A stretch of DNA of 64,000 nucleotides from Scytonema millei VB511283 (GTDB taxonomy: Bacteria > Cyanobacteriota > Cyanobacteriia > Cyanobacteriales > Chroococcidiopsidaceae): positions 442,242 to 506,241 of the forward strand of contig NZ_JTJC03000002.1 in the NCBI RefSeq assembly GCF_000817735.3, read 5' to 3'. The translations under genes and the position numbers were made by a program. Under the pieces are notes generated by a model. It did no database searches. It worked only from the letters and a program-made list of their open reading frames with translations, and was not told where the DNA came from. Shown piece by piece: positions 1 to 64,000 of this stretch. Position 1 is the first letter of the stretch. The number at the start of each line of letters is the position of its first letter.

Positions 1-1
1 T

Positions 2-50
2 GGGTAGTTGGTAGTTGGTGGTTGGTAGTTGGTAGTTGGTAGTTGATAGT
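2..50. repeat. Short tandem repeat (TTGGTAG heptamers)
   Basis: The window opens inside an array of degenerate GGTAGTT/TTGGTAG heptamers, about seven units. The same kind of low-complexity repeat recurs at many gene borders in this window. It may continue upstream of the window edge. Confidence 0.85.
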
Positions 51-83
51 ATTGGATATATGGCGAATATATCATTACAGATA

Positions 84-623
84 CTACGATCTATTAAGGC
101 AATATTCTAATAAATATAAAATATTTCCATTTGTCTTTTTGTGTTCGTATTCTCTCACAACTTTTCCACCCAATGCTTCTGGAATTTTGCGACTGGCAAT
201 GTTGGCGCGATCGACAGGATAAAGAAAATATTCACAATCTAAATTCTGCTCAGCCCAACTTTTGATACCTCTAATTGCTTCTAGCCCATATTTATAACCG
301 TGGGCTGCTTTTTTTAACCAAATGCCAAATTCTGGAGTCTTACCAAGCATACCATGAAGACCTGCACACCCTAAGAATTCTTGCGAATCCTTTTTTAAGA
401 TAACTAGTATTAGATCGCTACCCTTTTCTAAATCTACAATTGCCCTCTCAATAAATGCTTCAATTTCAGAGATATGCTGGGGGGACTGCGGACACATATA
501 AGTAGTAATTGTCTCGGTAAATTCCGAAAAAATTTCTTCTTTATATGCCATTGATACAGGTTTTAATCTGAGACGATCTGTCAATATCTCCACATTGAGT
601 AAATCCATTTTTATGTCACGCAT
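84..623 (-). CDS. GNAT family N-acetyltransferase (RimJ/RimL type)
   Basis: The 179-residue protein has the RimJ-like GNAT layout. An N-terminal TDRLRLKPV strand is followed by a helical acceptor region, a central GCAGLHG strand, and the acetyl-CoA-binding segment with IWLKKAAHGYKYGLEAI in place of a canonical QRGxG loop. A late VDRANIASRKIPEALGG segment matches the usual NxxSxxxxEKxGF position. Such enzymes acetylate protein N-termini, amino groups of small molecules or antibiotics; nothing here identifies the substrate. Two starts are possible, ATG at 623 or ATG at 608, and neither has a clear ribosome-binding site. The upstream flank is a repeat block, so the promoter is not visible. No neighbour points to a pathway. 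Confidence 0.85.
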   Translation of the reverse strand: MRDIKMDLLNVEILTDRLRLKPVSMAYKEEIFSEFTETITTYMCPQSPQHISEIEAFIERAIVDLEKGSDLILVILKKDSQEFLGCAGLHGMLGKTPEFGIWLKKAAHGYKYGLEAIRGIKSWAEQNLDCEYFLYPVDRANIASRKIPEALGGKVVREYEHKKTNGNILYLLEYCLNRS

Positions 624-624
624 C

Positions 625-683
625 AGCCGTAGGCGTTAGCGATAGCGAAGGCGAAGCCGTTAGCGTAGCGTTAGGCGCAAAGA
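625..683. repeat. GCGTTAGCG-type dispersed repeat
   Basis: A block of overlapping GCGTTAGCG, GGCGAAGCC and GTAGCGTTAGGC words forms several imperfect inverted repeats directly upstream of the GNAT gene. Repeats of this type are common in intergenic regions of filamentous and related cyanobacteria. Confidence 0.7.
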
Positions 684-728
684 CGCTAAGAAGAACACAA
701 AGAATACTCACCCCTCGCTCCTCACTCC

Positions 729-1718
729 TCACTCCTCCAAAACAAAACCAGCGTCGCGAATCATGTCTAAATCCATTTGTGCTGCTTGCCCTGGGGTGGT
801 GAGGTAATCGCCAATGAAGATGGAGTTGGCGGGATATAATCCTAACGGTTGGAGCGATCGCAAATGGACTTCTCTACCTCCGGCAATCCGAATTTCTTGT
901 GATGGTAGCAAGAATCGAAATAAGCATAATATTCGCAAACAGCGTTGCGGATTGAGTTGTTGTAATCCTGCGAGTGATGTACCTGGAATTGGGATCAAAA
1001 AGTTAATTGGTACACTTGTCACTTCCAATCGTCGCAGTGACAGAGCTAAATCGATGATATCGTCGTCTGACTCGCCCATGCCCATTATTCCGCCCGAACA
1101 AGTTGTAATTCCGGCAGCTTTAACATTTTCTACCGTTGCCACGCGATCGCTAAATGTGTGAGTCGTACAAATTTGTTCGTGGTGCGACTCTGCTGTATTG
1201 AGATTGTGGTTGACTCTATCGACTCCGGCTGCTGCTAAACGCTGCGTTTGTGACTCACTCAACAATCCTAAACAAGCACAAATTTTTAAATCGTAATTTG
1301 CCTTGACTTCTCGCACGGCTGCTAAAAATTTGGCAAAAGTTGTTTCATTAGGCGATCGCCCAGACAGTACCATGCAAAACGTACCCGCTTTTAAACTAGC
1401 TGCCCGTGCTGCGGCAGCTAAAATTTTCTCTTGTGCCATCAACGGATATTTCTCAATTTCTGCTGTCGAGATTTTTGACTGAGAACAGTAATGGCAATCT
1501 TCAGGGCAAAGTCCACTTTGGGCATTGAGTAAAAAGTGCAGTCGAACCCGATTACCCCAATAATGTTTGCGAACTTTGTATGCAGCTGCTAGCTGTTCGA
1601 GTAACACTTCATCAGGGGCGCTGAGTACGGCTAAAGCTTCCTCACGGCTGAGGATATCTCCCGCTAAGGAGCGATCGGCAAGTTGGTTCCAATTTGGTAA
1701 ATTGATAGCTTGTAGCAT
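729..1718 (-). CDS. bioB: Biotin synthase
   Basis: This radical-SAM enzyme inserts sulfur into dethiobiotin to make biotin. The radical-SAM cluster motif CPEDCHYC supplies Cys71, Cys75 and Cys78 when the ATG at 1718 is used (329 residues). The GIMGMGES segment, the NFLIPIPGT segment and the C-terminal [11 protein letters not shown] segment are all BioB signatures. An in-frame GTG lies 12 codons upstream at 1754, but it sits inside a palindromic repeat that probably was inserted there. The ATG before LQAINLPNW is therefore the better start. bioA lies upstream on the same strand, with only about 60 bp (mostly the palindrome) between them, so the two probably form a biotin operon. Confidence 0.97.
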
Positions 1719-1742
1719 GGTTGGATGGGGAGTTAAGAGTTC

Positions 1743-1770
1743 GTAGGGGCGCACAGCCGTGCGCCCCTAT
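1743..1770. repeat. Family A palindrome between bioA and bioB
   Basis: GTAGGGGCGCAC and GTGCGCCCCTA arms flank a short loop. This is one of at least nine copies in the window. It occupies most of the bioA-bioB gap and would form a stable hairpin in the joint transcript. Confidence 0.85.
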
Positions 1771-1778
1771 AATACGAA

Positions 1779-3062
1779 TTAGAGATCGTCTACAACCCGA
1801 CGAATGACTTCGTACACAGATTCGAGTTGAGGTGGGGTAATGCAGTAAGGTGGCATGAGGTAGATGGTATTACCTAGAGGGCGCAAGAGGAAGCCTAATT
1901 CGAGAAAGCGCGATCGCAATTTTGAACCTGTGGCGTTTAAGTAGCTTTCGCTTTCAGCTTTCAGATCCAGGGCTGCTATTGTACCGCAGATGCGGGTACG
2001 TTCGATTTTTGGGTGTCCGAGCAGCCATGTTTCCATGTAGCGACGGTGTAAGGCTTCCATTCCCCTAAATGCATCTGGATTTTGAGTTAATAATTCTAGG
2101 GAGGCGATGCCTGTGGCGCAAGCTAGGGGATTTCCCGTGTAAGAATGACTGTGGAAGAAGGTGCGATCGATGTCGTCGCTGTAAAAAGCTTGATAAATCT
2201 CCTCTGTTGCTACAGTCACAGATAGAGGTAAACAGCCACCTGATAAACCTTTAGATAAGCAAAGTATATCGGGACAGGTACTTGACTTTAAACAAGCAAA
2301 TAATTCTCCCGTTCTACCAAAGCCTGTCATAATTTCGTCATAGATCAGCAGCACGCCATATGTACGGGCGAGTTGAGCGAGTTCTTGCAAAAATTGGGGA
2401 CGACACAGGCGCATTCCTGCGGCTCCCTGTACTAATGGTTCGATAAATATGCCTGCATAGCTGTGCCGATTTTTTTGCAATAATTCTGCCAGTTGCTCTA
2501 AAGCCTGTGCTTCGCGGCTAGCGACGTTTGGATCTTCGTCGAATGTCGCAGGAAAAGGTACGACATCTGTTGCAAACATCAAAGTTTTGAAAGTTTGCCA
2601 CCAAGGAGAACTACTACCAACTGACATTGCGCCTATAGTATCGCCGTGATAGCCGCCTTCAAAGCTAATGAATCGAGTTCGTTGTTTTTCCCCTTGGTTA
2701 AACCAATACTGGTATGCCATTTTCAGCGCAACTTCGATCGCTGTAGAGCCGTTATCGGAGAAAAATATCCGTGTCAGAGACTTAGGGAGACGTGCCACTA
2801 GTTCAGCGGCTAATTTTTCCGCTGGTTCGTGGGTAAATCCAGCAAAAATAACCTGTTCTAGTTGTTTTGCTTGTTGATAAAGCGCCTCAGCGAGTACGGG
2901 ATGGCTGTGTCCGTGGATCGTCACCCACCAACTCGAAATACAATCAATAATCTGCCTGCCATCCTCCAATTCCAACATCACCCCTTCTCCCCGTTTAACT
3001 TTCAAAGGAGGAGGAGCCGTTTTCATCTGGGTGAAAGGATGCCAAATTGGACTGTTACTCAT
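1779..3062 (-). CDS. bioA: Adenosylmethionine-8-amino-7-oxononanoate aminotransferase
   Basis: BioA is a PLP-dependent class III aminotransferase that converts 8-amino-7-oxononanoate to 7,8-diaminopelargonate, using SAM as amino donor. The 427-residue length is typical. Visible motifs are the N-terminal WHPFTQM, SSWWVTIHGHSHP near the substrate pocket, GGYHGDTIGAMSVG, the cofactor aspartate in IYDEIMTGFGRTG, and the PLP lysine in CLSKGLSGG. The WHPFTQM and SSWW segments separate BioA from related aminotransferases. The start is the ATG at 3062. bioB follows downstream; bioF and bioD are not in the window. Confidence 0.96.
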   Translation of the reverse strand: MSNSPIWHPFTQMKTAPPPLKVKRGEGVMLELEDGRQIIDCISSWWVTIHGHSHPVLAEALYQQAKQLEQVIFAGFTHEPAEKLAAELVARLPKSLTRIFFSDNGSTAIEVALKMAYQYWFNQGEKQRTRFISFEGGYHGDTIGAMSVGSSSPWWQTFKTLMFATDVVPFPATFDEDPNVASREAQALEQLAELLQKNRHSYAGIFIEPLVQGAAGMRLCRPQFLQELAQLARTYGVLLIYDEIMTGFGRTGELFACLKSSTCPDILCLSKGLSGGCLPLSVTVATEEIYQAFYSDDIDRTFFHSHSYTGNPLACATGIASLELLTQNPDAFRGMEALHRRYMETWLLGHPKIERTRICGTIAALDLKAESESYLNATGSKLRSRFLELGFLLRPLGNTIYLMPPYCITPPQLESVYEVIRRVVDDL

Positions 3063-3436
3063 AAGTAGGAGATAGGTGTAGAGTGTGTGGGAAGTGTGGG
3101 AGCTGAGGAAGTTGGGGGAGCTAAGGGAGCAATTCTAACCACCAGCCACCAGCTACTAGTCACTCTCCACTGATAACTGACAACTGATAACTGAATAACT
3201 GATTTTCTGCTTGACTGCTGTTGAAAGTTAAGCGAAACTGACAAATAATTACTGTGCGAGTTCACTCTATTGCTAAATTTTGTTAACTTTTTCATCTATA
3301 TAATTCGATGGATGAAACATTATGTAGCAGTAGGGATATTAAGATAGGGGATCGCGTCGCTCGAAGCAAGCCATCCTGCCTAAAAGCTGGATCTAAGTGT
3401 CAGATAACCTTAAAACCTGTTGTGTTGGCTAGAAGC
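3063..3436. other. Intergenic region with short repeats
   Basis: Divergent region between bioA and the DUF2997 gene. From about 3139 to 3205 it holds CCACCAGCCACCAGC and GATAACTGA/CAACTGATAACTGA tandem words. An open frame upstream of 3437 contains no recognisable protein and is better read as leader DNA. Promoters for both directions must lie here, but I see no convincing -35/-10 pair. Confidence 0.6.
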
Positions 3437-3646
3437 ATGGAAACCTTAGAATTTGTCATCTATCCCGATGGTCGCGTACAGGAAAAAGTCACGGGGATCG
3501 TTGGTTCCTCCTGTACTGAAGTTACGGCAGCGCTGGAAGCAGAACTAGGGCAAACCATTAGCCAGCAGCCAACATCAGAATATTTTAATCAAGTTAATAC
3601 ACAAGCTGATGTCTCAATCGCTCAAGCATCGTTTAGCGAATGGTAG
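3437..3646 (+). CDS. DUF2997 family protein
   Basis: This 69-residue protein begins with METLEFVIYPDGRVQEKV, the short beta-strand signature of DUF2997, and continues through GSSCTEVTAALEAELG. The frame is open upstream to 3308, but the homologous part begins at the ATG at 3437, so that start is chosen. It precedes a Ycf35 gene and a ferredoxin gene on the same strand. This three-gene order recurs in cyanobacteria and suggests a joint, still undefined, role probably linked to redox chemistry. The function is unknown. Confidence 0.85.
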   Translation: METLEFVIYPDGRVQEKVTGIVGSSCTEVTAALEAELGQTISQQPTSEYFNQVNTQADVSIAQASFSEW

Positions 3647-3698
3647 CTTTTTTATTTAGTTATTTACCCTAGTTAATTTACGACGATCTAGAAACACT

Positions 3699-4085
3699 AT
3701 GTCACACTTTAGCCAAATCAAAACTCAAATCCGCAATTTAACATCCTTGCAAGCAGCTCTCACCGATCTAGGAGTTGATTGGAAATCTGGATCTCGGCAA
3801 GTCCGAGGCTATCAGGGACAAACGCGGAATGCCGAAGTGACAATCGAGCAAGATAACGGTTACGATGTAGGGTTTAGTTGGAATGGCAAAGAGTACGAAC
3901 TCGTCGCCGATATGCAATATTGGCAGCAGCCTTTATCAGTAGAAGGTTTCTTGCGCCAAGTGACGCAGCGTTATGCATACCACACCGTAGTTAACGAAAC
4001 AGCAAGACAAGGTTTTCAAGTCACCGAACAACAGAAAAACTCAGATGGATCGATCAGACTGTTAGTGCAGCGCTGGAGTGGCTGA
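3699..4085 (+). CDS. ycf35: Ycf35 / DUF1257 family protein
   Basis: The 128-residue protein begins MSHFSQIKTQIRN and contains GYQGQTRNAEVTIEQ and the conserved GYDVGFSWNG segment, as in Ycf35 proteins of algal plastids and cyanobacteria (DUF1257). The biochemical function is unknown. It lies 52 bp after the DUF2997 gene, and its TGA overlaps the ATG of the ferredoxin gene by one base. The pair is therefore almost certainly translationally coupled. Confidence 0.93.
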   Translation: MSHFSQIKTQIRNLTSLQAALTDLGVDWKSGSRQVRGYQGQTRNAEVTIEQDNGYDVGFSWNGKEYELVADMQYWQQPLSVEGFLRQVTQRYAYHTVVNETARQGFQVTEQQKNSDGSIRLLVQRWSG

Positions 4086-4546
4086 TGGACGATCTTGGCA
4101 CATCGAATTATTCTGACTCGGAGCGATCGCATCTAGAACCCGAGTTGGGGGGAAATCTGCGTGATGCTGCCAATCGTTCTGGACTAGAGCCAGAATTGGG
4201 CGGTGTTACCCGGCAAAAGGGTGTATACGTTGACGAAATCACTTGTATTGGGTGCAAGCACTGCGCTCATGTCGCTCGCAACACCTTTTATATCGAACCA
4301 GATTACGGTCGCTCTCGTGTTGTCCGTCAAGATGGTGACGTGGAGGAACTGATCCAAGAGGCGATCGATACTTGCCCGGTAGATTGCATCCACTGGGTCG
4401 ATTACACTGAGCTGAAGCGGCTAGAACAAGATAGACAATATCAAGTCATTCCCCCAGTTGTAGGATATCCCGTAGAGGGGGCGGTGGCTGCTGCCCAAAA
4501 GCGCCGTCGTAAACAACAGTTAACCCGCAAAAAAGCCAAGTATTGA
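4085..4546 (+). CDS. 4Fe-4S ferredoxin with duplicated LEPELGG leader
   Basis: The 153-residue protein has one bacterial-type 4Fe-4S site. CIGCKHC supplies three cysteines, and a second segment carries CPVDCIHWV. It lies between an N-terminal arm containing two copies of LEPELGG and a lysine/arginine-rich C-terminal tail. The cluster fold resembles the DnaJ-associated Fer4-type ferredoxins of cyanobacteria. It would be a soluble, low-potential electron carrier. It is the last gene of the DUF2997-ycf35 unit, overlaps ycf35 by one base and is followed by a strong terminator. The electron partner is unknown. Confidence 0.92.
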   Translation: MDDLGTSNYSDSERSHLEPELGGNLRDAANRSGLEPELGGVTRQKGVYVDEITCIGCKHCAHVARNTFYIEPDYGRSRVVRQDGDVEELIQEAIDTCPVDCIHWVDYTELKRLEQDRQYQVIPPVVGYPVEGAVAAAQKRRRKQQLTRKKAKY

Positions 4547-4582
4547 TCGAATCAACTATCCAAACAGGCGATCGCCTACTGA

Positions 4583-4614
4583 GGAGACTGCAAAACAGTC
4601 TCCTTGTTTTTTTT
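4583..4614 (+). terminator. Rho-independent terminator after the ycf35-ferredoxin unit
   Basis: A perfect 8-bp stem, GGAGACTG with CAGTCTCC, closes a five-base loop and is followed by TTG and eight T residues. It lies 37 bp after the ferredoxin stop. Confidence 0.93.
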
Positions 4615-4923
4615 CGTACAGACGTGACACGGTCACCCATACCCATAAAACCTTTTTAGTCGCCAGCGAGTGTGAGGTAGGGCGACTTGAGTTTTATGGT
4701 ATTATTTCATACCTTGGCTTGTCTCAACAAAAGCGCCAGTTCCCAAACTGGATTTTACATACCAGTGGAGAGTGGCTGGTGGTAAATAGGGTGTGGGGTG
4801 TAGGGAAATTTTGAATGCGTGAATGCGTGAATTTTGAGTTGCTCCCTCAGCTCCCTCCTCTCCCTCAGCTCCCCCTCTCCCTTGTTTCCTCACTCCTCAC
4901 TCCTCGCTCCTCGCTCCTCACCC
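4615..4923. repeat. Intergenic region ending in CTCCCTC/ACTCCTC repeats
   Basis: After the terminator the DNA holds no gene. From about 4840 to 4922 it consists of CTCCCTCAG and ACTCCTC/GCTCCTC heptamer-like words that run right up to the DUF4335 stop codon. Confidence 0.75.
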
Positions 4924-6456
4924 CTAGTTTTGTTCTAGGAAGGACTGCACTTTCCCGTCAGCGCCGAGTATGACTCTGACTCTGGGTGTTTCGCCTTGGG
5001 GGTTAGCGGAGACAAACGGTTCGCCGATTAATGGTAAACCAGAGCGCTCGATGTAGTTTCTAGCTGCTTTGCCTAAAGGTTCGATCCGCTGCACCGAGCC
5101 GTCTACATCTAGGACAATACTATACTCCAACGGCTCGCTGAGTCCAGAGGGGGGTTGCCAACGCTGTTGGAAGTATTCTCTTACCTCATTAACTTGTGGT
5201 GTAGGGGCAAAAGCTGCCGCTTGGGGTGCTTTTTGTGACGGTTTAGCTGGCGGCTCTTCAACTGGCTTGCCTTCCAAAGCCGCTCTAATCCTTTCTCTGG
5301 GTGTCAAGCCTTCTACCGATGGTGGCGGAGCTGGATTGGTGGGTGGTGCGGCAGGAACATCGATTGTGGGGGGAGTCTGAGCTGAGCGATCGGGAGTAGG
5401 AGGACTGGGAAGATTATTATTGGTGGTAATTCCTGGTAAGGTAGCTAAGCTATCTGGTTGCACTGTGCCATTATTAGCTGGTTGGTTAGCTGCTGGTTGG
5501 TTAGCCGATTGTTTAGGTGTTTGAGTAGAACCAGACGGTGCTTGAGCAATACCAGGTAAGGGGCTAGCTCCAGCGTTAGGCGGTGCAGGTGGAGCAGTGG
5601 TTGTAAAAGGTGGCGTGGTTGGTGCGGTAGACAGAGTCGTGTCTGATAGAGGTGAGGGAATTGGCGAACTCCCCACAGTTGGCGTATTTGGTAAATTCCC
5701 TAAAGTTGGGCTTGTCGTCGGCGATGGGAGATCGCTTGTGGGTGGCACAGACGGTATAGCCTCTGGAGATAGGGTAGGCGAGGGAGAAGGCTGTTGTGGC
5801 GGACGACTAGCTGTTTGTGGCTCGTCAGAACGGTTGAGCAGATGTACGAGTCCTGCGGTTAAACCTACTCCTACCAGGAGTACGGCTGCTATCCCTGCCC
5901 AAGCTGTAGAAGGAGTCGTAGCAAAACGAGTCGGACTATTAAAGTTGGCTGGGACAGCTAAAACGTCGGCAGCATATTCATCTAAAGCGTTTGCTAGATC
6001 GAATAGTTGCGTCATGCTCAAAGGAATGAATTGCCCCGTACTAGGAGTTGCTAAAGCTCCTAAAAATAAATTGTGGGATAATCCTTCACCAGGTTGAATG
6101 TATATTCCTCCTGCTGGAGCTGGTGCAGGCGTGCTAGAGGAATCTAATTCGGCTGGCTTGGTGGGTGTATTGGCAGCATCTTCTACCAGCAAAGCATTGA
6201 ATCGTTCTGGCGATGAAGCGAGAACTCTCTGCACGTAGTTTTTGACAACTTCATGCAATTCTACGAGAGAGTGGCGATCGCCCTGAATGCGAATCTGCTC
6301 TGCTTCTGGCAGTTGGGAGTCATGAAAGCGCACCTCGAACTGAACTGGCGCATTCATCGAGCTAGCGCCCCGAGCCGCTCCTGACGTGCGCTCGGTAACC
6401 TGTAACGTACAAGAAGCTTGCGTGTATTTTTTAACAACTGGTTCTGACAGAGACAT
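4924..6456 (-). CDS. DUF4335 domain protein (membrane-anchored, proline-rich)
   Basis: Starting at the ATG at 6456 (MSLSEPVVKKYTQ) the protein has 510 residues. Residues 1-180 form the DUF4335 domain, with a strand-rich KYTQASCTLQV start and a later LFDLANALDEYAADV helix. A single transmembrane helix (AGIAAVLLVGVGLTAGLVHLL) follows, then about 200 residues rich in Pro, Thr and Ser, and a C-terminal folded region containing YFQQRWQPP and SIVLDVDGSVQRIEP. The frame is open 31 codons further upstream, but that stretch is translated GGGAGTA repeat, so the later start is chosen. DUF3038 lies just upstream on the same strand, a pairing typical of cyanobacteria. The function is unknown. Confidence 0.88.
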   Translation of the reverse strand: MSLSEPVVKKYTQASCTLQVTERTSGAARGASSMNAPVQFEVRFHDSQLPEAEQIRIQGDRHSLVELHEVVKNYVQRVLASSPERFNALLVEDAANTPTKPAELDSSSTPAPAPAGGIYIQPGEGLSHNLFLGALATPSTGQFIPLSMTQLFDLANALDEYAADVLAVPANFNSPTRFATTPSTAWAGIAAVLLVGVGLTAGLVHLLNRSDEPQTASRPPQQPSPSPTLSPEAIPSVPPTSDLPSPTTSPTLGNLPNTPTVGSSPIPSPLSDTTLSTAPTTPPFTTTAPPAPPNAGASPLPGIAQAPSGSTQTPKQSANQPAANQPANNGTVQPDSLATLPGITTNNNLPSPPTPDRSAQTPPTIDVPAAPPTNPAPPPSVEGLTPRERIRAALEGKPVEEPPAKPSQKAPQAAAFAPTPQVNEVREYFQQRWQPPSGLSEPLEYSIVLDVDGSVQRIEPLGKAARNYIERSGLPLIGEPFVSANPQGETPRVRVILGADGKVQSFLEQN

Positions 6457-6463
6457 AAGCGGG

Positions 6464-6605
6464 GAGTAGGGAGTAGGGAGTAGGGAGTAGGGAGTAGGGA
6501 GTGAGGAGTGAGGAGTGAGGGGACAAGGGAAACACAGATTACTGGTCACTGGTCACTGACAACTGATAACTGATAACTGGTCACTGATAACTAGCCACCA
6601 GTCGC
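6464..6605. repeat. GGGAGTA heptamers followed by GATAACTG repeats
   Basis: GGGAGTAGGGAGTAG units (6470-6520) grade into ACTGGTCACTGACAACTGATAACTG units (6540-6595) between the DUF4335 and DUF3038 genes. Both classes recur elsewhere in the window. Confidence 0.85.
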
Positions 6606-6621
6606 TTTCCCGACTCCCTAG

Positions 6622-7221
6622 CTATAATTGCGAACGATCGAGTAAGGTAAGCCATAAGTGCCGATGACCGACAGCACCGCTATAAAATAACAGATCGACT
6701 AAGAGCTTAAAGCCTAATTGACTCAGCCAATTGGTTGATAAATGTTCGGCATCTTCCATGCGCTCTTGATAGAGATTGCTGAAACTATCAATGTAGTCGC
6801 CCAACACGCCGATTTTATGGGGAACTTCTCGATTGGCGATCGCCTGCTCTAACAACATGACGGCGCGGCGAATTTGAGTCTGATATTGTTTGGCTAGATG
6901 ACAAATAATTAAAACTAGCGATCGCGCCTCTTCTATATCTAATTTTTTCCTACCCCCGTCACCTTTACGTAAAGGATTGGACTGCCTCAAGCGCCACAAT
7001 GCCACGCGATCGGGGATTTTTGTTGCCAAATTTAATTCTTCTGCTGCCGATAACATTGCCTCAGAACCAATACCTACTAATGCTTCTAGCGCCAACAGTA
7101 TCAGATCGAGTTGAGCTTTGATATTGTTGAGCTGCACGGGTGCAGGCTCGGCGCGAGTGAGATCGTTCCACTTAGTACTTTGATTGGGAGATTGGGCGCT
7201 AGAGTGCATAGTCTTCAGCAT
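6622..7221 (-). CDS. DUF3038 family protein
   Basis: The 199-residue, mostly helical, soluble protein matches the cyanobacterial DUF3038 family. Features include LNNIKAQLDLILLALEAL near the N-terminus, a central SNPLRKGDGGRKKLDIEEARS segment and the C-terminal NWLSQLGFKLLVDLLFYSG helix. The start may be the ATG at 7221 or the ATG at 7209. The downstream DUF4335 gene on the same strand supports the assignment, since the two families commonly occur together. No catalytic motif is visible and the function is unknown. Confidence 0.85.
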   Translation of the reverse strand: MLKTMHSSAQSPNQSTKWNDLTRAEPAPVQLNNIKAQLDLILLALEALVGIGSEAMLSAAEELNLATKIPDRVALWRLRQSNPLRKGDGGRKKLDIEEARSLVLIICHLAKQYQTQIRRAVMLLEQAIANREVPHKIGVLGDYIDSFSNLYQERMEDAEHLSTNWLSQLGFKLLVDLLFYSGAVGHRHLWLTLLDRSQL

Positions 7222-7380
7222 AGGTGGTACGACTAAGATACACTGAGCTGTTACCCAATTTGAAACCGTGTTTCTTTGGTTTTGGCTTGTTTTCTCCAGC
7301 TAGCAACAAATTTGCCGCTCAAGCAGCTCAGGTTCAGAAATTTTGCTCAGTCATTTTTTACCACATCCTACACGTTGACG

Positions 7381-9960
7381 CTACCGCAAAAAAGCTACTG
7401 TCACCCCAGAGCCACCATCTTCAGGAGCCGCAGCCTCGAAGCGACTTACCATAGGATGCTGTTGCAAAAAATTGTGAACTCCTTGTCTCAGTTTCCCCGT
7501 ACCGTGACCGTGAATAATCCATATTGTTCCCGACGCTTCGGCGATCGCCTTATCTAGCACGATCTCCGCATCAGCCACCCGACTACCTCGAATATCGAAG
7601 GTGTTTTGGGAAGTCCTGATTGTGGGGGAGTCGGTAGGGGCGCACTGCTGTGCGCCCCTACTGGGGAGTCGGGAGTCGGGAGTCGGGTGAGTGGCTAGTG
7701 GCTGGTGGCTAGAATGGCTTCCTTGTCCCCCTTGTCTTCCTTGTCCCCCTTGTCTCTTCTCTTGAAAAGTTGCTTTTTTCCCATCCAGCGATTCAATATC
7801 CTCTAGCTTGACGGTCATTTTCATCAGTCCGAAGCGGACGATTAATTCGCCGTCATCGTTGGGTTCGTTCAAAACTTCTGCGGTTTGCCCTAAACGGGGA
7901 ATGCGAATGCGATCGCCTGCTTGGGGGCGAAACCCGGCTTTGGGTTTGGGTGTTGGAGCAGTATGCTGTTGGGCAAGCCGATCGATCGCCACCGTCGCTT
8001 GCTGTGCGGCTTGAGCTGTAGGAGATCCTTGCTGCAACTTGCGAATCACCTGAGCAATTTCCGCTTTAGCTTGGGCGATCGCCTGTTGAATTGCTTGTTC
8101 TTGAGAAGCACGTAATTCTCGTTCTCGCGCGTCTAGCTGAGCAGTCCGTTCTGAGAGTTGACGATACAATTGCTCTGTTTGTTGTAATAACTGTTGGGCT
8201 TGGGTGGCTTTCGTTTCTTGTTGTCGCCGTTGGGCTTCAAGTCCGGCGATTACCTGGTTCACATCTTCCGTTGCTTCTCCTACCTGGTGTTTTGCTTGCT
8301 CGATTACCTCTGGTTTTAAGCCCAAACGAGCAGCGATCGCTAAAGCATTAGAGCGACCTGGAATCCCCCACAATAAGCGATAGGTAGGCGATAAAGTTGC
8401 CTGATTAAATTCCACCGAGGCATTTTCAAACCGCTCGTCTTGATATTTCAACGCTTTCAATTCACCAAAGTGAGTTGTCGCCATACTCAGCTCGGCATTA
8501 TCGGCAAGGTGACGCAAAAGGGCGATCGCCAAAGCACTGCCCTCGACTGGATCGGTTCCCGCACCGACTTCGTCGAGTAGAACGAGTGAGTAGCTAGTGG
8601 CTGGTGGCTGGTGACTAGTGGCTAGAATTTCTTCCTTGTCTTCCTTATCCTCCTTGTCCTCTTCTCCCCTGCTCCCTGCACCGAAGCGCTCCCTGCTCCC
8701 TACTTCACCAATCGCCTCTAATATCCGACTAATCCGCCGAATGTGACCGGAGAAGGTCGATAGGCTCTGCTGTAATGACTGTTCGTCACCAATATCTGCC
8801 AATACCATGTCAAACCAGGGAATTTCTACAGGTTCTTTGGCAGGAATAAATAACCCAACTTTTGCCATCAAAGCTGCTAAACCAAGGGTTTTCAGCGCTA
8901 CCGTTTTCCCTCCAGTGTTGGGTCCGGTGATCGTAATGACGCGAATCTGGGGCTGAACGATAATATCTACAGGAATGACTGGCTGCCCTTGTTCGTGCTG
9001 GTTTTGCCATACGAGCAGGGGATGGCGCAGTTGGCGCAAAGTTATATTTTCCCCCTGGGAGCGATCGCAAAAGCGGGGTGGATTGGCTTGCAACCAGTAG
9101 CTATAACGAGCGCGGGCGCTGGCAAGGTCTATTATCGTTACAACTGCTAGCAAATTTTCTAAATCTGGCTTGACGGCTGCGACTTGCTCGGTTAATCGCC
9201 TGCGAATCGCCTCTTCTTCTGCTTGCTCTCTGGCAATGTATTGCCGCAGTTGATTGCCTAAAGCCACGATCGCGTTTGGCTCTACATACAAAGTTGCTCC
9301 ACTCATGGATGCATCGTGGACGATCCCGGGAATTGCATCTTTTTGCGGTGCTTTGACGGGAATCACGAAGCGATCGCCTCTTTGGGTGATAAGTTGTTCC
9401 TGTACGGCGTTGGCTTGGCGCTGTAAGATTCCTTGTAGAGTTTGGGTAATTCGTTGGCGCAATTGCCGCACGCGATCGCGAATCTCGGCTAATTTAGGGC
9501 TAGCGCGGTCTGCTACCTTACCCTGTTCGTCGATACAGTACAAAATATCCTGTTCTAACTCAGGATCGGTTTTAACAGTAGAGACTAATTCCTGTAAAAC
9601 TGGCAAATCTTGCTGTTGGTCGATGCTGCGCCGTAACTGTCTCGTTCCGGTGAGAGTTGTGGCGATCGCGAGTAACTGCTCTGCGGTTAATATACCTTGT
9701 AACTCTGCTCGTTCTAAAGATTCGCCAATATCTTGAATTCCGGCAAACGACAACCCAGCACTCAGACGACTATCTAACTCGTAGACTTCTTTGGTTTGGT
9801 TCAACAATTCCTGACTTTTTGCCTGCGTGTCGGGAATGACCAAATTCCGAGCGGCGATCGCTCCTAGTTTAGTCGCCGTAAAAGTTGCCAAGTGCTGACA
9901 CAAGCGCGACCATTCTAATAGTTCTAACGTTTCTGATTGAATCAAAGCTTGGTGGTTCAA
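7381..9960 (-). CDS. mutS2: Endonuclease MutS2
   Basis: MutS2 is a MutS-like ATPase with a C-terminal Smr nuclease domain; in other bacteria it suppresses recombination or rescues collided ribosomes. In this 859-residue protein the N-terminal SETLELLEWSRLCQHL helix, the Walker A GPNTGGKT (about residue 341), the Walker B LVLLDEVGAGTDP and a long coiled-coil clamp are followed by an Smr domain (FDIRGSRV...GHGTGKLRQG). The first start is TTG at 9960, with another TTG at 9945 before IQSETLE; neither has a strong ribosome-binding site. Two in-frame stretches of low-complexity, repeat-derived sequence interrupt the conserved protein, one just before Walker B and one before the Smr domain. All key motifs are kept, so the gene looks functional. 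Confidence 0.95.
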   Translation of the reverse strand: MNHQALIQSETLELLEWSRLCQHLATFTATKLGAIAARNLVIPDTQAKSQELLNQTKEVYELDSRLSAGLSFAGIQDIGESLERAELQGILTAEQLLAIATTLTGTRQLRRSIDQQQDLPVLQELVSTVKTDPELEQDILYCIDEQGKVADRASPKLAEIRDRVRQLRQRITQTLQGILQRQANAVQEQLITQRGDRFVIPVKAPQKDAIPGIVHDASMSGATLYVEPNAIVALGNQLRQYIAREQAEEEAIRRRLTEQVAAVKPDLENLLAVVTIIDLASARARYSYWLQANPPRFCDRSQGENITLRQLRHPLLVWQNQHEQGQPVIPVDIIVQPQIRVITITGPNTGGKTVALKTLGLAALMAKVGLFIPAKEPVEIPWFDMVLADIGDEQSLQQSLSTFSGHIRRISRILEAIGEVGSRERFGAGSRGEEDKEDKEDKEEILATSHQPPATSYSLVLLDEVGAGTDPVEGSALAIALLRHLADNAELSMATTHFGELKALKYQDERFENASVEFNQATLSPTYRLLWGIPGRSNALAIAARLGLKPEVIEQAKHQVGEATEDVNQVIAGLEAQRRQQETKATQAQQLLQQTEQLYRQLSERTAQLDARERELRASQEQAIQQAIAQAKAEIAQVIRKLQQGSPTAQAAQQATVAIDRLAQQHTAPTPKPKAGFRPQAGDRIRIPRLGQTAEVLNEPNDDGELIVRFGLMKMTVKLEDIESLDGKKATFQEKRQGGQGRQGGQGSHSSHQPLATHPTPDSRLPSRGAQQCAPTDSPTIRTSQNTFDIRGSRVADAEIVLDKAIAEASGTIWIIHGHGTGKLRQGVHNFLQQHPMVSRFEAAAPEDGGSGVTVAFLR
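7628..7772. repeat. Repeat-derived insertion inside mutS2 (before Smr domain)
   Basis: A family A palindrome (7634-7661), GGGAGTCG heptamers, GTGGCTAGTGGCTGGTGG words and CCTTGTCCCC units lie between the codons for the LEDIESLDG segment and the Smr domain. The reading frame stays open. Confidence 0.85.
8583..8706. repeat. Repeat-derived insertion inside mutS2 (before Walker B)
   Basis: GTGGCTGGTGGCTGGTGAC words, CTTCCTTGTCTTCC units and GCTCCCTGC words add about 38 codons between the EAIGEVG segment and SLVLLDEVGAG. The frame is preserved. Confidence 0.85.
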
Positions 9961-10508
<548 letters not shown>

Positions 10509-11672
10509 GTGAATATTCAAATTGGACGTGGCAAAACCGCACGCCGCGCATACGGCATTGATGAAATTGCACTGGCTCCGGGGCAACGCACTATAGACCC
10601 CAGTTTAGCGGATACCAGTTGGCAGATTGGCGCGATCGAGCGAGAAATTCCCATTATTGCAAGTGCGATGGATGGAGTTGTCGATGTGCAGATGGCTGTA
10701 CTGCTTTCCCAGTTAGGAGCTTTGGGCGTACTCAACTTAGAAGGTATTCAAACTCGCTACGCCGACCCAGAGCCAATTTTACAACGGATTGCCTCAGTAG
10801 GAACTCATGAATTTGTCCCGCTGATGCAAGAATTGTATGCCGAACCAGTCAAACCAGAATTAATCGAGCAACGAATTGGGGAAATTAAGCAGCAGGGGGG
10901 TATTGCTGCTGTCAGCGCGACTCCTGCTGGTGCGAGTAAATATGGTAGTGCGGTGGCAAAGGCTGGCGCAGATTTATTTTTTATTCAAGCTACTGTTGTA
11001 TCGACAGCTCACATAGCTCCATCTGAGTTGACCAACCTTGACTTGGCGAAATTTTGTCAAGAAATGCCCATGCCCGTCGTGTTGGGCAACTGCGTCACTT
11101 ACGAAGTGACTTTAAGTTTAATGAAGGCAGGAGCAGCAGCAGTTTTAGTTGGGATTGGTCCTGGGGCGGCTTGTACTTCTCGCGGTGTTTTAGGTGTGGG
11201 CGTACCTCAAGCCACGGCGATCGCAGATTGTGCCGCAGCGCGAGAAGATTACTATCAGGAAACTGGAAATTACATCCCGGTGATTGCTGATGGTGGCTTG
11301 ATTACAGGTGGAGATATCTGTAAGTGTATCGCCTGCGGTGCAGACGGCGTGATGATCGGTTCTCCCTTTGCTAGAGCCGCCGAAGCACCAGGCAAAGGCT
11401 TTCACTGGGGTATGGCAACCCCTAGCCCCGTTCTACCGCGTGGAACTCGAATTCGTGTCGGTACGACTGGTACTTGCGAACAAATTTTACGCGGACCCGC
11501 TCAACTCGACGACGGGACGCACAATTTCTTGGGCGCTTTAAAAACGAGCATGGGAACTTTGGGGGCAAAAGACATTCGCGAGATGCAACAAGTCGAAGTT
11601 GTGATTGCTCCTTCATTGCTCACCGAAGGAAAAGTCTACCAGAAGGCGCAGCAACTCGGTATGGGTAAGTAG
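10509..11672 (+). CDS. guaB3: GuaB3 family IMP dehydrogenase-related protein
   Basis: The 387-residue (beta/alpha)8-barrel protein begins with [18 protein letters not shown], the hallmark of the GuaB3 clade, and lacks the CBS pair of canonical IMP dehydrogenase. The catalytic-loop cysteine is in [16 protein letters not shown] and the phosphate-binding segment is [12 protein letters not shown]. Cyanobacterial GuaB3 is reported to have IMP dehydrogenase activity, so a role in guanine nucleotide synthesis is likely. The start is GTG at 10509, and homologues begin at this point. Downstream lie the Yfr1 small RNA and trxA, an order conserved in several cyanobacteria. Confidence 0.95.
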
Positions 11673-11677
11673 ATTGA

Positions 11678-11703
11678 GGTCGGAAGTCATCTGACTTCCG
11701 CCA
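11678..11703. terminator. Hairpin after guaB3
   Basis: GGAAGTCA and TGACTTCC arms form a perfect stem within a few bases of the guaB3 stop. No long T-run follows, so termination is only likely. Confidence 0.45.
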
Positions 11704-11790
11704 ATGAGTAGGTTTACTTAAACAAAATATCGACAACTTAAAACTTTCCATAATCTTGCAAAGAGTACTGGAAAAAATAAAACAGTCGCC

Positions 11791-11796
11791 TACAAT
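11791..11796 (+). promoter_or_regulatory. Probable -10 element of Yfr1
   Basis: TACAAT lies seven bases before the expected 5' end of the Yfr1 RNA. No clear -35 hexamer is seen at the usual spacing. Confidence 0.5.
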
Positions 11797-11802
11797 AGAG
11801 TA

Positions 11803-11870
11803 AGCGGAGACGCATGTTTCCGTTCACTCCTCACACCACACTCCGCCCGGACTACTGTTCGGGCGGTTCC
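11803..11870 (+). ncRNA. yfr1: Small regulatory RNA Yfr1
   Basis: The element has the Yfr1 architecture. A 5' hairpin (CGGAGAC, loop GCAT, GTTTCCG) leads into the single-stranded, invariant motif ACTCCTCACAC (11826-11836). A 3' GC-rich hairpin follows (CCGCCCG, ten-base loop, CGGGCGG) and then TTCCTTAT. In cyanobacteria Yfr1 is a short, abundant RNA whose unpaired motif pairs with mRNAs such as those of outer-membrane proteins. Its place between a guaB-type gene and trxA matches the known synteny. The exact 5' end is inferred from the TACAAT box. Confidence 0.88.
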
Positions 11871-11978
11871 TTATGTATGGGAATTCACGTAGAGTAATCC
11901 TTACTTTTCACATCAACTACAATCGCACGGCGATCGCCATAGAGGATCTATCTAATTACATATACTCAGGAGGTAAAA

Positions 11979-12017
11979 ATGCTTGGTTTTACTGTGATAA
12001 AATTTTCAGCAAAGTAA
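11979..12017 (+). CDS. Possible 12-codon leader ORF before trxA
   Basis: ATG at 11979 is preceded by a near-perfect ribosome-binding site (CAGGAGGTAAAA) and opens a 12-residue frame, [12 protein letters not shown], ending 28 bp before the trxA start. The ribosome-binding site is stronger than that of trxA itself. It may be a translated leader or part of the trxA 5' untranslated region. Nothing is known of the peptide. Confidence 0.4.
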
Positions 12018-12045
12018 GCAACAATATAGCCAAGGATTTTCAGGC

Positions 12046-12369
12046 ATGTCAGCAGCCGCGCAAGTTACAGATTCTTCTTTTAAGCAAGAAGTACTAGATA
12101 GTGAAATCCCAGTTTTAGTGGATTTTTGGGCACCTTGGTGCGGTCCTTGCCGCATGGTCGCCCCTGTTGTCGATGAGATCGCGCAGCAGTACGATGGGCA
12201 AGTCAAGGTCGTCAAGCTCAACACCGACGAAAACCCCAACATTGCCAGTCAGTATGGTATCCGCAGTATCCCCACTCTGATGATTTTCAAGGGGGGTCAA
12301 AAAGTTGACATGGTAGTAGGTGCAGTACCAAAAACAACACTATCCAATACTCTAGAAAAGTATTTGTAG
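12046..12369 (+). CDS. trxA: Thioredoxin (m-type)
   Basis: This 107-residue disulfide reductase has the classical WCGPCRM active site in [15 protein letters not shown]. The cis-proline lies in [14 protein letters not shown], and the C-terminal helix is typical. It would be reduced by ferredoxin- or NADPH-thioredoxin reductase and regulate Calvin-cycle and other enzymes in the cytoplasm. It starts at the ATG at 12046 (MSAAAQVTD). Upstream are Yfr1 and a possible 12-codon leader. A hairpin with a T-run follows. Confidence 0.97.
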
Positions 12370-12398
12370 AGCTGGGTTAGCACAAAATAAAGACTTGC

Positions 12399-12432
12399 AA
12401 GCGCCTGAGGTTTTGGCTATATGGCGCTTTTT
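12399..12432 (+). terminator. Terminator after trxA
   Basis: AAGCGCC and GGCGCTT form a 7-bp stem with a 17-base loop, and the stem end runs into TTTTT. Confidence 0.75.
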
Positions 12433-12561
12433 GGTCTATACATTCATCAGGGTAGCAATTCTGCTGCTTGTAAGACGTGAAATTTTGCGTCTCTGTAATT
12501 TCCTCTCAACAGATGTCCCAAATCTCGCTAAAATAGAGTGCCGACCCGTGCAGCAGCACTC

Positions 12562-13632
12562 ATGACTTCATCTCGTTCGTTAGACACTATCGAAACACTG
12601 AAAGCAGACCTAGCTATATTGTTGGAAAAATTGCCAGATTTACAGCATCGGCAGTTGATCCAGCAGGCGATCGCAACTATTATTCGGTTAGCCGACAGCG
12701 AGATTGACCGTCTCGATTGGAAAATCTTAGCGGCTTCTCTAGCTGATATGGAGCGAGGGTTAGAATTATTTCATACCTATCGCCACGTTCGGAAGGTAAC
12801 AATTTTTGGTTCGGCACGTACTCCGGTGGATAGTCCGGCGTATAAAATGGCAGCCGACTTCGCCCGTTGCGTCACTCAGTTAGGGTTTATGGTGATGACT
12901 GGTGGTGGTGGCGGAATCATGCAAGCGGGAAATGAGGGTGCGGGAAGGGAAAATTCTTTTGGGTTAAATATTCAACTACCATTCGAGCAAGAAGCAAATC
13001 CTTACATTGTTGGTGACGCGAAATTAATTCACTTCAAATATTTCTTTACCCGCAAGCTGTTTTTACTCAGGGAAAGCGATGCAGTAGCGCTGTTTCCTGG
13101 CGGATTTGGCACGCAGGACGAAGCATTTGAATGCATGACTTTGAGTCAAACTGGAAAGTTCGGTCCCGTGCCGATGGTACTCATTGACCACCCAGGGGGA
13201 GACTATTGGGAAGCTTGGAGCGAATATATCCAAGAACATTTGATTCAAAAAGGTTTGGTTAGTCCTGAAGATCCGAGTCTTTATACAATTACAGATAACT
13301 TGGAAGTTGCTTGTAACGCGATTACGCAATTTTATCGAGTTTATCACTCTAGCCGTTACGTCCGCGATTTATTGGTGATTCGCCTCGATACAGAATTATC
13401 TGATGCTGAAGTTGAAGAGTTAAATGACAATTTCAGCGATATTTTGGTGAAAGGCAAGATTGAAAAAAGTGGAGCGTTGCCCCAAGAAACTCAGGATGAA
13501 ACGATAGATCTACCTCGGATCGTGCTTTATTTTAACCAAAGAGACTTAGGGCGTTTGTATCAGATGATTGCGAGGATCAATCAGATGGGACAACCTTCAG
13601 AAGAAACTGCTTCTCATCCAGAAAGGAAGTAA
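12562..13632 (+). CDS. LOG family protein (Rossmann-fold nucleotide hydrolase-like)
   Basis: The protein has 356 residues from ATG 12562. A GTG 24 bp upstream is possible but lacks homologous sequence. The central domain carries the LOG/lysine-decarboxylase-like signatures TIFGSART, VMTGGGGGIMQAGNEGA and the PGGxGTxxE motif as FPGGFGTQDE. LOG enzymes cleave the ribosyl bond of nucleoside 5'-monophosphates such as cytokinin ribotides. This protein is longer than the usual 190 residues, with N-terminal helices and a C-terminal extension, as in a cyanobacterial subfamily whose substrate is unknown. The gene stands alone. Confidence 0.88.
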   Translation: MTSSRSLDTIETLKADLAILLEKLPDLQHRQLIQQAIATIIRLADSEIDRLDWKILAASLADMERGLELFHTYRHVRKVTIFGSARTPVDSPAYKMAADFARCVTQLGFMVMTGGGGGIMQAGNEGAGRENSFGLNIQLPFEQEANPYIVGDAKLIHFKYFFTRKLFLLRESDAVALFPGGFGTQDEAFECMTLSQTGKFGPVPMVLIDHPGGDYWEAWSEYIQEHLIQKGLVSPEDPSLYTITDNLEVACNAITQFYRVYHSSRYVRDLLVIRLDTELSDAEVEELNDNFSDILVKGKIEKSGALPQETQDETIDLPRIVLYFNQRDLGRLYQMIARINQMGQPSEETASHPERK

Positions 13633-13743
13633 GGCAAGCAAGGCAACTATTCAGAAGTGCGATCGCCCCTTGCCCATTTTTGCCACGATCGACATACACT
13701 GGTAGACGAACTGTCGGCACGGCTGTTATGAGGCGATCGCGGC

Positions 13744-14748
13744 ATGGTGTTGCAAAAAGAATTCCAGCAATCGGAACAAGAATTCTGGCGTGACGGCAGA
13801 AGGAGAAGCAATACTGATGCTCTTTGGTTCGGTATCGTTATCTCACTTCTCGTACACGTTATTTTTTTCCTCAGCTTCGATTATTGGGTTCGCATCCTAC
13901 CAAAACCAAAACAGCAATCTCGCGCCGAACCAATTCCACTTGAGTTTGTTGAAGTTCCTCCCCAACCAAAAAAACCGCCCCCAGAAACTAAACGTCGGGC
14001 AGCAAACGATTCCGTTGCTGGTGGTAAAGCCAATCGCAGACGACCGCTAGCAACTCGACCGAATAACCCAACTGCGCCTAGAACCAATTCCCGTACTGCA
14101 TCACCACCCGCTCAACCCCGCCGCCAGCAGCCATCTAGCAGCCGCACGGAGAGTCCAGAGCCACCAAAACCCCAAATCCAGCCTCCTCAAGCCCAACCTC
14201 CGATTGCCACTGCTCCCAATCGCTCCAAACCAGTTCCGAAGACTCCCAACCTAGAGCAAAAACCAGCAAATCGTCCTAGTGCTGCAACCAAGCGATCGCC
14301 TGCTAGAACTACAGCCAGAACTCAGCCGCGATCTTTAGGATCGGCGAGCAAGTTAGGCGGTCCACTCACGCTTTCCAGCCGCGACCTAGCAGCTAATCCC
14401 AACCGTTCTAATCGCGCTGCGCCAGGAATTGATGCTCGTCAGGATGTCGATATGGGTTCTTACTTGCAGCAACTTCAGCGACAAGTCAGGCAGCAGTGGA
14501 TACCAGGAATGACGCAGAATTCTCGTTCAACTGTCGTGTTTTTCACAGTCACGCGATCGGGTCAAGTCACCAACCTACGGATCGTTCGACCTTCTGGCTC
14601 CAACACCACCGACACCGCCGCCATTAGTGCCATTAGACGCGCCGCACCCTTCGCACCTTTACCCTCTGGATTTGCCTACAATTCCCTCAAAATTAGTTTT
14701 ACATTTAATATCAACGTCTCTGGTGGTTTAGATCTATGGGTAAGATGA
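13744..14748 (+). CDS. TonB-like energy transducer
   Basis: The 334-residue protein has TonB organisation. A short cytoplasmic N-terminus is followed by one membrane helix (FGIVISLLVHVIFFLSF, residues about 29-46), then a long Pro/Arg/Ser-rich periplasmic spacer (residues 60-225). The C-terminal TonB domain (from SYLQQLQRQVRQQWIP) carries VFFTVTRSGQVTNLRIV and SFTFNI strands. It would couple inner-membrane proton force to outer-membrane receptors through ExbB/ExbD, which are not in this window. The spacer is rich in PPQ and RTxS patches, common for TonB and not repeat-derived. Confidence 0.87.
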   Translation: MVLQKEFQQSEQEFWRDGRRRSNTDALWFGIVISLLVHVIFFLSFDYWVRILPKPKQQSRAEPIPLEFVEVPPQPKKPPPETKRRAANDSVAGGKANRRRPLATRPNNPTAPRTNSRTASPPAQPRRQQPSSSRTESPEPPKPQIQPPQAQPPIATAPNRSKPVPKTPNLEQKPANRPSAATKRSPARTTARTQPRSLGSASKLGGPLTLSSRDLAANPNRSNRAAPGIDARQDVDMGSYLQQLQRQVRQQWIPGMTQNSRSTVVFFTVTRSGQVTNLRIVRPSGSNTTDTAAISAIRRAAPFAPLPSGFAYNSLKISFTFNINVSGGLDLWVR

Positions 14749-14752
14749 CGTA

Positions 14753-14815
14753 AAAAGTTATCAGTTAACAGTTATCAGTTATCAGTTAACAGTTATCATT
14801 CATTCACAAATGACC
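14753..14815. repeat. GTTATCAGTTAACAGTTATCAG repeat block
   Basis: Tandem TTATCAGTTAACAG units form overlapping inverted repeats between the TonB-like gene and the next gene, followed by AAATGACCAATGACAAA. Confidence 0.8.
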
Positions 14816-14837
14816 AATGACAAACTAAGGAGGAGTG

Positions 14838-15341
14838 ATGCTCGATTTAACAAAGCTAGCAGTTGGAGGAGTTTGCTTTGTCTTGGCATTTATCCTAGCG
14901 AGTCTAGTCGAATACTGGTTGCATCGTTTGATGCACGTTTCGCCTCGCATTGGTGAAAGACATCGCGATCACCACCGCCGGAATGAAGGACAAGGTGTAG
15001 TATGGGAATTTCGGGATTACGTTCAGGGTAGCTGCATTGCCATGTTTGCAATGTTCTTTGTCTCTCTCGAAGCTGGGATAGGTTGGTTTCTAGGCAGTTT
15101 AGCTTATGCTGCTTTTTCTGCTTATGCCCACCAGTTACAGCACGAAAATCCAACCAAGTGCTTTTGGATGAAAATGCCCGTGCATTACGTCCATCATAAA
15201 TATGGTATGTGGCATCACAATTTTGGTTTAGCTGTAGATTGGTGGGATCGGGTGTTTGGCACTTACAAATCCGTAGAATGGCTCACGGAAGAAGAAACTA
15301 GCCAACCAGAACGCAGCTATTTACAACTACGCTGGTGGTGA
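14838..15341 (+). CDS. Sterol desaturase / fatty acid hydroxylase family protein
   Basis: The 167-residue integral membrane di-iron protein carries the histidine clusters of the family: HRLMH, HRDHH, HQLQH, HYVHH and HHN. Two or three hydrophobic segments separate them. Members hydroxylate or desaturate sterols, carotenoids or fatty acids, and the short length with this motif order is like CrtZ-type and related cyanobacterial proteins. The substrate cannot be read from the sequence. GTG at 14835 and ATG at 14838 are adjacent; the ATG sits at better spacing from the AAGGAGG ribosome-binding site. Confidence 0.87.
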   Translation: MLDLTKLAVGGVCFVLAFILASLVEYWLHRLMHVSPRIGERHRDHHRRNEGQGVVWEFRDYVQGSCIAMFAMFFVSLEAGIGWFLGSLAYAAFSAYAHQLQHENPTKCFWMKMPVHYVHHKYGMWHHNFGLAVDWWDRVFGTYKSVEWLTEEETSQPERSYLQLRWW

Positions 15342-15382
15342 TATAGCGAGCCTAAATGTATTTGTGAATCTGGGTTATTGCT

Positions 15383-15418
15383 GGTTGACGGTTGACGGTT
15401 AACGGTTAACTGTCAACC
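15383..15418. repeat. GGTTGACGGTTGACGG / GTTAACTGTCAACC repeat
   Basis: GGTTGACGGTTGACGGTTAA faces CGGTTAACTGTCAACC and forms an imperfect inverted repeat in the 231-bp gap before the DUF1818 gene. Confidence 0.7.
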
Positions 15419-15572
15419 ACCACAACGAGCGGTTCATGACTCAAATAGAATCGCTATATGACTTATCAGTTATCAGTGACCAAAACAGTTCGCAATTTGC
15501 AATTGCAGCAGGTTGCAAACCCCTATATTCATTTATGGAAAAAACAAACAGCCGCGACTCAATTAAAACTTT

Positions 15573-15935
15573 ATGCGCATAGTTAAGAGTGGCGCAGGTT
15601 GGCGGATTGGATTCGATCCAGAGGCAAAGGAATTTAAAGGTTTAGTCGGTGCTGAGGACTGGGCGATCGAACTGACGCAGGCAGAATTACAAGATTTTTG
15701 CCGATTGTCAGCACAGCTATCAACGACTATGAGCCAAATGGAGCGCGAATTGATGGATGAGGAGGCGATCGCCTGTGAAGCCGAAAGTGACTTTATCTGG
15801 ATGGAAGTAGCAGGCTATCCCCACGCTTATAGCTTGCGACTGATTCTAAATACAGGTAGGCGAGTTGAGGTGAGTTGGGCGGCGGATGCAGTTCCCGATT
15901 TCATCCGAGCGGCTCAAATGCTGTTTGTTTTCTAA
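15573..15935 (+). CDS. DUF1818 family protein
   Basis: This 120-residue soluble protein matches the cyanobacterial/plant DUF1818 family. It has an N-terminal KSGAGWRIGFDP strand, a helix containing ELQDFCRLSAQL, a central acidic EREL-MDEE stretch and the C-terminal EVSWAADAVPDFIRA segment. The function is unknown. The nearest downstream feature is tRNA-Pro. Confidence 0.85.
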   Translation: MRIVKSGAGWRIGFDPEAKEFKGLVGAEDWAIELTQAELQDFCRLSAQLSTTMSQMERELMDEEAIACEAESDFIWMEVAGYPHAYSLRLILNTGRRVEVSWAADAVPDFIRAAQMLFVF

Positions 15936-15981
15936 ATAGCGCGATCGCAATTTCTTATGCTATGATATCTAAGCTGTGAAA

Positions 15982-16055
15982 CGGGGCGTAGCGCAGCTTG
16001 GTAGCGCGCCACTTTGGGGTAGTGGAGGTCGTGGGTTCGAATCCCGCCGCTCCGA
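15982..16055 (+). tRNA. tRNA-Pro (anticodon TGG)
   Basis: The 74-nt cloverleaf has acceptor arms CGGGGCG/CGCTCCG (one G-U pair). Its D-arm is GCGCAGCTTGGTAGCGC, its anticodon stem CCACT/AGTGG with loop TTGGGGT and anticodon TGG, and its T-arm GTGGGTTCGAATCCCGC. CCA is not encoded. Confidence 0.97.
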
Positions 16056-16385
16056 TTGATTCAAATCCTCGATCTAGAAAGAGTTCCGGCGTTTTAGATG
16101 CTGGGACTCTTTCTGCTGACGTGACTGGCGAGGAGTGTCAATTCTCAGACATCGCTTCACTGCGTGAAGACAGTAGACGGCACAAACTGCACAATCTTTG
16201 CGACAATCGTTTAGTTATCCACCTGGTAATGACAGTTCCGAACGGGATGCTTACTGTCAGGCGCAGCACCGACGTAGATAGTTACCAACTTTTTCAATTT
16301 ATTGGTTTTGGAGCCAAGCAAATAGATTGGCGGGGTTTTTGACATCTAAATAATTTGAAATCTAACAATGTCACCCCTTATTTCG
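16056..16385. other. Intergenic region after tRNA-Pro
   Basis: Apart from the hairpin, no feature is visible. An open frame that begins inside the tRNA and crosses this region encodes no recognisable protein. Confidence 0.6.
16076..16114 (+). terminator. Hairpin after tRNA-Pro
   Basis: AGAAAGAGTTCC pairs with GGGACTCTTTCT (one G-U pair) about 20 bp after the tRNA. No T-run follows, so it may be a processing or termination structure. Confidence 0.5.
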
Positions 16386-16583
16386 CTAAGCCTCCTCATC
16401 GTTGGCTAGATTGAACTTTAAATCGTCCAAAACGTACTTGGATGAAATGCGGCGATTCTGTTGACGGACAAAAATTTTGTACAGCGCTATTAACGTAGGT
16501 AGAAAGTAGGAGCAAGTGGTGATGAAGAATACAACTAAAATCGAGATAAAACTGAAGGTGAAGAAAATCTCTAACTCTGACAT
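16386..16583 (-). CDS. Hypothetical small membrane protein
   Basis: This is a 65-residue frame from the ATG at 16583 (MSELEIFFTF). One long hydrophobic helix (FFTFSFISILVVFFITTC) and a second weaker one are followed by a basic-to-acidic tail (RQQNRRISS...NDEEA). I recognise no family. A further small membrane-protein frame lies directly upstream on the same strand. Codon use is ordinary. It could be a genuine small protein, but there is no homology evidence. Confidence 0.45.
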   Translation of the reverse strand: MSELEIFFTFSFISILVVFFITTCSYFLPTLIALYKIFVRQQNRRISSKYVLDDLKFNLANDEEA

Positions 16584-16621
16584 AAATTTATCCAAATTCT
16601 CTAGAGTACTTTAATGTCTGA

Positions 16622-16852
16622 CTAAATTTCAGAGTAGTTATGCCTCTGCCTACTGCTGGGTTTGTACTTTGATGCCCATAGCGTTTCTGCTGGCGGAAAA
16701 AAGAGGAATAGTACGAACGACCACAAGGAGAATGAAAGTGAGAACGAACGACGGGGAAAAGCACGTTGAGTCAATCGCGATCGCTCTTTGCTACTCCAAA
16801 CAGTAACTATGCCAGCTAGCAAGGCAATGAATGTCAGTAAAGGGAGCAACAT
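16622..16852 (-). CDS. Hypothetical small membrane protein with strong RBS
   Basis: The ATG at 16852 is preceded by ATCAGGAGGTTTT, a near-consensus ribosome-binding site at good spacing, which decides this start over the upstream one at 16897. The 76-residue product has an N-terminal hydrophobic helix (MLLPLLTFIALLAGIVTVW), a basic Ser-rich linker, a second hydrophobic stretch (LWSFVLFLFFPP) and a polar tail. I recognise no family. Confidence 0.5.
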   Translation of the reverse strand: MLLPLLTFIALLAGIVTVWSSKERSRLTQRAFPRRSFSLSFSLWSFVLFLFFPPAETLWASKYKPSSRQRHNYSEI

Positions 16853-17677
16853 AAAACCTCCTGATAGTAGAAATACTCGACTCGTCCTGTCATGCATACG
16901 TTAGCAACTACAGCAAGTAACGGCAATATTTCTTAACCATTACAGAGAATTGTTACAACTCTAAACAAGGCTCTTAGTTTGCTTTGGCGATCGCCCGGGG
17001 CTAAGAATGTTGCTCAAAGCTAGACAGGGAATAAGCTTGAGCTGGACTACGGTTTCAATAGGAAGTGTCAGAACTATGAGACAGATGTAGAACGCGCGCT
17101 CAATTATGATTCTCAAAAATCAACTTGGGGAAAGAAAGCTTGGCAAACTCCAGTTAAAGTTTCGATCGAGTCTCAGAAGACGCTAGTTTACAGATTTCAG
17201 TTCAATGACTGCGAACATTAGCTGTATTACTAGGTAAATATTTTAGTTATTTTTATCACAATGCAACTTGAGATTTATCTCTTTCCTTAGTTAGAGGATT
17301 AAGTATTGAAGAGTAGTTATCTTGTTTGTTACCAATAGGAAGAAGCAAGCATAATTCGCTCGAACAGCACAAAGAGTTTTGTGCCAAAAACAGCAAAGCC
17401 TCAATTTTTTGAATTGCTATTTACTTAGCAATTCAAACTTTTTATGCTTAAATAAGCAAATGCAGCAAAGATAAATAGAAATATTAAAAATAATTTTTAT
17501 TGTTTTCTTTTTTAACCAAGTTATCTCTAAAATGTTGTTATCTATCTGGTGTAAAATACCATGATGCTAATTTATGTTGTCCTTGAGTTGAATACTAAAA
17601 AAGCGTAGATTTACAGTGAAGTATTGCGATCGCGCTGCAACTCAAATCGGCATTTAGAGAAAATGTGAGTAAAATTC
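16853..17677. other. Long AT-rich region upstream of psaB
   Basis: These 825 bases hold no credible gene. The last 300 bases before psaB are AT-rich, as expected for a long psaB leader and promoter region. TAAAAT and similar -10-like words near 17550 are possible, but I cannot fix the promoter. No trace of psaA is present. Confidence 0.6.
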
Positions 17678-19894
17678 ATGGCAACAAAATTTCCTAAGTT
17701 TAGCCAGGATCTCGCCCAAGACCCGACAACTCGTCGGCTTTGGTACGGAATTGCCCAATCTCACGATTTTGAAAGCCACGATGGGATGACCGAAGAGAAC
17801 CTTTATCAAAAGATCTTCGGGACTCATTTTGCTCAAGTGGCAATCATCTTTTTGTGGACATCTAGCCTTTTGTTCCACGTCGCTTGGCAAGGCAATTTCG
17901 AGCAGTGGATTAAAGATCCATTGCACGTCCGTCCCATTGCTCACGCAATTTGGGACCCTCACTTTGGTAAAGCCGCAGTCGATGCTTTTACCCAAGGTGG
18001 GGCAAACTATCCCGTTAACATCGCTTACTCTGGGGTTTATCACTGGTGGTACACCATCGGAATGCGAACGAATGGCGACCTCTATATGGGTGCGGTGTTC
18101 CTGCTACTGCTAGCGTCTCTGTTCCTATATGCTGGCTGGCTGCACTTACAACCTAAATTTCGTCCCAGTCTTTCGTGGTTCAAGAGTGCCGAGCCTCGCC
18201 TGAACCACCACCTAGCAGGGCTATTTGGCGTTAGCTCTCTGGCTTGGGCTGGACACCTAATTCACGTTGCGATTCCCGAATCTCGCGGTCAGCACGTCGG
18301 TTGGAGTAATTTCCTCACCACTCCGCCACACCCAGAGGGATTAAGACCATTTTTCACTGGGGACTGGGGTGCTTATGCAGCTAGTCCCGACACGGCAAAC
18401 CACATATTCGGCACATCTCAAGGTGCAGGAACCGCAATTCTGACTTTCTTAGGTGGTTTCCATCCCCAAACCCAGTCCTTGTGGCTGACAGATATGGCAC
18501 ATCACCATTTGGCGATCGCAGTCATATTTATTATTGCCGGACACCAATACCGCACCAACTTCGGTATCGGTCACAGCATCAAAGAGATGCTCAATGCTAA
18601 GAACTTCTTTGGGATTCAAACTGAAGGTCAGTTCAACTTGCCTCACCAAGGGCTGTACGACACCTATAACAACTCGCTGCACTTCCAACTGTCTATTCAC
18701 TTAGCAGCGTTAGGAACGGCGCTTTCTTTGGTGGCGCAGCACATGTATGCCATGCCTCCCTACGCCTTCATTGGGCAGGACTTCACGACTCAAGCAGCGC
18801 TGTACACGCACCACCAATACATTGCTGTGTTCTTTATGGTAGGAGCGTTCGCCCATGCGGGGATCTTCTGGGTACGCGACTACGACCCCGAACAAAATAA
18901 GGGTAACGTTCTCGATCGCGTCTTGAAGCACAAAGAAGCGATTATCTCCCACTTGTCTTGGGTGTCTCTCTTCTTAGGCTTCCATACCTTAGGGCTTTAC
19001 GTCCACAATGACGTAGTGGTTGCCTTCGGAACTCCCGAAAAGCAAATCTTGATTGAACCCGTGTTCGCACAATTCATTCAGGCTTCCCACGGTAAAGTTC
19101 TATATGGCTTTAACACTCTGTTATCAAATCCCGATAGCATTGCTTCCACAGCTGGCGCGACCTATTTACCAGGTTGGTATGAGGCGATCAACAACACCAC
19201 GAACTCTCTGTTCTTGACTATTGGTCCTGGTGACTTTTTAGTACACCATGCCTTTGCTTTAGGTCTGCATACCACTACCCTAATTTGTGTCAAAGGTGCA
19301 TTAGATGCCCGTGGTTCCAAGCTGATGCCAGACAAAAAGGACTTTGGTTTTACCTTCCCCTGTGACGGTCCTGGTCGTGGCGGTACTTGCCAAACTTCTT
19401 CTTGGGAACAAACTTTCTTCCTTGCTATCTTTTGGGCGCTTAACCTAGTTGGTTGGGTGACATTCTACTGGCACTGGAAGCATTTGGGTATCTGGCAGGG
19501 CAATGTGGCTCAGTTTAACGAGTCTTCCACCTACCTCATGGGTTGGCTGCGAGACTATCTGTGGCTGTACTCAGCTCAGTTGATTAACGGCTACACCCCC
19601 TACGGTATGAATAACCTGGCTGTCTGGTCTTGGATGTTCCTGTTCGGACACTTGGTATGGGCAACTGGTTTCATGTTCCTAATCTCTTGGCGCGGTTACT
19701 GGCAAGAGTTGATTGAAACTCTCGTTTGGGCGCACGAACGCACGCCACTAGCAAACTTAGTTCGCTGGAAGGACAAGCCAGTTTCTCTGTCCATCGTTCA
19801 AGGTTGGCTAACTGGTGTAGTTCACTTTACAGTTGGTTATGTCCTGACCTATGCTGCGTTCCTCATTGCTTCAACTGCTGGTAAGTTTGGTTGA
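17678..19894 (+). CDS. psaB: Photosystem I P700 apoprotein A2 (solitary PsaB)
   Basis: PsaB is half of the photosystem I core heterodimer and binds P700, the electron-transfer chlorophylls, phylloquinone and the Fe-S cluster FX in the thylakoid. This 738-residue, eleven-helix protein begins [16 protein letters not shown]. It keeps the FX ligand loop [12 protein letters not shown] (cysteines near residues 562 and 571), the P700-ligand helix [13 protein letters not shown] and the quinone-pocket SWRGYWQ. It is about three residues shorter than usual, with the loss around residues 487-505. Conserved positions are changed as well, for example SIHLAALG where standard PsaB has GWHLACLG. No psaA lies upstream, unlike the normal psaAB operon. 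It is therefore probably an extra psaB paralogue rather than the main copy. A weak terminator follows. Confidence 0.95.
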
Positions 19895-19963
19895 GGTTGT
19901 AGAGGAGAGATACATGTTTAATTGAGACTGTACAAACGTTAGATGTAGCGTCTCTACATAAAG

Positions 19964-19999
19964 CCCCACCGATTTCCATCTTATAGGTAGGGTTTTTTC
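19964..19999 (+). terminator. Probable terminator after psaB
   Basis: CCCACC and GGTAGGG form a short stem with one bulge and are followed by TTTTTT, about 70 bp after the psaB stop. Confidence 0.55.
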
Positions 20000-20030
20000 T
20001 TATGAGTATTTTTTCTCTTTTTCATAGCGG

Positions 20031-20101
20031 TTTTCAATTGGGTGAAATACATAACACTGGTAGGGGCGCTTTCTCTGTGCGCCCCTACCAGTGTTATGTA
20101 T
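20031..20101 (+). repeat. Family A element, long form
   Basis: AGCGGTTTTCAATTGGGTG is followed by a perfect 23-bp inverted repeat (20047-20069 with 20079-20101) around the loop TTTCTCTGT. The arms contain the core TAGGGGCGC. The same AGCGGTTTTCAATTGG end is found beside three other copies at about 22320, 26223 and 30251. Confidence 0.9.
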
Positions 20102-20451
20102 GCGATCGAGAATTGCTGTCAGTTATGTGAAATCCAATTTTTGTGGAGACGAAGATAGATAACTATTGGCTATGTTCTAATACAAACAATGATTTTGAAA
20201 TTAGTAAAAGTTCGTATTGTTTTCTAACAGCAAATTGTATCCATATAAACATAGCTTTCTAAAAAATATCTCTTTCTTTAGTTAGTGTTGAGCTATTAGT
20301 AAATCTAGTTAATTTATAAATAAGTGAATTCTCTGCCTCATGCAGACTTACTGTCCTAGATAGCTTTCCTAAAAGAGACAGAACTGGTATAGTTTTTCTT
20401 CTCTAATTGGGCACTGGTTAGCTTTCTGGGATTTTTACTTTATTGGTGCAA
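20102..20451. other. Gene-free region
   Basis: AT-rich sequence with no credible coding frame between the family A element and the terminator of the 20542 gene. I see nothing specific in it. Confidence 0.55.
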
Positions 20452-20479
20452 GAAAAACCGCCAGGGTTATCGCTGGCGG
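20452..20479 (-). terminator. Terminator for the small gene at 20542
   Basis: Read on the minus strand, CCGCCAG and CTGGCGG form a 7-bp stem with an eight-base loop, followed by TTTTTCTT. Confidence 0.85.
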
Positions 20480-20541
20480 GTAGGAAAGGAGAAAAAAATT
20501 AGCTTAATATTAAATTGGCAATACTTTTGCGCCAAACCGAG

Positions 20542-20853
20542 CTAAGGGTTAATGATGCCGAAGTAGAGAGCAGCAATAAAAATGAGAATTGCCAGAGTCA
20601 CTATGCTAAGAGTGATGCGAAACTTGGTATTAGGCATTTGCTCGCGGGTTAGTACGCTATCTGCTTGTACCTGAGTTATCGGTTCAGATTTCGAGTCAGG
20701 ATTAATGTGAGAAGTTGTATCGTTTGCTAAAGCAGGAGGGGTTTTCGATGCCGGATCTGGGCGCGCAGTTTCGCGGTTATCTATTTCGGGAGCTGTATTC
20801 TTGGGAGAGTCGGGATTTTCTGTGTTTGGTGTTTGGTTGTCTGGCGATCGCAT
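20542..20853 (-). CDS. Hypothetical tail-anchored membrane protein
   Basis: From the ATG at 20853 (MRSPDNQTPN) the 103-residue product has a hydrophilic, Pro/Asp/Ser-rich and probably disordered N-terminal 70 residues. A single C-terminal helix (ITLSIVTLAILIFIAALYFG) follows and ends INP. I recognise no family. A proper terminator directly downstream on the same strand supports it as a real transcription unit. The longer frame to 20892 has no better start. Confidence 0.6.
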   Translation of the reverse strand: MRSPDNQTPNTENPDSPKNTAPEIDNRETARPDPASKTPPALANDTTSHINPDSKSEPITQVQADSVLTREQMPNTKFRITLSIVTLAILIFIAALYFGIINP

Positions 20854-21298
20854 GATTGTTTGGTGGTATTTTAATAACAGATGTACTGCCATAGTTTCAA
20901 ATATTTATTAGTGACTGCATCTTTCTATAGAACCAGTTGGTTGAAAAATGGTTCTATCAAAGGAGTTAGCTCGATCTAAAGTTTAGTTGTAACGCTAAAT
21001 ACAATACCAAGCACTCGCTGTTTGTACACCTTCGCTGCCGCGCGAAACAAGGGAGCAATTTATAAGCTTGAATACCAGTAATTTTCTCAATTCATCTGTA
21101 ATTTGACTGAAGCCTTAGCAAAGTGCGATCGCAATCTTTTGTATTGAAAAATACAATTTGCTAAGATTTTCTCTCAAACTAAAATATATCTTCAGTCTAG
21201 GTAAAACAGACTGAAAGGATGAAGTTGTAATTCTTAGAGTTCTTCATGATGAGAGATGAAAAGGTACTTCACTAACGGCACTAAAAGAGTAGAAATCT
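20854..21298. other. Gene-free region with one hairpin
   Basis: No gene is seen. TTCAGTCT and AGACTGAA (about 21191-21217) form an 8-bp stem upstream of the gene at 21299. The rest is unremarkable apart from a single HIP1-like site. Confidence 0.5.
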
Positions 21299-21496
21299 AT
21301 GTTCGGCATTGGAGAGTATGTGCTTCATCAAAAGACAGGGCACATCGGTAAAGTCATCGGTTACGGACACGAAATACTTAATGGTGTTTATACAACGACA
21401 CTGAAAGTACTGGTAGATTACACTGAAACTTCTGGAAAGCGAGGAGTTGTAGAAGAGGACTTGTATTCAGCCTGGGTAAAGTGGATAAGCTCTTAA
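21299..21496 (+). CDS. Hypothetical small beta-rich protein
   Basis: This 65-residue frame begins MFGIGEYVLHQKTGHIGKVIGYG. The alternating pattern, with a VLHQKTGHIGKVIG turn, looks like a small SH3/Tudor-like barrel of the CarD or KOW kind, but the resemblance is only by eye. It ends in an acidic segment and AWVKWISS. It stands alone on the plus strand, 128 bp before another small gene. The function is unknown. Confidence 0.6.
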   Translation: MFGIGEYVLHQKTGHIGKVIGYGHEILNGVYTTTLKVLVDYTETSGKRGVVEEDLYSAWVKWISS

Positions 21497-21624
21497 CGCT
21501 TCTACCTAAGAGGTAAGCAAAAGAGTTGGCTAAGCATGAATACTGATGAAGGATCGATTTGTATTATCATCCTTAATTAAATTAAACAGCTCCACAAGTT
21601 GCGGCAACAAACAACGTAACAATT

Positions 21625-21849
21625 ATGGCGGAAATTTTCGATCTAGGTATGAGTGATGAAGAGTACTTGCAACTGACTGCTCAAGGTAGAGATCCAGTGC
21701 AGGAACAGATTCTTGTCAGGAACCTTATCCGCGCTGGAGTACCAGCAGCAGAAGCCAATCGAGTTGCACCATTACTGCAAAAATTAGTCCGTTCGCCTCA
21801 GGAGGAAACTTTGATTAAAAAGGTATGGCAGCAAGTCAGAAGCCAATAA
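21625..21849 (+). CDS. Hypothetical small helical protein
   Basis: The 74-residue soluble frame starts MAEIFDLGMSDEEYLQL and is predicted by eye to be all-helical, with a hydrophobic ILVRNLIRAGVPAAEANRVAPLLQ segment and a C-terminal amphipathic helix. I recognise no domain. The ferredoxin gene that follows is convergent. Confidence 0.6.
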   Translation: MAEIFDLGMSDEEYLQLTAQGRDPVQEQILVRNLIRAGVPAAEANRVAPLLQKLVRSPQEETLIKKVWQQVRSQ

Positions 21850-21885
21850 TTCGAGTCGCTTCGCGCCAATTTACGCATCATGAAT

Positions 21886-22113
21886 TCACGTATTAGTTTT
21901 TTGCAAATCTGGTCGTTCTTCTGAAAGAATTGCACCTTCCACAGGGCATACTTGCAGACAAATACCGCAGTCAATGCAACCAGTAAAGTCAATCCAGTTC
22001 CAATCAGTATCTTTGGCATTTTTACCTGAACCTGGGTAAATACAGGCAACGGGGCAGGCATCAATGCAATCGGCGATACCTTCACAGGTATTGGCAATAA
22101 TTGTATATCCCAT
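21886..22113 (-). CDS. Ferredoxin with two Fe-S cluster motifs
   Basis: This 75-residue protein starts at the ATG at 22113 (MGYTIIANTC). The first motif is C-x5-C-x3-CP-x2-C (CEGIADCIDACPVAC) and the second is the classical CIDCGICLQVCP. It therefore binds two clusters, probably 4Fe-4S plus 3Fe-4S or 4Fe-4S. A 20-residue insertion (GSGKNAKDTDWNWID) lies between the motifs. Proteins of this type are widespread small electron carriers in cyanobacteria. The partner is unknown and the gene is monocistronic. Confidence 0.92.
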   Translation of the reverse strand: MGYTIIANTCEGIADCIDACPVACIYPGSGKNAKDTDWNWIDFTGCIDCGICLQVCPVEGAILSEERPDLQKTNT

Positions 22114-22933
22114 AACATCTCCATTCAAATTACTGTTAAGCAAGAGTTTTGAAGAGAAAATACGAATTGCTTTTGTGGAAATCGAAACGCAAAAATCTCT
22201 ACTAGAACAAGGTTTCTATAATTCTTATTTTTCTTCTTCTATCCAGGGTCAGAGCGTCATATTAAGCTACTCTGTACTCATTAATACAAGAAAACTCTTA
22301 TAGTACTCTCGATTGTGTGGATGACATTTGTAGAGGCGCACAACAGCTATCTGTGCGCCTCTACCAGGCATGTATTGCCCCATTGAAAACCGCTCTTAGT
22401 TATCGCTGCATATAAACTTTAGCAATCGAGAATGACGCACCAAATTTAGCTCGAAGTAGCGTATTGAACAACTGAGTCTTAGGTAAGATATTCATATTAA
22501 CAGTGTAAAAAGATAAGTGTAGATTTACACTCAGAAGCTAGAACTGAGCAATGCAATATGTATGTGCGATATGTATGTTGCACAACAAACTTTTATTCTA
22601 AAAGCTATCTCTCTAGGGATACATAAATTACTCTTTAGCGTTTAATAATTGACGTAGTGATAAGAATACCCAAGGTGAAAGCTCGACCCTATTTATAGCT
22701 TTATGAATAGAGTTTAAATGAAGTGGTAAACGAGGCTAGCCTTTTAAGAATAATTGAGGTAGTGAATAAATTTCGCAAAAAATAAATCAACTCCTCTAGT
22801 TCAAGCTGTAGATACTTAAGCAGATAATAAAATAATACTTTTTCTACGTTTAGTGCTAGACAATTTTCCTTTTATATTTCATCAAACGATAAATTTTCAA
22901 AATTATTTTTGAGTAAAAAGGTGGTATGCGATC
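22114..22933. other. Gene-free region containing one family A element
   Basis: Apart from the family A copy at 22320-22397, the 820 bases hold no credible gene. The sequence is AT-rich from 22400 onward. Confidence 0.55.
22320..22397 (-). repeat. Family A element, long form
   Basis: GTAGAGGCGCAC and GTGCGCCTCTAC (22330-22363) are the palindromic core, each with the same compensated base change relative to the consensus. CATTGAAAACCGCTCT is the conserved outer end, in inverted orientation relative to the copy at 20031. Confidence 0.85.
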
Positions 22934-23128
22934 GTGTCTACTTTCTCTCAAGATGAGTATTCTCAGAAGAAAGATGATTTGTCTAATCTATGCTTTGAAG
23001 CAAAGATGATGCGGCTTCGAGCTTGCAAAATGCGGATTGACGCTTTAATAATGCGTATTAGAGCAAAAGCTATACTCGAAAAAAATCGGAATTTAGTTGC
23101 TATCTATCAGGAATGGTTTGTCAAGTAA
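22934..23128 (+). CDS. Possible small basic helical protein
   Basis: A 64-residue frame from GTG 22934. Residues 20-55 form a strongly amphipathic basic helix with a repeated MRxRAxxMRIDAxIMRIRAK pattern. I recognise no family and the start codon is weak, with only AAGGTGG upstream. It could be a real small nucleic-acid-binding protein or chance. Confidence 0.35.
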   Translation: MSTFSQDEYSQKKDDLSNLCFEAKMMRLRACKMRIDALIMRIRAKAILEKNRNLVAIYQEWFVK

Positions 23129-23330
23129 TACTTGTAGTTTAGCGATCGCCTAGATACACCCCAAATTCCAGCAATTCATTTGACTGCTGATATTTGGAGC
23201 AGTCTGTTACCCTTGCCACAACTATATAAAACTTGACACTAAATAGCGGCAGCCAAAAGCTAGGATCGTTGTTAATTGCTAATTTCAATGATGGATTTCT
23301 AGTGTTGGATCGAGCTGTCTTTGTCAATTC

Positions 23331-24779
23331 ATGGCAATGAAAGATGAGCAAAAGACAAAAGAGCAACTGATTCGAGAGCTGGTCGCACTGCGTCAGCACT
23401 TGGTTGAGCTAGAAAGCGCTGCACAGCAGCAGCAGGTAACAGAGATATTACAGCAGCAAACTCAGCGAGAGCTATTGGTAGCAAGAATAGCGCAGCGCAT
23501 TCGGCAAAGCTTGCAAATAGAGGCAGTGCTAAACACAACTGTTGTAGAAGTGCGGCAGTTACTTCAAGCGGATCGAGTGTTTATCTACCGCTTTGAACCA
23601 GACTGGGGTGGAGTCGTAATTGTTGAGTCTGTAGCACCTGAATGGACATCGATTTTAGGCAGCAGACCCAAAGACCCGAGTTTTGCTCCAACTTACGTTG
23701 AATTATACAAAAAAGGTCGAGTACAAGCGACAGCAGATATTTATGCGGGAGAGCTAACCGAGTGTTATGTGGAGTTTTTGGCGAATTTTCAAGTCCAGGC
23801 AGACTTAGTAGTACCAATATTACAAGCAGAAGAGTTATGGGGACTGCTTGTGGTGAATCAATGTGCGGCACCACGACAATGGCAGCAATGGGAAATTGAC
23901 TTGCTGCGACAATTAGCAACACAATTGGCGATCGCACTTCAGCAAGCGGAACTTTATCAACAGTTGCAAAGCGAATTAGAGGAACGGCAAAAGACGGAGA
24001 AGGAATTAAAACGCCAGCAACAACTTTTAGCACAGTCCAACAGCGATCTACAACAATTTGCTTCTGTTGCTTCCCACGATTTACAGGAACCACTACGCAA
24101 GATTCAAGTTTTTGGCGATCGGCTCAAAGAGAAATTTAGCGAAGTATTGGGAGCGCAGGGACGAGATTATATCGAGCGAATGCAAAGCGCTGTCGGTCGG
24201 ATGCAAAGCTTGATTGATGACTTGCTCATTTTTGCGCGAATTGCCACCAGAGCGCAGCCATTCGTAGCGACGAATCTAGAACAAGTGGTGCAAGAGGTAC
24301 TGTCTGACTTGGAAGTGCGGTTGCAGCAGACAGGAGGAAAAGTAGAAGTAGACAAGCTACCCACCATTGATGCTGACCCAGTACAGATGCGACAACTGTT
24401 TCAGAATCTGATCGGAAATGCGCTGAAATTTCATCGTCCTCAAACACCACCAGTAGTCAAGATTTATAGCCAACTGGTCGCTCCACTCCAAAGCGAAGCA
24501 GAGGGCTCAGAAGATGTCGCCGCGTGTCAAGTGATAGTGGCAGACAATGGAATTGGGTTTGAACCAAAGTATCAGGAGCGAATTTTTCAGACATTTCAAC
24601 GCTTACACGGTCGCAGTCAATATGAAGGAACAGGCATGGGATTAGCAATTTGCCGCAAGATTACCGAACGGCATGGAGGTAGTATTACAGCTACAAGTAC
24701 GCCGGGACAAGGAGCAACATTTATCATCACATTGCCAATGCAGCATCAACAGGTGTTACCAGATGAAGAGTTGCTGTAA
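23331..24779 (+). CDS. GAF-domain sensor histidine kinase (Cph2/cyanobacteriochrome-like)
   Basis: This is a 482-residue soluble kinase. A short coiled coil leads to a GAF domain (residues about 50-205) of the phytochrome/cyanobacteriochrome type, with IYRFEPDWGGVVIVE, YKKGRVQATADIY and VVPILQAEELWGLLVV. The chromophore-position cysteine is present near residue 145 in LTECYVEFL, although the usual following His is Tyr, and DPSF replaces a DxCF cysteine. A long coiled coil precedes the HisKA helix with the phospho-acceptor His249 in VASHDLQEPLRKI. The HATPase domain has NLIGNALKF, DNGIGF and GTGMGLAICRKI. No response regulator is adjacent. Whether it binds a bilin is undecided. Confidence 0.93.
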   Translation: MAMKDEQKTKEQLIRELVALRQHLVELESAAQQQQVTEILQQQTQRELLVARIAQRIRQSLQIEAVLNTTVVEVRQLLQADRVFIYRFEPDWGGVVIVESVAPEWTSILGSRPKDPSFAPTYVELYKKGRVQATADIYAGELTECYVEFLANFQVQADLVVPILQAEELWGLLVVNQCAAPRQWQQWEIDLLRQLATQLAIALQQAELYQQLQSELEERQKTEKELKRQQQLLAQSNSDLQQFASVASHDLQEPLRKIQVFGDRLKEKFSEVLGAQGRDYIERMQSAVGRMQSLIDDLLIFARIATRAQPFVATNLEQVVQEVLSDLEVRLQQTGGKVEVDKLPTIDADPVQMRQLFQNLIGNALKFHRPQTPPVVKIYSQLVAPLQSEAEGSEDVAACQVIVADNGIGFEPKYQERIFQTFQRLHGRSQYEGTGMGLAICRKITERHGGSITATSTPGQGATFIITLPMQHQQVLPDEELL

Positions 24780-25158
24780 CAGCCTCGATCGTTTTGTTTT
24801 GAGTTTCAGTCAGCGATCGCGATTTTGAGAAATTGTCACTTAGCTAAATTTAAATTTTGCAACTTTTCCATCAATGAGTTGTAAAAATTGTTGCACGATC
24901 GCAGCAATTTTTGAGCGCGAGCGTATCGTTAATCGAACGTCGATCGCTATCTCAGCAAAGTGTAAAGAAGAGAAAAATTTTTGAAATTTGCGATTGCGAT
25001 CGCGAAAATTCCGATAACATGTGTAGCAAACATGTAGTCCGCTCGATTGACTCTCAAAGCTTCGATTGCTTATCTGTTGTCTTAGTACATAAAGAGGTAC
25101 TGTAGACTGGGTGAAATTAGCCTAATAATGTAGTTGCGTCTATAGGAAATGCTCGAAA
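24780..25158. other. Gene-free region
   Basis: No gene is supported in these 379 bases. Several HIP1-like GCGATCGC sites are present. I see no promoter that can be assigned with confidence. Confidence 0.55.
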
Positions 25159-26193
25159 ATGAGAGACATCAAAATAGACTTCTTAAGGTTTTTAGGTTTA
25201 TCTCTGATTATTCTCGCTCACGTCGAGCCACCAACTTGGCTGGCTCAACTCAGAAACTTTGATGTAGTTTTAATGGTCGTAGTTTCTGGATTAGCATTTA
25301 CACAATCCCGAAGAGTAGAATCTTATCAAAGTTATCTCTGGAAAAGAATCAAACGGTTACTCTTTCCCGTTTGGCTTTTCTTATCTTTCTACTTTTTAGC
25401 GAATACTGGATTGTCACTCTTAGGAAAGACCGCGTTAATTCCTCCAGAAGTTATATTAGATAGCTACACCCTAACCGAGGGAATTGGCTATGTTTGGATA
25501 ATTCGAGTATTTCTGCTAGTCGCCCTCACAGCTCCTTTTATTGCAAGAGCAAATCAAAGAATCAAAGACCATAAAGTTTATTTCTCCATCTTAATCTTTT
25601 CATATTTAATATACGAATTGCTATTAGCTCTAACTTCGCAATACACAACCACCTCTTTAGGAGAAAATGTGTCATTGTTTGTCTATTATGGGATAGCATT
25701 TTCGTTGGTGTTTGCTGTTGGCATTCGGCTCCCGCAATTAAGAAAAGCTGAATGTTCGGTTTTAGCAGGATTTTTTCTATTAACATTTGCTATTTTAGGA
25801 ATAACTTACTTTACTCAACAGGGCGACTTAGTCACTACGCAAACCCATAAGTATCCACCTTCTGCATATTATCTTTCCTATGCTATGGGTATGACTGTTT
25901 TAGCTTACCTAGTAGGAGACAAATGTATTCCAATTATAAGGAAGTTCAAAAAATTAGAGTTTTGGATTTTATTTATTGCCCAGAACAGTATGTGGATGTA
26001 TCTTTGGCATATACCAATAGTTGAGTTTTTTGAGCAGAATAGTTATTTTAACTTTCTAATTGAATATTTTGTTGCTTACTCAGGGGCAATGCTAATTACC
26101 TTCTTTCAAGTCTCTGCTGTCAAAAAGTGGCTTTTACCTACTATAAAGAAAGAATCTTTAAAAAAAGACTTAACAATTCTTTTGACGGGCTAA
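25159..26193 (+). CDS. Acyltransferase 3 family membrane protein
   Basis: The 344-residue protein has about ten hydrophobic helices and the acyltransferase-3 N-terminus: KIDFLRFLGLSLIILAHV (the catalytic-type His within helix 1) and FDVVLMVVVSGLAF followed by YLWKRIKRLLFPVW. The last helices carry MWMYLWHIPIVEFF, also typical. Such proteins O-acylate polysaccharides, peptidoglycan or lipids in the membrane. The substrate is unknown and no polysaccharide genes adjoin it. The DNA is more AT-rich than its neighbours, which is common for genes of accessory surface functions. Confidence 0.87.
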   Translation: MRDIKIDFLRFLGLSLIILAHVEPPTWLAQLRNFDVVLMVVVSGLAFTQSRRVESYQSYLWKRIKRLLFPVWLFLSFYFLANTGLSLLGKTALIPPEVILDSYTLTEGIGYVWIIRVFLLVALTAPFIARANQRIKDHKVYFSILIFSYLIYELLLALTSQYTTTSLGENVSLFVYYGIAFSLVFAVGIRLPQLRKAECSVLAGFFLLTFAILGITYFTQQGDLVTTQTHKYPPSAYYLSYAMGMTVLAYLVGDKCIPIIRKFKKLEFWILFIAQNSMWMYLWHIPIVEFFEQNSYFNFLIEYFVAYSGAMLITFFQVSAVKKWLLPTIKKESLKKDLTILLTG

Positions 26194-26637
26194 ATAATAA
26201 ATACTGTCAGCCTTGAGCGACATACAGGGGTTGTAAGGGCGCTTTCTCTGTGCGCCCCTACAGTTCGTGTATCTCATCCAATTGAAAACGGCTATGAAAA
26301 AAATTGATGAATACAGAAACGCAAACAAGTCAAACAAACTAGAACTGAAGTCATACATTGTCTTAAACGTAACTGTAGACAAGTCGTTTGTATCCTGAAT
26401 AAATATAAGCCTTTTATCTGCTTGCCATGATGACAAGTATATTTGTTTCAAAGGGAGTAGGAAGTAGGTAACCCATGCGCTATAACATAAGATTAAAACA
26501 ATGACTTATTGTGTTTCGTGCTACGCATCTCAACATAATTGTTTTTGATTAGTGGGCTATAAACCCATGACAAAAGTTTTTATACTGTCGCCTGCTCCCT
26601 TATCTCTGCTCTCTTTTAGTTAAACGAGGTTAAGATT
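26194..26637. other. Gene-free region with a family A element
   Basis: Contains the family A copy at 26223-26294. Downstream, AAAGGGAGTAGGAAGTAGG (about 26450) is a degenerate heptamer repeat. No credible gene. Confidence 0.55.
26223..26294 (-). repeat. Family A element, long form
   Basis: GTAAGGGCGC TTTCTCTGT GCGCCCCTAC (26233-26261) has one arm mismatch but the same loop as the 20031 copy. CCAATTGAAAACGGCT is the conserved outer end. Confidence 0.85.
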
Positions 26638-26853
26638 ATGAAATTTCAAATCGAACATAGGAGCTATTCGCTAAAATACCAGTGTTGCTATTTCTGTCAG
26701 CGAGATTTCGAGAGAAAAGAAGCAGCAATAATTTTATGTAACGAACGTGGAGAAACCTGTGGCGAAGCTTGTCCGAATTGCATTGATAAGGGATATACAT
26801 GGATGCAAAATCAATGTCATACAACTAAGCTAGTTGGCAATCGATTTGCCTAA
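26638..26853 (+). CDS. Small cysteine-rich (zinc-ribbon-like) protein
   Basis: This 71-residue frame starts at the ATG at 26638. It has paired cysteines in YQCCYFCQRDF and CGEACPNCIDKG, spaced like a four-Cys zinc ribbon, and a short basic N-terminus. A role in nucleic-acid or protein binding is a guess. I recognise no named family. The gene is isolated, with a gap of about 150 bp to the next gene. Confidence 0.65.
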   Translation: MKFQIEHRSYSLKYQCCYFCQRDFERKEAAIILCNERGETCGEACPNCIDKGYTWMQNQCHTTKLVGNRFA

Positions 26854-27009
26854 ACTAGAAATAGGAGCGCTTGTTGTTGGGCTAGACTACTAGCACCTTT
26901 TGAGGCTATGCAGATCGCGACGAACAGTGGTAGAAGTGCGATCGCTATTCATATGTCGGAGTGACATGTATAGAATGATTAAGGGCTATAGCTATCTATT
27001 GGAATCATC

Positions 27010-27948
27010 TTGAACATTTTTGAACGCAACTGGGACAGCAATGACCAAATCTCTCAACAACTCTCCGATCTACTGGAAAAGATAAGCATTGTCACAGGCA
27101 CGAAAAGCCATAGCGCCACAACTCTTGGGCATAGATTTGATGGCTGGTCTTTATCAGAGCGCAATCCTGAAGCAATTAAAGCTTGGATGCCGATCTGGAA
27201 ATGGTTTTACCATAATTACTTTCGAGTGCAAACCGATGGCTGGCATCATATCCCATCGACAGGTAAGGTGTTGCTCGTTGGCTCCCATAATGGCGGCTTG
27301 GCTTCCCCAGATACATCAATGTTTCTGTATGACTGGTTTAGTCGCTTTGGTTACGACCGATTAGCCTACGCCTTAATGCATCCCTCGGCTTGGCAAACGC
27401 CGCTTTTTGCTCGACCGGGTTCGCAGGTCGGGGCAATTATAGCTCATCCAAAAATGGCTCGCGCGGCACTCTCGAAGGATGCAGCACTACTCGTCTACCC
27501 AGGCGGCGCAAAAGATTTGTTTCGTCCTTATGCAATGCGAAACCGAATTTACTTGGCAAACAATAAAGCGTTTATCAAGTTAGCTCTGATCGAATCAGCA
27601 CCGATTGTACCGCTGGTTTCCCACGGCGCGCATGAAACTCTAGTTATCTTGACCGATCTTTACTCGCAGGTGAAACAGCTACAAGAGTGGGGTTTTCCCT
27701 TGGCGCTTGACGGTAATACAGGCGTGTTTCCAATTTTTCTGGGGCTACCTTGGGGTGTAGGAATTGGTCCAATTCCCAATTTCCCGTTTCCCGTGCAGAT
27801 TCATACTCGCGTCTGCGCGCCAGTTGTATTCGAGCGTTACGGTCGTGCCGCCGCACGCGATCGCGACTATGTAGATGCTTGCTACGAAAGGGTTTGCAGC
27901 CACATGCAGGCGGAGCTAGACGATTTGATCGAGCAGAGTGACGGATAA
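27010..27948 (+). CDS. Lysophospholipid acyltransferase (LPLAT) family protein
   Basis: The 312-residue protein belongs to the MGAT/phytyl-ester-synthase-like branch of the acyltransferases. VLLVGSHNGGLASPD holds the His and Asp at the active site, although their spacing is wider than the classical HX4D. LLVYPGGAKDLFRP is the second conserved block, and APIVPLVSHGAHE the substrate-side block. It probably transfers an acyl group to a glycerolipid or alcohol at the membrane face. The start is TTG at 27010, the only candidate near the N-terminal homology. The downstream MBL gene is convergent. Confidence 0.85.
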   Translation: MNIFERNWDSNDQISQQLSDLLEKISIVTGTKSHSATTLGHRFDGWSLSERNPEAIKAWMPIWKWFYHNYFRVQTDGWHHIPSTGKVLLVGSHNGGLASPDTSMFLYDWFSRFGYDRLAYALMHPSAWQTPLFARPGSQVGAIIAHPKMARAALSKDAALLVYPGGAKDLFRPYAMRNRIYLANNKAFIKLALIESAPIVPLVSHGAHETLVILTDLYSQVKQLQEWGFPLALDGNTGVFPIFLGLPWGVGIGPIPNFPFPVQIHTRVCAPVVFERYGRAAARDRDYVDACYERVCSHMQAELDDLIEQSDG

Positions 27949-27973
27949 TTGGTAAGTGAAATTGTCTAGCCGA

Positions 27974-28804
27974 TCAATTCGATCGCTTGGCGAATGTCTC
28001 AAACTCAATAGCGTCGTGACTGCAAAAGAGGCGCACGTCTTTGCTGCGATCGAGGGAGAGTGCGTGTAACCGTTGTTGGTTATAGATTCGGGCTTGGCGA
28101 TCGACTTCCATCATCCACTGGTAGGCGCGCAGACCGGGCGTACAGCGACGCTGGGGCGAACCCATCTCATGTCGATAAAAGTAGGCATCGCCTGCATGAA
28201 GCAGCCAGCCTTGGGGGGTGTCGATCGCAATCCCAGCATGACCCCGCGTGTGACCGACAAGCGGGATCATCAGGATTTCTGGTGGTAGTCCTTCAAGGTT
28301 GCGCACTGCCTCAAAGCCGAACCAAGGTTCACCTCCAGCAGAATAATACTTCCAACTTTTGACCTCATCCCACTGCCCAGGACGATAGCGCTGGCTGGCA
28401 ATGAAACCGTGCCGCGATCGCGTAGCCTCAATCTCAGCCTGCATCACATGTACGGTTGCTTCAGGGAAATCTTCTAAACCGCCAGCATGGTCAAAATCGA
28501 GATGGGTTACTACAATATGGCGCACGTCATTTGCACTAAAACCGAGTTGTTCGAGTTGGTGGAGCGCCGTATATTTGCGATCGAATTGAATCCGATTAAC
28601 TTGAATGAAGAACTGGCTCAGTCGCGAGTCAGGCGCTTCAAGATCGCGCTGACCAAAGCCAGTGTCAATCAAGACAAGTCCCTGTTCTGTCTCGACTAGC
28701 AGGCAATGGCAGACGAGGCAGGCACTCAAACCCCGACTAAAGCCGTCAAATAGCGCTCCGCCCAACGGACACATACAACCGCAATTCAGATGATGAATGC
28801 GCAT
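27974..28804 (-). CDS. MBL-fold metallo-hydrolase (lactonase-like)
   Basis: The 276-residue protein carries an intact binuclear zinc site. It has THLDFDHAGG (HxxxDH form), a later His in GHTRGHAGI, an Asp in HAGDAYFY and a terminal His in FCSHDAIEF. This arrangement is like the AHL-lactonase and related quorum-quenching hydrolases, but the natural substrate is not evident. Translation starts at the ATG at 28804. An alpha/beta-hydrolase-like gene lies upstream on the same strand, beyond a palindromic repeat. Confidence 0.92.
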   Translation of the reverse strand: MRIHHLNCGCMCPLGGALFDGFSRGLSACLVCHCLLVETEQGLVLIDTGFGQRDLEAPDSRLSQFFIQVNRIQFDRKYTALHQLEQLGFSANDVRHIVVTHLDFDHAGGLEDFPEATVHVMQAEIEATRSRHGFIASQRYRPGQWDEVKSWKYYSAGGEPWFGFEAVRNLEGLPPEILMIPLVGHTRGHAGIAIDTPQGWLLHAGDAYFYRHEMGSPQRRCTPGLRAYQWMMEVDRQARIYNQQRLHALSLDRSKDVRLFCSHDAIEFETFAKRSN

Positions 28805-28852
28805 AAATGCTCCCTCTCAGGACTTCCAAATTGGATTCAGGACTTACGCAGT

Positions 28853-28925
28853 CGATCCCCCAAACCCCCTTAAAAAGGGGGCTTAAAGTCCCCCTTTTCA
28901 AGGGGGGAACCAGGGGGGATCGAGA
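28853..28925. repeat. Family B palindrome (CCCCCTTAAAAAGGGGG)
   Basis: Nested inverted repeats GATCCCCC...CCCCTTAAAAAGGGG...CCCCCTTTTCAAGGGGG...GGGGGGATCGAG. It is one of four copies in the window. Confidence 0.85.
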
Positions 28926-28956
28926 TCTCAGATTTCAAGTGCGTAACTCCTGTGGA

Positions 28957-29871
28957 TTAACTATGGTTCAAAGGTTCAAATGCTGCCAACGTGGCAACAA
29001 ATTCAGGCGTTGACTCGTAGGGCAAGACATTGCGACCGGCAATCTTGACACCTTTGCCTTGAGGCAAGCACTTGAGATAATCGGTTAATCGTCGGTCTGG
29101 TGTATCCTGCTTGCCTGCTTGACTGATACTCGATGCTCGATCGCCCACAACAACTAATGTTGGTTGAGCGATCGCGGCGATCGTATCTCGATAATTCTGT
29201 CGCCAGAAACCCGCTAAGAAGGAAAAGACTGCGTGACGGCTAGCGGGATTTGCCGCACCTTTGACCAACAGATCTAACCATTCACTATCGACGCGATCGC
29301 TACTAGCAAATAGCTGGCGCGTCGAGAAAGACCTCAAAAACTGCGGTCTGCGAGCATACAAATAAAAGGCAGTGCCAAGGGGCGAATCTAGCAAATTCCA
29401 AGTCAGTTTTTGCTGCCTCGCTCCTGTTGGTTGAGACATGAGTGCGATCGCTGGGGGACTAGCCAGTACCAATTTTTGGATGAGATTTGGTTGAGTTTGC
29501 AACCGGACTAACTCAAGCGCTACAGGTAACAGCGCCCCTTGCACGACCAGGGTGACGGGTTTTTGGACGACTGTTTGCAGAAAATGTTGCAACTGCGAAG
29601 CCCAATCAGCCGGAGTGTAGGCGATATGTGGCATTTCGCTCTCACCACAGCCAAGAAGGTCGGGATTGTAAATCGGATTATTGTGTCCGGCTCGATCCCA
29701 AGCTTGGCAGAAGCGATGCCAAAATCGACGCGATAAGCCCACACCAATCGGGTGAATGAGTAGCAAAGGAGTGCTATCTTGTGCCGAGCTGTCAGGTGTG
29801 TAGTTTTCGTAAGCGCAACGGTAGTTCTTCCAACTGTAAAACTCTGTATTTGGGATTGTAATCTGGCTCAT
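28957..29871 (-). CDS. Alpha/beta-hydrolase fold protein lacking the nucleophile elbow
   Basis: This 304-residue protein has the fold's LLLIHPIGVGLSRRFW oxyanion region and NPDLLGCGES segment. At the nucleophile position, however, the sequence is LVVQGALLPVALEL, where a GxSxG motif is expected, so the serine is absent. A conserved Asp near TLVVVGDR and the C-terminal half are still fold-like. It may therefore be a non-catalytic or alternative-mechanism member. It starts at the ATG at 29871, 3 bp after the stop of the small gene upstream on the same strand. Confidence 0.82.
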   Translation of the reverse strand: MSQITIPNTEFYSWKNYRCAYENYTPDSSAQDSTPLLLIHPIGVGLSRRFWHRFCQAWDRAGHNNPIYNPDLLGCGESEMPHIAYTPADWASQLQHFLQTVVQKPVTLVVQGALLPVALELVRLQTQPNLIQKLVLASPPAIALMSQPTGARQQKLTWNLLDSPLGTAFYLYARRPQFLRSFSTRQLFASSDRVDSEWLDLLVKGAANPASRHAVFSFLAGFWRQNYRDTIAAIAQPTLVVVGDRASSISQAGKQDTPDRRLTDYLKCLPQGKGVKIAGRNVLPYESTPEFVATLAAFEPLNHS

Positions 29872-29874
29872 GAC

Positions 29875-30072
29875 TCACACCTTTGCTTGCTGTAGATGCC
29901 AGTATTTAGCTAGCCGTCCATCTTTACCATATTGAGATAACTTCACCGCATTTTGGGACAAAACTAGAGGCAGTTTTTCATTGTTCGGAAATCTACCGTC
30001 ATCTGCAAACACCTGAACGAGGGGGTTTGAGCGCTGCAATACTGCATCTAGATGCGAATTGCTCGTAGTCAT
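29875..30072 (-). CDS. Small protein, possible cupin (YjlB-like) remnant
   Basis: A 65-residue frame from the ATG at 30072. Its centre, QVFADDGRFPNNEKLPLVL, resembles the N-terminal strand of YjlB-type cupin proteins, but the barrel that should follow is missing. The C-terminus GRLAKYWHLQQAKV is unlike that family. It is probably a truncated remnant that is still translated, as the four bases to the next start suggest. Intact small-protein status cannot be excluded. Confidence 0.45.
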   Translation of the reverse strand: MTTSNSHLDAVLQRSNPLVQVFADDGRFPNNEKLPLVLSQNAVKLSQYGKDGRLAKYWHLQQAKV

Positions 30073-30250
30073 TGGTTGTTGCCAAAAGTACAAAGCAGTT
30101 CTACTAGTTTGCCTACAACTTTACTCCAGCTACCTCCACCAGAGGTCAGGGTTCTCTAGGACACAATTTGAGTATGTTTACTCACAAGCTACACAAAGCG
30201 ATCGCGACACTATTGTATTTCTCAACTCATAGCAATTTTCGATCGCGTGC

Positions 30251-30321
30251 GTGACATTTGTAGGGGCGCACAGCTGTGCGCCCCTACAAATCGTGTGTTG
30301 TATCCAATTGAAAACCGCTCT
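30251..30321 (-). repeat. Family A element, long form, perfect palindrome
   Basis: A perfect 36-bp palindrome (30256-30291), half-site ATTTGTAGGGGCGCACAG, is followed by CCAATTGAAAACCGCTCT, the conserved outer end. Confidence 0.9.
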
Positions 30322-30460
30322 CGGACTAAATTTTCTGGAATCGAGCTGGGGAGTTTTGAAGATATAAGTAACAACGGTTCAATTCTAAATTTAAATCTCT
30401 ATGTTAAACCTGGGGTGCGTTTCTATAACTGCACCCCTTATTATTTGCGAATTATCGCCC

Positions 30461-30490
30461 CCTTTTTCAAGGGGGGTTGGGGGGATCGAG
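30461..30490. repeat. Family B half element
   Basis: CCCCCTTTTTCAAGGGGGGTTGGGGGGATCGAG is one side of the family B element, apparently truncated. Confidence 0.7.
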
Positions 30491-30639
30491 CCTTATCTAA
30501 TATTGAATGCGATCGCCCTCCAGATCTTCACTACCACGCCAACTGATAAAAGTAACCCTGGAGTTAGTGGTCGTCAACCTATTGAAGAAGTTACCGTTTT
30601 TAGAGAGGCAATTTAGCTCCCCAAGCCTCGTCTAGCAAA

Positions 30640-31560
30640 ATGAAGACACTCACAACACTTTTTAACGAAAGCCGCAGCGATCTACACTCAGAAATCGAGA
30701 GAGCGACTAGCCTAGAGCAAGTAGTTAAGGTGGTGCAGAACCGACTTGACGAACTTGAAAGAAGTTATGTTGGCGAACTCAGTGTAACTCAGGTGCGTTT
30801 GGCTTCCTTTTTTTTAGAAGTGCTGCGGCAGTCTCTAAATACTCTGACTGCGATCGATTCTACGCAAGATTTAAGTATAGAACGGGGACAAATTTTTAGT
30901 CAAACTCCTAAATTTTCGCCAAAAAGCTTAATTCTAAAACTGCTCCAAGGACTCAGTTGTATTGGAATTTTAGGAGCATTGTTCTCCTCGTATTCAAATT
31001 CTTCGCAAGTCTGGATTGCAATTTTGTTGCTCTTTCTACTTATTGGGCTAGAAGTGGTATTTCAACTCAGTGCCAGCCAAGAAAATCGCTTAGATTCTGC
31101 TGTGCTAAAAGAAATACTTCCGTCAAAATCGCAAATTGATAAAGCTACTTTTTTAAATTGTTTAAGCGATGCCCTAAATACTATCGACCTTGCCGTTGCC
31201 GCTTCAGAAACCAAGAAGACAATTGATACTAGTGGCATAGAAGAATTGCCTGAACTTTTGAATTTTCTCCAAAGACTCAGTGGCGCGTCATTTCTAGCTC
31301 AACCGCAAATGACGCTCGAACTGGTGAAACTTCTGCCGCAAATTTTAATGGAGCAGGGAATTAGAATTCAGATGTATCGACCGGATGACGAATCTAGCCG
31401 TCGCGAGTATTTTGACTTCGAGCCAAATATAGACCGCTCGGCTCAAGACTACATTACTATAACCCCTGCCTTATGGAAGGGCGATCGCCTGTTACTTCGC
31501 GGTCGAGTCATTGAGCCATCTCGTTCTAAATCTGAAAATGAAAATATTGTGTCATCGTGA
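30640..31560 (+). CDS. Membrane protein partnered with Hsp70-like ATPase
   Basis: The 306-residue protein has a charged helical N-terminal domain (residues 1-95, heptad-like). Two adjacent membrane helices follow at about residues 100-142 (LLQGLSCIGILGALFSS and VWIAILLLFLLIGLEVVFQL). The rest is a cytoplasmic domain of about 160 residues, which ends with ELVKLLPQILMEQGIRIQMYRP and ITPALWKGDRLLLRGRVIEP. That last segment slightly resembles the beta-wing end of GrpE, but I would not assign it. I recognise no family. The gene ends 65 bp before the Hsp70-like gene on the same strand, and the two probably work together. Confidence 0.7.
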   Translation: MKTLTTLFNESRSDLHSEIERATSLEQVVKVVQNRLDELERSYVGELSVTQVRLASFFLEVLRQSLNTLTAIDSTQDLSIERGQIFSQTPKFSPKSLILKLLQGLSCIGILGALFSSYSNSSQVWIAILLLFLLIGLEVVFQLSASQENRLDSAVLKEILPSKSQIDKATFLNCLSDALNTIDLAVAASETKKTIDTSGIEELPELLNFLQRLSGASFLAQPQMTLELVKLLPQILMEQGIRIQMYRPDDESSRREYFDFEPNIDRSAQDYITITPALWKGDRLLLRGRVIEPSRSKSENENIVSS

Positions 31561-31625
31561 GTTGGTATAGCATCACTTTTAAATTCGAGCGAGATTGAGA
31601 TTAGATATTACCTATAAATAATAGT

Positions 31626-33554
31626 ATGAACGTGAAAGTTTCCGAAATAATTGGTTTCGATTTGGGACATGGTGAAACAGCTGTGGCGAAAGCACCAGCT
31701 CAAAGTATTGAATCTCCTCAGATGCTAGAAGTAAATCATAAAAAAAACCAAATAACTGCACTTGGCTGGCATCCCGAACTAGGCTATCTTGTGGGAGAAC
31801 AAGCATTGATTCAAGCTGGTGTGACTCAATTAAAAATTGCTTTTAAGCAAAAACCAGATGAAGATCTAAATTCTAGAGAGACAATGCGTCGATTTCTAGA
31901 AACTTATTATCGCCTGCTGAAAGAAAGTAAACAAATTGAAGGTGGAACGGACAGTTATTTCTATGTTGGATGTCCTTCAGGGTGGACTTTGGACGACCGA
32001 GAGAAGTATCAACATTTATTAGAGTCAACTGGCATTCCATTATTAAGTGTCGTCCCTGAATCGCGGGCTGCTTTCATGCAAGCCAAAGAAGTCGGTAAGT
32101 TTGGCTACGACCAGCTCAAGTCATCAGTGCTGATTGTCGATATTGGTTCTTCGACTACAGATTTTACTCTAGTTAAGAGCTTTCATGAAATTCCCCTAGA
32201 TTTTGGTAGTAACGCTCTAGGAGCCAGTCTGATAGACAAGGCAATTTTTGCTCGTACTCTTGCTAACCACGAACAGAAAGTTTTACTAGAAAAAGTGTTT
32301 GCAGAATATCCCCATCATCAAGCACGGTGCGAACTTGCCTGTCGTAAAGCGAAAGAAGATTACTTTTCTAACGAACAGATATACAGCGATTCTCAATCCT
32401 TCGCACGCGGTTTTGAGTCGATTAACGAACAGATTTTTTTTATTCCTAAAGTCAATCGGCAAATTATTACGGAGATTTTAAACCAACCCTTACCCGAACT
32501 AGAAAATAAAAGTTGGCAAGAGTCGTATCGTCAAGCAGTCAATGAAGCAAAGGAAAAACTAGAAAAACTTGGTGTAACACCCAAAGTTTTATTAATGACG
32601 GGTGGAGCATCTCGCATGAGTTTTACGCGCCAAATTTGCGAAGAAATTTTTCCCGAACCTGAAACTCAAGTTCGTCCCGATCCAGAACCAGAACGATGCA
32701 TTGCATTAGGTCTAGCACGGGTAGGAAGATGGGAGCTACGCGCTAGTGCATTTAAAGCCGAAGTTGACAAACTATACGACTCGCACCAGATGAAAGAGGC
32801 GATCGCCAGAAATATTCCAGAGCTAATTAAGCTAATAACTCAGCCATTATCGATCGCTTTGGTTGAAAATGCTGTCAAACCCGGATTAAAAAACTGGAAA
32901 AACGGTCAAATCCGCACTCTGGCAGATCTGGAAAGTTGGATGAAAAGCCAAGCAGAACAGTGGCTAAAAAGCGATCGCGGTCGGCAACTCATCGATAATA
33001 AATGCGTGACTTGGTTTAATAGCAGCATTCAACCTGAAATCGCCGAGCGAACCGATCCAATTTGCCGTCAGTTTCAAATTCCTAGAAGCAGTTTAAGGCT
33101 AGAAAGTGGGATTGACCCAACTCTCGTCAATCCTGACTTACCGATAGGCGATGCTATCCTTGCCGATGCAGTGGCATTTACGATTAATTTGGTCATTGGC
33201 AGTGGTACTCTCGGTAGCATTATCGCTCTACTCTTAACTGGGCATTTAATTGTGCCGATCGCACTCGTTTATGGTGCAGCTCTCGTTGGTGGAGGAGTGG
33301 GCTTAAATCGGGAGAAAATTGAAGATGCGATTAAGGAAAAGCTGGATATTCCTAGTTGGATTCGTTTTGTGGCATTAGGAGATAAAACAATAGATAGTAT
33401 CTGTGACAAAATGCAGCCCGAATTAGAGTCAAGTCTGAGGGAAAAAATGACCCAAGAGCGGCAGGCTTTTGACGAGCTGATTGAGAAGATCGGGCATCAG
33501 GTGAAGAAAGCTTTGCATACCAAAGCAGAAGAGGTGACAATCCTGATTCAATAG
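31626..33554 (+). CDS. Hsp70/actin-fold ATPase with C-terminal membrane hairpin
   Basis: The 642-residue protein carries the Hsp70/actin nucleotide fold. Phosphate-1 is IGFDLGHGETAVA (residues 8-20), phosphate-2 is VLIVDIGSSTTDFTLV (about 169-184) and the adenosine motif is LLMTGGASRM (about 323). The substrate-binding beta-domain of DnaK is missing. In its place are a helical region and a glycine-rich double membrane segment at about residues 518-560 (IGSGTLGSIIALLLTG, VYGAALVGGGVG). A basic amphipathic helical tail of about 80 residues follows. It is thus a membrane-associated relative of DnaK, of unknown role. The upstream two-helix membrane protein is its likely partner. Confidence 0.85.
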   Translation: MNVKVSEIIGFDLGHGETAVAKAPAQSIESPQMLEVNHKKNQITALGWHPELGYLVGEQALIQAGVTQLKIAFKQKPDEDLNSRETMRRFLETYYRLLKESKQIEGGTDSYFYVGCPSGWTLDDREKYQHLLESTGIPLLSVVPESRAAFMQAKEVGKFGYDQLKSSVLIVDIGSSTTDFTLVKSFHEIPLDFGSNALGASLIDKAIFARTLANHEQKVLLEKVFAEYPHHQARCELACRKAKEDYFSNEQIYSDSQSFARGFESINEQIFFIPKVNRQIITEILNQPLPELENKSWQESYRQAVNEAKEKLEKLGVTPKVLLMTGGASRMSFTRQICEEIFPEPETQVRPDPEPERCIALGLARVGRWELRASAFKAEVDKLYDSHQMKEAIARNIPELIKLITQPLSIALVENAVKPGLKNWKNGQIRTLADLESWMKSQAEQWLKSDRGRQLIDNKCVTWFNSSIQPEIAERTDPICRQFQIPRSSLRLESGIDPTLVNPDLPIGDAILADAVAFTINLVIGSGTLGSIIALLLTGHLIVPIALVYGAALVGGGVGLNREKIEDAIKEKLDIPSWIRFVALGDKTIDSICDKMQPELESSLREKMTQERQAFDELIEKIGHQVKKALHTKAEEVTILIQ

Positions 33555-33585
33555 CAGGTGTTTTTTGTTGACTACTTCGTGTGAA

Positions 33586-33652
33586 GATCCCCCCAACCCC
33601 CTTAAAAAGGGGGGCATTGTTTCACTCATTGTGAGGGGGCTAGAGGGGATCG
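33586..33652. repeat. Family B palindrome
   Basis: GATCCCCCCAACCCCCTTAAAAAGGGGGGCATTG...GAGGGGGCTAGAGGGGATCGAATC, directly downstream of the Hsp70-like gene. The right half is degenerate. Confidence 0.8.
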
Positions 33653-33826
33653 AATCTGTGACAATGACAAATGGGCTTGGTAAAGGAGGAAGTGTAGGCT
33701 GCCAGTGTTGTCCTCGATCGAAACTCCTCTAAAAGGCACAGTGGTACTACTTCATTGGAAAGACGCGATCGCATTGTTGTGTTTCTAGGATTGTAAGGGT
33801 TAGAAGTATGCAGTTTTTCACCACTT

Positions 33827-34630
33827 ATGGATAATTCATTCACCCGTCCCTTAGCTGTCGTCACAGGTGCTTCCAGCGGGATCGGCTACGAACTTGCCAA
33901 ACAGTTCGCCCAAAACGGCTTCGATCTCCTGATCGCAGCGAATAGTTCAAACCTGAACGAAGTTGCTCAGATGTTGGCAGGGATGGATGCAAAAGTCGAG
34001 ACGGTGCAGGCGGATCTCGCTACCTATGACGGTGTTGAGGCGCTATATAAGAAGATTCAAGACACTAATCGAGCGGTAGATGCGATCGCCATTAACGCAG
34101 GTGTTGGTGTTGGCGGCGATTTTGCCCGCGAAACCGATCTACAAGACGAACTCAATTTAATTAATCTCAACGTTGTCTCGTCCGTCCATCTTGCCAAGCG
34201 GGTTGTCAAGGATATGGTAAATCGCGGCAAGGGTCGAATTCTTTTCACGTCATCGATCGCCGCCCTGATGCCTGGTTCCTTTGAGGCAGTCTATGCAGCT
34301 TCTAAAGCTTTTATCCAATCCTTCTCGGAAGGGTTGCGCAACGAGTTGAAGGACACAGGCGTAACTGTAACTGCGCTCATGCCTGGACCGACTGAGACTA
34401 ACTTTTTCCACCGCGCGGGAATGGACGATACTAACGTAGGTGCAAATAAGAAGGACGATCCGGCTGAGGTTGCCAAGCAGGGATTTGAAGCCCTGATGAA
34501 AGGTAAGGATAGCATAATCGCTGGGTCGCTCGCGACCAAAATTCAGGGTGCGGTGAGCAAGGTCTTGCCCGATACCGTCAACGCCGAAATGCACCGCAAG
34601 CTGACTGAGCCAGGATCGGCTAGCAATTAA
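33827..34630 (+). CDS. SDR family NAD(P)-dependent oxidoreductase
   Basis: This 267-residue classical short-chain dehydrogenase has the cofactor motif TGASSGIG (residues 14-21), NAGVG, the catalytic serine in [11 protein letters not shown] and the YAASK active site. PGPTET follows at the substrate loop. The substrate is unknown. It starts at the ATG at 33827. The pentapeptide-repeat gene begins just after its stop on the same strand, so they may be co-transcribed. Confidence 0.92.
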
Positions 34631-34637
34631 TTTTGTG

Positions 34638-35243
34638 ATGGAGATCGAGAGCATGAAAGACTTACGGCAAAAGTGGTCATTTTTGAGAGACGCGATCGTT
34701 AGATTGAGCGATCGCTCTGGGGAACATCGCGTTCTCTTATTCGATTCACATGATGCAGCCTATAATGTTGCTTTCATGCTCAACGGTGAATGGGATGAGT
34801 GTAATAGTGTGGTCATACCTAGCTCGGATGAAATAGCAATTAAAACTGCTGCTAGCTTGGTGGAAGCTAGATGGTGTGACAGCGGTAAGTCTTGTACTTT
34901 ATTACCCAAACTAAGTGTTGAGACATTAAAACGGCGCTACGCAGTTGGAGACAGACACTTTATCAATGCCAATCTCATGTGCGCCGATCTCAGTCATCTC
35001 AATCTCAGTCAAATAAATTTCGGCTGGGCAAAGTTGAGAGGGGCTAACCTCAGTGGCGCAAATCTTAGCGGAGCTGACTTGACTGCGGCAGATTTGAGCG
35101 ATGCTAATTTGAGTGGAGCTGACTTAAGCTTTGCAAACTTATCGAGGGCAGATTTAACCGGCGCAAATACGAGCGAGATCGATCTTAGTGGTGCTTGCTT
35201 GAGGGGTGCGATCGCCCAGATTAGAGGCGATCGCATCTCTTGA
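34638..35243 (+). CDS. Pentapeptide-repeat protein with N-terminal unknown domain
   Basis: The 201-residue protein has two parts. Residues 1-95 form an unassigned domain that includes [30 protein letters not shown] and [15 protein letters not shown]. Residues from about 110 to 195 are A(D/N)LxG-type pentapeptide repeats (for example [20 protein letters not shown]), about sixteen units, which form a right-handed quadrilateral beta-helix. Starts at GTG 34635, ATG 34638 and ATG 34653 are possible; ATG 34638 is chosen. It follows the SDR gene by only a few bases. Its C-terminus nearly abuts the convergent gene at 35245. The function is unknown. Confidence 0.87.
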
Positions 35244-35244
35244 C

Positions 35245-36468
35245 TCAAGCTACTCCAAGCTCGACAGTCATACCTGCATGGCGCAATCGCTCTGCCAGAA
35301 CGTCACCGAGTCCAGTTGCAGGGGTGAGGATGCCCCCACATTGCCAACCGCCAGGTAGTTTGTCTCGATTCAAAGCCAAACACAGTGCTGACTCGCACAA
35401 AAATTTTACCGTGGCGCGATTGCCAGGATCGCCGCGATCGCCAATCAGCCCCCGTACTTTGCATCCGTCGCTCGTCAATCCTAAAAGTTCGCAGCGAAAC
35501 CATCCCTCGTTCATTGTTTTCTCCGATGGACCGTTACCTGGTTGGGGTAAAAGGGGTTGCAGCAGATTACGGATTGGCGGTTGCTGGATTGCACCTGTAA
35601 ATAGAGCCGTTGCAGCCGTAATCCCAACTGCTGGTAGCCATCCTAGCGGGGGGTCAAACTTCAGATATTCCTGGTAGGTAAAGTCAACGCCGTATGGTTC
35701 TTGCCACTGACTGTATAAGGCACTGCTGCGGCGTACCACGCGGGTATTAATCGCACCCATGAAAAATGGCGCTACCCACGTATCAATATCGGGATCGTAT
35801 TGCGGGAATTGTGGATCTCGATTGCGTTCTATTTCTTCTGGGGAGCGATCGCCTGCTGGATCGAGTAGGAAAGGATTGCTGACTTGACTTAGCTGAGCCG
35901 AATCATAGAGGTTAAAAGCAGAAGCTAGAGTCCCACCGTTAAATCCGCCTATAGCTTGATAGTAAGCTTTCACCGCTCGGCAGGATGTTCCCAGTTCTTG
36001 TTGGATGTAGCGGACAATCAGGTAAGTCCCCAAATCCGAAGGCACGGAATCAAAACCACAGCAGGGAATAATGCGAGTACCATCGGCTGCGGCTCTGTCG
36101 TGGTAGCGATCGCAGAGTTCCTTCACCCAAGGAGTCTCGCCTGTAATGTCAACATAGTGGGTTTTGAAGCGCACGCAGGCATCAACAATTTTATTGCCAT
36201 AGAGAGCGAATGGTCCTGCCGTATTGAGCAGTACCCGTGTCTGGGACACGATGTTATCTATGGCAGTTGTATCTTGGCTGTCTGCGACTAATACATCGAC
36301 ATTGACACCAACTTGCGCCTTTACCTGTTCGAGTTTTTCACGGTTACGACCTGCGATCGCCCAACGTACTTCGCCTGGAGTTACGTGCTGGGCAAAGTAT
36401 TGCACTGTTTGCTTTCCAGTAAAACCACTAGCGCCGTAAAGCACGACATCGTATGGACGAGCGGTCAT
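35245..36468 (-). CDS. Saccharopine dehydrogenase-like (trans-acting enoyl reductase) protein
   Basis: The 407-residue protein has an N-terminal Rossmann fold with VVLYGASGFTGKQTVQYFAQ and AGRNREKLEQ. The GPFALYGNKIVDACVRFKTHYVDITGE and CCGFDSVPSDLG segments place it in the saccharopine-dehydrogenase-like/trans-acting enoyl-reductase family. Related proteins reduce enoyl intermediates in polyketide- and glycolipid-type synthesis; the substrate here is unknown. The start codon ATG at 36468 overlaps the TGA of a HepT-like remnant on the same strand. The stop is one base from the stop of the convergent pentapeptide gene. Confidence 0.87.
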   Translation of the reverse strand: MTARPYDVVLYGASGFTGKQTVQYFAQHVTPGEVRWAIAGRNREKLEQVKAQVGVNVDVLVADSQDTTAIDNIVSQTRVLLNTAGPFALYGNKIVDACVRFKTHYVDITGETPWVKELCDRYHDRAAADGTRIIPCCGFDSVPSDLGTYLIVRYIQQELGTSCRAVKAYYQAIGGFNGGTLASAFNLYDSAQLSQVSNPFLLDPAGDRSPEEIERNRDPQFPQYDPDIDTWVAPFFMGAINTRVVRRSSALYSQWQEPYGVDFTYQEYLKFDPPLGWLPAVGITAATALFTGAIQQPPIRNLLQPLLPQPGNGPSEKTMNEGWFRCELLGLTSDGCKVRGLIGDRGDPGNRATVKFLCESALCLALNRDKLPGGWQCGGILTPATGLGDVLAERLRHAGMTVELGVA

Positions 36469-36662
36469 CGAACGGCATCCTCATTCATAAATTTAGCTAC
36501 ACGAATTGTAATTTGATAGAGTATTGCAGACAACTTTTCATCATTAGTTTCTAGTTCTGCTCGACCGATTCCATCTATGTAGCGCAAAATGCGTCTGATG
36601 GCATTGGCTATATCAATCAGAGATTCTTCTCCATCGGCAGTTCTATTGCAGTAATGGTCATG
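36465..36662 (-). pseudogene. HepT-like (DUF86) gene remnant
   Basis: On the minus strand, codons ending in a TGA at 36465-36467 read DIANAIRRILRYIDGIG and LSAILYQITIRVAKFMNEDA. This is the HepT/DUF86 pattern of a DxxxAIxRIxxYxxG helix followed by a conserved second helix. The frame is closed upstream by TAA at 36663-36665 and there is no start codon; the conserved catalytic RX4HXY-type C-terminus is also absent. It is therefore a decayed piece of a HepT/MNT toxin-antitoxin unit. Its stop overlaps the start of the saccharopine-dehydrogenase-like gene (ATGA). Confidence 0.6.
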
Positions 36663-36665
36663 TTA

Positions 36666-37299
36666 GTTTTATCCCCAAGACTTCTAGTTGCCGATCTATC
36701 CAAGCGATCGCTCTTTCTACTACTGTTTTAGCAATTGGGCGATCGCTCCTACTCGCTGAATATTCTGCTTTTCTTTAAGTTTCAACCTATATGTAGTTTT
36801 ATGTCATAAGAACGACATAAATTACAATTTTTCCCTCAACTCGATCGCTTTTAGTCACGAACAACGAAGTTATCGCGCCCCCAACTACAAGTATCCGTAG
36901 AGCAAAAATCAACCCAATGTCATAAAAATACGATCGCCATCGCTCTAGCTAGTGCATCCTTACTCGTCTGCTTTGATGGTTGTCACGCTAATGCTTGCAT
37001 AGTACAAATGTTTTATAGTACGATACCAACGTGTGCAATGCACTTTTATGTGTGAGTGTATTGTTTGTTGTCAGCAGCCCTGGCGTGTGTTGTTATTCTG
37101 GGGCTGCTTTAATTTTGGAGAAATAGGAATTGCCGGATCAACTTTCTCTAAAAATATTTTGAGTGCAAAGACAACCTGTCCAACTAATGAAGCGAAAGTG
37201 TAGTTAAATGTGGAATTAGTTCGAGGCGATACCTGATGCCCGTTGTGTAGATCTTACGAATTGGTGTAAAAGCTTGAAAGGCTTGAAGAGAGAGGGAAT
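36666..37299. other. Gene-free region with a strong hairpin
   Basis: No gene is supported. Short frames near 36700-36800 on the minus strand (for example VVERAIAWIDRQLEVLG) may be decayed remnants of the same toxin-antitoxin locus. A GCAGCCC/GGGCTGC hairpin lies near 37077-37113. Confidence 0.5.
37077..37113 (+). terminator. AGCAGCCC/GGGGCTGCT hairpin
   Basis: AGCAGCCC and GGGGCTGCT form an 8-bp stem with a loop of about 19 bases, followed by TTTAATTTT. No upstream coding gene is seen, so it may end a non-coding transcript. Confidence 0.5.
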
Positions 37300-37380
37300 G
37301 CGGATGAAAGGACTTGAACCTTCACACCTCTCGGTACTAGAACCTAAATCTAGCGCGTCTGCCAATTCCGCCACATCCGC
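37300..37380 (-). tRNA. tRNA-Leu (anticodon TAG)
   Basis: The 81-nt class II cloverleaf read on the minus strand has acceptor arms GCGGATG/CATCCGC and a D-arm GGCGGAATTGGCAGACGC. The anticodon stem-loop is AGATTTAGGTTCT with TAG, and it has a short variable arm and T-arm GAAGGTTCAAGTCCTTT. CCA is not encoded. Confidence 0.96.
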
Positions 37381-37418
37381 ATATCGGCTTTACGATTATA
37401 GCAGAGAATAAAAGATTT

Positions 37419-38693
37419 TTACTCGCTTCTCAAAGCGGCAATGGGATCTAATTTAGCAGCATTCCGAGCTGGGATGACTCCCGCTAGCAGTCCGACGACG
37501 AAAGAAAGCCCAAACCCACTCGCGATCGACCACAACGATACGATGAGGGGAAATTTGAAAATATTAGCAGCAGTAGCCGCGATCGCCACCCCTAACCCAA
37601 TTCCCATCCCTCCACCAACTACAGAGACAACAACCGCTTCGGCTAAAAACTGAATTAAAATCGCCGCATTAGTCGCGCCTACAGCTTTGCGAATACCAAT
37701 TTCTTTTGTCCGTTCGACAACTGAAACCAGCATGATATTGGCAATCCCGATCCCGCCAACGACTAGGGAAATCCCCGCGATCGCCACTACCATCACGGTA
37801 AATAGTCCTACTACACTACTAAACGTGTTGATAATATCGACCTGATTGATAATCCGAAAATCATCGGCTTGCGGTGGATAGATATTGTGACGCAAGCGTA
37901 AGAGGTTCGTGACTTGAAATTGTGCTGCATCTAACTGCGTCTCGTTACTAGCTGCTAACCAAAATCCGTTGATGGAAACTCCAGTCAAAGCATTATTTCC
38001 TACCAACCGCGCCGACATATTCGTTAACGGTACGTATACGCGATCGTCTTGATCTTGACCCCCAACCGCGCCTTTTGGCTCCATTACCCCCAGTACCTTA
38101 TAACTTTGTCGCTGAATGCGAATATCGGCTCCTACTGGATTAACTTCTGCACCGAACAGTTGATCTCGCACCTTAGAACCCAACACTACAACTGGCTGAG
38201 CTGCATCTAAATCTGCTTGAGTAAAAAATTGTCCGACTTGGGGGCGAATATTTTTCACCTCAGAGTAATATAAATCCGTCCCGAGAACGCTAGTAGAAAT
38301 ATTCTGTCCGCCATAGACAACTTGAAACTGACGTTGTAAAAAAGCAGTCACTCCAATCGCTGCTGGAGCCTGTTGCGATACTGCTTTAGCATCTTCCCAA
38401 GTCAAAGTTGAAGCCGAACCCACCCCTTGATTAATCCCGCCACCAGTCGTAGACGCACCAGCAAGGACGAGCATCACATTCGTACCCAAAGCTTGAATTT
38501 GTTGCTCGGTAGATTTTTGTACTCCTTGTCCTACCGAAGTAATAGAAATCACGGAAGAAATACCAATAATTACACCCAGCATTGTCAATCCCGTGCGTAA
38601 CTTATGGTTCCATAAAGATTCCGCCGCCATCCCGACAACTTCAGCAGTTGACACGGTGTTAGATTGCTTGGGAATAGGTTGTTTTTTGAACAT
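37419..38693 (-). CDS. MacB/FtsX-type ABC transporter permease
   Basis: The protein has 424 residues from the ATG at 38693 (MFKKQPIPKQ). An upstream in-frame start at 38774 would add only translated repeat sequence. The N-terminal membrane helix, with AESLWNHKLRTGLTMLGVIIGI, is followed by a large periplasmic MacB_PCD domain and three C-terminal helices with the FtsX pattern (VGGIGIANIMLVSVVERTKEIGIRKAVGA). Such permeases work in tripartite ABC efflux with an adaptor and an ATPase. The upstream gene encodes an HlyD-type adaptor, but no ATPase gene is next to them in this window. Confidence 0.9.
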   Translation of the reverse strand: MFKKQPIPKQSNTVSTAEVVGMAAESLWNHKLRTGLTMLGVIIGISSVISITSVGQGVQKSTEQQIQALGTNVMLVLAGASTTGGGINQGVGSASTLTWEDAKAVSQQAPAAIGVTAFLQRQFQVVYGGQNISTSVLGTDLYYSEVKNIRPQVGQFFTQADLDAAQPVVVLGSKVRDQLFGAEVNPVGADIRIQRQSYKVLGVMEPKGAVGGQDQDDRVYVPLTNMSARLVGNNALTGVSINGFWLAASNETQLDAAQFQVTNLLRLRHNIYPPQADDFRIINQVDIINTFSSVVGLFTVMVVAIAGISLVVGGIGIANIMLVSVVERTKEIGIRKAVGATNAAILIQFLAEAVVVSVVGGGMGIGLGVAIAATAANIFKFPLIVSLWSIASGFGLSFVVGLLAGVIPARNAAKLDPIAALRSE

Positions 38694-38699
38694 GATGAA

Positions 38700-38924
38700 T
38701 AATCGGGAGTCGGGAATCGGGGAAGAAGGCTGAGGGAGCTGAGGGAGCGATCGGGAGCTGAGGGAGCAGCTCAAAATTCAAAATTCACGCATTCACGCAT
38801 TAATTCCGAATTCCGAATTCCAAATTCCGAATTCTCTCCACTACACCCCACACCCCACACCCCACTTACTACTAGCCACCAGCCACTAGCCACTAGCCAC
38901 TCATAACTGATAACTGATAACTGT
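38700..38924. repeat. Repeat block between permease and adaptor genes
   Basis: GAGCTGAGGGAGC units, AATTCCGAATTCCGAATTCC units, CACCCCACACCCCAC units, ACTAGCCACCAGCCACTAGCC units and CATAACTGATAACTGATAACTG run in succession for about 225 bp. Confidence 0.85.
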
Positions 38925-40244
38925 TCACCGTCGCGAACCCCCCATACCTGGGATTCCAGGCGTTCTGGTTTGGGGACGAGTTCCTGGCGGAAAGGTAATG
39001 AAGACTTTTTCGGTTCCCGTTAGTCCTGATAAAACTTGGGTTTTGTCATTTACAGTCACTCCGGTTTGGATGGGAGTGAAAACGGGATTGTTATTCTCGC
39101 TAGCAACAAATACACCCGTACCATTGGGCTGACGGGCGATCGCAACTGTGGGAACGGCGATCGCATTTTTCAGTTCGCCTGCTTTAAAATCAACATCAAC
39201 GTTCATTCCCGATCGCAATTGCTGAGGAGTGGTGAGAATTGCAGCTTTAACTTGAAAACTCGTGACGTTCTGCTCTACGGTAGATTGAACGGCGATTTGA
39301 ATCACTCGCCCTTTAAAAGTTCTGCCGGGATAAGCATCAGCTCGAAAATTAATTTCTTGTCCGATGCGAATTTGAGCAATATTACTTTCTGATACGTTGG
39401 CGACAACCTGATTGTTCGCCGCCAGTGCCAAGATAGAATTGGAAGTTGCGCCAGATACAGAACTACCTGCGGTGGTGGGAGTGACGAAAGCACCGGGATC
39501 GGCATATTTTTGCGCTACTACACCACTAAAAGGAGCTGCGATCGCCGTATCCTTAATTTGTGTTTGAATATTCTGTAATGCCCCTCGTGCTTGTTCGACT
39601 TGAGCGCGGGCTTGGGCGATATCTTCAGGACGCGAACCATTTTGTTGTAATGTTAAAGCTTGCTGCGCTCTATCCACGGCGGCTTTGGCACTATTGTAAG
39701 CAGCGCGGGACGTAATTAAGTCTCGACTAGAAATCGCTCCAGAGGCGAATAACTGCTCGTTTTGGCGCAGATTTGAGGTTGCTTCTTCTAAGGTTGCTTG
39801 AGTATTTTGTAACTCTGCTTGCGCTTGAGCGATATCTTCAACGCGATTCCCCGCTAGTAATTTTTGTAAATTTGCTTGCGCTTCTGCTAATCTTCCCCTG
39901 GCTTCGGTTAATTGTCCTTGTAGGTTTGAATCATCCATGTAGGCGATAATTTGCCCTTGCTTGACCCAATCTCCTTCTTTTACCAACAGGCTTTTCAGCC
40001 TTCCCGAACTTTTAGGGCTGACATTAATCGATCGCTCTGGTTTAATTGTGCCATTAGCTGCAACAGTTACGGATAAATTCAATCGTTCTACTGGAACAGA
40101 TAAGGCTTGGCGCTGGGCGGCTTGACGGGGAACAATGACAATTTGACGATAAACAATGTAGCTACCTGCGGCTACGAAGCCAAGCAAGAACATCCCCAGC
40201 ACCCACTTAGTAATTCCTACTTTCTTTATGTCTTTCACGCGCAA
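38925..40244 (-). CDS. HlyD/MacA-type membrane fusion adaptor
   Basis: The 439-residue periplasmic adaptor has one N-terminal membrane helix (WVLGMFLLGFVAAGSYIVYRQ). A biotinyl-lipoyl-like half-motif follows (VSPKSSGRLKSLLVKEGDWVKQGQ), then a long alpha-helical hairpin with repeated QAxAELxxAxATLEEA heptads and a beta-barrel with AAPFSGVVAQKYADPGAFV. The Gly/Pro/Arg-rich C-terminus is probably flexible. With the downstream MacB-type permease it would form the inner-membrane part of a tripartite exporter, substrate unknown. Confidence 0.9.
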   Translation of the reverse strand: MRVKDIKKVGITKWVLGMFLLGFVAAGSYIVYRQIVIVPRQAAQRQALSVPVERLNLSVTVAANGTIKPERSINVSPKSSGRLKSLLVKEGDWVKQGQIIAYMDDSNLQGQLTEARGRLAEAQANLQKLLAGNRVEDIAQAQAELQNTQATLEEATSNLRQNEQLFASGAISSRDLITSRAAYNSAKAAVDRAQQALTLQQNGSRPEDIAQARAQVEQARGALQNIQTQIKDTAIAAPFSGVVAQKYADPGAFVTPTTAGSSVSGATSNSILALAANNQVVANVSESNIAQIRIGQEINFRADAYPGRTFKGRVIQIAVQSTVEQNVTSFQVKAAILTTPQQLRSGMNVDVDFKAGELKNAIAVPTVAIARQPNGTGVFVASENNNPVFTPIQTGVTVNDKTQVLSGLTGTEKVFITFPPGTRPQTRTPGIPGMGGSRR

Positions 40245-40561
40245 TGAGAACGCCCTGAATCAGGCAAATCAGTTTTCATTTTAGCTTCACGCTCAGCAAT
40301 ACACTCACCACACCAATTCTGTGCCACCATCTTAGAAACTAGTTCGTTCAACCTCATGTAGAAAAGGTCACGATCGCCCTATGACTTTAGTCATGGTTAT
40401 CAGTTATCAGTAAAGAAAGGGTGTAGGGTGTGGGGTGTGGGGTGTGGGGTGTGTGGGGTGTAGAGAATTTTGAATGCGTGAATTGTTTTGCTCCCTTGTC
40501 TCCCCCCTCTCCCTTGTCCCAATTTTGACTTTTGACTTTTGACCTTTGACTTTTAAACCTT
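40245..40561. repeat. Divergent intergenic region with GGGTGTGGGGTGTG repeats
   Basis: Unique sequence (40245-40390) is followed by GGTTATCAGTTATCAG, GGTGTGGGGTGTGGGGTG and TTTTGACTTTTGACTTTTGACC units, which run up to the start of the kinase gene. Confidence 0.8.
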
Positions 40562-41755
40562 GTGACTCGTCCCATTCAACCTCAGAATCACCCGTTTCCA
40601 TTTCTGCTCTATCTAGAGTGGGCATTATTGGCGATCGCAATTTGGACTGAATTATTACCTAATCCCAGTCTCCGGTTTCCCAGATTTCCTTTGCTAACGC
40701 TACTCAGTATCACTGGTTTTGGATTAATGGGTTTGAGATTACCCACGGGTAAGCTAATCTACAAAGTTATTTATACTGCATTTGAAATTGTCCTAATCTT
40801 ATTCACTTCTTTAACTGGTAGTCGAGCGATCCGTCTGTTTCCTTTCCTTTACTTACTTCTCGTAACTCGGAGTTGTCTGATTTTTGAACTACCAGGAAGA
40901 TTATTGATTACGGGTTTATCTTTTACTTTCTTTCTATTAACTTTGCAGCGCCGTTTTCATCGCATTCCTGCACCGCCAATGGCTCAAGAACGGTTGCGTT
41001 TTTTTCCGTTCCTCTTAGCATTATTATTTGGGTTAGTTTTAATTTTTGTATTATTGTTAATGAATGCAGTTTTGGCTGAGCGTCAAAGTCGAGAAAAACT
41101 GGCGATCGCTAACGAACAATTACGAAAATATGCATTGAGAATTGAAGATCAAGCGACTTTGCAAGAACGCAGTCGCATTGCACGGGAAATTCACGATTCT
41201 CTCGGACACTCATTAACAGCACTCAACCTTCAACTGGAAACGGCACTAAAACTTTGGCTGAGCGATTCTACTAGAGCTTACACGTTCCTCACACAAGCAA
41301 AAAAATTAGGTTCTCAGGCTTTGCAAGATGTGCGCCAGTCAGTTTCAGCGCTGCGCGATCCCCTGTTGGGACGTTCTTTGGAGCAAGCGATCGCATCTCT
41401 CGCTGAGGATTTTGGGCGCTCCACTGGGATTATTCCTTTATGTCAAATTCAACTTGTCGATTCCATCACGATAGAAGTTTCTACAGCGATCTACCGCATC
41501 GTCCAAGAAGCATTGACAAATATTAGTAGATATGCGTTAGCTACTGAAGTTAAAATTGAATTACAAGTTACGAAAAACCATTTAAAATTAACAATTGCTG
41601 ACAATGGGAAGGGATTTCAATTAAGTCAAAATACCACTGGTTTTGGGTTGCAAAGTATGCGCGATCGCGCCCAAGTATTAGGAGGTGAATTGAATATTAA
41701 TACCGCTCCAAACTCAGGTTGCACGATTGTCGCTGATATTCCTTTACATAGATGA
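40562..41755 (+). CDS. NarL-type sensor histidine kinase
   Basis: This is a 397-residue membrane kinase. About five or six hydrophobic helices (residues 10-175) are followed by a HisKA_3 dimerisation domain, whose phospho-acceptor His is in REIHDSLGHSLTAL (about residue 209). The HATPase_c domain has VQEALTNISRYA and ADNGKGFQL and ends in a glycine-rich GFGLQSMRDRA motif. HisKA_3 kinases normally pair with NarL/LuxR-type regulators. None is adjacent; the LuxR-type protein at 60831 is far away and has no receiver domain. The start codon is GTG at 40562, supported by the membrane N-terminus. Confidence 0.9.
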   Translation: MTRPIQPQNHPFPFLLYLEWALLAIAIWTELLPNPSLRFPRFPLLTLLSITGFGLMGLRLPTGKLIYKVIYTAFEIVLILFTSLTGSRAIRLFPFLYLLLVTRSCLIFELPGRLLITGLSFTFFLLTLQRRFHRIPAPPMAQERLRFFPFLLALLFGLVLIFVLLLMNAVLAERQSREKLAIANEQLRKYALRIEDQATLQERSRIAREIHDSLGHSLTALNLQLETALKLWLSDSTRAYTFLTQAKKLGSQALQDVRQSVSALRDPLLGRSLEQAIASLAEDFGRSTGIIPLCQIQLVDSITIEVSTAIYRIVQEALTNISRYALATEVKIELQVTKNHLKLTIADNGKGFQLSQNTTGFGLQSMRDRAQVLGGELNINTAPNSGCTIVADIPLHR

Positions 41756-41763
41756 TGAAAAAA

Positions 41764-41836
41764 CGAGCATAGAGGGATTTGAACCCCCGACCCTCAGAAC
41801 CGGAATCTGATGCTCTATCCACTGAGCTATATGCCC
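41764..41836 (-). tRNA. tRNA-Arg (anticodon CCG)
   Basis: The 73-nt cloverleaf on the minus strand has acceptor GGGCATA/TATGCTC (one G-U pair) and D-arm GCTCAGTGGATAGAGC. Its anticodon stem is TCAGA/TCTGA with loop TTCCGGT and anticodon CCG, and its T-arm GGGGGTTCAAATCCCTC. CCA is not encoded. Confidence 0.95.
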
Positions 41837-41944
41837 TTGCACTCGGATATTATAGCATAGCAAGTTAAATGGCAAGCGATCGCGCTTTTTAACCTAGAAT
41901 ATTACGGCGCGATCGCCATGAATTTGTATGGCGCACATAAATTT

Positions 41945-41972
41945 GTAGGGGCGCACATCTGTGCGCCCCTAC
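41945..41972. repeat. Family A palindrome core
   Basis: GTAGGGGCGCAC ATCT GTGCGCCCCTAC, eleven bases after the trmFO stop, so it may also act as a transcript-end hairpin. The outer AGCGGTTTTCAATTGG end is absent. Confidence 0.88.
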
Positions 41973-41982
41973 AGCTCGATCG

Positions 41983-43350
41983 CTAAATTACCCCAGCCAA
42001 TCCTAAAGATAACCCAGCCTTCCAACTGGCAAGATCGGACAAAGAGCGATCGCGATACCTGCCGTATCTGAGCTGTTTCTGCTTAATTTTCTCGCCTAAG
42101 TCGGGCAAAATGCCAAAATTAGGTGGCATCGGTTGAAAATGTTTTGGAGCAGCAGAACTGATAAATTCAAATAATGCCCCCATCATTGTCGCCGGTGGTA
42201 AAACCAACGGATCTTTACCCAAAAGAATTCTCGCTGCATTCGTTCCCGCCAGCCAGCCACCAGCCGCCGCCGCTGTGTAACCTTCCGTCCCGATTAATTG
42301 TCCCGCACCCAACAAAGTCGGACGACTTTTAAACTGCAATGTCGGTTGCAATAATTGCGGGGCATTAATAAACGTATTGCGGTGCATCACTCCCAGCCGC
42401 ACGAACTCGGCATTTTCCAAACCTGGAATCATCTGAAATATCCGCTTTTGTTCGCGCCAGCGTAAATTCGTTTGAAATCCAACCATATTCCACAACTGCC
42501 CCGCCTTATCTTCTTGGCGCAGTTGTACCACCGCATAAGGGCGTTCTGATTGATTTTCTGGGGCGCGAAAGTCTCCCTTGCGGGCATCAAACAACCCTAC
42601 AGGCTTGAGAGGACCGTAGCGCATGGTATCTTCCCCGCGTCGGGCAAGTTCTTCAATCGGTAAACAAGCTTCAAAAAATTTAGCATTTTCGCGCTCAAAA
42701 TCCTTTAATTCCGCTTGTTCTGCTCCACACAACGCTTGCCAAAATTGCAAGTATTGCGTTTTATTCAGCGGACAATTGAGATAGGCTGCATCGCCTTTGT
42801 CGTAGCGAGAAGCGAGAAAAGCAATATCGCGGTTAATCGATTCGCCTACAATAATTGGACTTGCGGCATCGAAAAAGCTGAGATATTCCATTCCCGTGAA
42901 GCGGTGCAAATCTGCGGCTAAATCGGGACTGGTTAAAGGACCCGTCGCCAACACGACAATTCCCTCTGGAATGGCGTGAAGTTCGCCCCGTCGTAATTCA
43001 ATCAAGGGGTGACGAGACAGGGTTTCAGTTAAATCTTGGCTAAACTGTCCTCTATCTACAGCTAAAGCACCACCAGCAGGGACGGCGTGACTGTCAGCTT
43101 TACCTATTACCACAGAACCCAATTGACGTAGTTCTTCATGCAACAATCCCGAAGCGCGATCGCTTGCTTGCGCCCCAAAAGAATTACTACAGACTAATTC
43201 TGCTAAATGTTCCGTATGGTGGGCGGGACTCGATCGCAGCGGACGCATTTCATGCAAAATAACTGGTATTCCCGCCTGGGCAATTTGCCAAGCTGCTTCT
43301 GTCCCAGCTAATCCACCACCGATAACTTGAATTACATTGTCATTTGTCAT
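41983..43350 (-). CDS. trmFO: Methylenetetrahydrofolate-tRNA-(uracil-5-)-methyltransferase
   Basis: TrmFO is the FAD- and folate-dependent enzyme that makes ribothymidine at position 54 in tRNA. The N-terminal [22 protein letters not shown] motif, [14 protein letters not shown], the ATGPLTS segment and the C-terminal [18 protein letters not shown] segment are characteristic. Its length of 455 residues is typical. It starts at the ATG at 43350. It lies downstream of a site-2-protease gene on the same strand, with a short-repeat block between them. Confidence 0.96.
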
Positions 43351-43412
43351 TTGTCATTTGTCATTGGTAGTTGACAGTTGACGGTTGACTGTTAACTGTC
43401 AACTGTCAACCG
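43341..43412. repeat. CATTTGTCATTTGTC and GTTGACAGTTGACGG repeat block
   Basis: CATTTGTCATTTGTC and GTAGTTGACAGTTGACGG units form an inverted repeat with AACTGTCAACTGTCAACC between the protease and trmFO genes. The first units include the trmFO start codon. Confidence 0.75.
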
Positions 43413-43416
43413 TTAG

Positions 43417-44895
43417 CTATATCTGTAATAAATTTGTAATAAATCTGGGTGCTGGCAGGATAATTAAAACGAGCAAAGCTAAGACTAGCAGACCAATGAT
43501 ATCGCGTTTGTTGTCTAGTTCGGTTACGTCGTTGAGGGCTGGTTCGTCAGCGATGGGCATGAAAAAGAGAATGATCGCCCACAACCAAAATCCAGGTTGG
43601 ACTAAAGCTAATCCTAAAACCAAAAACCGCGCAATTTGTCCGATCGCGGCTCCAGTGCGCTGTCCAAACATAGCATGGACGATGTGACCGCCATCGAGTT
43701 GTCCTACGGGCATGAGGTTCAGCGCCGTGACTACGAGTCCTAGAAAACCCGCGATCGCCACTGGGTGTAAATCGATCGCTTTATCTGCCGTTAGTTGAGC
43801 GCCTAATGCTAATTTACTCAAGACTGCTAGTAAAATCGAATATCCTGGGTTGAGGGCATCGGGGTCGAGAGTTCCTGCTTTTTCTGGGATTGGCACGACT
43901 TGAGAGTTTGCTAAACCCCAGATCAGCAGCGGTAATGTTGCCACAAATCCAGCTACGGGACCAGCAATACTAACATCAAATAAGGCTTTCCGGTTGGGTA
44001 CGGGGCTGCGCATTTGAATAAATGCCCCAAACGTACCGGGAAAGAAAGGAATAGGAATGAAATAAGGTAGTGTAACCAGAATTTTATGAAATCTAGCTGT
44101 TAAATAGTGACCCATTTCGTGAATGCCTAAAATCGCCAGTAAAGCTACGGCATAAGGCAATCCTTCATGTAATTGAGTGATAGTTGCTGATGGTGTGGTA
44201 CTAACATTAGAGCTAGCTAATTGCACGCCAACGACGGCAGTTGTAAATAAAGTGGCTGCAACTAAGCCTACGGCTAAAAACGGTCTAGAGAGCTGCGATC
44301 GCTCCGCTGGTCTATCTTTTCGCGCTTGGGGATTGGGAACTAGGGCAAAGAAAGGTTTGCTGTTGAGTCCTTCCTGCAATAGGACTAAAAAGCGATCGCC
44401 AAATTGATTTTCAATATTTCGGCGAATTTTCTCGTAAGCATCTGTCGGAGAAGTGCGGAGTTGTCCGCGACAGATCACGGCTTGGGGTCGATATTCAATA
44501 TTGTGAATGTAGAAAGCTGACCAAGGAAAGCAATCCCTCAGTTGAGCTTCTTCTGCTGGCTCGATCGGGCGAACTGGTGTCGGTTCTGGTGTTGGTTCTG
44601 GGTTAGAATTGACTGCTGCTGGGTTAGCAGTTGGTGGCGCGGGTGACATCCCTCTCCGTCCCCACTGAATCAGCAGCCAGTACAAAACTGGGCAAACGAC
44701 AAACGGACCGATCGCCAGAGCAATAGGCAGCGGTTGATCTGGACCGTAGACTGCCATCCATATGCTCCAAATTAAGGCTGGTGTCATCAGTACGAGCCAT
44801 AACAGCCAAACGGGTGTCCGCGTCATGCCAGCGACACTGCGCCGCACGATGATATAAGTAAATAGTCCCAGGAGGAGGAGAAACCAAAATTCCAT
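43417..44895 (-). CDS. Site-2 protease family protein (M50, EGY1/RseP-like)
   Basis: This 492-residue intramembrane zinc metalloprotease has an N-terminal membrane pair, then a soluble domain (residues about 95-190, with QAVICRGQLRTSPTDAYEKI). The catalytic HEMGHYLTARFH (His and Glu near residue 260) and a second zinc ligand in MPVGQLDGGHIVHAMFG (about 400) lie among several hydrophobic helices. Plant EGY1 and cyanobacterial relatives share this plan. It would cleave a membrane-anchored regulator, unknown here. It starts at the ATG at 44895. trmFO lies downstream. Confidence 0.93.
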   Translation of the reverse strand: MEFWFLLLLGLFTYIIVRRSVAGMTRTPVWLLWLVLMTPALIWSIWMAVYGPDQPLPIALAIGPFVVCPVLYWLLIQWGRRGMSPAPPTANPAAVNSNPEPTPEPTPVRPIEPAEEAQLRDCFPWSAFYIHNIEYRPQAVICRGQLRTSPTDAYEKIRRNIENQFGDRFLVLLQEGLNSKPFFALVPNPQARKDRPAERSQLSRPFLAVGLVAATLFTTAVVGVQLASSNVSTTPSATITQLHEGLPYAVALLAILGIHEMGHYLTARFHKILVTLPYFIPIPFFPGTFGAFIQMRSPVPNRKALFDVSIAGPVAGFVATLPLLIWGLANSQVVPIPEKAGTLDPDALNPGYSILLAVLSKLALGAQLTADKAIDLHPVAIAGFLGLVVTALNLMPVGQLDGGHIVHAMFGQRTGAAIGQIARFLVLGLALVQPGFWLWAIILFFMPIADEPALNDVTELDNKRDIIGLLVLALLVLIILPAPRFITNLLQI

Positions 44896-45070
44896 GTCTG
44901 TTGCAGTTGTACTGAGTGGGTATCGCGTCTAGGCGATGTAGACAAGTCAGTTGAGAATACTTATCTTTCACCTCCTATTTGTCGTGCCAATGCCATAATT
45001 TTTCTCGCCACATAAGATCGCAATAAGACTCTAAATTCAACCTTGACCCCTCACTAATCATTCCCGAACT

Positions 45071-45718
45071 TTGCAAAACCAACCTACCCGTTCTCCCAAA
45101 CTACCACAAGCAATTTGGTATAACGTATTTGCGTTTCCACCCAATAGAGATACGTTAGGAGGAACTGCTTATCTTATTGTAGAAAATCAAGGCAATATTC
45201 TGATAGACTCCCCAAGCTGGGACGAAGTAAATCAGGAATATCTCAATTCTCTAGGTGGAGTCCGCTGGTTATTTATGACGCACAGAGGTGCGATCGGTCA
45301 AACGCGACACCTGCAAGCAACATATAACTGCGAGATTATCATTCAAGAACAAGAAGCCTATTTGTTGCCGGGATTAAGAGTTACGACTTTTGAGCGAGAA
45401 TTCGACCTGGGAAATGGCATTGAGACGATCTGGACACCCGGACATTCGCCTGGTTCTGCTTGTCTTTACTACCCGCAGCATGGGGGGATTTTATTCTCTG
45501 GTCGTCATATTCTTCCCAATCTTCAAGGCGAACCAGCGCCGTTGAGAACGGCAAAAACTTTTCACTGGTTGCGCCAATTACGCAGCGTCAAACTGATTTG
45601 CGATCGCTTTACCCCAGAAACCCTACAATACATCTGCCCTGGGGCAAATACGGGGTTTCTGCGGGGTCAGCGATTTATTAGCAATGCCTATGAGAGATTG
45701 AATTGTGGTAGTTGGTAG
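45071..45718 (+). CDS. MBL-fold protein with degenerate metal site
   Basis: The 215-residue protein has MBL secondary structure. It has an N-terminal TLGGTAYLIVENQGNILIDSP strand pair, and IETIWTPGHSPGSACLYY, where the GHSPG motif is clear. The HxHxDH zinc motif, however, is replaced by FMTHRGAIGQTRH, so most metal ligands are lost. A cyanobacterial subfamily shares this change, so a non-hydrolytic role is possible. The start is TTG at 45071, because no other start precedes the homologous N-terminus. Confidence 0.8.
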   Translation: MQNQPTRSPKLPQAIWYNVFAFPPNRDTLGGTAYLIVENQGNILIDSPSWDEVNQEYLNSLGGVRWLFMTHRGAIGQTRHLQATYNCEIIIQEQEAYLLPGLRVTTFEREFDLGNGIETIWTPGHSPGSACLYYPQHGGILFSGRHILPNLQGEPAPLRTAKTFHWLRQLRSVKLICDRFTPETLQYICPGANTGFLRGQRFISNAYERLNCGSW

Positions 45719-45870
45719 TTGACAGTTGACAGTTGACAGTTAACAGTTGTCAGGGTGTGGGGTGTGGGGTGCGGGAAGTGTGGGGTGTAGTGAGTGGTTA
45801 GTCATAACTACTGTCTTCACTGATAACTGGTTACTGGTCACTGATAACTGCTCGTGCGCTCCCTGCTCCC
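45708..45870. repeat. Tandem repeats at the 3' end of crtR
   Basis: GTTGACAGTTGACAG, GGTGTGGGGTGTGGGGTG, ACTGGTTACTGGTCACTG and GCTCCCTGCTCCCTGC units overlap the 3' end of the crtR reading frame. Confidence 0.8.
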
Positions 45871-46757
45871 TGCTCCCTTGCTTTGTGAAACCTAATCCCC
45901 ACAAAGACATCATAGAGAAAACTCCAAAAATCTTTTCCTTGCCAGATACCTAGCGTTTGAGGACTGCCTTTGGCATCTAAAAGATGTTTGGTAGCGTGGT
46001 ATGCGGGTTGGTATTTATACCAGGGAATTGAGGGCCATAGATGATGAGTGAGGTGATAATTCTGCCCGCCAATTAATAGATTCAGTACCGGATTGGGGTA
46101 AACTCTGGCATTTGTCCAACGTCCGCGATCGCTAAATGGGCGATGGGGTAGATAGTCAAAAAATAATCCCAAAGTCAGACCCACAACCGCAGTTGGGATA
46201 AACCAAAAATTGAGGATATAACCCAAAAAGTGATATTGAATTGAGATGTAAAAAATTGCTGCGACAATTGCACGGCTAATAAACCACTCTAATAATTCGT
46301 ATTTTCGCCACAATCGCCGCTGAAAGAAAAAGACTTCATGATAGAAGAAGCGAGCATTAATTAACCAGAGAGGACCACCAGTAGAGACAAAATGATCTGG
46401 ATCGTTTTCTGGGTCGTTAACATGGGCGTGGTGCTGTAGGTGTACCCGCGTAAATACGGGAAACGAAAAAGCTAACATCATGGCGCTGCCATGCCCTAAA
46501 ATTGCATTGATCGTTCGATTAGGATGGGCAGCTTGGTGGCAAGCATCGTGAATCACAGTGCCAGACATATGAATGGCAAGAACGTTAATGGTAAAGCAGC
46601 ACCAGTGTTGCCACTCCCACAGCCAGTAACCGCAGTTGGATAATACCAATAAAGTCATGGCTGCTAGAAACATCCACACATCGGGATTGATTTTCTCAGG
46701 AGGTGCTAAAAACTCCTTGGGAACTGTCAGCGGCTTCTTTGCCTCCGACGCGATCAT
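45831..46757 (-). CDS. crtR: Beta-carotene hydroxylase
   Basis: CrtR is a di-iron membrane hydroxylase that adds 3-hydroxyl groups to beta-carotene or deoxymyxol rings in the membrane. The 308-residue protein from the ATG at 46757 has the three histidine clusters HDACHQAAH, HLQHHAH and NYHLTHH, with a spaced HRPF in between, and several membrane helices. AAAAGGAGTCAAG precedes the chosen start and is a good ribosome-binding site. The last dozen residues (QGAGSARAVISDQ) are translated from low-complexity repeat DNA and are unlikely to be ancestral. The neighbour pyk is divergent. Confidence 0.93.
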   Translation of the reverse strand: MIASEAKKPLTVPKEFLAPPEKINPDVWMFLAAMTLLVLSNCGYWLWEWQHWCCFTINVLAIHMSGTVIHDACHQAAHPNRTINAILGHGSAMMLAFSFPVFTRVHLQHHAHVNDPENDPDHFVSTGGPLWLINARFFYHEVFFFQRRLWRKYELLEWFISRAIVAAIFYISIQYHFLGYILNFWFIPTAVVGLTLGLFFDYLPHRPFSDRGRWTNARVYPNPVLNLLIGGQNYHLTHHLWPSIPWYKYQPAYHATKHLLDAKGSPQTLGIWQGKDFWSFLYDVFVGIRFHKAREQGAGSARAVISDQ

Positions 46758-46949
46758 CTTGACTCCTTTTGCTATCGGTTGTTGCAAATTATGTTGCAAA
46801 TTATTATGGTACGTTCACTAGAATACTAAAGTTTTGTGTAGCATAAGTCATTTTTACTACTGCTACTAGCAATTTATTCTCTGGCGATCGGGTGATATAC
46901 CGATCGCAGTACGATCTGTAGTTTGTTATCCCCTTGTAAAGTTGTCTTC

Positions 46950-48716
46950 ATGCAGTCAATAGACTCCGTTCGTCGCACTAAAATCGTCGCTACCATTGGT
47001 CCCGCTACTAGTAGCCCAGAAGTCCTCAAGGCATTGATTGAGGCTGGAGCAACCACTTTGCGGCTGAATTTTTCCCACGGCACTCACGCCGACCATCAAC
47101 GCAGCATTCGCCTGATCCGGCAAACCGCTTTTGAATTGGATCGTCCAGTTGGAATTTTACAAGACTTGCAAGGACCAAAAATTCGCCTGGGTAAGTTTGA
47201 GACTGGCTCGATTCAAGTGGGTCGGGGCGATCGCTTTACTTTAACTAGCGATCGCATTGTCGGGACTCAAGAGCGCAGTTGCGTGACTTATGACCTGCTA
47301 GCCGATGAAGTCCCCGTAGGAGCGTCAATTTTACTGGATGATGGGCGAGTCGAAATGCTGGTGGAAGATGTCGATCGCAGCAATCGAGAATTGCACTGTT
47401 GCGTCACTGTGGGGGGCATTCTTTCTAATAATAAAGGGGTCAATTTTCCTGGGGTCTATCTATCCATTAAGGCAATGACAGATAAAGACCGCGAAGATTT
47501 ACTTTTCGGTCTAGATCAAGGTGTAGATTGGGTCGCCCTTTCTTTCGTCCGCAATCCCCAAGACATCTTAGAAATTAAAGAAATTATTTCTAATGCAGGG
47601 AAGCAAGTGCCTGTAGTGGCGAAAATTGAGAAACATGAGGCGATCGACCAAATGGAGGCGATTTTACCTCTATGTGATGGCGTGATGGTGGCTAGAGGGG
47701 ATTTGGGGGTAGAACTACCAGCGGAAGACGTGCCGATCTTGCAAAAGCGGTTGATCGTGACGGCAAATCGCTTAGGTATCCCAATTATCACGGCGACCCA
47801 AATGTTAGACAGCATGGTTCACAGTCCCCGACCGACTCGCGCTGAAGTCTCGGATGTGGCAAATGCGATTTTGGATGGTACGGATGCGGTGATGTTGTCG
47901 AATGAGACGGCGGTGGGGAAATATCCAGTGGAAGCCGTGGCAACAATGGCAAAAATTGCCGTGCGGATCGAACAGGAACAGGCTCTAGCCTCGCCTCCAG
48001 CTCATATCAAAGATGCGCGGCGATCGATCCCCAATGCGATCAGTCAAGCAGTAGGACAGATTGCCGAACAATTAGAAGCATCTGCAATTATGACGATGAC
48101 CAAGACAGGTTCGACGGCGCGGAATGTGTCTAAATTTCGACCTCAGACTCCAATTCTTGCCGTTACTCCCCATGTTGATATCGCGCGACAATTGCAGATG
48201 GTATGGGGGGTAAAACCGCTGCTAGTACTGGATTTAGCTTCAACGGGACAAACGTTTCAGTCGGCTCTCAATGTGGCACTAGAGAAAAATCTCTTAACAG
48301 AAGGAGATTTGGTCGTGATGACGGCTGGGACGCTTCAGGGAGTATCGGGATCGACAGACTTGATTAAGGTAGAAGTGGTGACAGCTTTACTCGGTCAAGG
48401 GATTGGCATCGGTCAGGGTTCCGTCAGCGGTCGCGCTCGGGTAGCTCACGCTGGGATAGATGTGAGTAAATTTAATCCTGGGGAAATATTGGTTGCGCCT
48501 CGAACTTCTGCCGATTTTGTCGATGCGATCCGCAAAGCCGCAGGAATTATCACCGAAGATGAGAGTCTTACCAGTCATGCTGCGGTATTGGGTTTGCGTT
48601 TGGGGATTCCCGTCATTGTGGGAGTCAAACGCGCTACCGAAGTGATTCGAGATGGGGCTATTTTGACTTTAGATATGCAGCGGGGTTTGATTTATTCTGG
48701 GGCTGTGGGGGGTTAA
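46950..48716 (+). CDS. pyk: Pyruvate kinase with C-terminal PEP-utiliser domain
   Basis: The 588-residue enzyme transfers phosphate from PEP to ADP in glycolysis. The N-terminal RTKIVATIGPATSSP, LNFSHGTH, the KIEKHEAI lysine/glutamate segment and MVARGDLGVELP lie in the barrel. The regulatory domain is followed by a PEP-utiliser phosphohistidine-type domain with TEDESLTSHAAVLGLRLG, as usual in cyanobacterial pyruvate kinases of this length. The start is the ATG at 46950; an upstream TTG at 46923 adds nine residues without homology. A HIP1-containing hairpin follows. Confidence 0.96.
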   Translation: MQSIDSVRRTKIVATIGPATSSPEVLKALIEAGATTLRLNFSHGTHADHQRSIRLIRQTAFELDRPVGILQDLQGPKIRLGKFETGSIQVGRGDRFTLTSDRIVGTQERSCVTYDLLADEVPVGASILLDDGRVEMLVEDVDRSNRELHCCVTVGGILSNNKGVNFPGVYLSIKAMTDKDREDLLFGLDQGVDWVALSFVRNPQDILEIKEIISNAGKQVPVVAKIEKHEAIDQMEAILPLCDGVMVARGDLGVELPAEDVPILQKRLIVTANRLGIPIITATQMLDSMVHSPRPTRAEVSDVANAILDGTDAVMLSNETAVGKYPVEAVATMAKIAVRIEQEQALASPPAHIKDARRSIPNAISQAVGQIAEQLEASAIMTMTKTGSTARNVSKFRPQTPILAVTPHVDIARQLQMVWGVKPLLVLDLASTGQTFQSALNVALEKNLLTEGDLVVMTAGTLQGVSGSTDLIKVEVVTALLGQGIGIGQGSVSGRARVAHAGIDVSKFNPGEILVAPRTSADFVDAIRKAAGIITEDESLTSHAAVLGLRLGIPVIVGVKRATEVIRDGAILTLDMQRGLIYSGAVGG

Positions 48717-48725
48717 GTAGAAGAG

Positions 48726-48770
48726 GCGATCGCATTCTGTTTGAGAAATTAAGATTGAGGATGCGATCGC
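48726..48770. terminator. Hairpin between convergent pyk and SnoaL-like genes
   Basis: GCGATCGCAT and ATGCGATCGC form a perfect 10-bp stem (each arm a HIP1 site), in the gap between two converging stops. It may serve both sides. Confidence 0.5.
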
Positions 48771-48828
48771 GTTTCATAGATCGTCTTTCGTAAGACTCTT
48801 ACCGATATCTCAGGAAATCAAACAATCG

Positions 48829-49215
48829 TTACTTGAGGTTCCACATTTGCCTCTTAATTAGCCATTCTCCCGAGTCCTCTTGATGGAAAAGCCAGGTCTT
48901 CGTAGTTTTGTATGAATTTGTCACCCCATCAGCGTAGGCAACAGTGTTTACATTGCCTTGTGCAACTCCATATACCCATCGATCGTCAATCCGTAGGGCA
49001 TCAAGGGGTGTCAAATGAACAGTCCATTTCGCAACATCATAGTCCTTCTGTTCGCTCTTTGAAATCTCGTCCGAACCATATTCAGGCTCCGATCCTGGTG
49101 GAATCCGAATCGCATCTGTGGCGAATAACTTCCGATAGGCTGTCGAATCGTTTGCACTAACAGCTGCCTGATACTTTTCACACATTGCCTTGAGAACCTC
49201 GTTCGCGTCAATCAT
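48829..49215 (-). CDS. SnoaL/DUF4440-like NTF2-fold protein
   Basis: This 128-residue protein starts at the ATG at 49215 (MIDANEVLKAM), with the AAGGAGCGAACT ribosome-binding site eight bases before. It has the cone-shaped NTF2-like pattern: an N-terminal helix with CEKYQAAVSANDSTAYRKLFATDA, then mixed strands ending TWLFHQEDSGEWLIKRQMWN. Members include small polyketide cyclases and DUF4440 proteins. The substrate and reaction are unknown. The 24 extra codons available upstream are rejected because of the ribosome-binding site. Confidence 0.8.
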   Translation of the reverse strand: MIDANEVLKAMCEKYQAAVSANDSTAYRKLFATDAIRIPPGSEPEYGSDEISKSEQKDYDVAKWTVHLTPLDALRIDDRWVYGVAQGNVNTVAYADGVTNSYKTTKTWLFHQEDSGEWLIKRQMWNLK

Positions 49216-49692
49216 AGTTCGCTCCTTGGTTAGGTTGCTCTTTCCTATTCCACAGCAGGTGAGCAGTATTGGTATAACCGAAGCCAACTTCTCGCACCGG
49301 ATCTCATGGCAGCATCTCCATGCAGATGAATATAGTCGAACTCATCGATCCAAGAGTAGTTTTGAGTTAAAACTGGGTGAGATCGCTATGCATTCTTGTG
49401 CAGCGAGTAGTTAGGATAAACTCCACAAAAGTTTCCTAACCTAAATACTTAACCGCCACCAGCTTGACATATTTATATTTTTACACTACCTAATTCGTAG
49501 CGGTTCTCGCAACAGTAAATTACAAATCTTTGAGAACATTAAACTGAATCGAAATATTGAGTAAAGCGATCGCATATCTGATTGCTTTGATTCTAAGGAT
49601 AGGCGATCGCACGGTCTATTAGGCACTCAGCCTGTTTCAGCTTCTCGACTAAAATAGCCGTTACTTTGGCTTCCTTCGGTCAGTCCAATGCA
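49216..49692. other. Gene-free region
   Basis: No gene is supported. Several GCGATCGC sites occur near 49567 and 49603. The rest shows nothing further. Confidence 0.55.
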
Positions 49693-50178
49693 CTAGGGAC
49701 AATCGGCTTTCGCTAATTGCTCAGTTAGTTCTCGATCTTCTTGTTTGTAGATCGCATTTTCTGTTTGAATAAAGATGTTTGCTAAAGCAGCATAAGCTTC
49801 AGCCCACGCCGAAATCACTTCATCCGTTGCAGCATCTTGCAAAACATCTTTCATCGCCTGCAACAGCTTTTCACCAATCAGCGGATATTGCTCTGGTAGT
49901 ATGCGAGTTTCTACATGACGATGGGCAATTTTATCTACTGCGGTAGCCAATTCATCTAGGCGGTCAATATGAGTCGCATAGGCGTAAACAGCCGCAGCTA
50001 ATTTGTATGCTTGCCCGCCACCGTCTAGATGCTGCATCCAAGTCGTTTCAAAGCTGCGTTTATAGTCAGGTCGTTCTTCAAATGCAATTTGATACATCCG
50101 CCTGGTAATTTCTTCACCTTTTTCTTTAATAATCGGTGCAGTTGCCTTAACAATTTCAATTGTTTTTTGACTAACCAT
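49693..50178 (-). CDS. Globin-family protein
   Basis: The 161-residue globin has an N-terminal MVSQKTIEIVKATAPIIKEKG helix, as in flavohaemoglobin globin domains. The CD region has ITRRMYQIAFEERPDYKRSF. The proximal histidine is probably in the F-helix KIAHRHVETRILPEQYPLIG, and the H-helix follows. There is no reductase domain, so electrons would come from another protein. It could act in nitric-oxide or oxygen sensing or detoxification. Confidence 0.87.
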   Translation of the reverse strand: MVSQKTIEIVKATAPIIKEKGEEITRRMYQIAFEERPDYKRSFETTWMQHLDGGGQAYKLAAAVYAYATHIDRLDELATAVDKIAHRHVETRILPEQYPLIGEKLLQAMKDVLQDAATDEVISAWAEAYAALANIFIQTENAIYKQEDRELTEQLAKADCP

Positions 50179-50498
50179 TATTTCAAGTTCTCCTCTTACG
50201 ATCGAGACTGTTGGGAAACTAAGAGATAACTATTAATACAATTGACTTTTTCTATCTCATATCTTCAACATGGTTATGACACTAAATTTTGCGAGCTAAC
50301 TTTTCTCGCTAGGGAATTAGACCGCTATATTATTCGTATAATATAATACACTAACGTTTGCGTTATTAGGCAGAGAACTGCAACGTGACACAGCCAACAG
50401 CCGTGTTAATTTCTTTTCTTGTTTTAGAGCTAATTGACAATAACAATGATGGGTCGAGGGGTGCGCAGTCCACTCGACCCTTGAGAATTTATGGGATA
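50179..50498. other. Intergenic region with AT-rich palindrome
   Basis: TATATTAT TCGT ATAATATA (about 50329-50348) is a short AT-rich inverted repeat. The cax 3' hairpin (50451-50480, GGGTCGAG/CTCGACCC) lies downstream of cax. No gene is supported. Confidence 0.5.
50451..50480 (-). terminator. Hairpin downstream of cax
   Basis: GGGTCGAG and CTCGACCC form an 8-bp stem with a 14-base loop about 20 bp after the cax stop. No T-run is present on the minus strand. Confidence 0.45.
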
Positions 50499-51590
50499 TT
50501 AGACCGGATGAAAATAGAAAGCTAAGCCCAAGACTGTATAGGTTGCTAATAACAAAGTTCCTTCTAACCAGTTAGAACGTCCATCTAAACTAATCAGATT
50601 TGCAACTAATACAGCGATCGCTACAGCGACAGCTTCAAATGGATTGAAATCTAAATCCATCGGTTGTCCGATCGCAGTTCCAACAATTACCAATACAGGA
50701 GCCATAAACAATGCTACCAAAAGGCTCGAACCCATCGCGATCGAAACAGACAAGTCCATATTATTTTTGACTGCAACTCGCACCGCTGTCACGTATTCTG
50801 CCGCACCACCAACCAGAGGTAACAGCACCACACCTGTAAACAGGGGAGTTAATCCCAATCCAGCGGTAGCTTCTTCCACCTGACCGACAAACAACTCTGA
50901 CTCGTAAGCAACGGCAAGTGTGGCGGCGGCTAGAACGCCAACCCACAGCCAGAGATTGGGTTTATGGGTAGACGATTCAGACTCAGGTTGAGCTTCATTT
51001 TCCAAATCTACCAATCCCACATCGTATAAATAGCTGTGGGTTTTCAACGAAAATAGCAGCGTCATTCCGTAGACAACAATTAACACGACTGCGGCTGCAA
51101 TGGAGAGATTTTTAATCGCTACTGGTTCTATGCCGCTAGAAGTTTCGATCACCAGCGTTGGTAGAATAATTGCGATCGCAGCTAATGTCATGGAAGAACC
51201 ATTCACCCGCGCTACCACAGGTTGAAAGTCCTGTTCTTTGTAACGCAAACCTCCCAACAACATCGCCAAACCCATAGCTAAGAGTAGATTGCTGATAATA
51301 CTACCCGTGATACTGGCTTTGACAATATCAACCAATCCTTCCTTGAGGGCAACTAGGGCGATAATTAACTCTGTAGCATTGCCAAATACGGCATTTAACA
51401 ACGCACCAATTGAGGAACCTGTAACGATCGCCACTTCCTCCGTCGCCGTACTCAGCCAAATTGCTAAAGGGACGATTGCGATCCCCGACGTGATAAATAT
51501 TGTCAGCGATCCCCACTCTAAATATCGAGCTGCGATCGAGATGGGAATGAAAACCAACAATCCAAGCGAGATAATATTCTTGATTGACAT
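50499..51590 (-). CDS. cax: Calcium/proton exchanger
   Basis: This 363-residue cation/proton antiporter has eleven hydrophobic helices. It carries the two characteristic acidic repeats, GALLNAVFGNATELIIALVAL in the N-half and a VLLPLVGGAAEYVTAVRVA region in the C-half (both alpha-repeat-like). The family uses the proton gradient to expel calcium across the cytoplasmic membrane. It starts at the ATG at 51590. A truncated copy of its C-terminal part lies 6 bp upstream of the start on the same strand. Confidence 0.94.
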   Translation of the reverse strand: MSIKNIISLGLLVFIPISIAARYLEWGSLTIFITSGIAIVPLAIWLSTATEEVAIVTGSSIGALLNAVFGNATELIIALVALKEGLVDIVKASITGSIISNLLLAMGLAMLLGGLRYKEQDFQPVVARVNGSSMTLAAIAIILPTLVIETSSGIEPVAIKNLSIAAAVVLIVVYGMTLLFSLKTHSYLYDVGLVDLENEAQPESESSTHKPNLWLWVGVLAAATLAVAYESELFVGQVEEATAGLGLTPLFTGVVLLPLVGGAAEYVTAVRVAVKNNMDLSVSIAMGSSLLVALFMAPVLVIVGTAIGQPMDLDFNPFEAVAVAIAVLVANLISLDGRSNWLEGTLLLATYTVLGLAFYFHPV

Positions 51591-51596
51591 GAGGGA

Positions 51597-51947
51597 TTAT
51601 CCGATACCGTCAATTACGGGGTGGAAATAAAACGCCAACCCCAACACCGCATATGCAGCTAACAGCAATGTACCCTCTAACCAGTTCGAGCGACCATCGG
51701 AACTAATAGAATTTGCAATTAATACCGATACTGCTACCGCTACCAGTTCAAACGGATTGAAGTTGAGATCCATTGGCTGTCCCAACACCCAGCCAGTTAT
51801 CACCATTACGGGAGCGACAAATAGAGCAATCTGCAAGCTCGATCCCAAAGCTACGGATACCGAAAGATCCATTTTATTTTTCATTGCCAGGGTAACGGCT
51901 GTAGCGTGTTCTGCGGCATTACCAATGATGGGGACTAAAAAGATTAA
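51597..51947 (-). pseudogene. 5'-truncated cax copy
   Basis: From about 51947 to 51597 the minus strand encodes only the final third of a Cax protein ([21 protein letters not shown], then [16 protein letters not shown] and a FYFHPVI tail). It is similar to, but clearly diverged from, the C-terminus of the adjacent cax. A TAA in frame at 51948-51950 closes the 5' side and no start codon precedes the conserved part; an internal ATG at 51884 gives a 95-codon frame. It looks like the remains of a second exchanger gene in a tandem pair. Confidence 0.8.
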
Positions 51948-52451
51948 TTATCGGTACAACCGATTTTAAGCGGAGGTAATGGGTAATGGGTAATTCGCAA
52001 TTCGCGCCTTTTCGCAATCAACGTGTACGGACGGGTTTTGCGTGCAGATTTCTGGTCATAGACGTGAATCTTTGCTAAACCCGCCCCTACAATACCCGAT
52101 CGCTGATAACTGATAACTGATAACTGATAACTGATTTGTAACCAATCGTGTAGATTCGTGAACCGATCCCCAAACCTAGTTGCAAAAATATTAAGCCAAG
52201 CTTAAATAAACCTAAACTTGCAGTTTAATAAGATCGAGTGCGATCTCATGCTTGAAAGCAAGGTCAAGCTAGGGTGCGACTGACTTCAACAGCTGCCATC
52301 AGTTACCGATTTACCCCCAGCTATCTCGATCTCTGCTTCATTTGAGTTTTAATCTAGAGTCTTAAGCACGTTATTTCACATAGCTACTCCTTTGAGCAAT
52401 ATAGGGTAGCAAATTGTAAAAATTAATTTTTGTAATTTGGATATAACTTTC
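51948..52451. other. Divergent intergenic region with tandem repeats
   Basis: TGGGTAATGGGTAATTCGCAATTCGC (51980) and CTGATAACTGATAACTGATAACTG (52101-52136) repeats are followed by about 300 bp of unique AT-rich leader before the GH57 gene. No gene is supported. Confidence 0.6.
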
Positions 52452-55214
52452 ATGACCTCTGCTGCCGATCTTCCAGCTGCTGAATCAAATTTTCCGCTCG
52501 ATCTCGATGCAAAGCATCAGGTAAGTCTCAATCCCCTGCAAACGGCTACAGGTGTATACGTGACCGTTCACGGTCATTTCTATCAGCCACCTCGCGAGAA
52601 TCCTTACTTAGATGCGATCGAGCGTCAGCCTAGTGCTGCACCCGCTCACGACTGGAACGAACGCATCCACCATGAATGCTATCGTCCAAATGCTTTTGCC
52701 AGGGTATTGAACGATCGCGGTGAAGTTTTGGGGATCGTTAACAACTACGAGTATTTCAGCTTCAATTTCGGTTCTACACTGCTGTCTTGGTTAGAGCGTT
52801 ACGATTTGGAGGTGTATCAGCGGATAATTGAAGCAGACCGCAACAGTTGCGCCCGTCTTAACGGTCATGGTAATGCGATCGCTCAAGTTTACAATCACAT
52901 CATCCTACCTCTAGCTAACGAACGCGATAAATACACTCAAATTCGCTGGGGTATAGAGGATTTTCGCTCCCGTTTTGGGCGCGATCCCGAAGGAATGTGG
53001 TTGGCGGAAACTGCGGTAGATTATCCTACCCTAGAGGCTTTGGTAGCAGAGGGAATTCGCTTCATTATTCTTGCTCCCTCCCAAGCCCAACGCTGTCGAA
53101 CGATTCCCACAGACGAACAGCCAGTAACTCAGTGGCACGAAGTTGGGGGCAGCCAGATCGATCCCACTCGCCCTTATCGTTGCTTTCTCGAAGGGGTGAG
53201 GAGTGAGGAGCGAGGAGTGAGGGGATCGGAAATTAACAACGGTCATCCCGACTCCCGACTCCCGACTCCCGACTCCCGCCCGTACATCGATATTTTCTTC
53301 TACGATGGTCCAATTTCGCGGGACATGGGTTTCAGCGATGCACTCAGCAATTCCCATCACTTTATCGGACGGATGGGACTGGCAATTCGTGGGGATCGCC
53401 GTTCGGCACAGTTAATTTCTGTTGCTACAGATGGTGAAACTTTCGGACATCACAAAGGTGGTACGGAAAAAACCTTCGCCTATGCCTTTACAGAAGAATT
53501 TCCCCGCCGAGGTTGGACGGTAACGAACTACGCCCATTATCTCAGCCTCGATCCGCCAACTTGGGAAGTCGAACTCAAACCCGTCACTGCTTGGAGTTGT
53601 TCGCATGGTGTAGACCGCTGGCAAGATGATTGTGGTTGCGGTGGTGGTGGTGAGTGGCATCAAAAATGGCGGCGACCCCTACGCAACGCCCTCGATTGGC
53701 TGCGCGATCGCTTAATTGATGTTTACGAAACTGCTGCTAAAAGTTTATTCTGCGATCCCTGGTTAGTACGGGATGAATATATTCAAGTCATTCGCGATCG
53801 CTCGGTGGCTAATGTTCAACGCTTCCTCTCGCGCCATCAATCCCATCCGCTGACGGACTCAGAAAGAGTCGATGCCCTGCGGTTGTTGGAAATGCAGCGT
53901 CATGCCTTGTTAATGTATACGAGTTGCGGTTGGTTCTTTGAAGAAATCTCCCGTCCCGAAGGCACGCAAATTTTGCGTTATGCTGCTAGAGCTTTGGAAC
54001 TTGCCGAAGATGTGGCAGGCGTGCAACTGGAAAAAGAATTTATCAACCGTCTCAGCCTTGCCCCTAGTAATGTCGAGTTTTTCGGTCATGGGGCGGAAGT
54101 CTACCGTCAACTGGTGCTAACTGCCCAGGTTAACTTTCAGCAAATTGCTGCTCAATATGCCATTACTTCTTTGTTTAGGAAACAGGAGATCGGCTCTAAC
54201 GGTCAACGGTCAACGGTCAACAGTCAACTGGATCGCTTTTCTACGACCCACTGCCCGCTTCCTACTCCCCATATCTATTGCTATACAGTCAATCAGCTAG
54301 ACTACCAATGGCAGCGCGTCGGGACGCTGACTCTAGCTGTAGGGCAATTGGAACTCATGTCGGAAATCACCTGGGAGAAGGAAGAGTTAGTATTTGCCGT
54401 GTTGCATCTGAGTGGCTGGGATTTTCATTGCTGCATTCAGCCATTTACAGGGTGGCGATCGTACAACCAGATGAAAGAGCAAGTGTTTGAGTCTTTGCAA
54501 CAAGCTAGCGCCGCCCATGCGATTCAGAAGATGATTCAAATATTTGGCGATCGCTCGTTCAATTTGCAAGATTTAATTGCCGAGGAACGTCACCGAATCG
54601 TCCAGATGTTGAGTCAGGAAAGCTTGACGCGGTTAGATCTGCTCTACACCCAAGTTTACCGGGATAACTATGGGGTACTCATGGCTTACCACCGCGATTA
54701 TTTACCCGTCCCCCAAGAGTTGCAAGTTGCAGCTGAGATTGCTTTAGGTAGTCGCTGTTCGGATTTGGTGCGATCGCTGTGTGAAGAAATTGGGGATCGA
54801 GACACTTGGGAACACTTGGCAGAATTAGAAGCAGTCGCGACAGAAGCTAACTTGTTACGCTGTCAGTTGAAGTTACCAGAAGTCAAACAAAGTCTAGAAC
54901 AGCTGATGCTGCGATCGCTCTGGCAACTATTACACGGTGATGCTGCTGTAGAAGAAGAAACTCAAAAAATCGAGCGTTCGATCGATATCGGTTGTCAGCT
55001 CAATCTTGGCTTATCTTTGGCGCGCGTCCAAGAAGTTTACTGCCGCTGTTTGCACGGTCAAATTATCCCGCAGTGTCTCCAAATTCTTGACGGTGACGTA
55101 GAAAGTCGAAATGGCGATCGTCCGATGTGGGATTTGACGCAGTTGCGCTATTTATTGAGGTTGGGACAAAAATTATCTGTAGATGTTGGCGGGTGGTTGG
55201 ATCGGATTGGGTAG
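52452..55214 (+). CDS. GH57-type glycoside hydrolase (DUF3536 family)
   Basis: The 920-residue protein starts at the ATG at 52452 (MTSAADLPAAES); the earlier TTG start is not supported. The N-terminal catalytic region has YVTVHGHFYQPPRENP, YEYFSFNFGSTLLSWLE and GMWLAETAVDYPTLEAL with the expected nucleophile Glu. The next acidic segment, YDGPISRDMGFSD, carries the acid-type Asp, and then SVATDGETFGHHK follows. It lies in the alpha-amylase/alpha-mannosidase GH57 superfamily, with a helical C-terminal extension of about 400 residues (DUF3536). It probably acts on alpha-glucans in the cytoplasm; the true substrate is unknown. Two stretches of translated repeat DNA interrupt the protein without breaking the frame. 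Confidence 0.92.
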   Translation: MTSAADLPAAESNFPLDLDAKHQVSLNPLQTATGVYVTVHGHFYQPPRENPYLDAIERQPSAAPAHDWNERIHHECYRPNAFARVLNDRGEVLGIVNNYEYFSFNFGSTLLSWLERYDLEVYQRIIEADRNSCARLNGHGNAIAQVYNHIILPLANERDKYTQIRWGIEDFRSRFGRDPEGMWLAETAVDYPTLEALVAEGIRFIILAPSQAQRCRTIPTDEQPVTQWHEVGGSQIDPTRPYRCFLEGVRSEERGVRGSEINNGHPDSRLPTPDSRPYIDIFFYDGPISRDMGFSDALSNSHHFIGRMGLAIRGDRRSAQLISVATDGETFGHHKGGTEKTFAYAFTEEFPRRGWTVTNYAHYLSLDPPTWEVELKPVTAWSCSHGVDRWQDDCGCGGGGEWHQKWRRPLRNALDWLRDRLIDVYETAAKSLFCDPWLVRDEYIQVIRDRSVANVQRFLSRHQSHPLTDSERVDALRLLEMQRHALLMYTSCGWFFEEISRPEGTQILRYAARALELAEDVAGVQLEKEFINRLSLAPSNVEFFGHGAEVYRQLVLTAQVNFQQIAAQYAITSLFRKQEIGSNGQRSTVNSQLDRFSTTHCPLPTPHIYCYTVNQLDYQWQRVGTLTLAVGQLELMSEITWEKEELVFAVLHLSGWDFHCCIQPFTGWRSYNQMKEQVFESLQQASAAHAIQKMIQIFGDRSFNLQDLIAEERHRIVQMLSQESLTRLDLLYTQVYRDNYGVLMAYHRDYLPVPQELQVAAEIALGSRCSDLVRSLCEEIGDRDTWEHLAELEAVATEANLLRCQLKLPEVKQSLEQLMLRSLWQLLHGDAAVEEETQKIERSIDIGCQLNLGLSLARVQEVYCRCLHGQIIPQCLQILDGDVESRNGDRPMWDLTQLRYLLRLGQKLSVDVGGWLDRIG
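53195..53280. repeat. In-frame repeat insertion 1 in the GH57 gene
   Basis: GAGGAGTGAGGAGCGAGG and CCCGACTCCCGACTCCCG heptamers lie between the segments RCFLEG and YIDIFFYDGP. They add roughly 30 codons. Confidence 0.85.
54189..54270. repeat. In-frame repeat insertion 2 in the GH57 gene
   Basis: GGTCAACGGTCAACGGTCAAC and a CCGCTTCCTACTCCCC word lie between LFRKQEIGS and IYCYTVNQLDYQW. They add roughly 28 codons. Confidence 0.8.
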
Positions 55215-55247
55215 ACAGAATTAGGAGTCACGCACTGGAAACAAAAG

Positions 55248-55325
55248 ATCTCGATCCCCCCTGACCCCCCTTAAAAAGGGGGGGGGAATTGAAAGCCCCC
55301 TTTTTAAGGGGGTTGGGGGATCTTC
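55248..55325. repeat. Family B palindrome
   Basis: GATCCCCCCTGACCCCCCTTAAAAAGGGGG (left) and CCCCCTTTTTAAGGGGGTTGGGGGATC (right), in the gap between the GH57 and chelatase genes. It is one of the fuller copies. Confidence 0.88.
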
Positions 55326-55420
55326 AAGATCCTTGCATCACTAACCGAGATCTACTGGCACTCTACCCAGGCAAGAAATTTCTCCTTAAGATCGAAGTAG
55401 AAATTTCTTGACATTTAGGC

Positions 55421-58400
55421 ATGAAGCGCATAGTTCTGATCGCTGGGTTTGAATCTTTTAACGCTGACTTGTACCGTCAAGCAGCAGATTTAGCACGTTC
55501 CCGCTGCCCAGAATTAGAAATTTGCGTATTTAGCGATCGCGACATTTCTACCAAACCGACAGAAATAGAGGCTGCACTCGATAACGCCGATGTTTTCTTC
55601 GGTAGTTTGCTATTTGACTACGATCAAGTTTTGTGGTTGCGCGATCGCCTCACCGCGATCCCAATTCGCTTGGTATTCGAGTCCGCCTTGGAACTGATGA
55701 GTTTAACCAAACTCGGTGCGTTTGCGATCGGCGATAAACCCAAAGGAATGCCCAAGCCAGTTAAATTTATTCTGGATAAATTTAGTCAAGGACGAGAAGA
55801 AGACCGACTCGCAGGATATATCAGCTTTTTGAAAGTGGGACCCAAACTATTGAAATACGTCCCCGTGCAAAAAGTGCAAGATTTACGCAACTGGTTAATT
55901 ATCTACGGTTATTGGAATGCGGGTGGTGCAGATAACGTTGCAGCACTATTTTGGACGCTAGCCGAAAAATATTTAGGATTAAAAATAGGCGATATTCCTC
56001 CCCCGATTGAAACACCTAACATGGGGTTGTTACACCCCGATTATGCAGGCTTTTTCACCTCACCCCGCGAATATTTGGAATGGTATGAAAGTCAAAAGTC
56101 AAAAGTCAAAAGTCAAAATATTCCGACTCCCGGCTCCCGACTCCCGACTCCCGCGATCGTCGGCATTCTACTCTACCGCAAACACGTCATCACCAAACAA
56201 CCTTATATTCCTCAATTAATTCGTTATTTTGAAAGAGCGGGATTGATTCCTTTACCAATTTTTATTAACGGGGTAGAAGGTCACGTTGCTGTTAGAGATT
56301 GGATGACAACGACTTATGAAACGGCACAAAGACAGTTAGGAAATATCGAAACCCCATCTTTATCAAACGAAGCTGTCACAGTTGATGCAATTGTTTCTAC
56401 AATTGGTTTTCCTTTGGTAGGTGGTCCGGCGGGTTCGATGGAAGCTGGACGACAGGTGGAAGTTGCGACGCGCATTCTCAACGCCAAGAACGTACCATAT
56501 ATAGTTGCCGCACCGCTGTTAATTCAAGACATCCATTCTTGGACGCGCCAAGGAATCGGAGGCTTGCAAAGTGTCGTATTGTATGCATTACCAGAACTCG
56601 ATGGTGCGATCGATACCGTGCCTTTGGGTGGCTTGGTAGGAGAAAAGATCTATCTGATCCCCGAACGAGTTCAGCGTTTGGTAGCAAGGTTGCAGAAATG
56701 GATTGCTTTGCGTCAGAAACCTGCGGCTAAAAGGAAAATAGCCATTATTCTCTATGGTTTTCCCCCTGGTTACGGGGCGACAGGAACGGCAGCTTTACTA
56801 AATGTACCGCGATCGCTGTTGAAATTCCTTCAAGCTTTAAAAGATGAGGGCTACACTGTCGGAGATTTACCGGAAGACGGGGAAGAATTGATTCGGTGGG
56901 TGAAAGAGGCGGATGAAAATACCGCTGTAGGGGCGTACAGCTGTGCGCCTCTACAAAATACTGTTCCCACGCAGAAACTAGAAACATGGCTTGGTTATTT
57001 GCAAACATCCCGAATTGAGAAACATTGGAAATCTCTATCCGGTAGCGGTATTAAGACTTACGGTGATGAGTTACTTGTGGGTGGAGTTCAGTTAGGTAAT
57101 GTTTGGATTGGCGTACAACCGCCTTTAGGTATTCCTGGCGATCCAATGCGGTTGATGTTCGATCGCGATTTAACTCCTCATCCTCAATATGCAGCTTACT
57201 ACAAATGGTTGCAGCAAGAATTTCAAGCGGATGCAGTGATTCATTTCGGAATGCACGGGACAGTGGAATGGTTGCCTGGTTCTCCTTTAGGAAATACAGG
57301 TTACTCTTGGTCGGATATCTTATTAGGAAATCTGCCTAATTTGTATATTTATGCTGCGAATAATCCCTCTGAATCAATTTTGGCAAAGCGGCGGGGTTAC
57401 GGTACGATAATTTCTCATAACGTTCCTCCTTACGGTCGGGCAGGGTTATATAAAGAGTTAGTCGCATTGCACGATTTAATTGCTGAATATCGCGAAGATC
57501 CAGAAAAGAACTACGCTCTAAAAGAAGCAATTTGTAAGAAAATTGTAGATACGGGAATTAATACAGATTGTCCGTTGGCAGAAGCAAAGCATTTAGGGAT
57601 TGCTTTTACTCCTGAGAACGCCCGGTTATTTAGTAAAGTCGTCTTCGATCGCTATTTATTACAGGTATACGAGTATTTGCAAGTATTAGAAAATCGCCTA
57701 TTTTCCAGCGGACTACACGTTTTAGGTGAGCCACCGAATGCAGAACAATTAGCAAGTTATCTGCAAGCATATTTTGGCGAAAAATTATCAGTTGATGCAG
57801 TAAATGCGATCGCCAATGGGAAAATTGTAGGGGCGGGTTTAGCCAAAGATTCACAGCTAAGACCAGAAATCTCCGGTCAAAACCCGCCCGGAGATGCGAT
57901 CGCCAATGGGAAAATTGTAGGGGCGCACAGCAGCGCGCCCGTACAGGGGGTTGAAGAAGCATTAAAAATCTGCGATCTATTAATGCAAACGGACGAGGAA
58001 CTAACCAACCTATTACGCGGACTCAATGGTGAGTATATCCCTCCTGCACCTGGGGGCGATTTATTACGCGATGGTATGGGTGTGTTACCTACAGGACGCA
58101 ACATTCACGCTTTAGATCCCTACAGAATGCCTTCACCTGCGGCATATGAAAGAGGAAAAGCGATCGCGCAAAATATTATCAGCCAACATCTGCAAGAACA
58201 TGGAGAATATCCCGAAACTGTAGCTGTGATGTTGTGGGGATTAGATGCAATTAAAACGCGGGGCGAGTCTTTAGGCATTTTACTAGAATTAGTCGGGGCG
58301 GAACCCATTAAGGAAGGTACGGGGCGGATCGTCCGTTATGGATTGAAGCCGCTTGCAGAAGTGGGACATCCTCGAATTGACGTATTGGGGAATCTGTCCG

Positions 58401-59266
58401 GCATATTTCGCGATAGCTTTGTCAATATTATCGAATTACTCGACGACCTATTCCAACGGGCGGCTATGGCTGAGGAATCGGAAACAGAAAATTTCATCCG
58501 CAAGCACTATTTAGCTTTACAAGCACAGGGTGTAGAAAATCCGTCAGCGCGGCTATTTTCCAATCCAGCAGGCGATTTTGGTTCGATGGTGAACGAACGA
58601 GTCACGGATGGAAATTGGGAATCGGGGGATGAGTTGGGCAATACTTGGCGCGATCGCAACGTGTTTAGTTATGGTAGACAAGATAAGGGACGGGCTAGAC
58701 CGGAAGTCTTGACGCAGTTGTTGCAAAAGTGCGATCGCATCGTCCAAGAAATCGATTCTGTAGAATACGGTCTGACAGATATTCAAGAATATTATGCCAA
58801 TACGGGTGGTTTGAAAAAGGCGGCGGAAAAGCAGCGCGGGAAAAAAGTGACTGCTAGTTTTGTCGAAAGCTTTTCTCAAGATACCACTGCACGCAACTTG
58901 GACGATTTACTCAGAATGGAATATCGTACCAAATTACTCAATCCTAAATGGGCGGAAGCAATGGCGAATCAAGGTTCGGGGGGTGCGTTTGAAATTTCTC
59001 AGCGCATGACAGCTTTAATTGGTTGGGGTGGTACTGCCGATTTTACCGATGATTGGGTCTACGACCAAGCCGCTGATACCTACGTTCTCGATGCAGAGAT
59101 GGCAGAAAAGTTACGCAAGGCAAATCCCGAAGCTTTTCGTAATATTGTTGGTAGAGCGATCGAAGCACACGGACGCGGTTTTTGGAATGCCGATCCTGAA
59201 AAGTTGGAAAAGCTACGCCAGTTGTATGAAATGACAGAAGATGAATTGGAAGGAGTGAAAATTTAG
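55421..59266 (+). CDS. bchH: Magnesium/cobalt chelatase large subunit (BchH/CobN type)
   Basis: This 1281-residue chelatase subunit begins MKRIVLIAGFESFNADLYRQ, with a ChlH-like N-terminal domain (DVFFGSLLFDYDQVLWLRDR). The CobN/Mg-chelatase core has GILLYRKHVITKQPYIPQLI, IGFPLVGGPAGSMEAGR, ILYGFPPGYGATGTA, HFGMHGTVEWLPGS and GGTADFTDDWVYDQ. It binds the tetrapyrrole for metal insertion. Cyanobacteria often carry two such subunits: a longer ChlH for chlorophyll and this type, which some annotate CobN; assignment between Mg and Co is not settled from sequence. Three stretches of translated repeat DNA interrupt the protein while keeping the frame. Confidence 0.9.
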   Translation: MKRIVLIAGFESFNADLYRQAADLARSRCPELEICVFSDRDISTKPTEIEAALDNADVFFGSLLFDYDQVLWLRDRLTAIPIRLVFESALELMSLTKLGAFAIGDKPKGMPKPVKFILDKFSQGREEDRLAGYISFLKVGPKLLKYVPVQKVQDLRNWLIIYGYWNAGGADNVAALFWTLAEKYLGLKIGDIPPPIETPNMGLLHPDYAGFFTSPREYLEWYESQKSKVKSQNIPTPGSRLPTPAIVGILLYRKHVITKQPYIPQLIRYFERAGLIPLPIFINGVEGHVAVRDWMTTTYETAQRQLGNIETPSLSNEAVTVDAIVSTIGFPLVGGPAGSMEAGRQVEVATRILNAKNVPYIVAAPLLIQDIHSWTRQGIGGLQSVVLYALPELDGAIDTVPLGGLVGEKIYLIPERVQRLVARLQKWIALRQKPAAKRKIAIILYGFPPGYGATGTAALLNVPRSLLKFLQALKDEGYTVGDLPEDGEELIRWVKEADENTAVGAYSCAPLQNTVPTQKLETWLGYLQTSRIEKHWKSLSGSGIKTYGDELLVGGVQLGNVWIGVQPPLGIPGDPMRLMFDRDLTPHPQYAAYYKWLQQEFQADAVIHFGMHGTVEWLPGSPLGNTGYSWSDILLGNLPNLYIYAANNPSESILAKRRGYGTIISHNVPPYGRAGLYKELVALHDLIAEYREDPEKNYALKEAICKKIVDTGINTDCPLAEAKHLGIAFTPENARLFSKVVFDRYLLQVYEYLQVLENRLFSSGLHVLGEPPNAEQLASYLQAYFGEKLSVDAVNAIANGKIVGAGLAKDSQLRPEISGQNPPGDAIANGKIVGAHSSAPVQGVEEALKICDLLMQTDEELTNLLRGLNGEYIPPAPGGDLLRDGMGVLPTGRNIHALDPYRMPSPAAYERGKAIAQNIISQHLQEHGEYPETVAVMLWGLDAIKTRGESLGILLELVGAEPIKEGTGRIVRYGLKPLAEVGHPRIDVLGNLSGIFRDSFVNIIELLDDLFQRAAMAEESETENFIRKHYLALQAQGVENPSARLFSNPAGDFGSMVNERVTDGNWESGDELGNTWRDRNVFSYGRQDKGRARPEVLTQLLQKCDRIVQEIDSVEYGLTDIQEYYANTGGLKKAAEKQRGKKVTASFVESFSQDTTARNLDDLLRMEYRTKLLNPKWAEAMANQGSGGAFEISQRMTALIGWGGTADFTDDWVYDQAADTYVLDAEMAEKLRKANPEAFRNIVGRAIEAHGRGFWNADPEKLEKLRQLYEMTEDELEGVKI
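56087..56158. repeat. In-frame repeat insertion 1 in bchH
   Basis: AAGTCAAAAGTCAAAAGTC heptamers followed by CCCGACTCCCGACTCCCG lie between EYLEWYES and VGILLYRKH. They add about 22 codons. Confidence 0.85.
56927..56954. repeat. Family A palindrome inside bchH
   Basis: GTAGGGGCGTAC AGCT GTGCGCCTCTAC lies in frame within the region coding for ENTAVGAYSCAPLQN. Confidence 0.85.
57810..57950. repeat. Duplicated repeat insertion 3 in bchH
   Basis: GCGATCGCCAATGGGAAAATTG occurs twice (57808 and 57897), each followed by GTAGGGGCG. The second copy carries the family A palindrome (57917-57944). The encoded protein shows ANGKIVGA twice and stays open. Confidence 0.88.
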
Positions 59267-59283
59267 TATCAGTTATCAGGATT

Positions 59284-59490
59284 TGTAGGGGCGGGTTTTG
59301 TTGAAGCCCTCTGCGCGATCGCCAATAATTTTACAGTTAAACCCGCCCAAATTTGTAGGGGCGGGTTTTGTTGAAGCCCTCTGTGCGATCGCCAATAATT
59401 TTACAGTTAAACCTGCCCAAATTGGTAGGGGCGGGTTTTGTTGAAGCCCTCTGTGCGATCGCCAATAATTTTACAGTTAAACCTGCCCGT
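59284..59490. repeat. Three-copy tandem repeat, about 73 bp per unit
   Basis: The unit ATTTGTAGGGGCGGGTTTTG...GCGATCGCCAATAATTTTACAGTTAAACCYGCCC is present three times with few differences. It begins just after bchH and ends at the HD-domain gene stop. Its GTAGGGGCGGGTTT start is also found in insertion 3 of bchH. Confidence 0.92.
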
Positions 59491-59491
59491 A

Positions 59492-60115
59492 CTATTCTGA
59501 GAAAGGACTATTACGAATCATATCGTCAAAACTGGGGCAATTAAAGCCGTGAATATGACATTTGCCTAAGTCAGCTAACCAGGTAAAAGCTACTACTTCT
59601 GGTTTGCGTTTTACTTGCGCGACGAGCAAATCTGTAAGCGATTTATTTACATTTAAGCGGGGATAGGCATATGTTACCTGCTCTACAATTTCAGGAGAAA
59701 TTTCTTGCAAGCGCAACCCAAATACATCTGCTCCAGCACCTAAATGGACTAAAGCAATTTCTGGCTGTTTGCGGGAAGCTATCCCAATTGAAGTATGTAA
59801 AGCGATCGCATCCCAAATAACTTCTCCTTTTTCTATTGATAACCCATGCTCTAGCAAAAATGTTTTTGCTGCATCAGCACCATCTACCTCAAATCTTTGA
59901 TTGCCATCAAATCGTTCTGTTAAGCCAAGATCGTGCATGACTGCACCTAAATAAAGTAATTCGCGATCGTATTTAAGTCCATCTCGTTTTCCAATTGCTT
60001 CTGCAAATAGGTAGGTACGAATGCAGTGGTTATATAAGAATTTGGGAGAGAGAGCGGCTACTAGTTGAGTAGCTTTTTTGGCTAATGTACTATCTGGAAT
60101 TGATAAGTCTTTCAT
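59492..60115 (-). CDS. HD-domain protein
   Basis: The 207-residue protein has the metal-binding HD layout. YNHCIRTYLFAEAIG provides the first His, GAVMHDLGLTERF the His-Asp pair, and a later ALHTSIG and Asp complete the site. This pattern resembles cyanamide-hydratase-like HD proteins. The substrate is unknown. The start is ATG 60115 (MKDLSIPDS); TTG at 60139 is also possible. The three-copy tandem repeat begins directly after the stop codon. Confidence 0.87.
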   Translation of the reverse strand: MKDLSIPDSTLAKKATQLVAALSPKFLYNHCIRTYLFAEAIGKRDGLKYDRELLYLGAVMHDLGLTERFDGNQRFEVDGADAAKTFLLEHGLSIEKGEVIWDAIALHTSIGIASRKQPEIALVHLGAGADVFGLRLQEISPEIVEQVTYAYPRLNVNKSLTDLLVAQVKRKPEVVAFTWLADLGKCHIHGFNCPSFDDMIRNSPFSE

Positions 60116-60273
60116 GAGATTACATAGAACAGTTTTCAAAGTTAATTAACCTGCCACAAATAGCTTGCGATCGCCTATTAACCATTACCCATTACCTCCT
60201 TCATAAACCGCTGCCAAAAGCATCATCTGCTCAGGAACATTTTGATTTCAGTTACAAACACTTGTGAAGGCTG

Positions 60274-60717
60274 TCAGTCATGTGTCAAAGCAGTCTCTTC
60301 CACATCTGATTTGCCAGAGATAATCAGCCAGACACGATGAACTAAGGTTGTGGACGTAGAAAATAACGTGAATCCGAACAAAGGATGAAGTACGCCCAAA
60401 GGTAAAGGCGATCGCAAATGAATTGTGAGAAATTGTAGTCCTAGCAATACTGGCATACTTGTTGTCAAACTCCGCACTCGACGCGGAAATGGAACTAAAT
60501 ATACCCACACCAGCAAAACTAAAGATAATCCACTGTAACTACGCACCAACCAAACATGAATATTCCACCACTGAGGATTGTAAAAATAGGCGAGTCCAAC
60601 GGTTAATACTTGGAGAGTCAGGCAGAAATTGAAAAGTACTGCAACTAGATAAAAACCGATTTGATTCCAGCGTCGAAATGCTGTCGGCGCAAAATTGAAG
60701 TTAGAACTGAGTGCCAT
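60274..60717 (-). CDS. Four-helix membrane protein (possible DUF6220)
   Basis: This 147-residue protein has four hydrophobic helices (GFYLVAVLFNFCLTLQVLTVGLA, YSGLSLVLLVWVYLV, MPVLLGLQFLTIHL, and HPLFGFTLFSTSTTLVHRVWL). It also has conserved-looking His residues in NIHVWLVRS and VLHPLFG, as in small haem-binding membrane proteins of DUF6220 type. I am not sure of the family. It begins at the ATG at 60717, divergent to the LuxR-type gene with 113 bp between them, so the regulator may control it. Confidence 0.7.
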   Translation of the reverse strand: MALSSNFNFAPTAFRRWNQIGFYLVAVLFNFCLTLQVLTVGLAYFYNPQWWNIHVWLVRSYSGLSLVLLVWVYLVPFPRRVRSLTTSMPVLLGLQFLTIHLRSPLPLGVLHPLFGFTLFSTSTTLVHRVWLIISGKSDVEETALTHD

Positions 60718-60830
60718 GCTAAAGTTTTCCTTGAGGGGGAATCGATGAAAGACTGACCGTCATTGAAGCTAAGATAATACTGCTATCCCAATCGCATCTA
60801 GTCCTCGATCGGGTACAGTTTGCACTCACA

Positions 60831-61553
60831 ATGATGAGAGATTCCTTACAATCTTTATTTACAGCGATCGCTCAGGCGCAAAATCTTACAGAAGTACACC
60901 AGCGTGTCATGGTAACAGTGAGCGAATACTTTGCGGCTCGACGCTGTAGGCTATTTTTCTTTGATGAACTTTCTTCTGTCGATCCCAAGTGGCAAGGTCT
61001 TCTCAAATTCGCGACATCGGTAGAATACAATCCAGTTTTACGTTACTTGGTCGAACACCACGCACCCGTACATGAAGCATTAGTCGTGTCGCCTAAAGCC
61101 TGGAGAGCAATTTGTCCCCGTGCCGATCATTGGCACGTTATGACAGGACCAGTTGTCTGCCACAGCCAGCTAGTGGGTGGAATTGGATTGACTCGCGAAC
61201 GGGGCAATCTTGCCTTTACCACTCAAGATTTAACCGATCTGGGTGCAATTTGTCTGCATTTATCGACTCGGATAGCAACAATGCGATCGCCAAGTGTTTC
61301 TATTAGCGATCGCCATTTAGAGATAGATCGATCTAAATCCAGCGCTGACAATTCTCTTCGTCTTACGCCGCGCGAAATACAAATTGCCGATTTAGTTGCT
61401 CAAGGATTGACAAATGCCGAAATTGGCGCACAACTTTGGATTACTGAAAATTCTGTCAAACAAGCGCTCAAACGTATATTTCGCAAATTGAATGTTTCAT
61501 CCCGCGCTCAAATGGTAGCACAATTGCAAAATGTCCTATTTAGGGCATTCTGA
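60831..61553 (+). CDS. LuxR-family transcriptional regulator with GAF-like domain
   Basis: The 240-residue protein has an N-terminal GAF-like sensor (residues 5-150, with EYFAARRCRLFFFDEL and VVCHSQLVGGIGLTRERGNLAFT). A C-terminal LuxR helix-turn-helix follows (LTPREIQIADLVAQGLTNAEIGAQLWITENSVKQALKRIF, residues about 178-235). There is no receiver domain, so it is not a classical two-component partner. It probably binds DNA near its own promoter and the divergent membrane gene at 60717. Confidence 0.92.
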   Translation: MMRDSLQSLFTAIAQAQNLTEVHQRVMVTVSEYFAARRCRLFFFDELSSVDPKWQGLLKFATSVEYNPVLRYLVEHHAPVHEALVVSPKAWRAICPRADHWHVMTGPVVCHSQLVGGIGLTRERGNLAFTTQDLTDLGAICLHLSTRIATMRSPSVSISDRHLEIDRSKSSADNSLRLTPREIQIADLVAQGLTNAEIGAQLWITENSVKQALKRIFRKLNVSSRAQMVAQLQNVLFRAF

Positions 61554-61600
61554 CGGCTGAAAGTGCAATTGAGTCATTACCCCAGAGGGTGACTCAGTTG

Positions 61601-62380
61601 CTAGTCATCCAGTAAGTCGGGTTCTTGCTGCACGATTCTGTCATACAAAGGTTGAAAGCTAAACCAGCCGATGTGATGAGAACCTACTTGGCTGTGGGCA
61701 ATACTTGCTGGTTGAGAATCGATGACGCGAGGCTTGCCAGCGGCTTCTGCCATGAGTTGCGCTTGACAGGAACGATCCATTGTGATGAACCACCAAGCTG
61801 CTTCATCTACGGTTTCTCCTACAGTCAGTAGACCGTGATTTCTCAGAATAATCGCTTTATTTTGTCCCAGAGTTTGGGCAATACGCTTGCCTTCGGCTGG
61901 ATCGAGTACGACTCCGGTATAGTCGTCAAATAAGCTGTGGTCTTGGTAGAAAGCACAAGCATCCTGAGTGAGGGGATCGAGGAGGCGACCGAGGCTAGAC
62001 CAGCTTTTACCGTAGAGAGAGTGGGCGTGGGCAGCGGCGACGATATCGGGACGGGCGGCGTGAATTTGAGAATGGATGGCGAAGGCGGCTGCGTTAACTG
62101 GTTTGTTGCCTTCTACAACTTCACCTTTGTCGTTGACGAGAATCAAATCTCGCGCGCGAATCTGTCCGAAGTGCATTCCAAAAGGGTTGACCCAAAAGCG
62201 ATCGCGGTATTCGGGATCGCGGGCTGTGATGTGTCCGGCGATACCTTCGTCGAAGCCGTAGCGGGAGAATAGGCGGAAAGCAGCGGCTAAGCGTTGTTTG
62301 CGATCGCGACGTTCTTCTGCAACTGTGGCAAAAGTTGGCGGTTCGGGCAGTTTAGGAATTGACGTGGATAAGGTTGTCAT
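61601..62380 (-). CDS. Class II aldolase/adducin family protein
   Basis: The 259-residue protein carries the fold and zinc ligands of class II aldolases: RYGFDEGIAGHITARDP, FGMHFGQI, then AAHAHSLYGKSW (two His) and ILRNHGLLTVGETVDEAAW (third His). Substrates in the family are sugar phosphates such as fuculose-1-phosphate. Long adducin-like members in cyanobacteria have an unknown substrate. It starts at the ATG at 62380 (MTTLSTSIPKLPEPP). The gene is monocistronic. Confidence 0.92.
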   Translation of the reverse strand: MTTLSTSIPKLPEPPTFATVAEERRDRKQRLAAAFRLFSRYGFDEGIAGHITARDPEYRDRFWVNPFGMHFGQIRARDLILVNDKGEVVEGNKPVNAAAFAIHSQIHAARPDIVAAAHAHSLYGKSWSSLGRLLDPLTQDACAFYQDHSLFDDYTGVVLDPAEGKRIAQTLGQNKAIILRNHGLLTVGETVDEAAWWFITMDRSCQAQLMAEAAGKPRVIDSQPASIAHSQVGSHHIGWFSFQPLYDRIVQQEPDLLDD

Positions 62381-62612
62381 GCGATCGCCTCCTTTATTTA
62401 TACCCCTGCCCGAATCAATTAACTGACTCTATTTTACCGTTCAGGAAAACTTAGTAGTATATTTCTCGATTTTTTGTATAGAAAAGCACAGAGATTTCAA
62501 ACATACATGAGATATTTTTGAGCTATCTTTTCTGGGAAAGTATGAGCTTTTATTGTTGCTCATAATTCGATTTCAGCTATTTTTCTGACGACTGAATTTT
62601 ACTAATTTCAGA
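62381..62612. other. Divergent intergenic region
   Basis: AT-rich, about 230 bp, between the class II aldolase and GT39-like genes. I see no repeat or confident promoter. Confidence 0.5.
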
Positions 62613-64000
62613 ATGAATATGAGATTAAAGCAAGTCAAGCAGACAGATTTGTTAGTTTGTATAGGCTTTACGATTTTCGTTTTTCTCTTACGATTGCCAG
62701 CTTTCTTTGAGTTTGGTATTAACAATAATGGTGATGAAGGTTTATATTTTTTAATAGCAAGAGATTGGATTGCGGGTAAACTTCCTTACACTGAGATTTG
62801 GGACAATAAACCCATTGGCATCTACCTAATTTATTCTTTAGGTATATTTTTGTTTGGCAATTCAGTGTTTTCGACAGCTATTATGGCTTGTATTGCTATT
62901 ACAATAACGTGTTTTATTTTATACAAATTCGGCACATTAATCGGTAACGGTCAGCGGCAACTCGGACTAATAGCAGGCTTACTTTACGCCACTTTTTCAA
63001 CTGGAAATGACGAACTTGCAGCTAATACAGAAATTTTTTTCGCTGTCTTTACTACATTTTCATTCTACCAGTTATTTCAAGTCAATACTGAAAATTCAGT
63101 TCGTCGCAACTCCCTGCGGCTATTTATTATTGGTCTAGCAATGGGAATAGCATTATCGATTAAACAAGTCATAATATTTGAGTTTATCGCTATTGTCATT
63201 TTCACCGCGATCGCTTTGCGGTTTTTGCCACCAAAAACTAAGAGATATAGGATTAAATACCTCTGTCAAAGTTATGTATTTCTCCTTTTCGGGTTTCTCC
63301 TTCCTACCATATTAATCATATTTTATTTTTGGACTAACGGACACTTCAACGATTATATATCTGCTAATTTTACCGCCAACTTATTGCGCGTTACTGGTGA
63401 GAGAGTAACATTAACAAGCCTAGCATCAGGCTTGACAATTCAGATTAAGAGAAATTTATTTCTTTTATTGGGCTTACTCGCGACACCGATTTATATGACA
63501 ACGATTGGTAAAAAGAATTTAGGTGAGAATAGAAAGCTAACTTACTTACTTATGTGGATATTTGCAGCTCTTCTCGGTATTTCTTCTCCTAAAAGTTTCT
63601 ATCCTAATTACTTTATTCAAGTCTTACCTTCTCTAGCCTTGCTAAATGCCTATTTAATCAATAACGCGATCTTGAATTTTAATAAAATTACTAATATCAA
63701 AAGTCTTCTTTTATTGAGCTTTATCTTAATAACGCCAATATTTAATAATTTATATTCTCAAATTCAACTCAGTGGGAAGTATTTATATTTTCGCAGTATC
63801 AAAGGAATAGAGGATTGGGGTAATACTCCTTCTGCGATCGCTAGATACCTGAACCGAAGAGTGAGTTCTACAGATTATATATATGTCTTTAACTATCATG
63901 CAGTAATTTACTGCTTAGTACCAGCTAAAGTACCAACTAGATATGCGTTTCCCCTATTTGTCACGACAAAACTAGCAAAGATTACTGGTAAAGATCCAGC
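62613..64000 (+). CDS. GT39-like membrane glycosyltransferase (3' end outside window)
   Basis: An open frame starting at the ATG at 62613 (MNMRLKQVKQTDLLV) runs off the window end, with at least 462 codons seen. Features are those of the ArnT/PMT_2-type glycosyltransferases. An N-terminal membrane helix ends in LRLPAFFEFG, followed by the conserved NNNGDEGLYFLIARDWIAG and WDNKPIGIYLIY. About ten further hydrophobic segments and a KSFYPNYFIQVLPSL segment follow. Members transfer a sugar from a polyprenyl phosphate to lipid or protein at the outer membrane face. The acceptor is unknown. The 3' part is cut. Confidence 0.87.
   Translation, partial: MNMRLKQVKQTDLLVCIGFTIFVFLLRLPAFFEFGINNNGDEGLYFLIARDWIAGKLPYTEIWDNKPIGIYLIYSLGIFLFGNSVFSTAIMACIAITITCFILYKFGTLIGNGQRQLGLIAGLLYATFSTGNDELAANTEIFFAVFTTFSFYQLFQVNTENSVRRNSLRLFIIGLAMGIALSIKQVIIFEFIAIVIFTAIALRFLPPKTKRYRIKYLCQSYVFLLFGFLLPTILIIFYFWTNGHFNDYISANFTANLLRVTGERVTLTSLASGLTIQIKRNLFLLLGLLATPIYMTTIGKKNLGENRKLTYLLMWIFAALLGISSPKSFYPNYFIQVLPSLALLNAYLINNAILNFNKITNIKSLLLLSFILITPIFNNLYSQIQLSGKYLYFRSIKGIEDWGNTPSAIARYLNRRVSSTDYIYVFNYHAVIYCLVPAKVPTRYAFPLFVTTKLAKITGKDP

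What the first reader, a model, noticed from the sequence alone, without database searches (positions are those of the whole stretch)
30640..33554. Undescribed two-gene unit: membrane protein plus Hsp70-like ATPase with its own membrane hairpin
An Hsp70/actin-type ATPase with intact phosphate-1, phosphate-2 and adenosine motifs lacks a DnaK substrate-binding domain. Instead it has a glycine-rich double membrane segment (about residues 518-560) and a charged helical tail. Directly upstream (65 bp) is a 306-residue protein with two membrane helices of unknown family, whose last 20 residues vaguely recall the GrpE beta-wing. The pairing suggests a membrane-anchored chaperone or cytoskeletal-type machine with a dedicated partner.
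Basis: partly seen in the sequence, partly recalled or inferred. Interest (0 to 1): 0.66.

Follow-up and report, generated by a model that had tools for sequence, protein, structure and literature searches.

The report
Cyanobacterial membrane Hsp70 with dedicated partner
Two neighbouring cyanobacterial genes, found together in nearly every genome checked and apparently moving as a pair, encode an Hsp70-type ATPase that carries its own membrane segment instead of the usual chaperone grip, and a second membrane protein that probably works as its control partner; what the pair does is not known.

Summary
Both genes are at the stated coordinates. The second protein has an Hsp70-type ATPase domain, no substrate-binding domain, and a predicted membrane hairpin; the first has a predicted hairpin and matches no catalogued family above cut-off. 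The coupling is very strong: of 80 fetched relatives, 79 have the partner upstream (the exception has only about 220 bases of contig there). In 386 cyanobacterial genomes both occur in the same 14, on one strand and adjacent (one gene intervenes in one). Flanking genes are kept within the genus but not in four genomes of other genera, and one copy lies on a conjugative plasmid. GrpE likeness of the partner's C-terminus is suggestive only: Pfam GrpE matches 0 of 17 C-terminal domains at E up to 1; profile scores beat 150 of 150 shuffles but one unrelated ORF cluster scores level. Three of four divergent relatives lie beside a HerA-type ATPase and a putative metallopeptidase, resembling published NTP-dependent conflict systems. 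Best reading: a mobile membrane-tethered Hsp70 switch with a dedicated, possibly GrpE-like, cofactor. Seven full-text searches of one open-access library found no description of it.

The parts
30640..31560 (+). Partner gene (P1, 306 aa): N-terminal helices (1-76), predicted membrane hairpin (96-147), helical region (166-240), highly conserved C-terminal domain (255-294) with weak likeness to the GrpE beta-wing
   Evidence: likeness
30925..31080 (+). P1 predicted membrane hairpin (residues 96-147)
   Evidence: hydropathy
31402..31521 (+). P1 C-terminal domain (residues 255-294), the most conserved part of P1: mean majority identity 0.90, 17 of 40 columns invariant in 30 sequences
31626..33554 (+). 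Hsp70-type ATPase gene (P2, 642 aa)
31626..32735 (+). P2 Hsp70-type nucleotide-binding domain (residues 1-370)
32736..33137 (+). P2 helical region (residues 371-504) in the place of a substrate-binding domain
   Evidence: model secondary structure
33141..33305 (+). P2 predicted membrane hairpin (residues 506-560)
   Evidence: hydropathy
33306..33551 (+). P2 helical tail (residues 561-642)

Best explanation
The two genes form one mobile unit that makes a membrane-tethered Hsp70-type switch. P2 binds and hydrolyses ATP with an Hsp70-type domain; the resulting movement is passed not to a peptide-binding domain, which it lacks, but to a helical stalk with a membrane hairpin. P1 sits in the same membrane by its own hairpin and holds its conserved C-terminal domain next to the ATPase domain, where it acts as the dedicated cofactor, most likely setting nucleotide exchange as GrpE does. 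The unit probably serves envelope stress or defence against mobile elements, because it is spread patchily and, in divergent relatives, lies beside a HerA-type ATPase and a putative metallopeptidase. Shown: the gene pair, its tight linkage, an ATPase domain nearest to Hsp70, the lack of a predicted substrate-binding domain, patchy and partly mobile distribution. Inferred: membrane insertion (hydropathy), ATP hydrolysis, physical association, exchange-factor role, stress or defence role.
For: 79 of 80 fetched relatives of P2 have P1 upstream; the gap is exactly 14 nt in 39 of 79 pairs, at most 230 nt in 76 and 408 nt at the widest. In 386 cyanobacterial genomes P2 occurs in 14 (matches below 1e-200) and the P1 C-terminal domain in the same 14 (matches below 1e-25), on the same strand just upstream, with one ORF between in G328. 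P1 and P2 distance matrices correlate at r = 0.94 over 76 pairs (500 label permutations, maximum 0.33), though shared descent alone can give this. ATPase domain: best fold match HSP110, Z 19.0 over 300 residues, rmsd 4.0; 49 of the 50 rows shown are Hsp70-family entries by title, the other being an unnamed chain of a ciliary complex (7n6g_6K). A broad profile finds 59 Hsp70-family sequences and one FtsA among the 60 PDB sequences shown. P1 C-terminal domain (34 sequences) against a 26-row cyanobacterial GrpE-superfamily alignment (one sequence is in it twice): 24.1, above 150 of 150 column shuffles, in the GrpE-like register at the C-terminus. In the window's genome two of three GrpE-type matches lie just upstream of an Hsp70 gene, as P1 does. 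Two same-genus genomes keep the window's flanks, four genomes of three other genera in the family share only the pair; one copy is on a conjugative plasmid near integrase genes. HerA and putative peptidase genes lie near 3 of the 4 divergent units.
Against: Pfam GrpE is not among the matches of 17 P1 C-terminal domains at E up to 1, nor among the 25 families shown for 30 full P1 members (12 more, single-member and weaker than E 0.14, were not shown). The C-terminal profile brought up no row in an open frame of GrpE size among the 7 weak rows in 386 genomes at E 0.05 and nothing from the PDB below E 1. Against single GrpE subfamilies the shuffles reach the observed score in 2 (canonical), 6, 6 and 18 of 150. 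A response-regulator-like ORF cluster scored 26.3 against the GrpE alignment, level with P1 at 26.4. The P1 model is poor (pLDDT 55), so its fold could not be tested. P2 also matches ParM and MreB profiles and a phage partition family. Of 20 P2-bearing genomes, 17 lack the linked HerA protein and the peptidase (16 close-type and G305; G172 has only a partial, unlinked, 34 percent HerA match), so the defence link rests on three divergent loci. PADLOC does not know either window protein.
Confidence: 0.5

Rival explanations
1. The ATPase is an actin-type polymerising protein (MreB/ParM-like) that forms filaments on the membrane, and P1 is its membrane adaptor or nucleator.
For: 25 of 27 P2 sequences touch ParM_N and 17 of 27 MreB_Mbl at E up to 1 (best 2e-7 for MreB_Mbl), against 6 of 27 for HSP70 (best 9e-7); PHROG partition protein E 3e-9; NCBIfam BeeR actin-like E 9e-4; Mbl and MreB chains among the first 50 Foldseek rows.
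Against: The profile that includes divergent relatives finds 59 Hsp70 sequences and one FtsA among 60 PDB sequences shown; 49 of the 50 best fold rows are Hsp70-family by title in that second look; a one-to-one partner and a long helical, hairpin-bearing C-terminus are not features recalled for MreB or ParM.
Confidence: 0.2
2. A membrane-remodelling machine analogous to dynamin-like proteins: ATP-driven stalk movement bends or seals membrane after damage, with P1 as the second half, comparable in logic to paired dynamin-like proteins such as LeoA/LeoB.
For: Layout of P2 (nucleotide domain, helical stalk, membrane hairpin, helical tail); a divergent P1 shows a weak PADLOC LeoB match over residues 94-215, E 1e-5; a plasmid Hsp70 protein in a related HerA operon is fused to a GTPase and a region weakly like DUF697.
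Against: The LeoB match covers a glycine-rich hairpin, where composition alone can score; no GTPase domain was found in P1 or P2 or in the seven neighbours scanned.
Confidence: 0.15
3. An ordinary accessory chaperone: P2 is a degenerate DnaK recruited to the thylakoid or plasma membrane for protein quality control, without any defence role.
For: Many intact copies in Nostocales and other filamentous cyanobacteria with matching P1 and P2 divergence; cyanobacteria use a DnaK system for pilus-linked polysaccharide secretion (PMC9239167, passages seen).
Against: No predicted substrate-binding domain; patchy presence, 14 of 386 genomes and 7 of 19 of the window's family, the window's own included; changing neighbourhoods and a plasmid copy.
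Confidence: 0.15

Closest known systems
Hsp70 (DnaK) with GrpE
   Same: Hsp70-type nucleotide-binding domain; small partner gene directly upstream, the same order as two grpE-Hsp70 pairs in this genome; partner's conserved C-terminus weakly GrpE-like
   Different: No predicted substrate-binding domain, a predicted membrane hairpin in both proteins; P1 not recognised as GrpE by Pfam; no J-domain among the seven neighbours scanned
GAP1-N2 double-GTPase conflict systems with HSP70 and GrpE (Kaur et al. 2020, PMC7159879; passages seen)
   Same: HSP70 plus GrpE genes, some with a second HSP70 lacking its peptide-binding domain; membrane components; a plasmid operon with a HerA relative has an Hsp70-GTPase fusion, a protein weakly like DO-GTPases (below cut-off) and GUN4
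   Different: No GTPase among the seven neighbours of the window unit that were scanned; the paper says its HSP70-GrpE theme is predominantly actinobacterial and firmicute
MreB / ParM actin-like proteins
   Same: Same ATPase superfamily; weak profile matches
   Different: Best fold rows and broad-profile hits are Hsp70; a C-terminal 270-residue part with hairpin is not recalled for those families
HerA/DUF87-type ATPase operons on cyanobacterial plasmids
   Same: Three divergent P1-P2 units lie upstream of a HerA protein where two plasmids have Hsp70-TPR or Hsp70-GTPase proteins further upstream; all five loci share a downstream 101-aa protein and putative metallopeptidase
   Different: Neither that HerA protein nor the peptidase was found in the window's own genome

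Membership tests
Hsp70 | Hsp70/actin ATPase motifs (phosphate 1, phosphate 2, adenosine; names recalled) | tested here: met
   Cores invariant in 27 aligned sequences and mostly kept in three divergent ones (the adenosine motif reads TGSA in two of them)
Hsp70 | Hsp70-type fold of the nucleotide-binding domain | tested here: met
   Z 19.0 to 16.5 over about 300 residues in the 50 rows shown, 49 of them Hsp70-family by title; model moderate (pLDDT 67, residues 1-75 below 50); sequence profile agrees
Hsp70 | Beta-sandwich substrate-binding domain and lid | tested here: not met
   Residues 371-505 modelled as helices without strands, block pLDDT 68-88 up to residue 500; then a hydrophobic hairpin
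Hsp70 | Pfam HSP70 gathering score | tested here: not met
   No PF00012 match for the window protein at E up to 1; 6 of 27 members match at E up to 1; one divergent relative passes the cut-off (L119, 23.4 vs 20.6 bits)
GrpE | Pfam GrpE match | tested here: not met
   0 of 17 C-terminal domains at E up to 1; not among the 25 of 37 families shown for 30 full members
GrpE | C-terminal beta-wing | tested here: inconclusive
   Profile-profile 24.1 with 0 of 150 shuffles reaching it for the pooled alignment, but 2, 6, 6 and 18 of 150 for single subfamilies, and one unrelated ORF cluster scores level; P1 model unusable there
GrpE | Long dimerising helices before the wing | tested here: inconclusive
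   Helices modelled at 168-188, 204-218, 222-230 and 232-238, low to middling confidence
GrpE | Stimulates ADP release from an Hsp70 | not testable with these tools
   needs biochemistry
MreB/ParM | ATP-dependent filament formation | not testable with these tools
   the window protein's profile matches are below curated cut-offs
GAP1-N2 double-GTPase conflict systems | Double-GTPase and GAP1 genes beside the Hsp70-GrpE pair | tested here: not met
   Seven neighbours between 25159 and 36468 scanned: two acyltransferase-type proteins, metallo-beta-lactamase fold, alpha/beta hydrolase, short-chain dehydrogenase, pentapeptide repeats, saccharopine dehydrogenase domain

The most novel reading that the evidence does not exclude
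A new class of Hsp70 machine in which the ATPase has traded its peptide-binding domain for a membrane hairpin and its exchange factor is itself membrane-embedded, so that Hsp70-type nucleotide cycling acts on the membrane or on membrane partners; it spreads as a two-gene cassette and in divergent forms powers or gates a HerA-plus-metallopeptidase defence operon.
Probability: 0.3. Interest if true: 0.78.

Novelty: new variant of a known kind. Interest (0 to 1): 0.52.

Why it matters
Hsp70 proteins are normally soluble and work through a peptide-binding domain (established knowledge, recalled). A conserved Hsp70-type ATPase wired to a membrane hairpin, with a constant membrane partner, would be a distinct way of using the Hsp70 cycle. 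The divergent loci with a HerA-type ATPase and a putative peptidase make a defence role directly testable in filamentous cyanobacteria.

Tried and rejected
GrpE by Pfam, by PDB profile search, and by a six-frame search of 386 genomes with the P1 C-terminal profile: no GrpE match seen (in one search only 25 of 37 families are shown). A terminal-inverted-repeat transposon: the G-rich repeat right of the unit is one of 170 places genome-wide (80 forward, 90 reverse, up to 2 mismatches) against 10 for the reversed control; the inverted copy on the left was seen by eye, so the pair of repeats says nothing special. Viral origin: no relative of P2 in viral contigs (55 stretches matched two patterns, none confirmed). 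The first profile comparison was apparently run in global mode by mistake and was discarded in favour. The 50 ORF clusters used as decoys include P1 and P2 themselves and probably some spurious antisense ORFs. A MreB identity is not excluded by the missing rows, since only chains ranked by Foldseek were aligned. Rows set aside: the short weak matches of 20 genomes (E 3.7e-6 to 9.7e-4) and one extra weak row in G111; seven weak rows (9.5e-4 to 0.0425, open frames of 48 or 471-657 aa); one weak extra genome (G156, E 1.6e-4, residues 54-132) and a second weak match in G125. One search misses G111, whose P1 was first seen by eye and is confirmed. Not all first-look candidates were scored in the genome searches, so absences are not certain. 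One search kept the best 80 of 85 confirmed stretches. Paper searches gave no paper describing this pair; only listings were seen except for PMC7159879 and PMC9239167, of which passages were read.
Full report
What is there. The window (one contig of a cyanobacterial genome, G000:C2:442242-506241) holds two same-strand ORFs at 30640-31560 (P1, 306 aa) and 31626-33554 (P2, 642 aa), 65 bases apart. The seven neighbours scanned are a mixed set of enzymes with no obvious link: two acyltransferase-type proteins, a metallo-beta-lactamase fold protein, an alpha/beta hydrolase, a short-chain dehydrogenase, a pentapeptide-repeat protein and a protein with a saccharopine-dehydrogenase domain. The genome search found one match to P2, itself.

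P2 anatomy. Residues 1-370 form an Hsp70-type nucleotide-binding domain. The cores of its ATP-binding motifs are invariant among 27 aligned sequences and mostly kept in divergent ones. The AlphaFold2 model is of moderate quality (mean pLDDT 67, residues 1-75 below 50). The structural second look gives Hsp70-family entries in 49 of 50 rows by title (the other is an unnamed chain of a ciliary complex), best Z 19.0 with 300 residues at 4.0 A. Foldseek itself lists Mbl and MreB chains a little lower. A profile that includes divergent relatives hits 59 Hsp70-family sequences and one FtsA in the 60 rows shown, while close relatives taken singly match ParM, MreB and HSP70 profiles weakly (25, 17 and 6 of 27), and the window protein matches a phage partition family at 3e-9. 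I therefore take it as Hsp70-type, with some doubt. After the ATPase domain the model is helical to residue 505, with no strands, so no substrate-binding domain is predicted. A long hydrophobic stretch follows (506-560) and then a helical tail.

P1 anatomy. Helices at 1-76, two hydrophobic segments (96-116 and 119-147), a helical part (166-240) and a C-terminal domain (255-294) that is the best conserved part: mean majority identity 0.90 and 17 of 40 columns invariant in 30 sequences. No library recognises it above cut-off.

Linkage. Of 80 loci fetched with P2 (the best 80 of 85 confirmed stretches, 65-75 percent identical), 79 have P1 upstream; the exception, L005, has only about 220 bases of contig before P2. 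In 39 of 79 pairs the gap is exactly 14 nt; it is at most 230 nt in 76 and 408 nt at the widest. In an even sample of 386 cyanobacterial genomes, P2 proper is found in 14 (20 more genomes have only short weak matches), and the P1 C-terminal domain in exactly the same 14 (7 further weak rows set aside). In all 14 the two lie on the same strand, P1 first; in G328 a 185-aa ORF with weak DUF697 likeness lies between. Pairwise distances of P1 and P2 correlate at 0.94 over 76 pairs, which common descent alone could produce.

Mobility. The pair is in 7 of 19 genomes of the window's family, the window's own included. Two same-genus genomes keep the window's flanking genes; four genomes of three other genera in the family share only the pair in the roughly 20-kb stretches compared. 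Among the 80 loci, whose stretches reach up to 6 kb to each side, only two share any of the ten other window genes tested. One copy is on a conjugative plasmid of Calothrix brevissima NIES-22 close to integrase genes. P1 and P2 have 42 percent G+C against 45 percent for the window, a weak sign.

The GrpE question. Against: Pfam GrpE is absent from the matches of 17 P1 C-terminal domains at E up to 1 and from the 25 of 37 families shown for 30 full members; a six-frame search of 386 genomes with the C-terminal profile brings up no open frame of GrpE size; the PDB search with it finds nothing below E 1. For: profile-profile comparison of that domain with a 26-row GrpE-superfamily alignment from cyanobacteria (one sequence twice) scores 24.1, where 150 shuffles had mean 12.5 and maximum 23.1. 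With single subfamilies the shuffles reach the observed score in 2 (canonical GrpE), 6, 6 and 18 of 150. Among 50 ORF clusters from the loci P1 ranks first (26.4), but a response-regulator-like cluster has 26.3. The alignment is in the expected register, and gene order matches two grpE-Hsp70 pairs in the same genome. I hold the GrpE-like identity at about 35 percent, a little lower than I first put it, because of the subfamily controls.

Divergent relatives. Four of the 14 genomes have a divergent form; the G328 protein is 34 percent identical to P2, 39 percent to the G305 and 28 percent to the G111 form. In G262 the ATPase domain is doubled within one 1078-aa protein. In G262, G328 and G111 the unit is followed by a HerA/DUF87-type ATPase of about 905 aa and further on by a 101-aa protein and a putative zinc metallopeptidase (in G111 transposon-like genes lie between, by eye). 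In G305 the contig ends 222 bases after P2 and no such HerA or peptidase was found elsewhere in the genome. The same downstream genes occur on plasmids of Planktothrix agardhii and Anabaena cylindrica, but with other Hsp70 proteins upstream: one fused to TPR repeats, the other to a GTPase and a weakly DUF697-like region, with a neighbour weakly like DO-GTPases, below cut-off. Of 20 P2-bearing genomes, 3 have this HerA type and the peptidase; a partial, more distant HerA match in G172 is on another contig. This links the family to the NTP-dependent conflict systems of Kaur et al. 2020 (PMC7159879), where HSP70 with GrpE, and HSP70 without its peptide-binding domain, occur beside double-GTPases (passages). 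None of those extra genes is among the seven neighbours of the window's unit that were scanned.

Mechanism. The most economical reading is a membrane-tethered Hsp70-type ATPase with a membrane-tethered dedicated cofactor. ATP binding and hydrolysis in P2 would move its helical stalk and hairpin, and P1 would sense or reset the nucleotide state. Membrane insertion, association and the role of P1 are inferences; so is the suggestion that the unit serves defence or envelope stress. Filament formation and dynamin-like membrane remodelling remain rivals.

Novelty. No library or paper search named the pair (paper searches, in open-access papers only). I rate it a new variant of a known kind: an Hsp70-type ATPase system of unusual architecture. 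Interest is moderate because the coupling is firm but function and the GrpE link are open.

Noticed in passing
L149:5194-6027 (own genome, contig C13); L151, L152, L153, L154, L159: Proteins with an N-terminal helix-turn-helix-like region (by eye) and a GrpE-like C-terminus, several of them between or beside Dps-like genes (by eye); they pass or approach the GrpE cut-off.
   Followed up: partly
L169, L181 (overlaps L170), L116, L117, L119: Modular HerA/DUF87 loci with different upstream Hsp70-type modules and a shared downstream 101-aa protein plus putative zinc metallopeptidase.
   Followed up: partly
L116:4771-8007: A P2 relative with two ATPase domains in one chain.
   Followed up: no
L168:7018-8001: P1 on the Calothrix plasmid is found in two pieces and its annotated gene is short, so it may be frame-broken.
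   Followed up: no
L117:4676-5578: Divergent P1 has a weak PADLOC LeoB match (E 1e-5) over its glycine-rich membrane hairpin.
   Followed up: no
window 30458-30486 and 33586-33615: Inverted copies of a G-rich repeat flank the unit; the right-hand type has 170 places genome-wide with up to 2 mismatches, control 10.
   Followed up: yes
G000:C3:661149-663746 (L158): A second grpE-like gene directly upstream of a second-type Hsp70 gene (profile positions 1-583 of 599) in the same genome.
   Followed up: no
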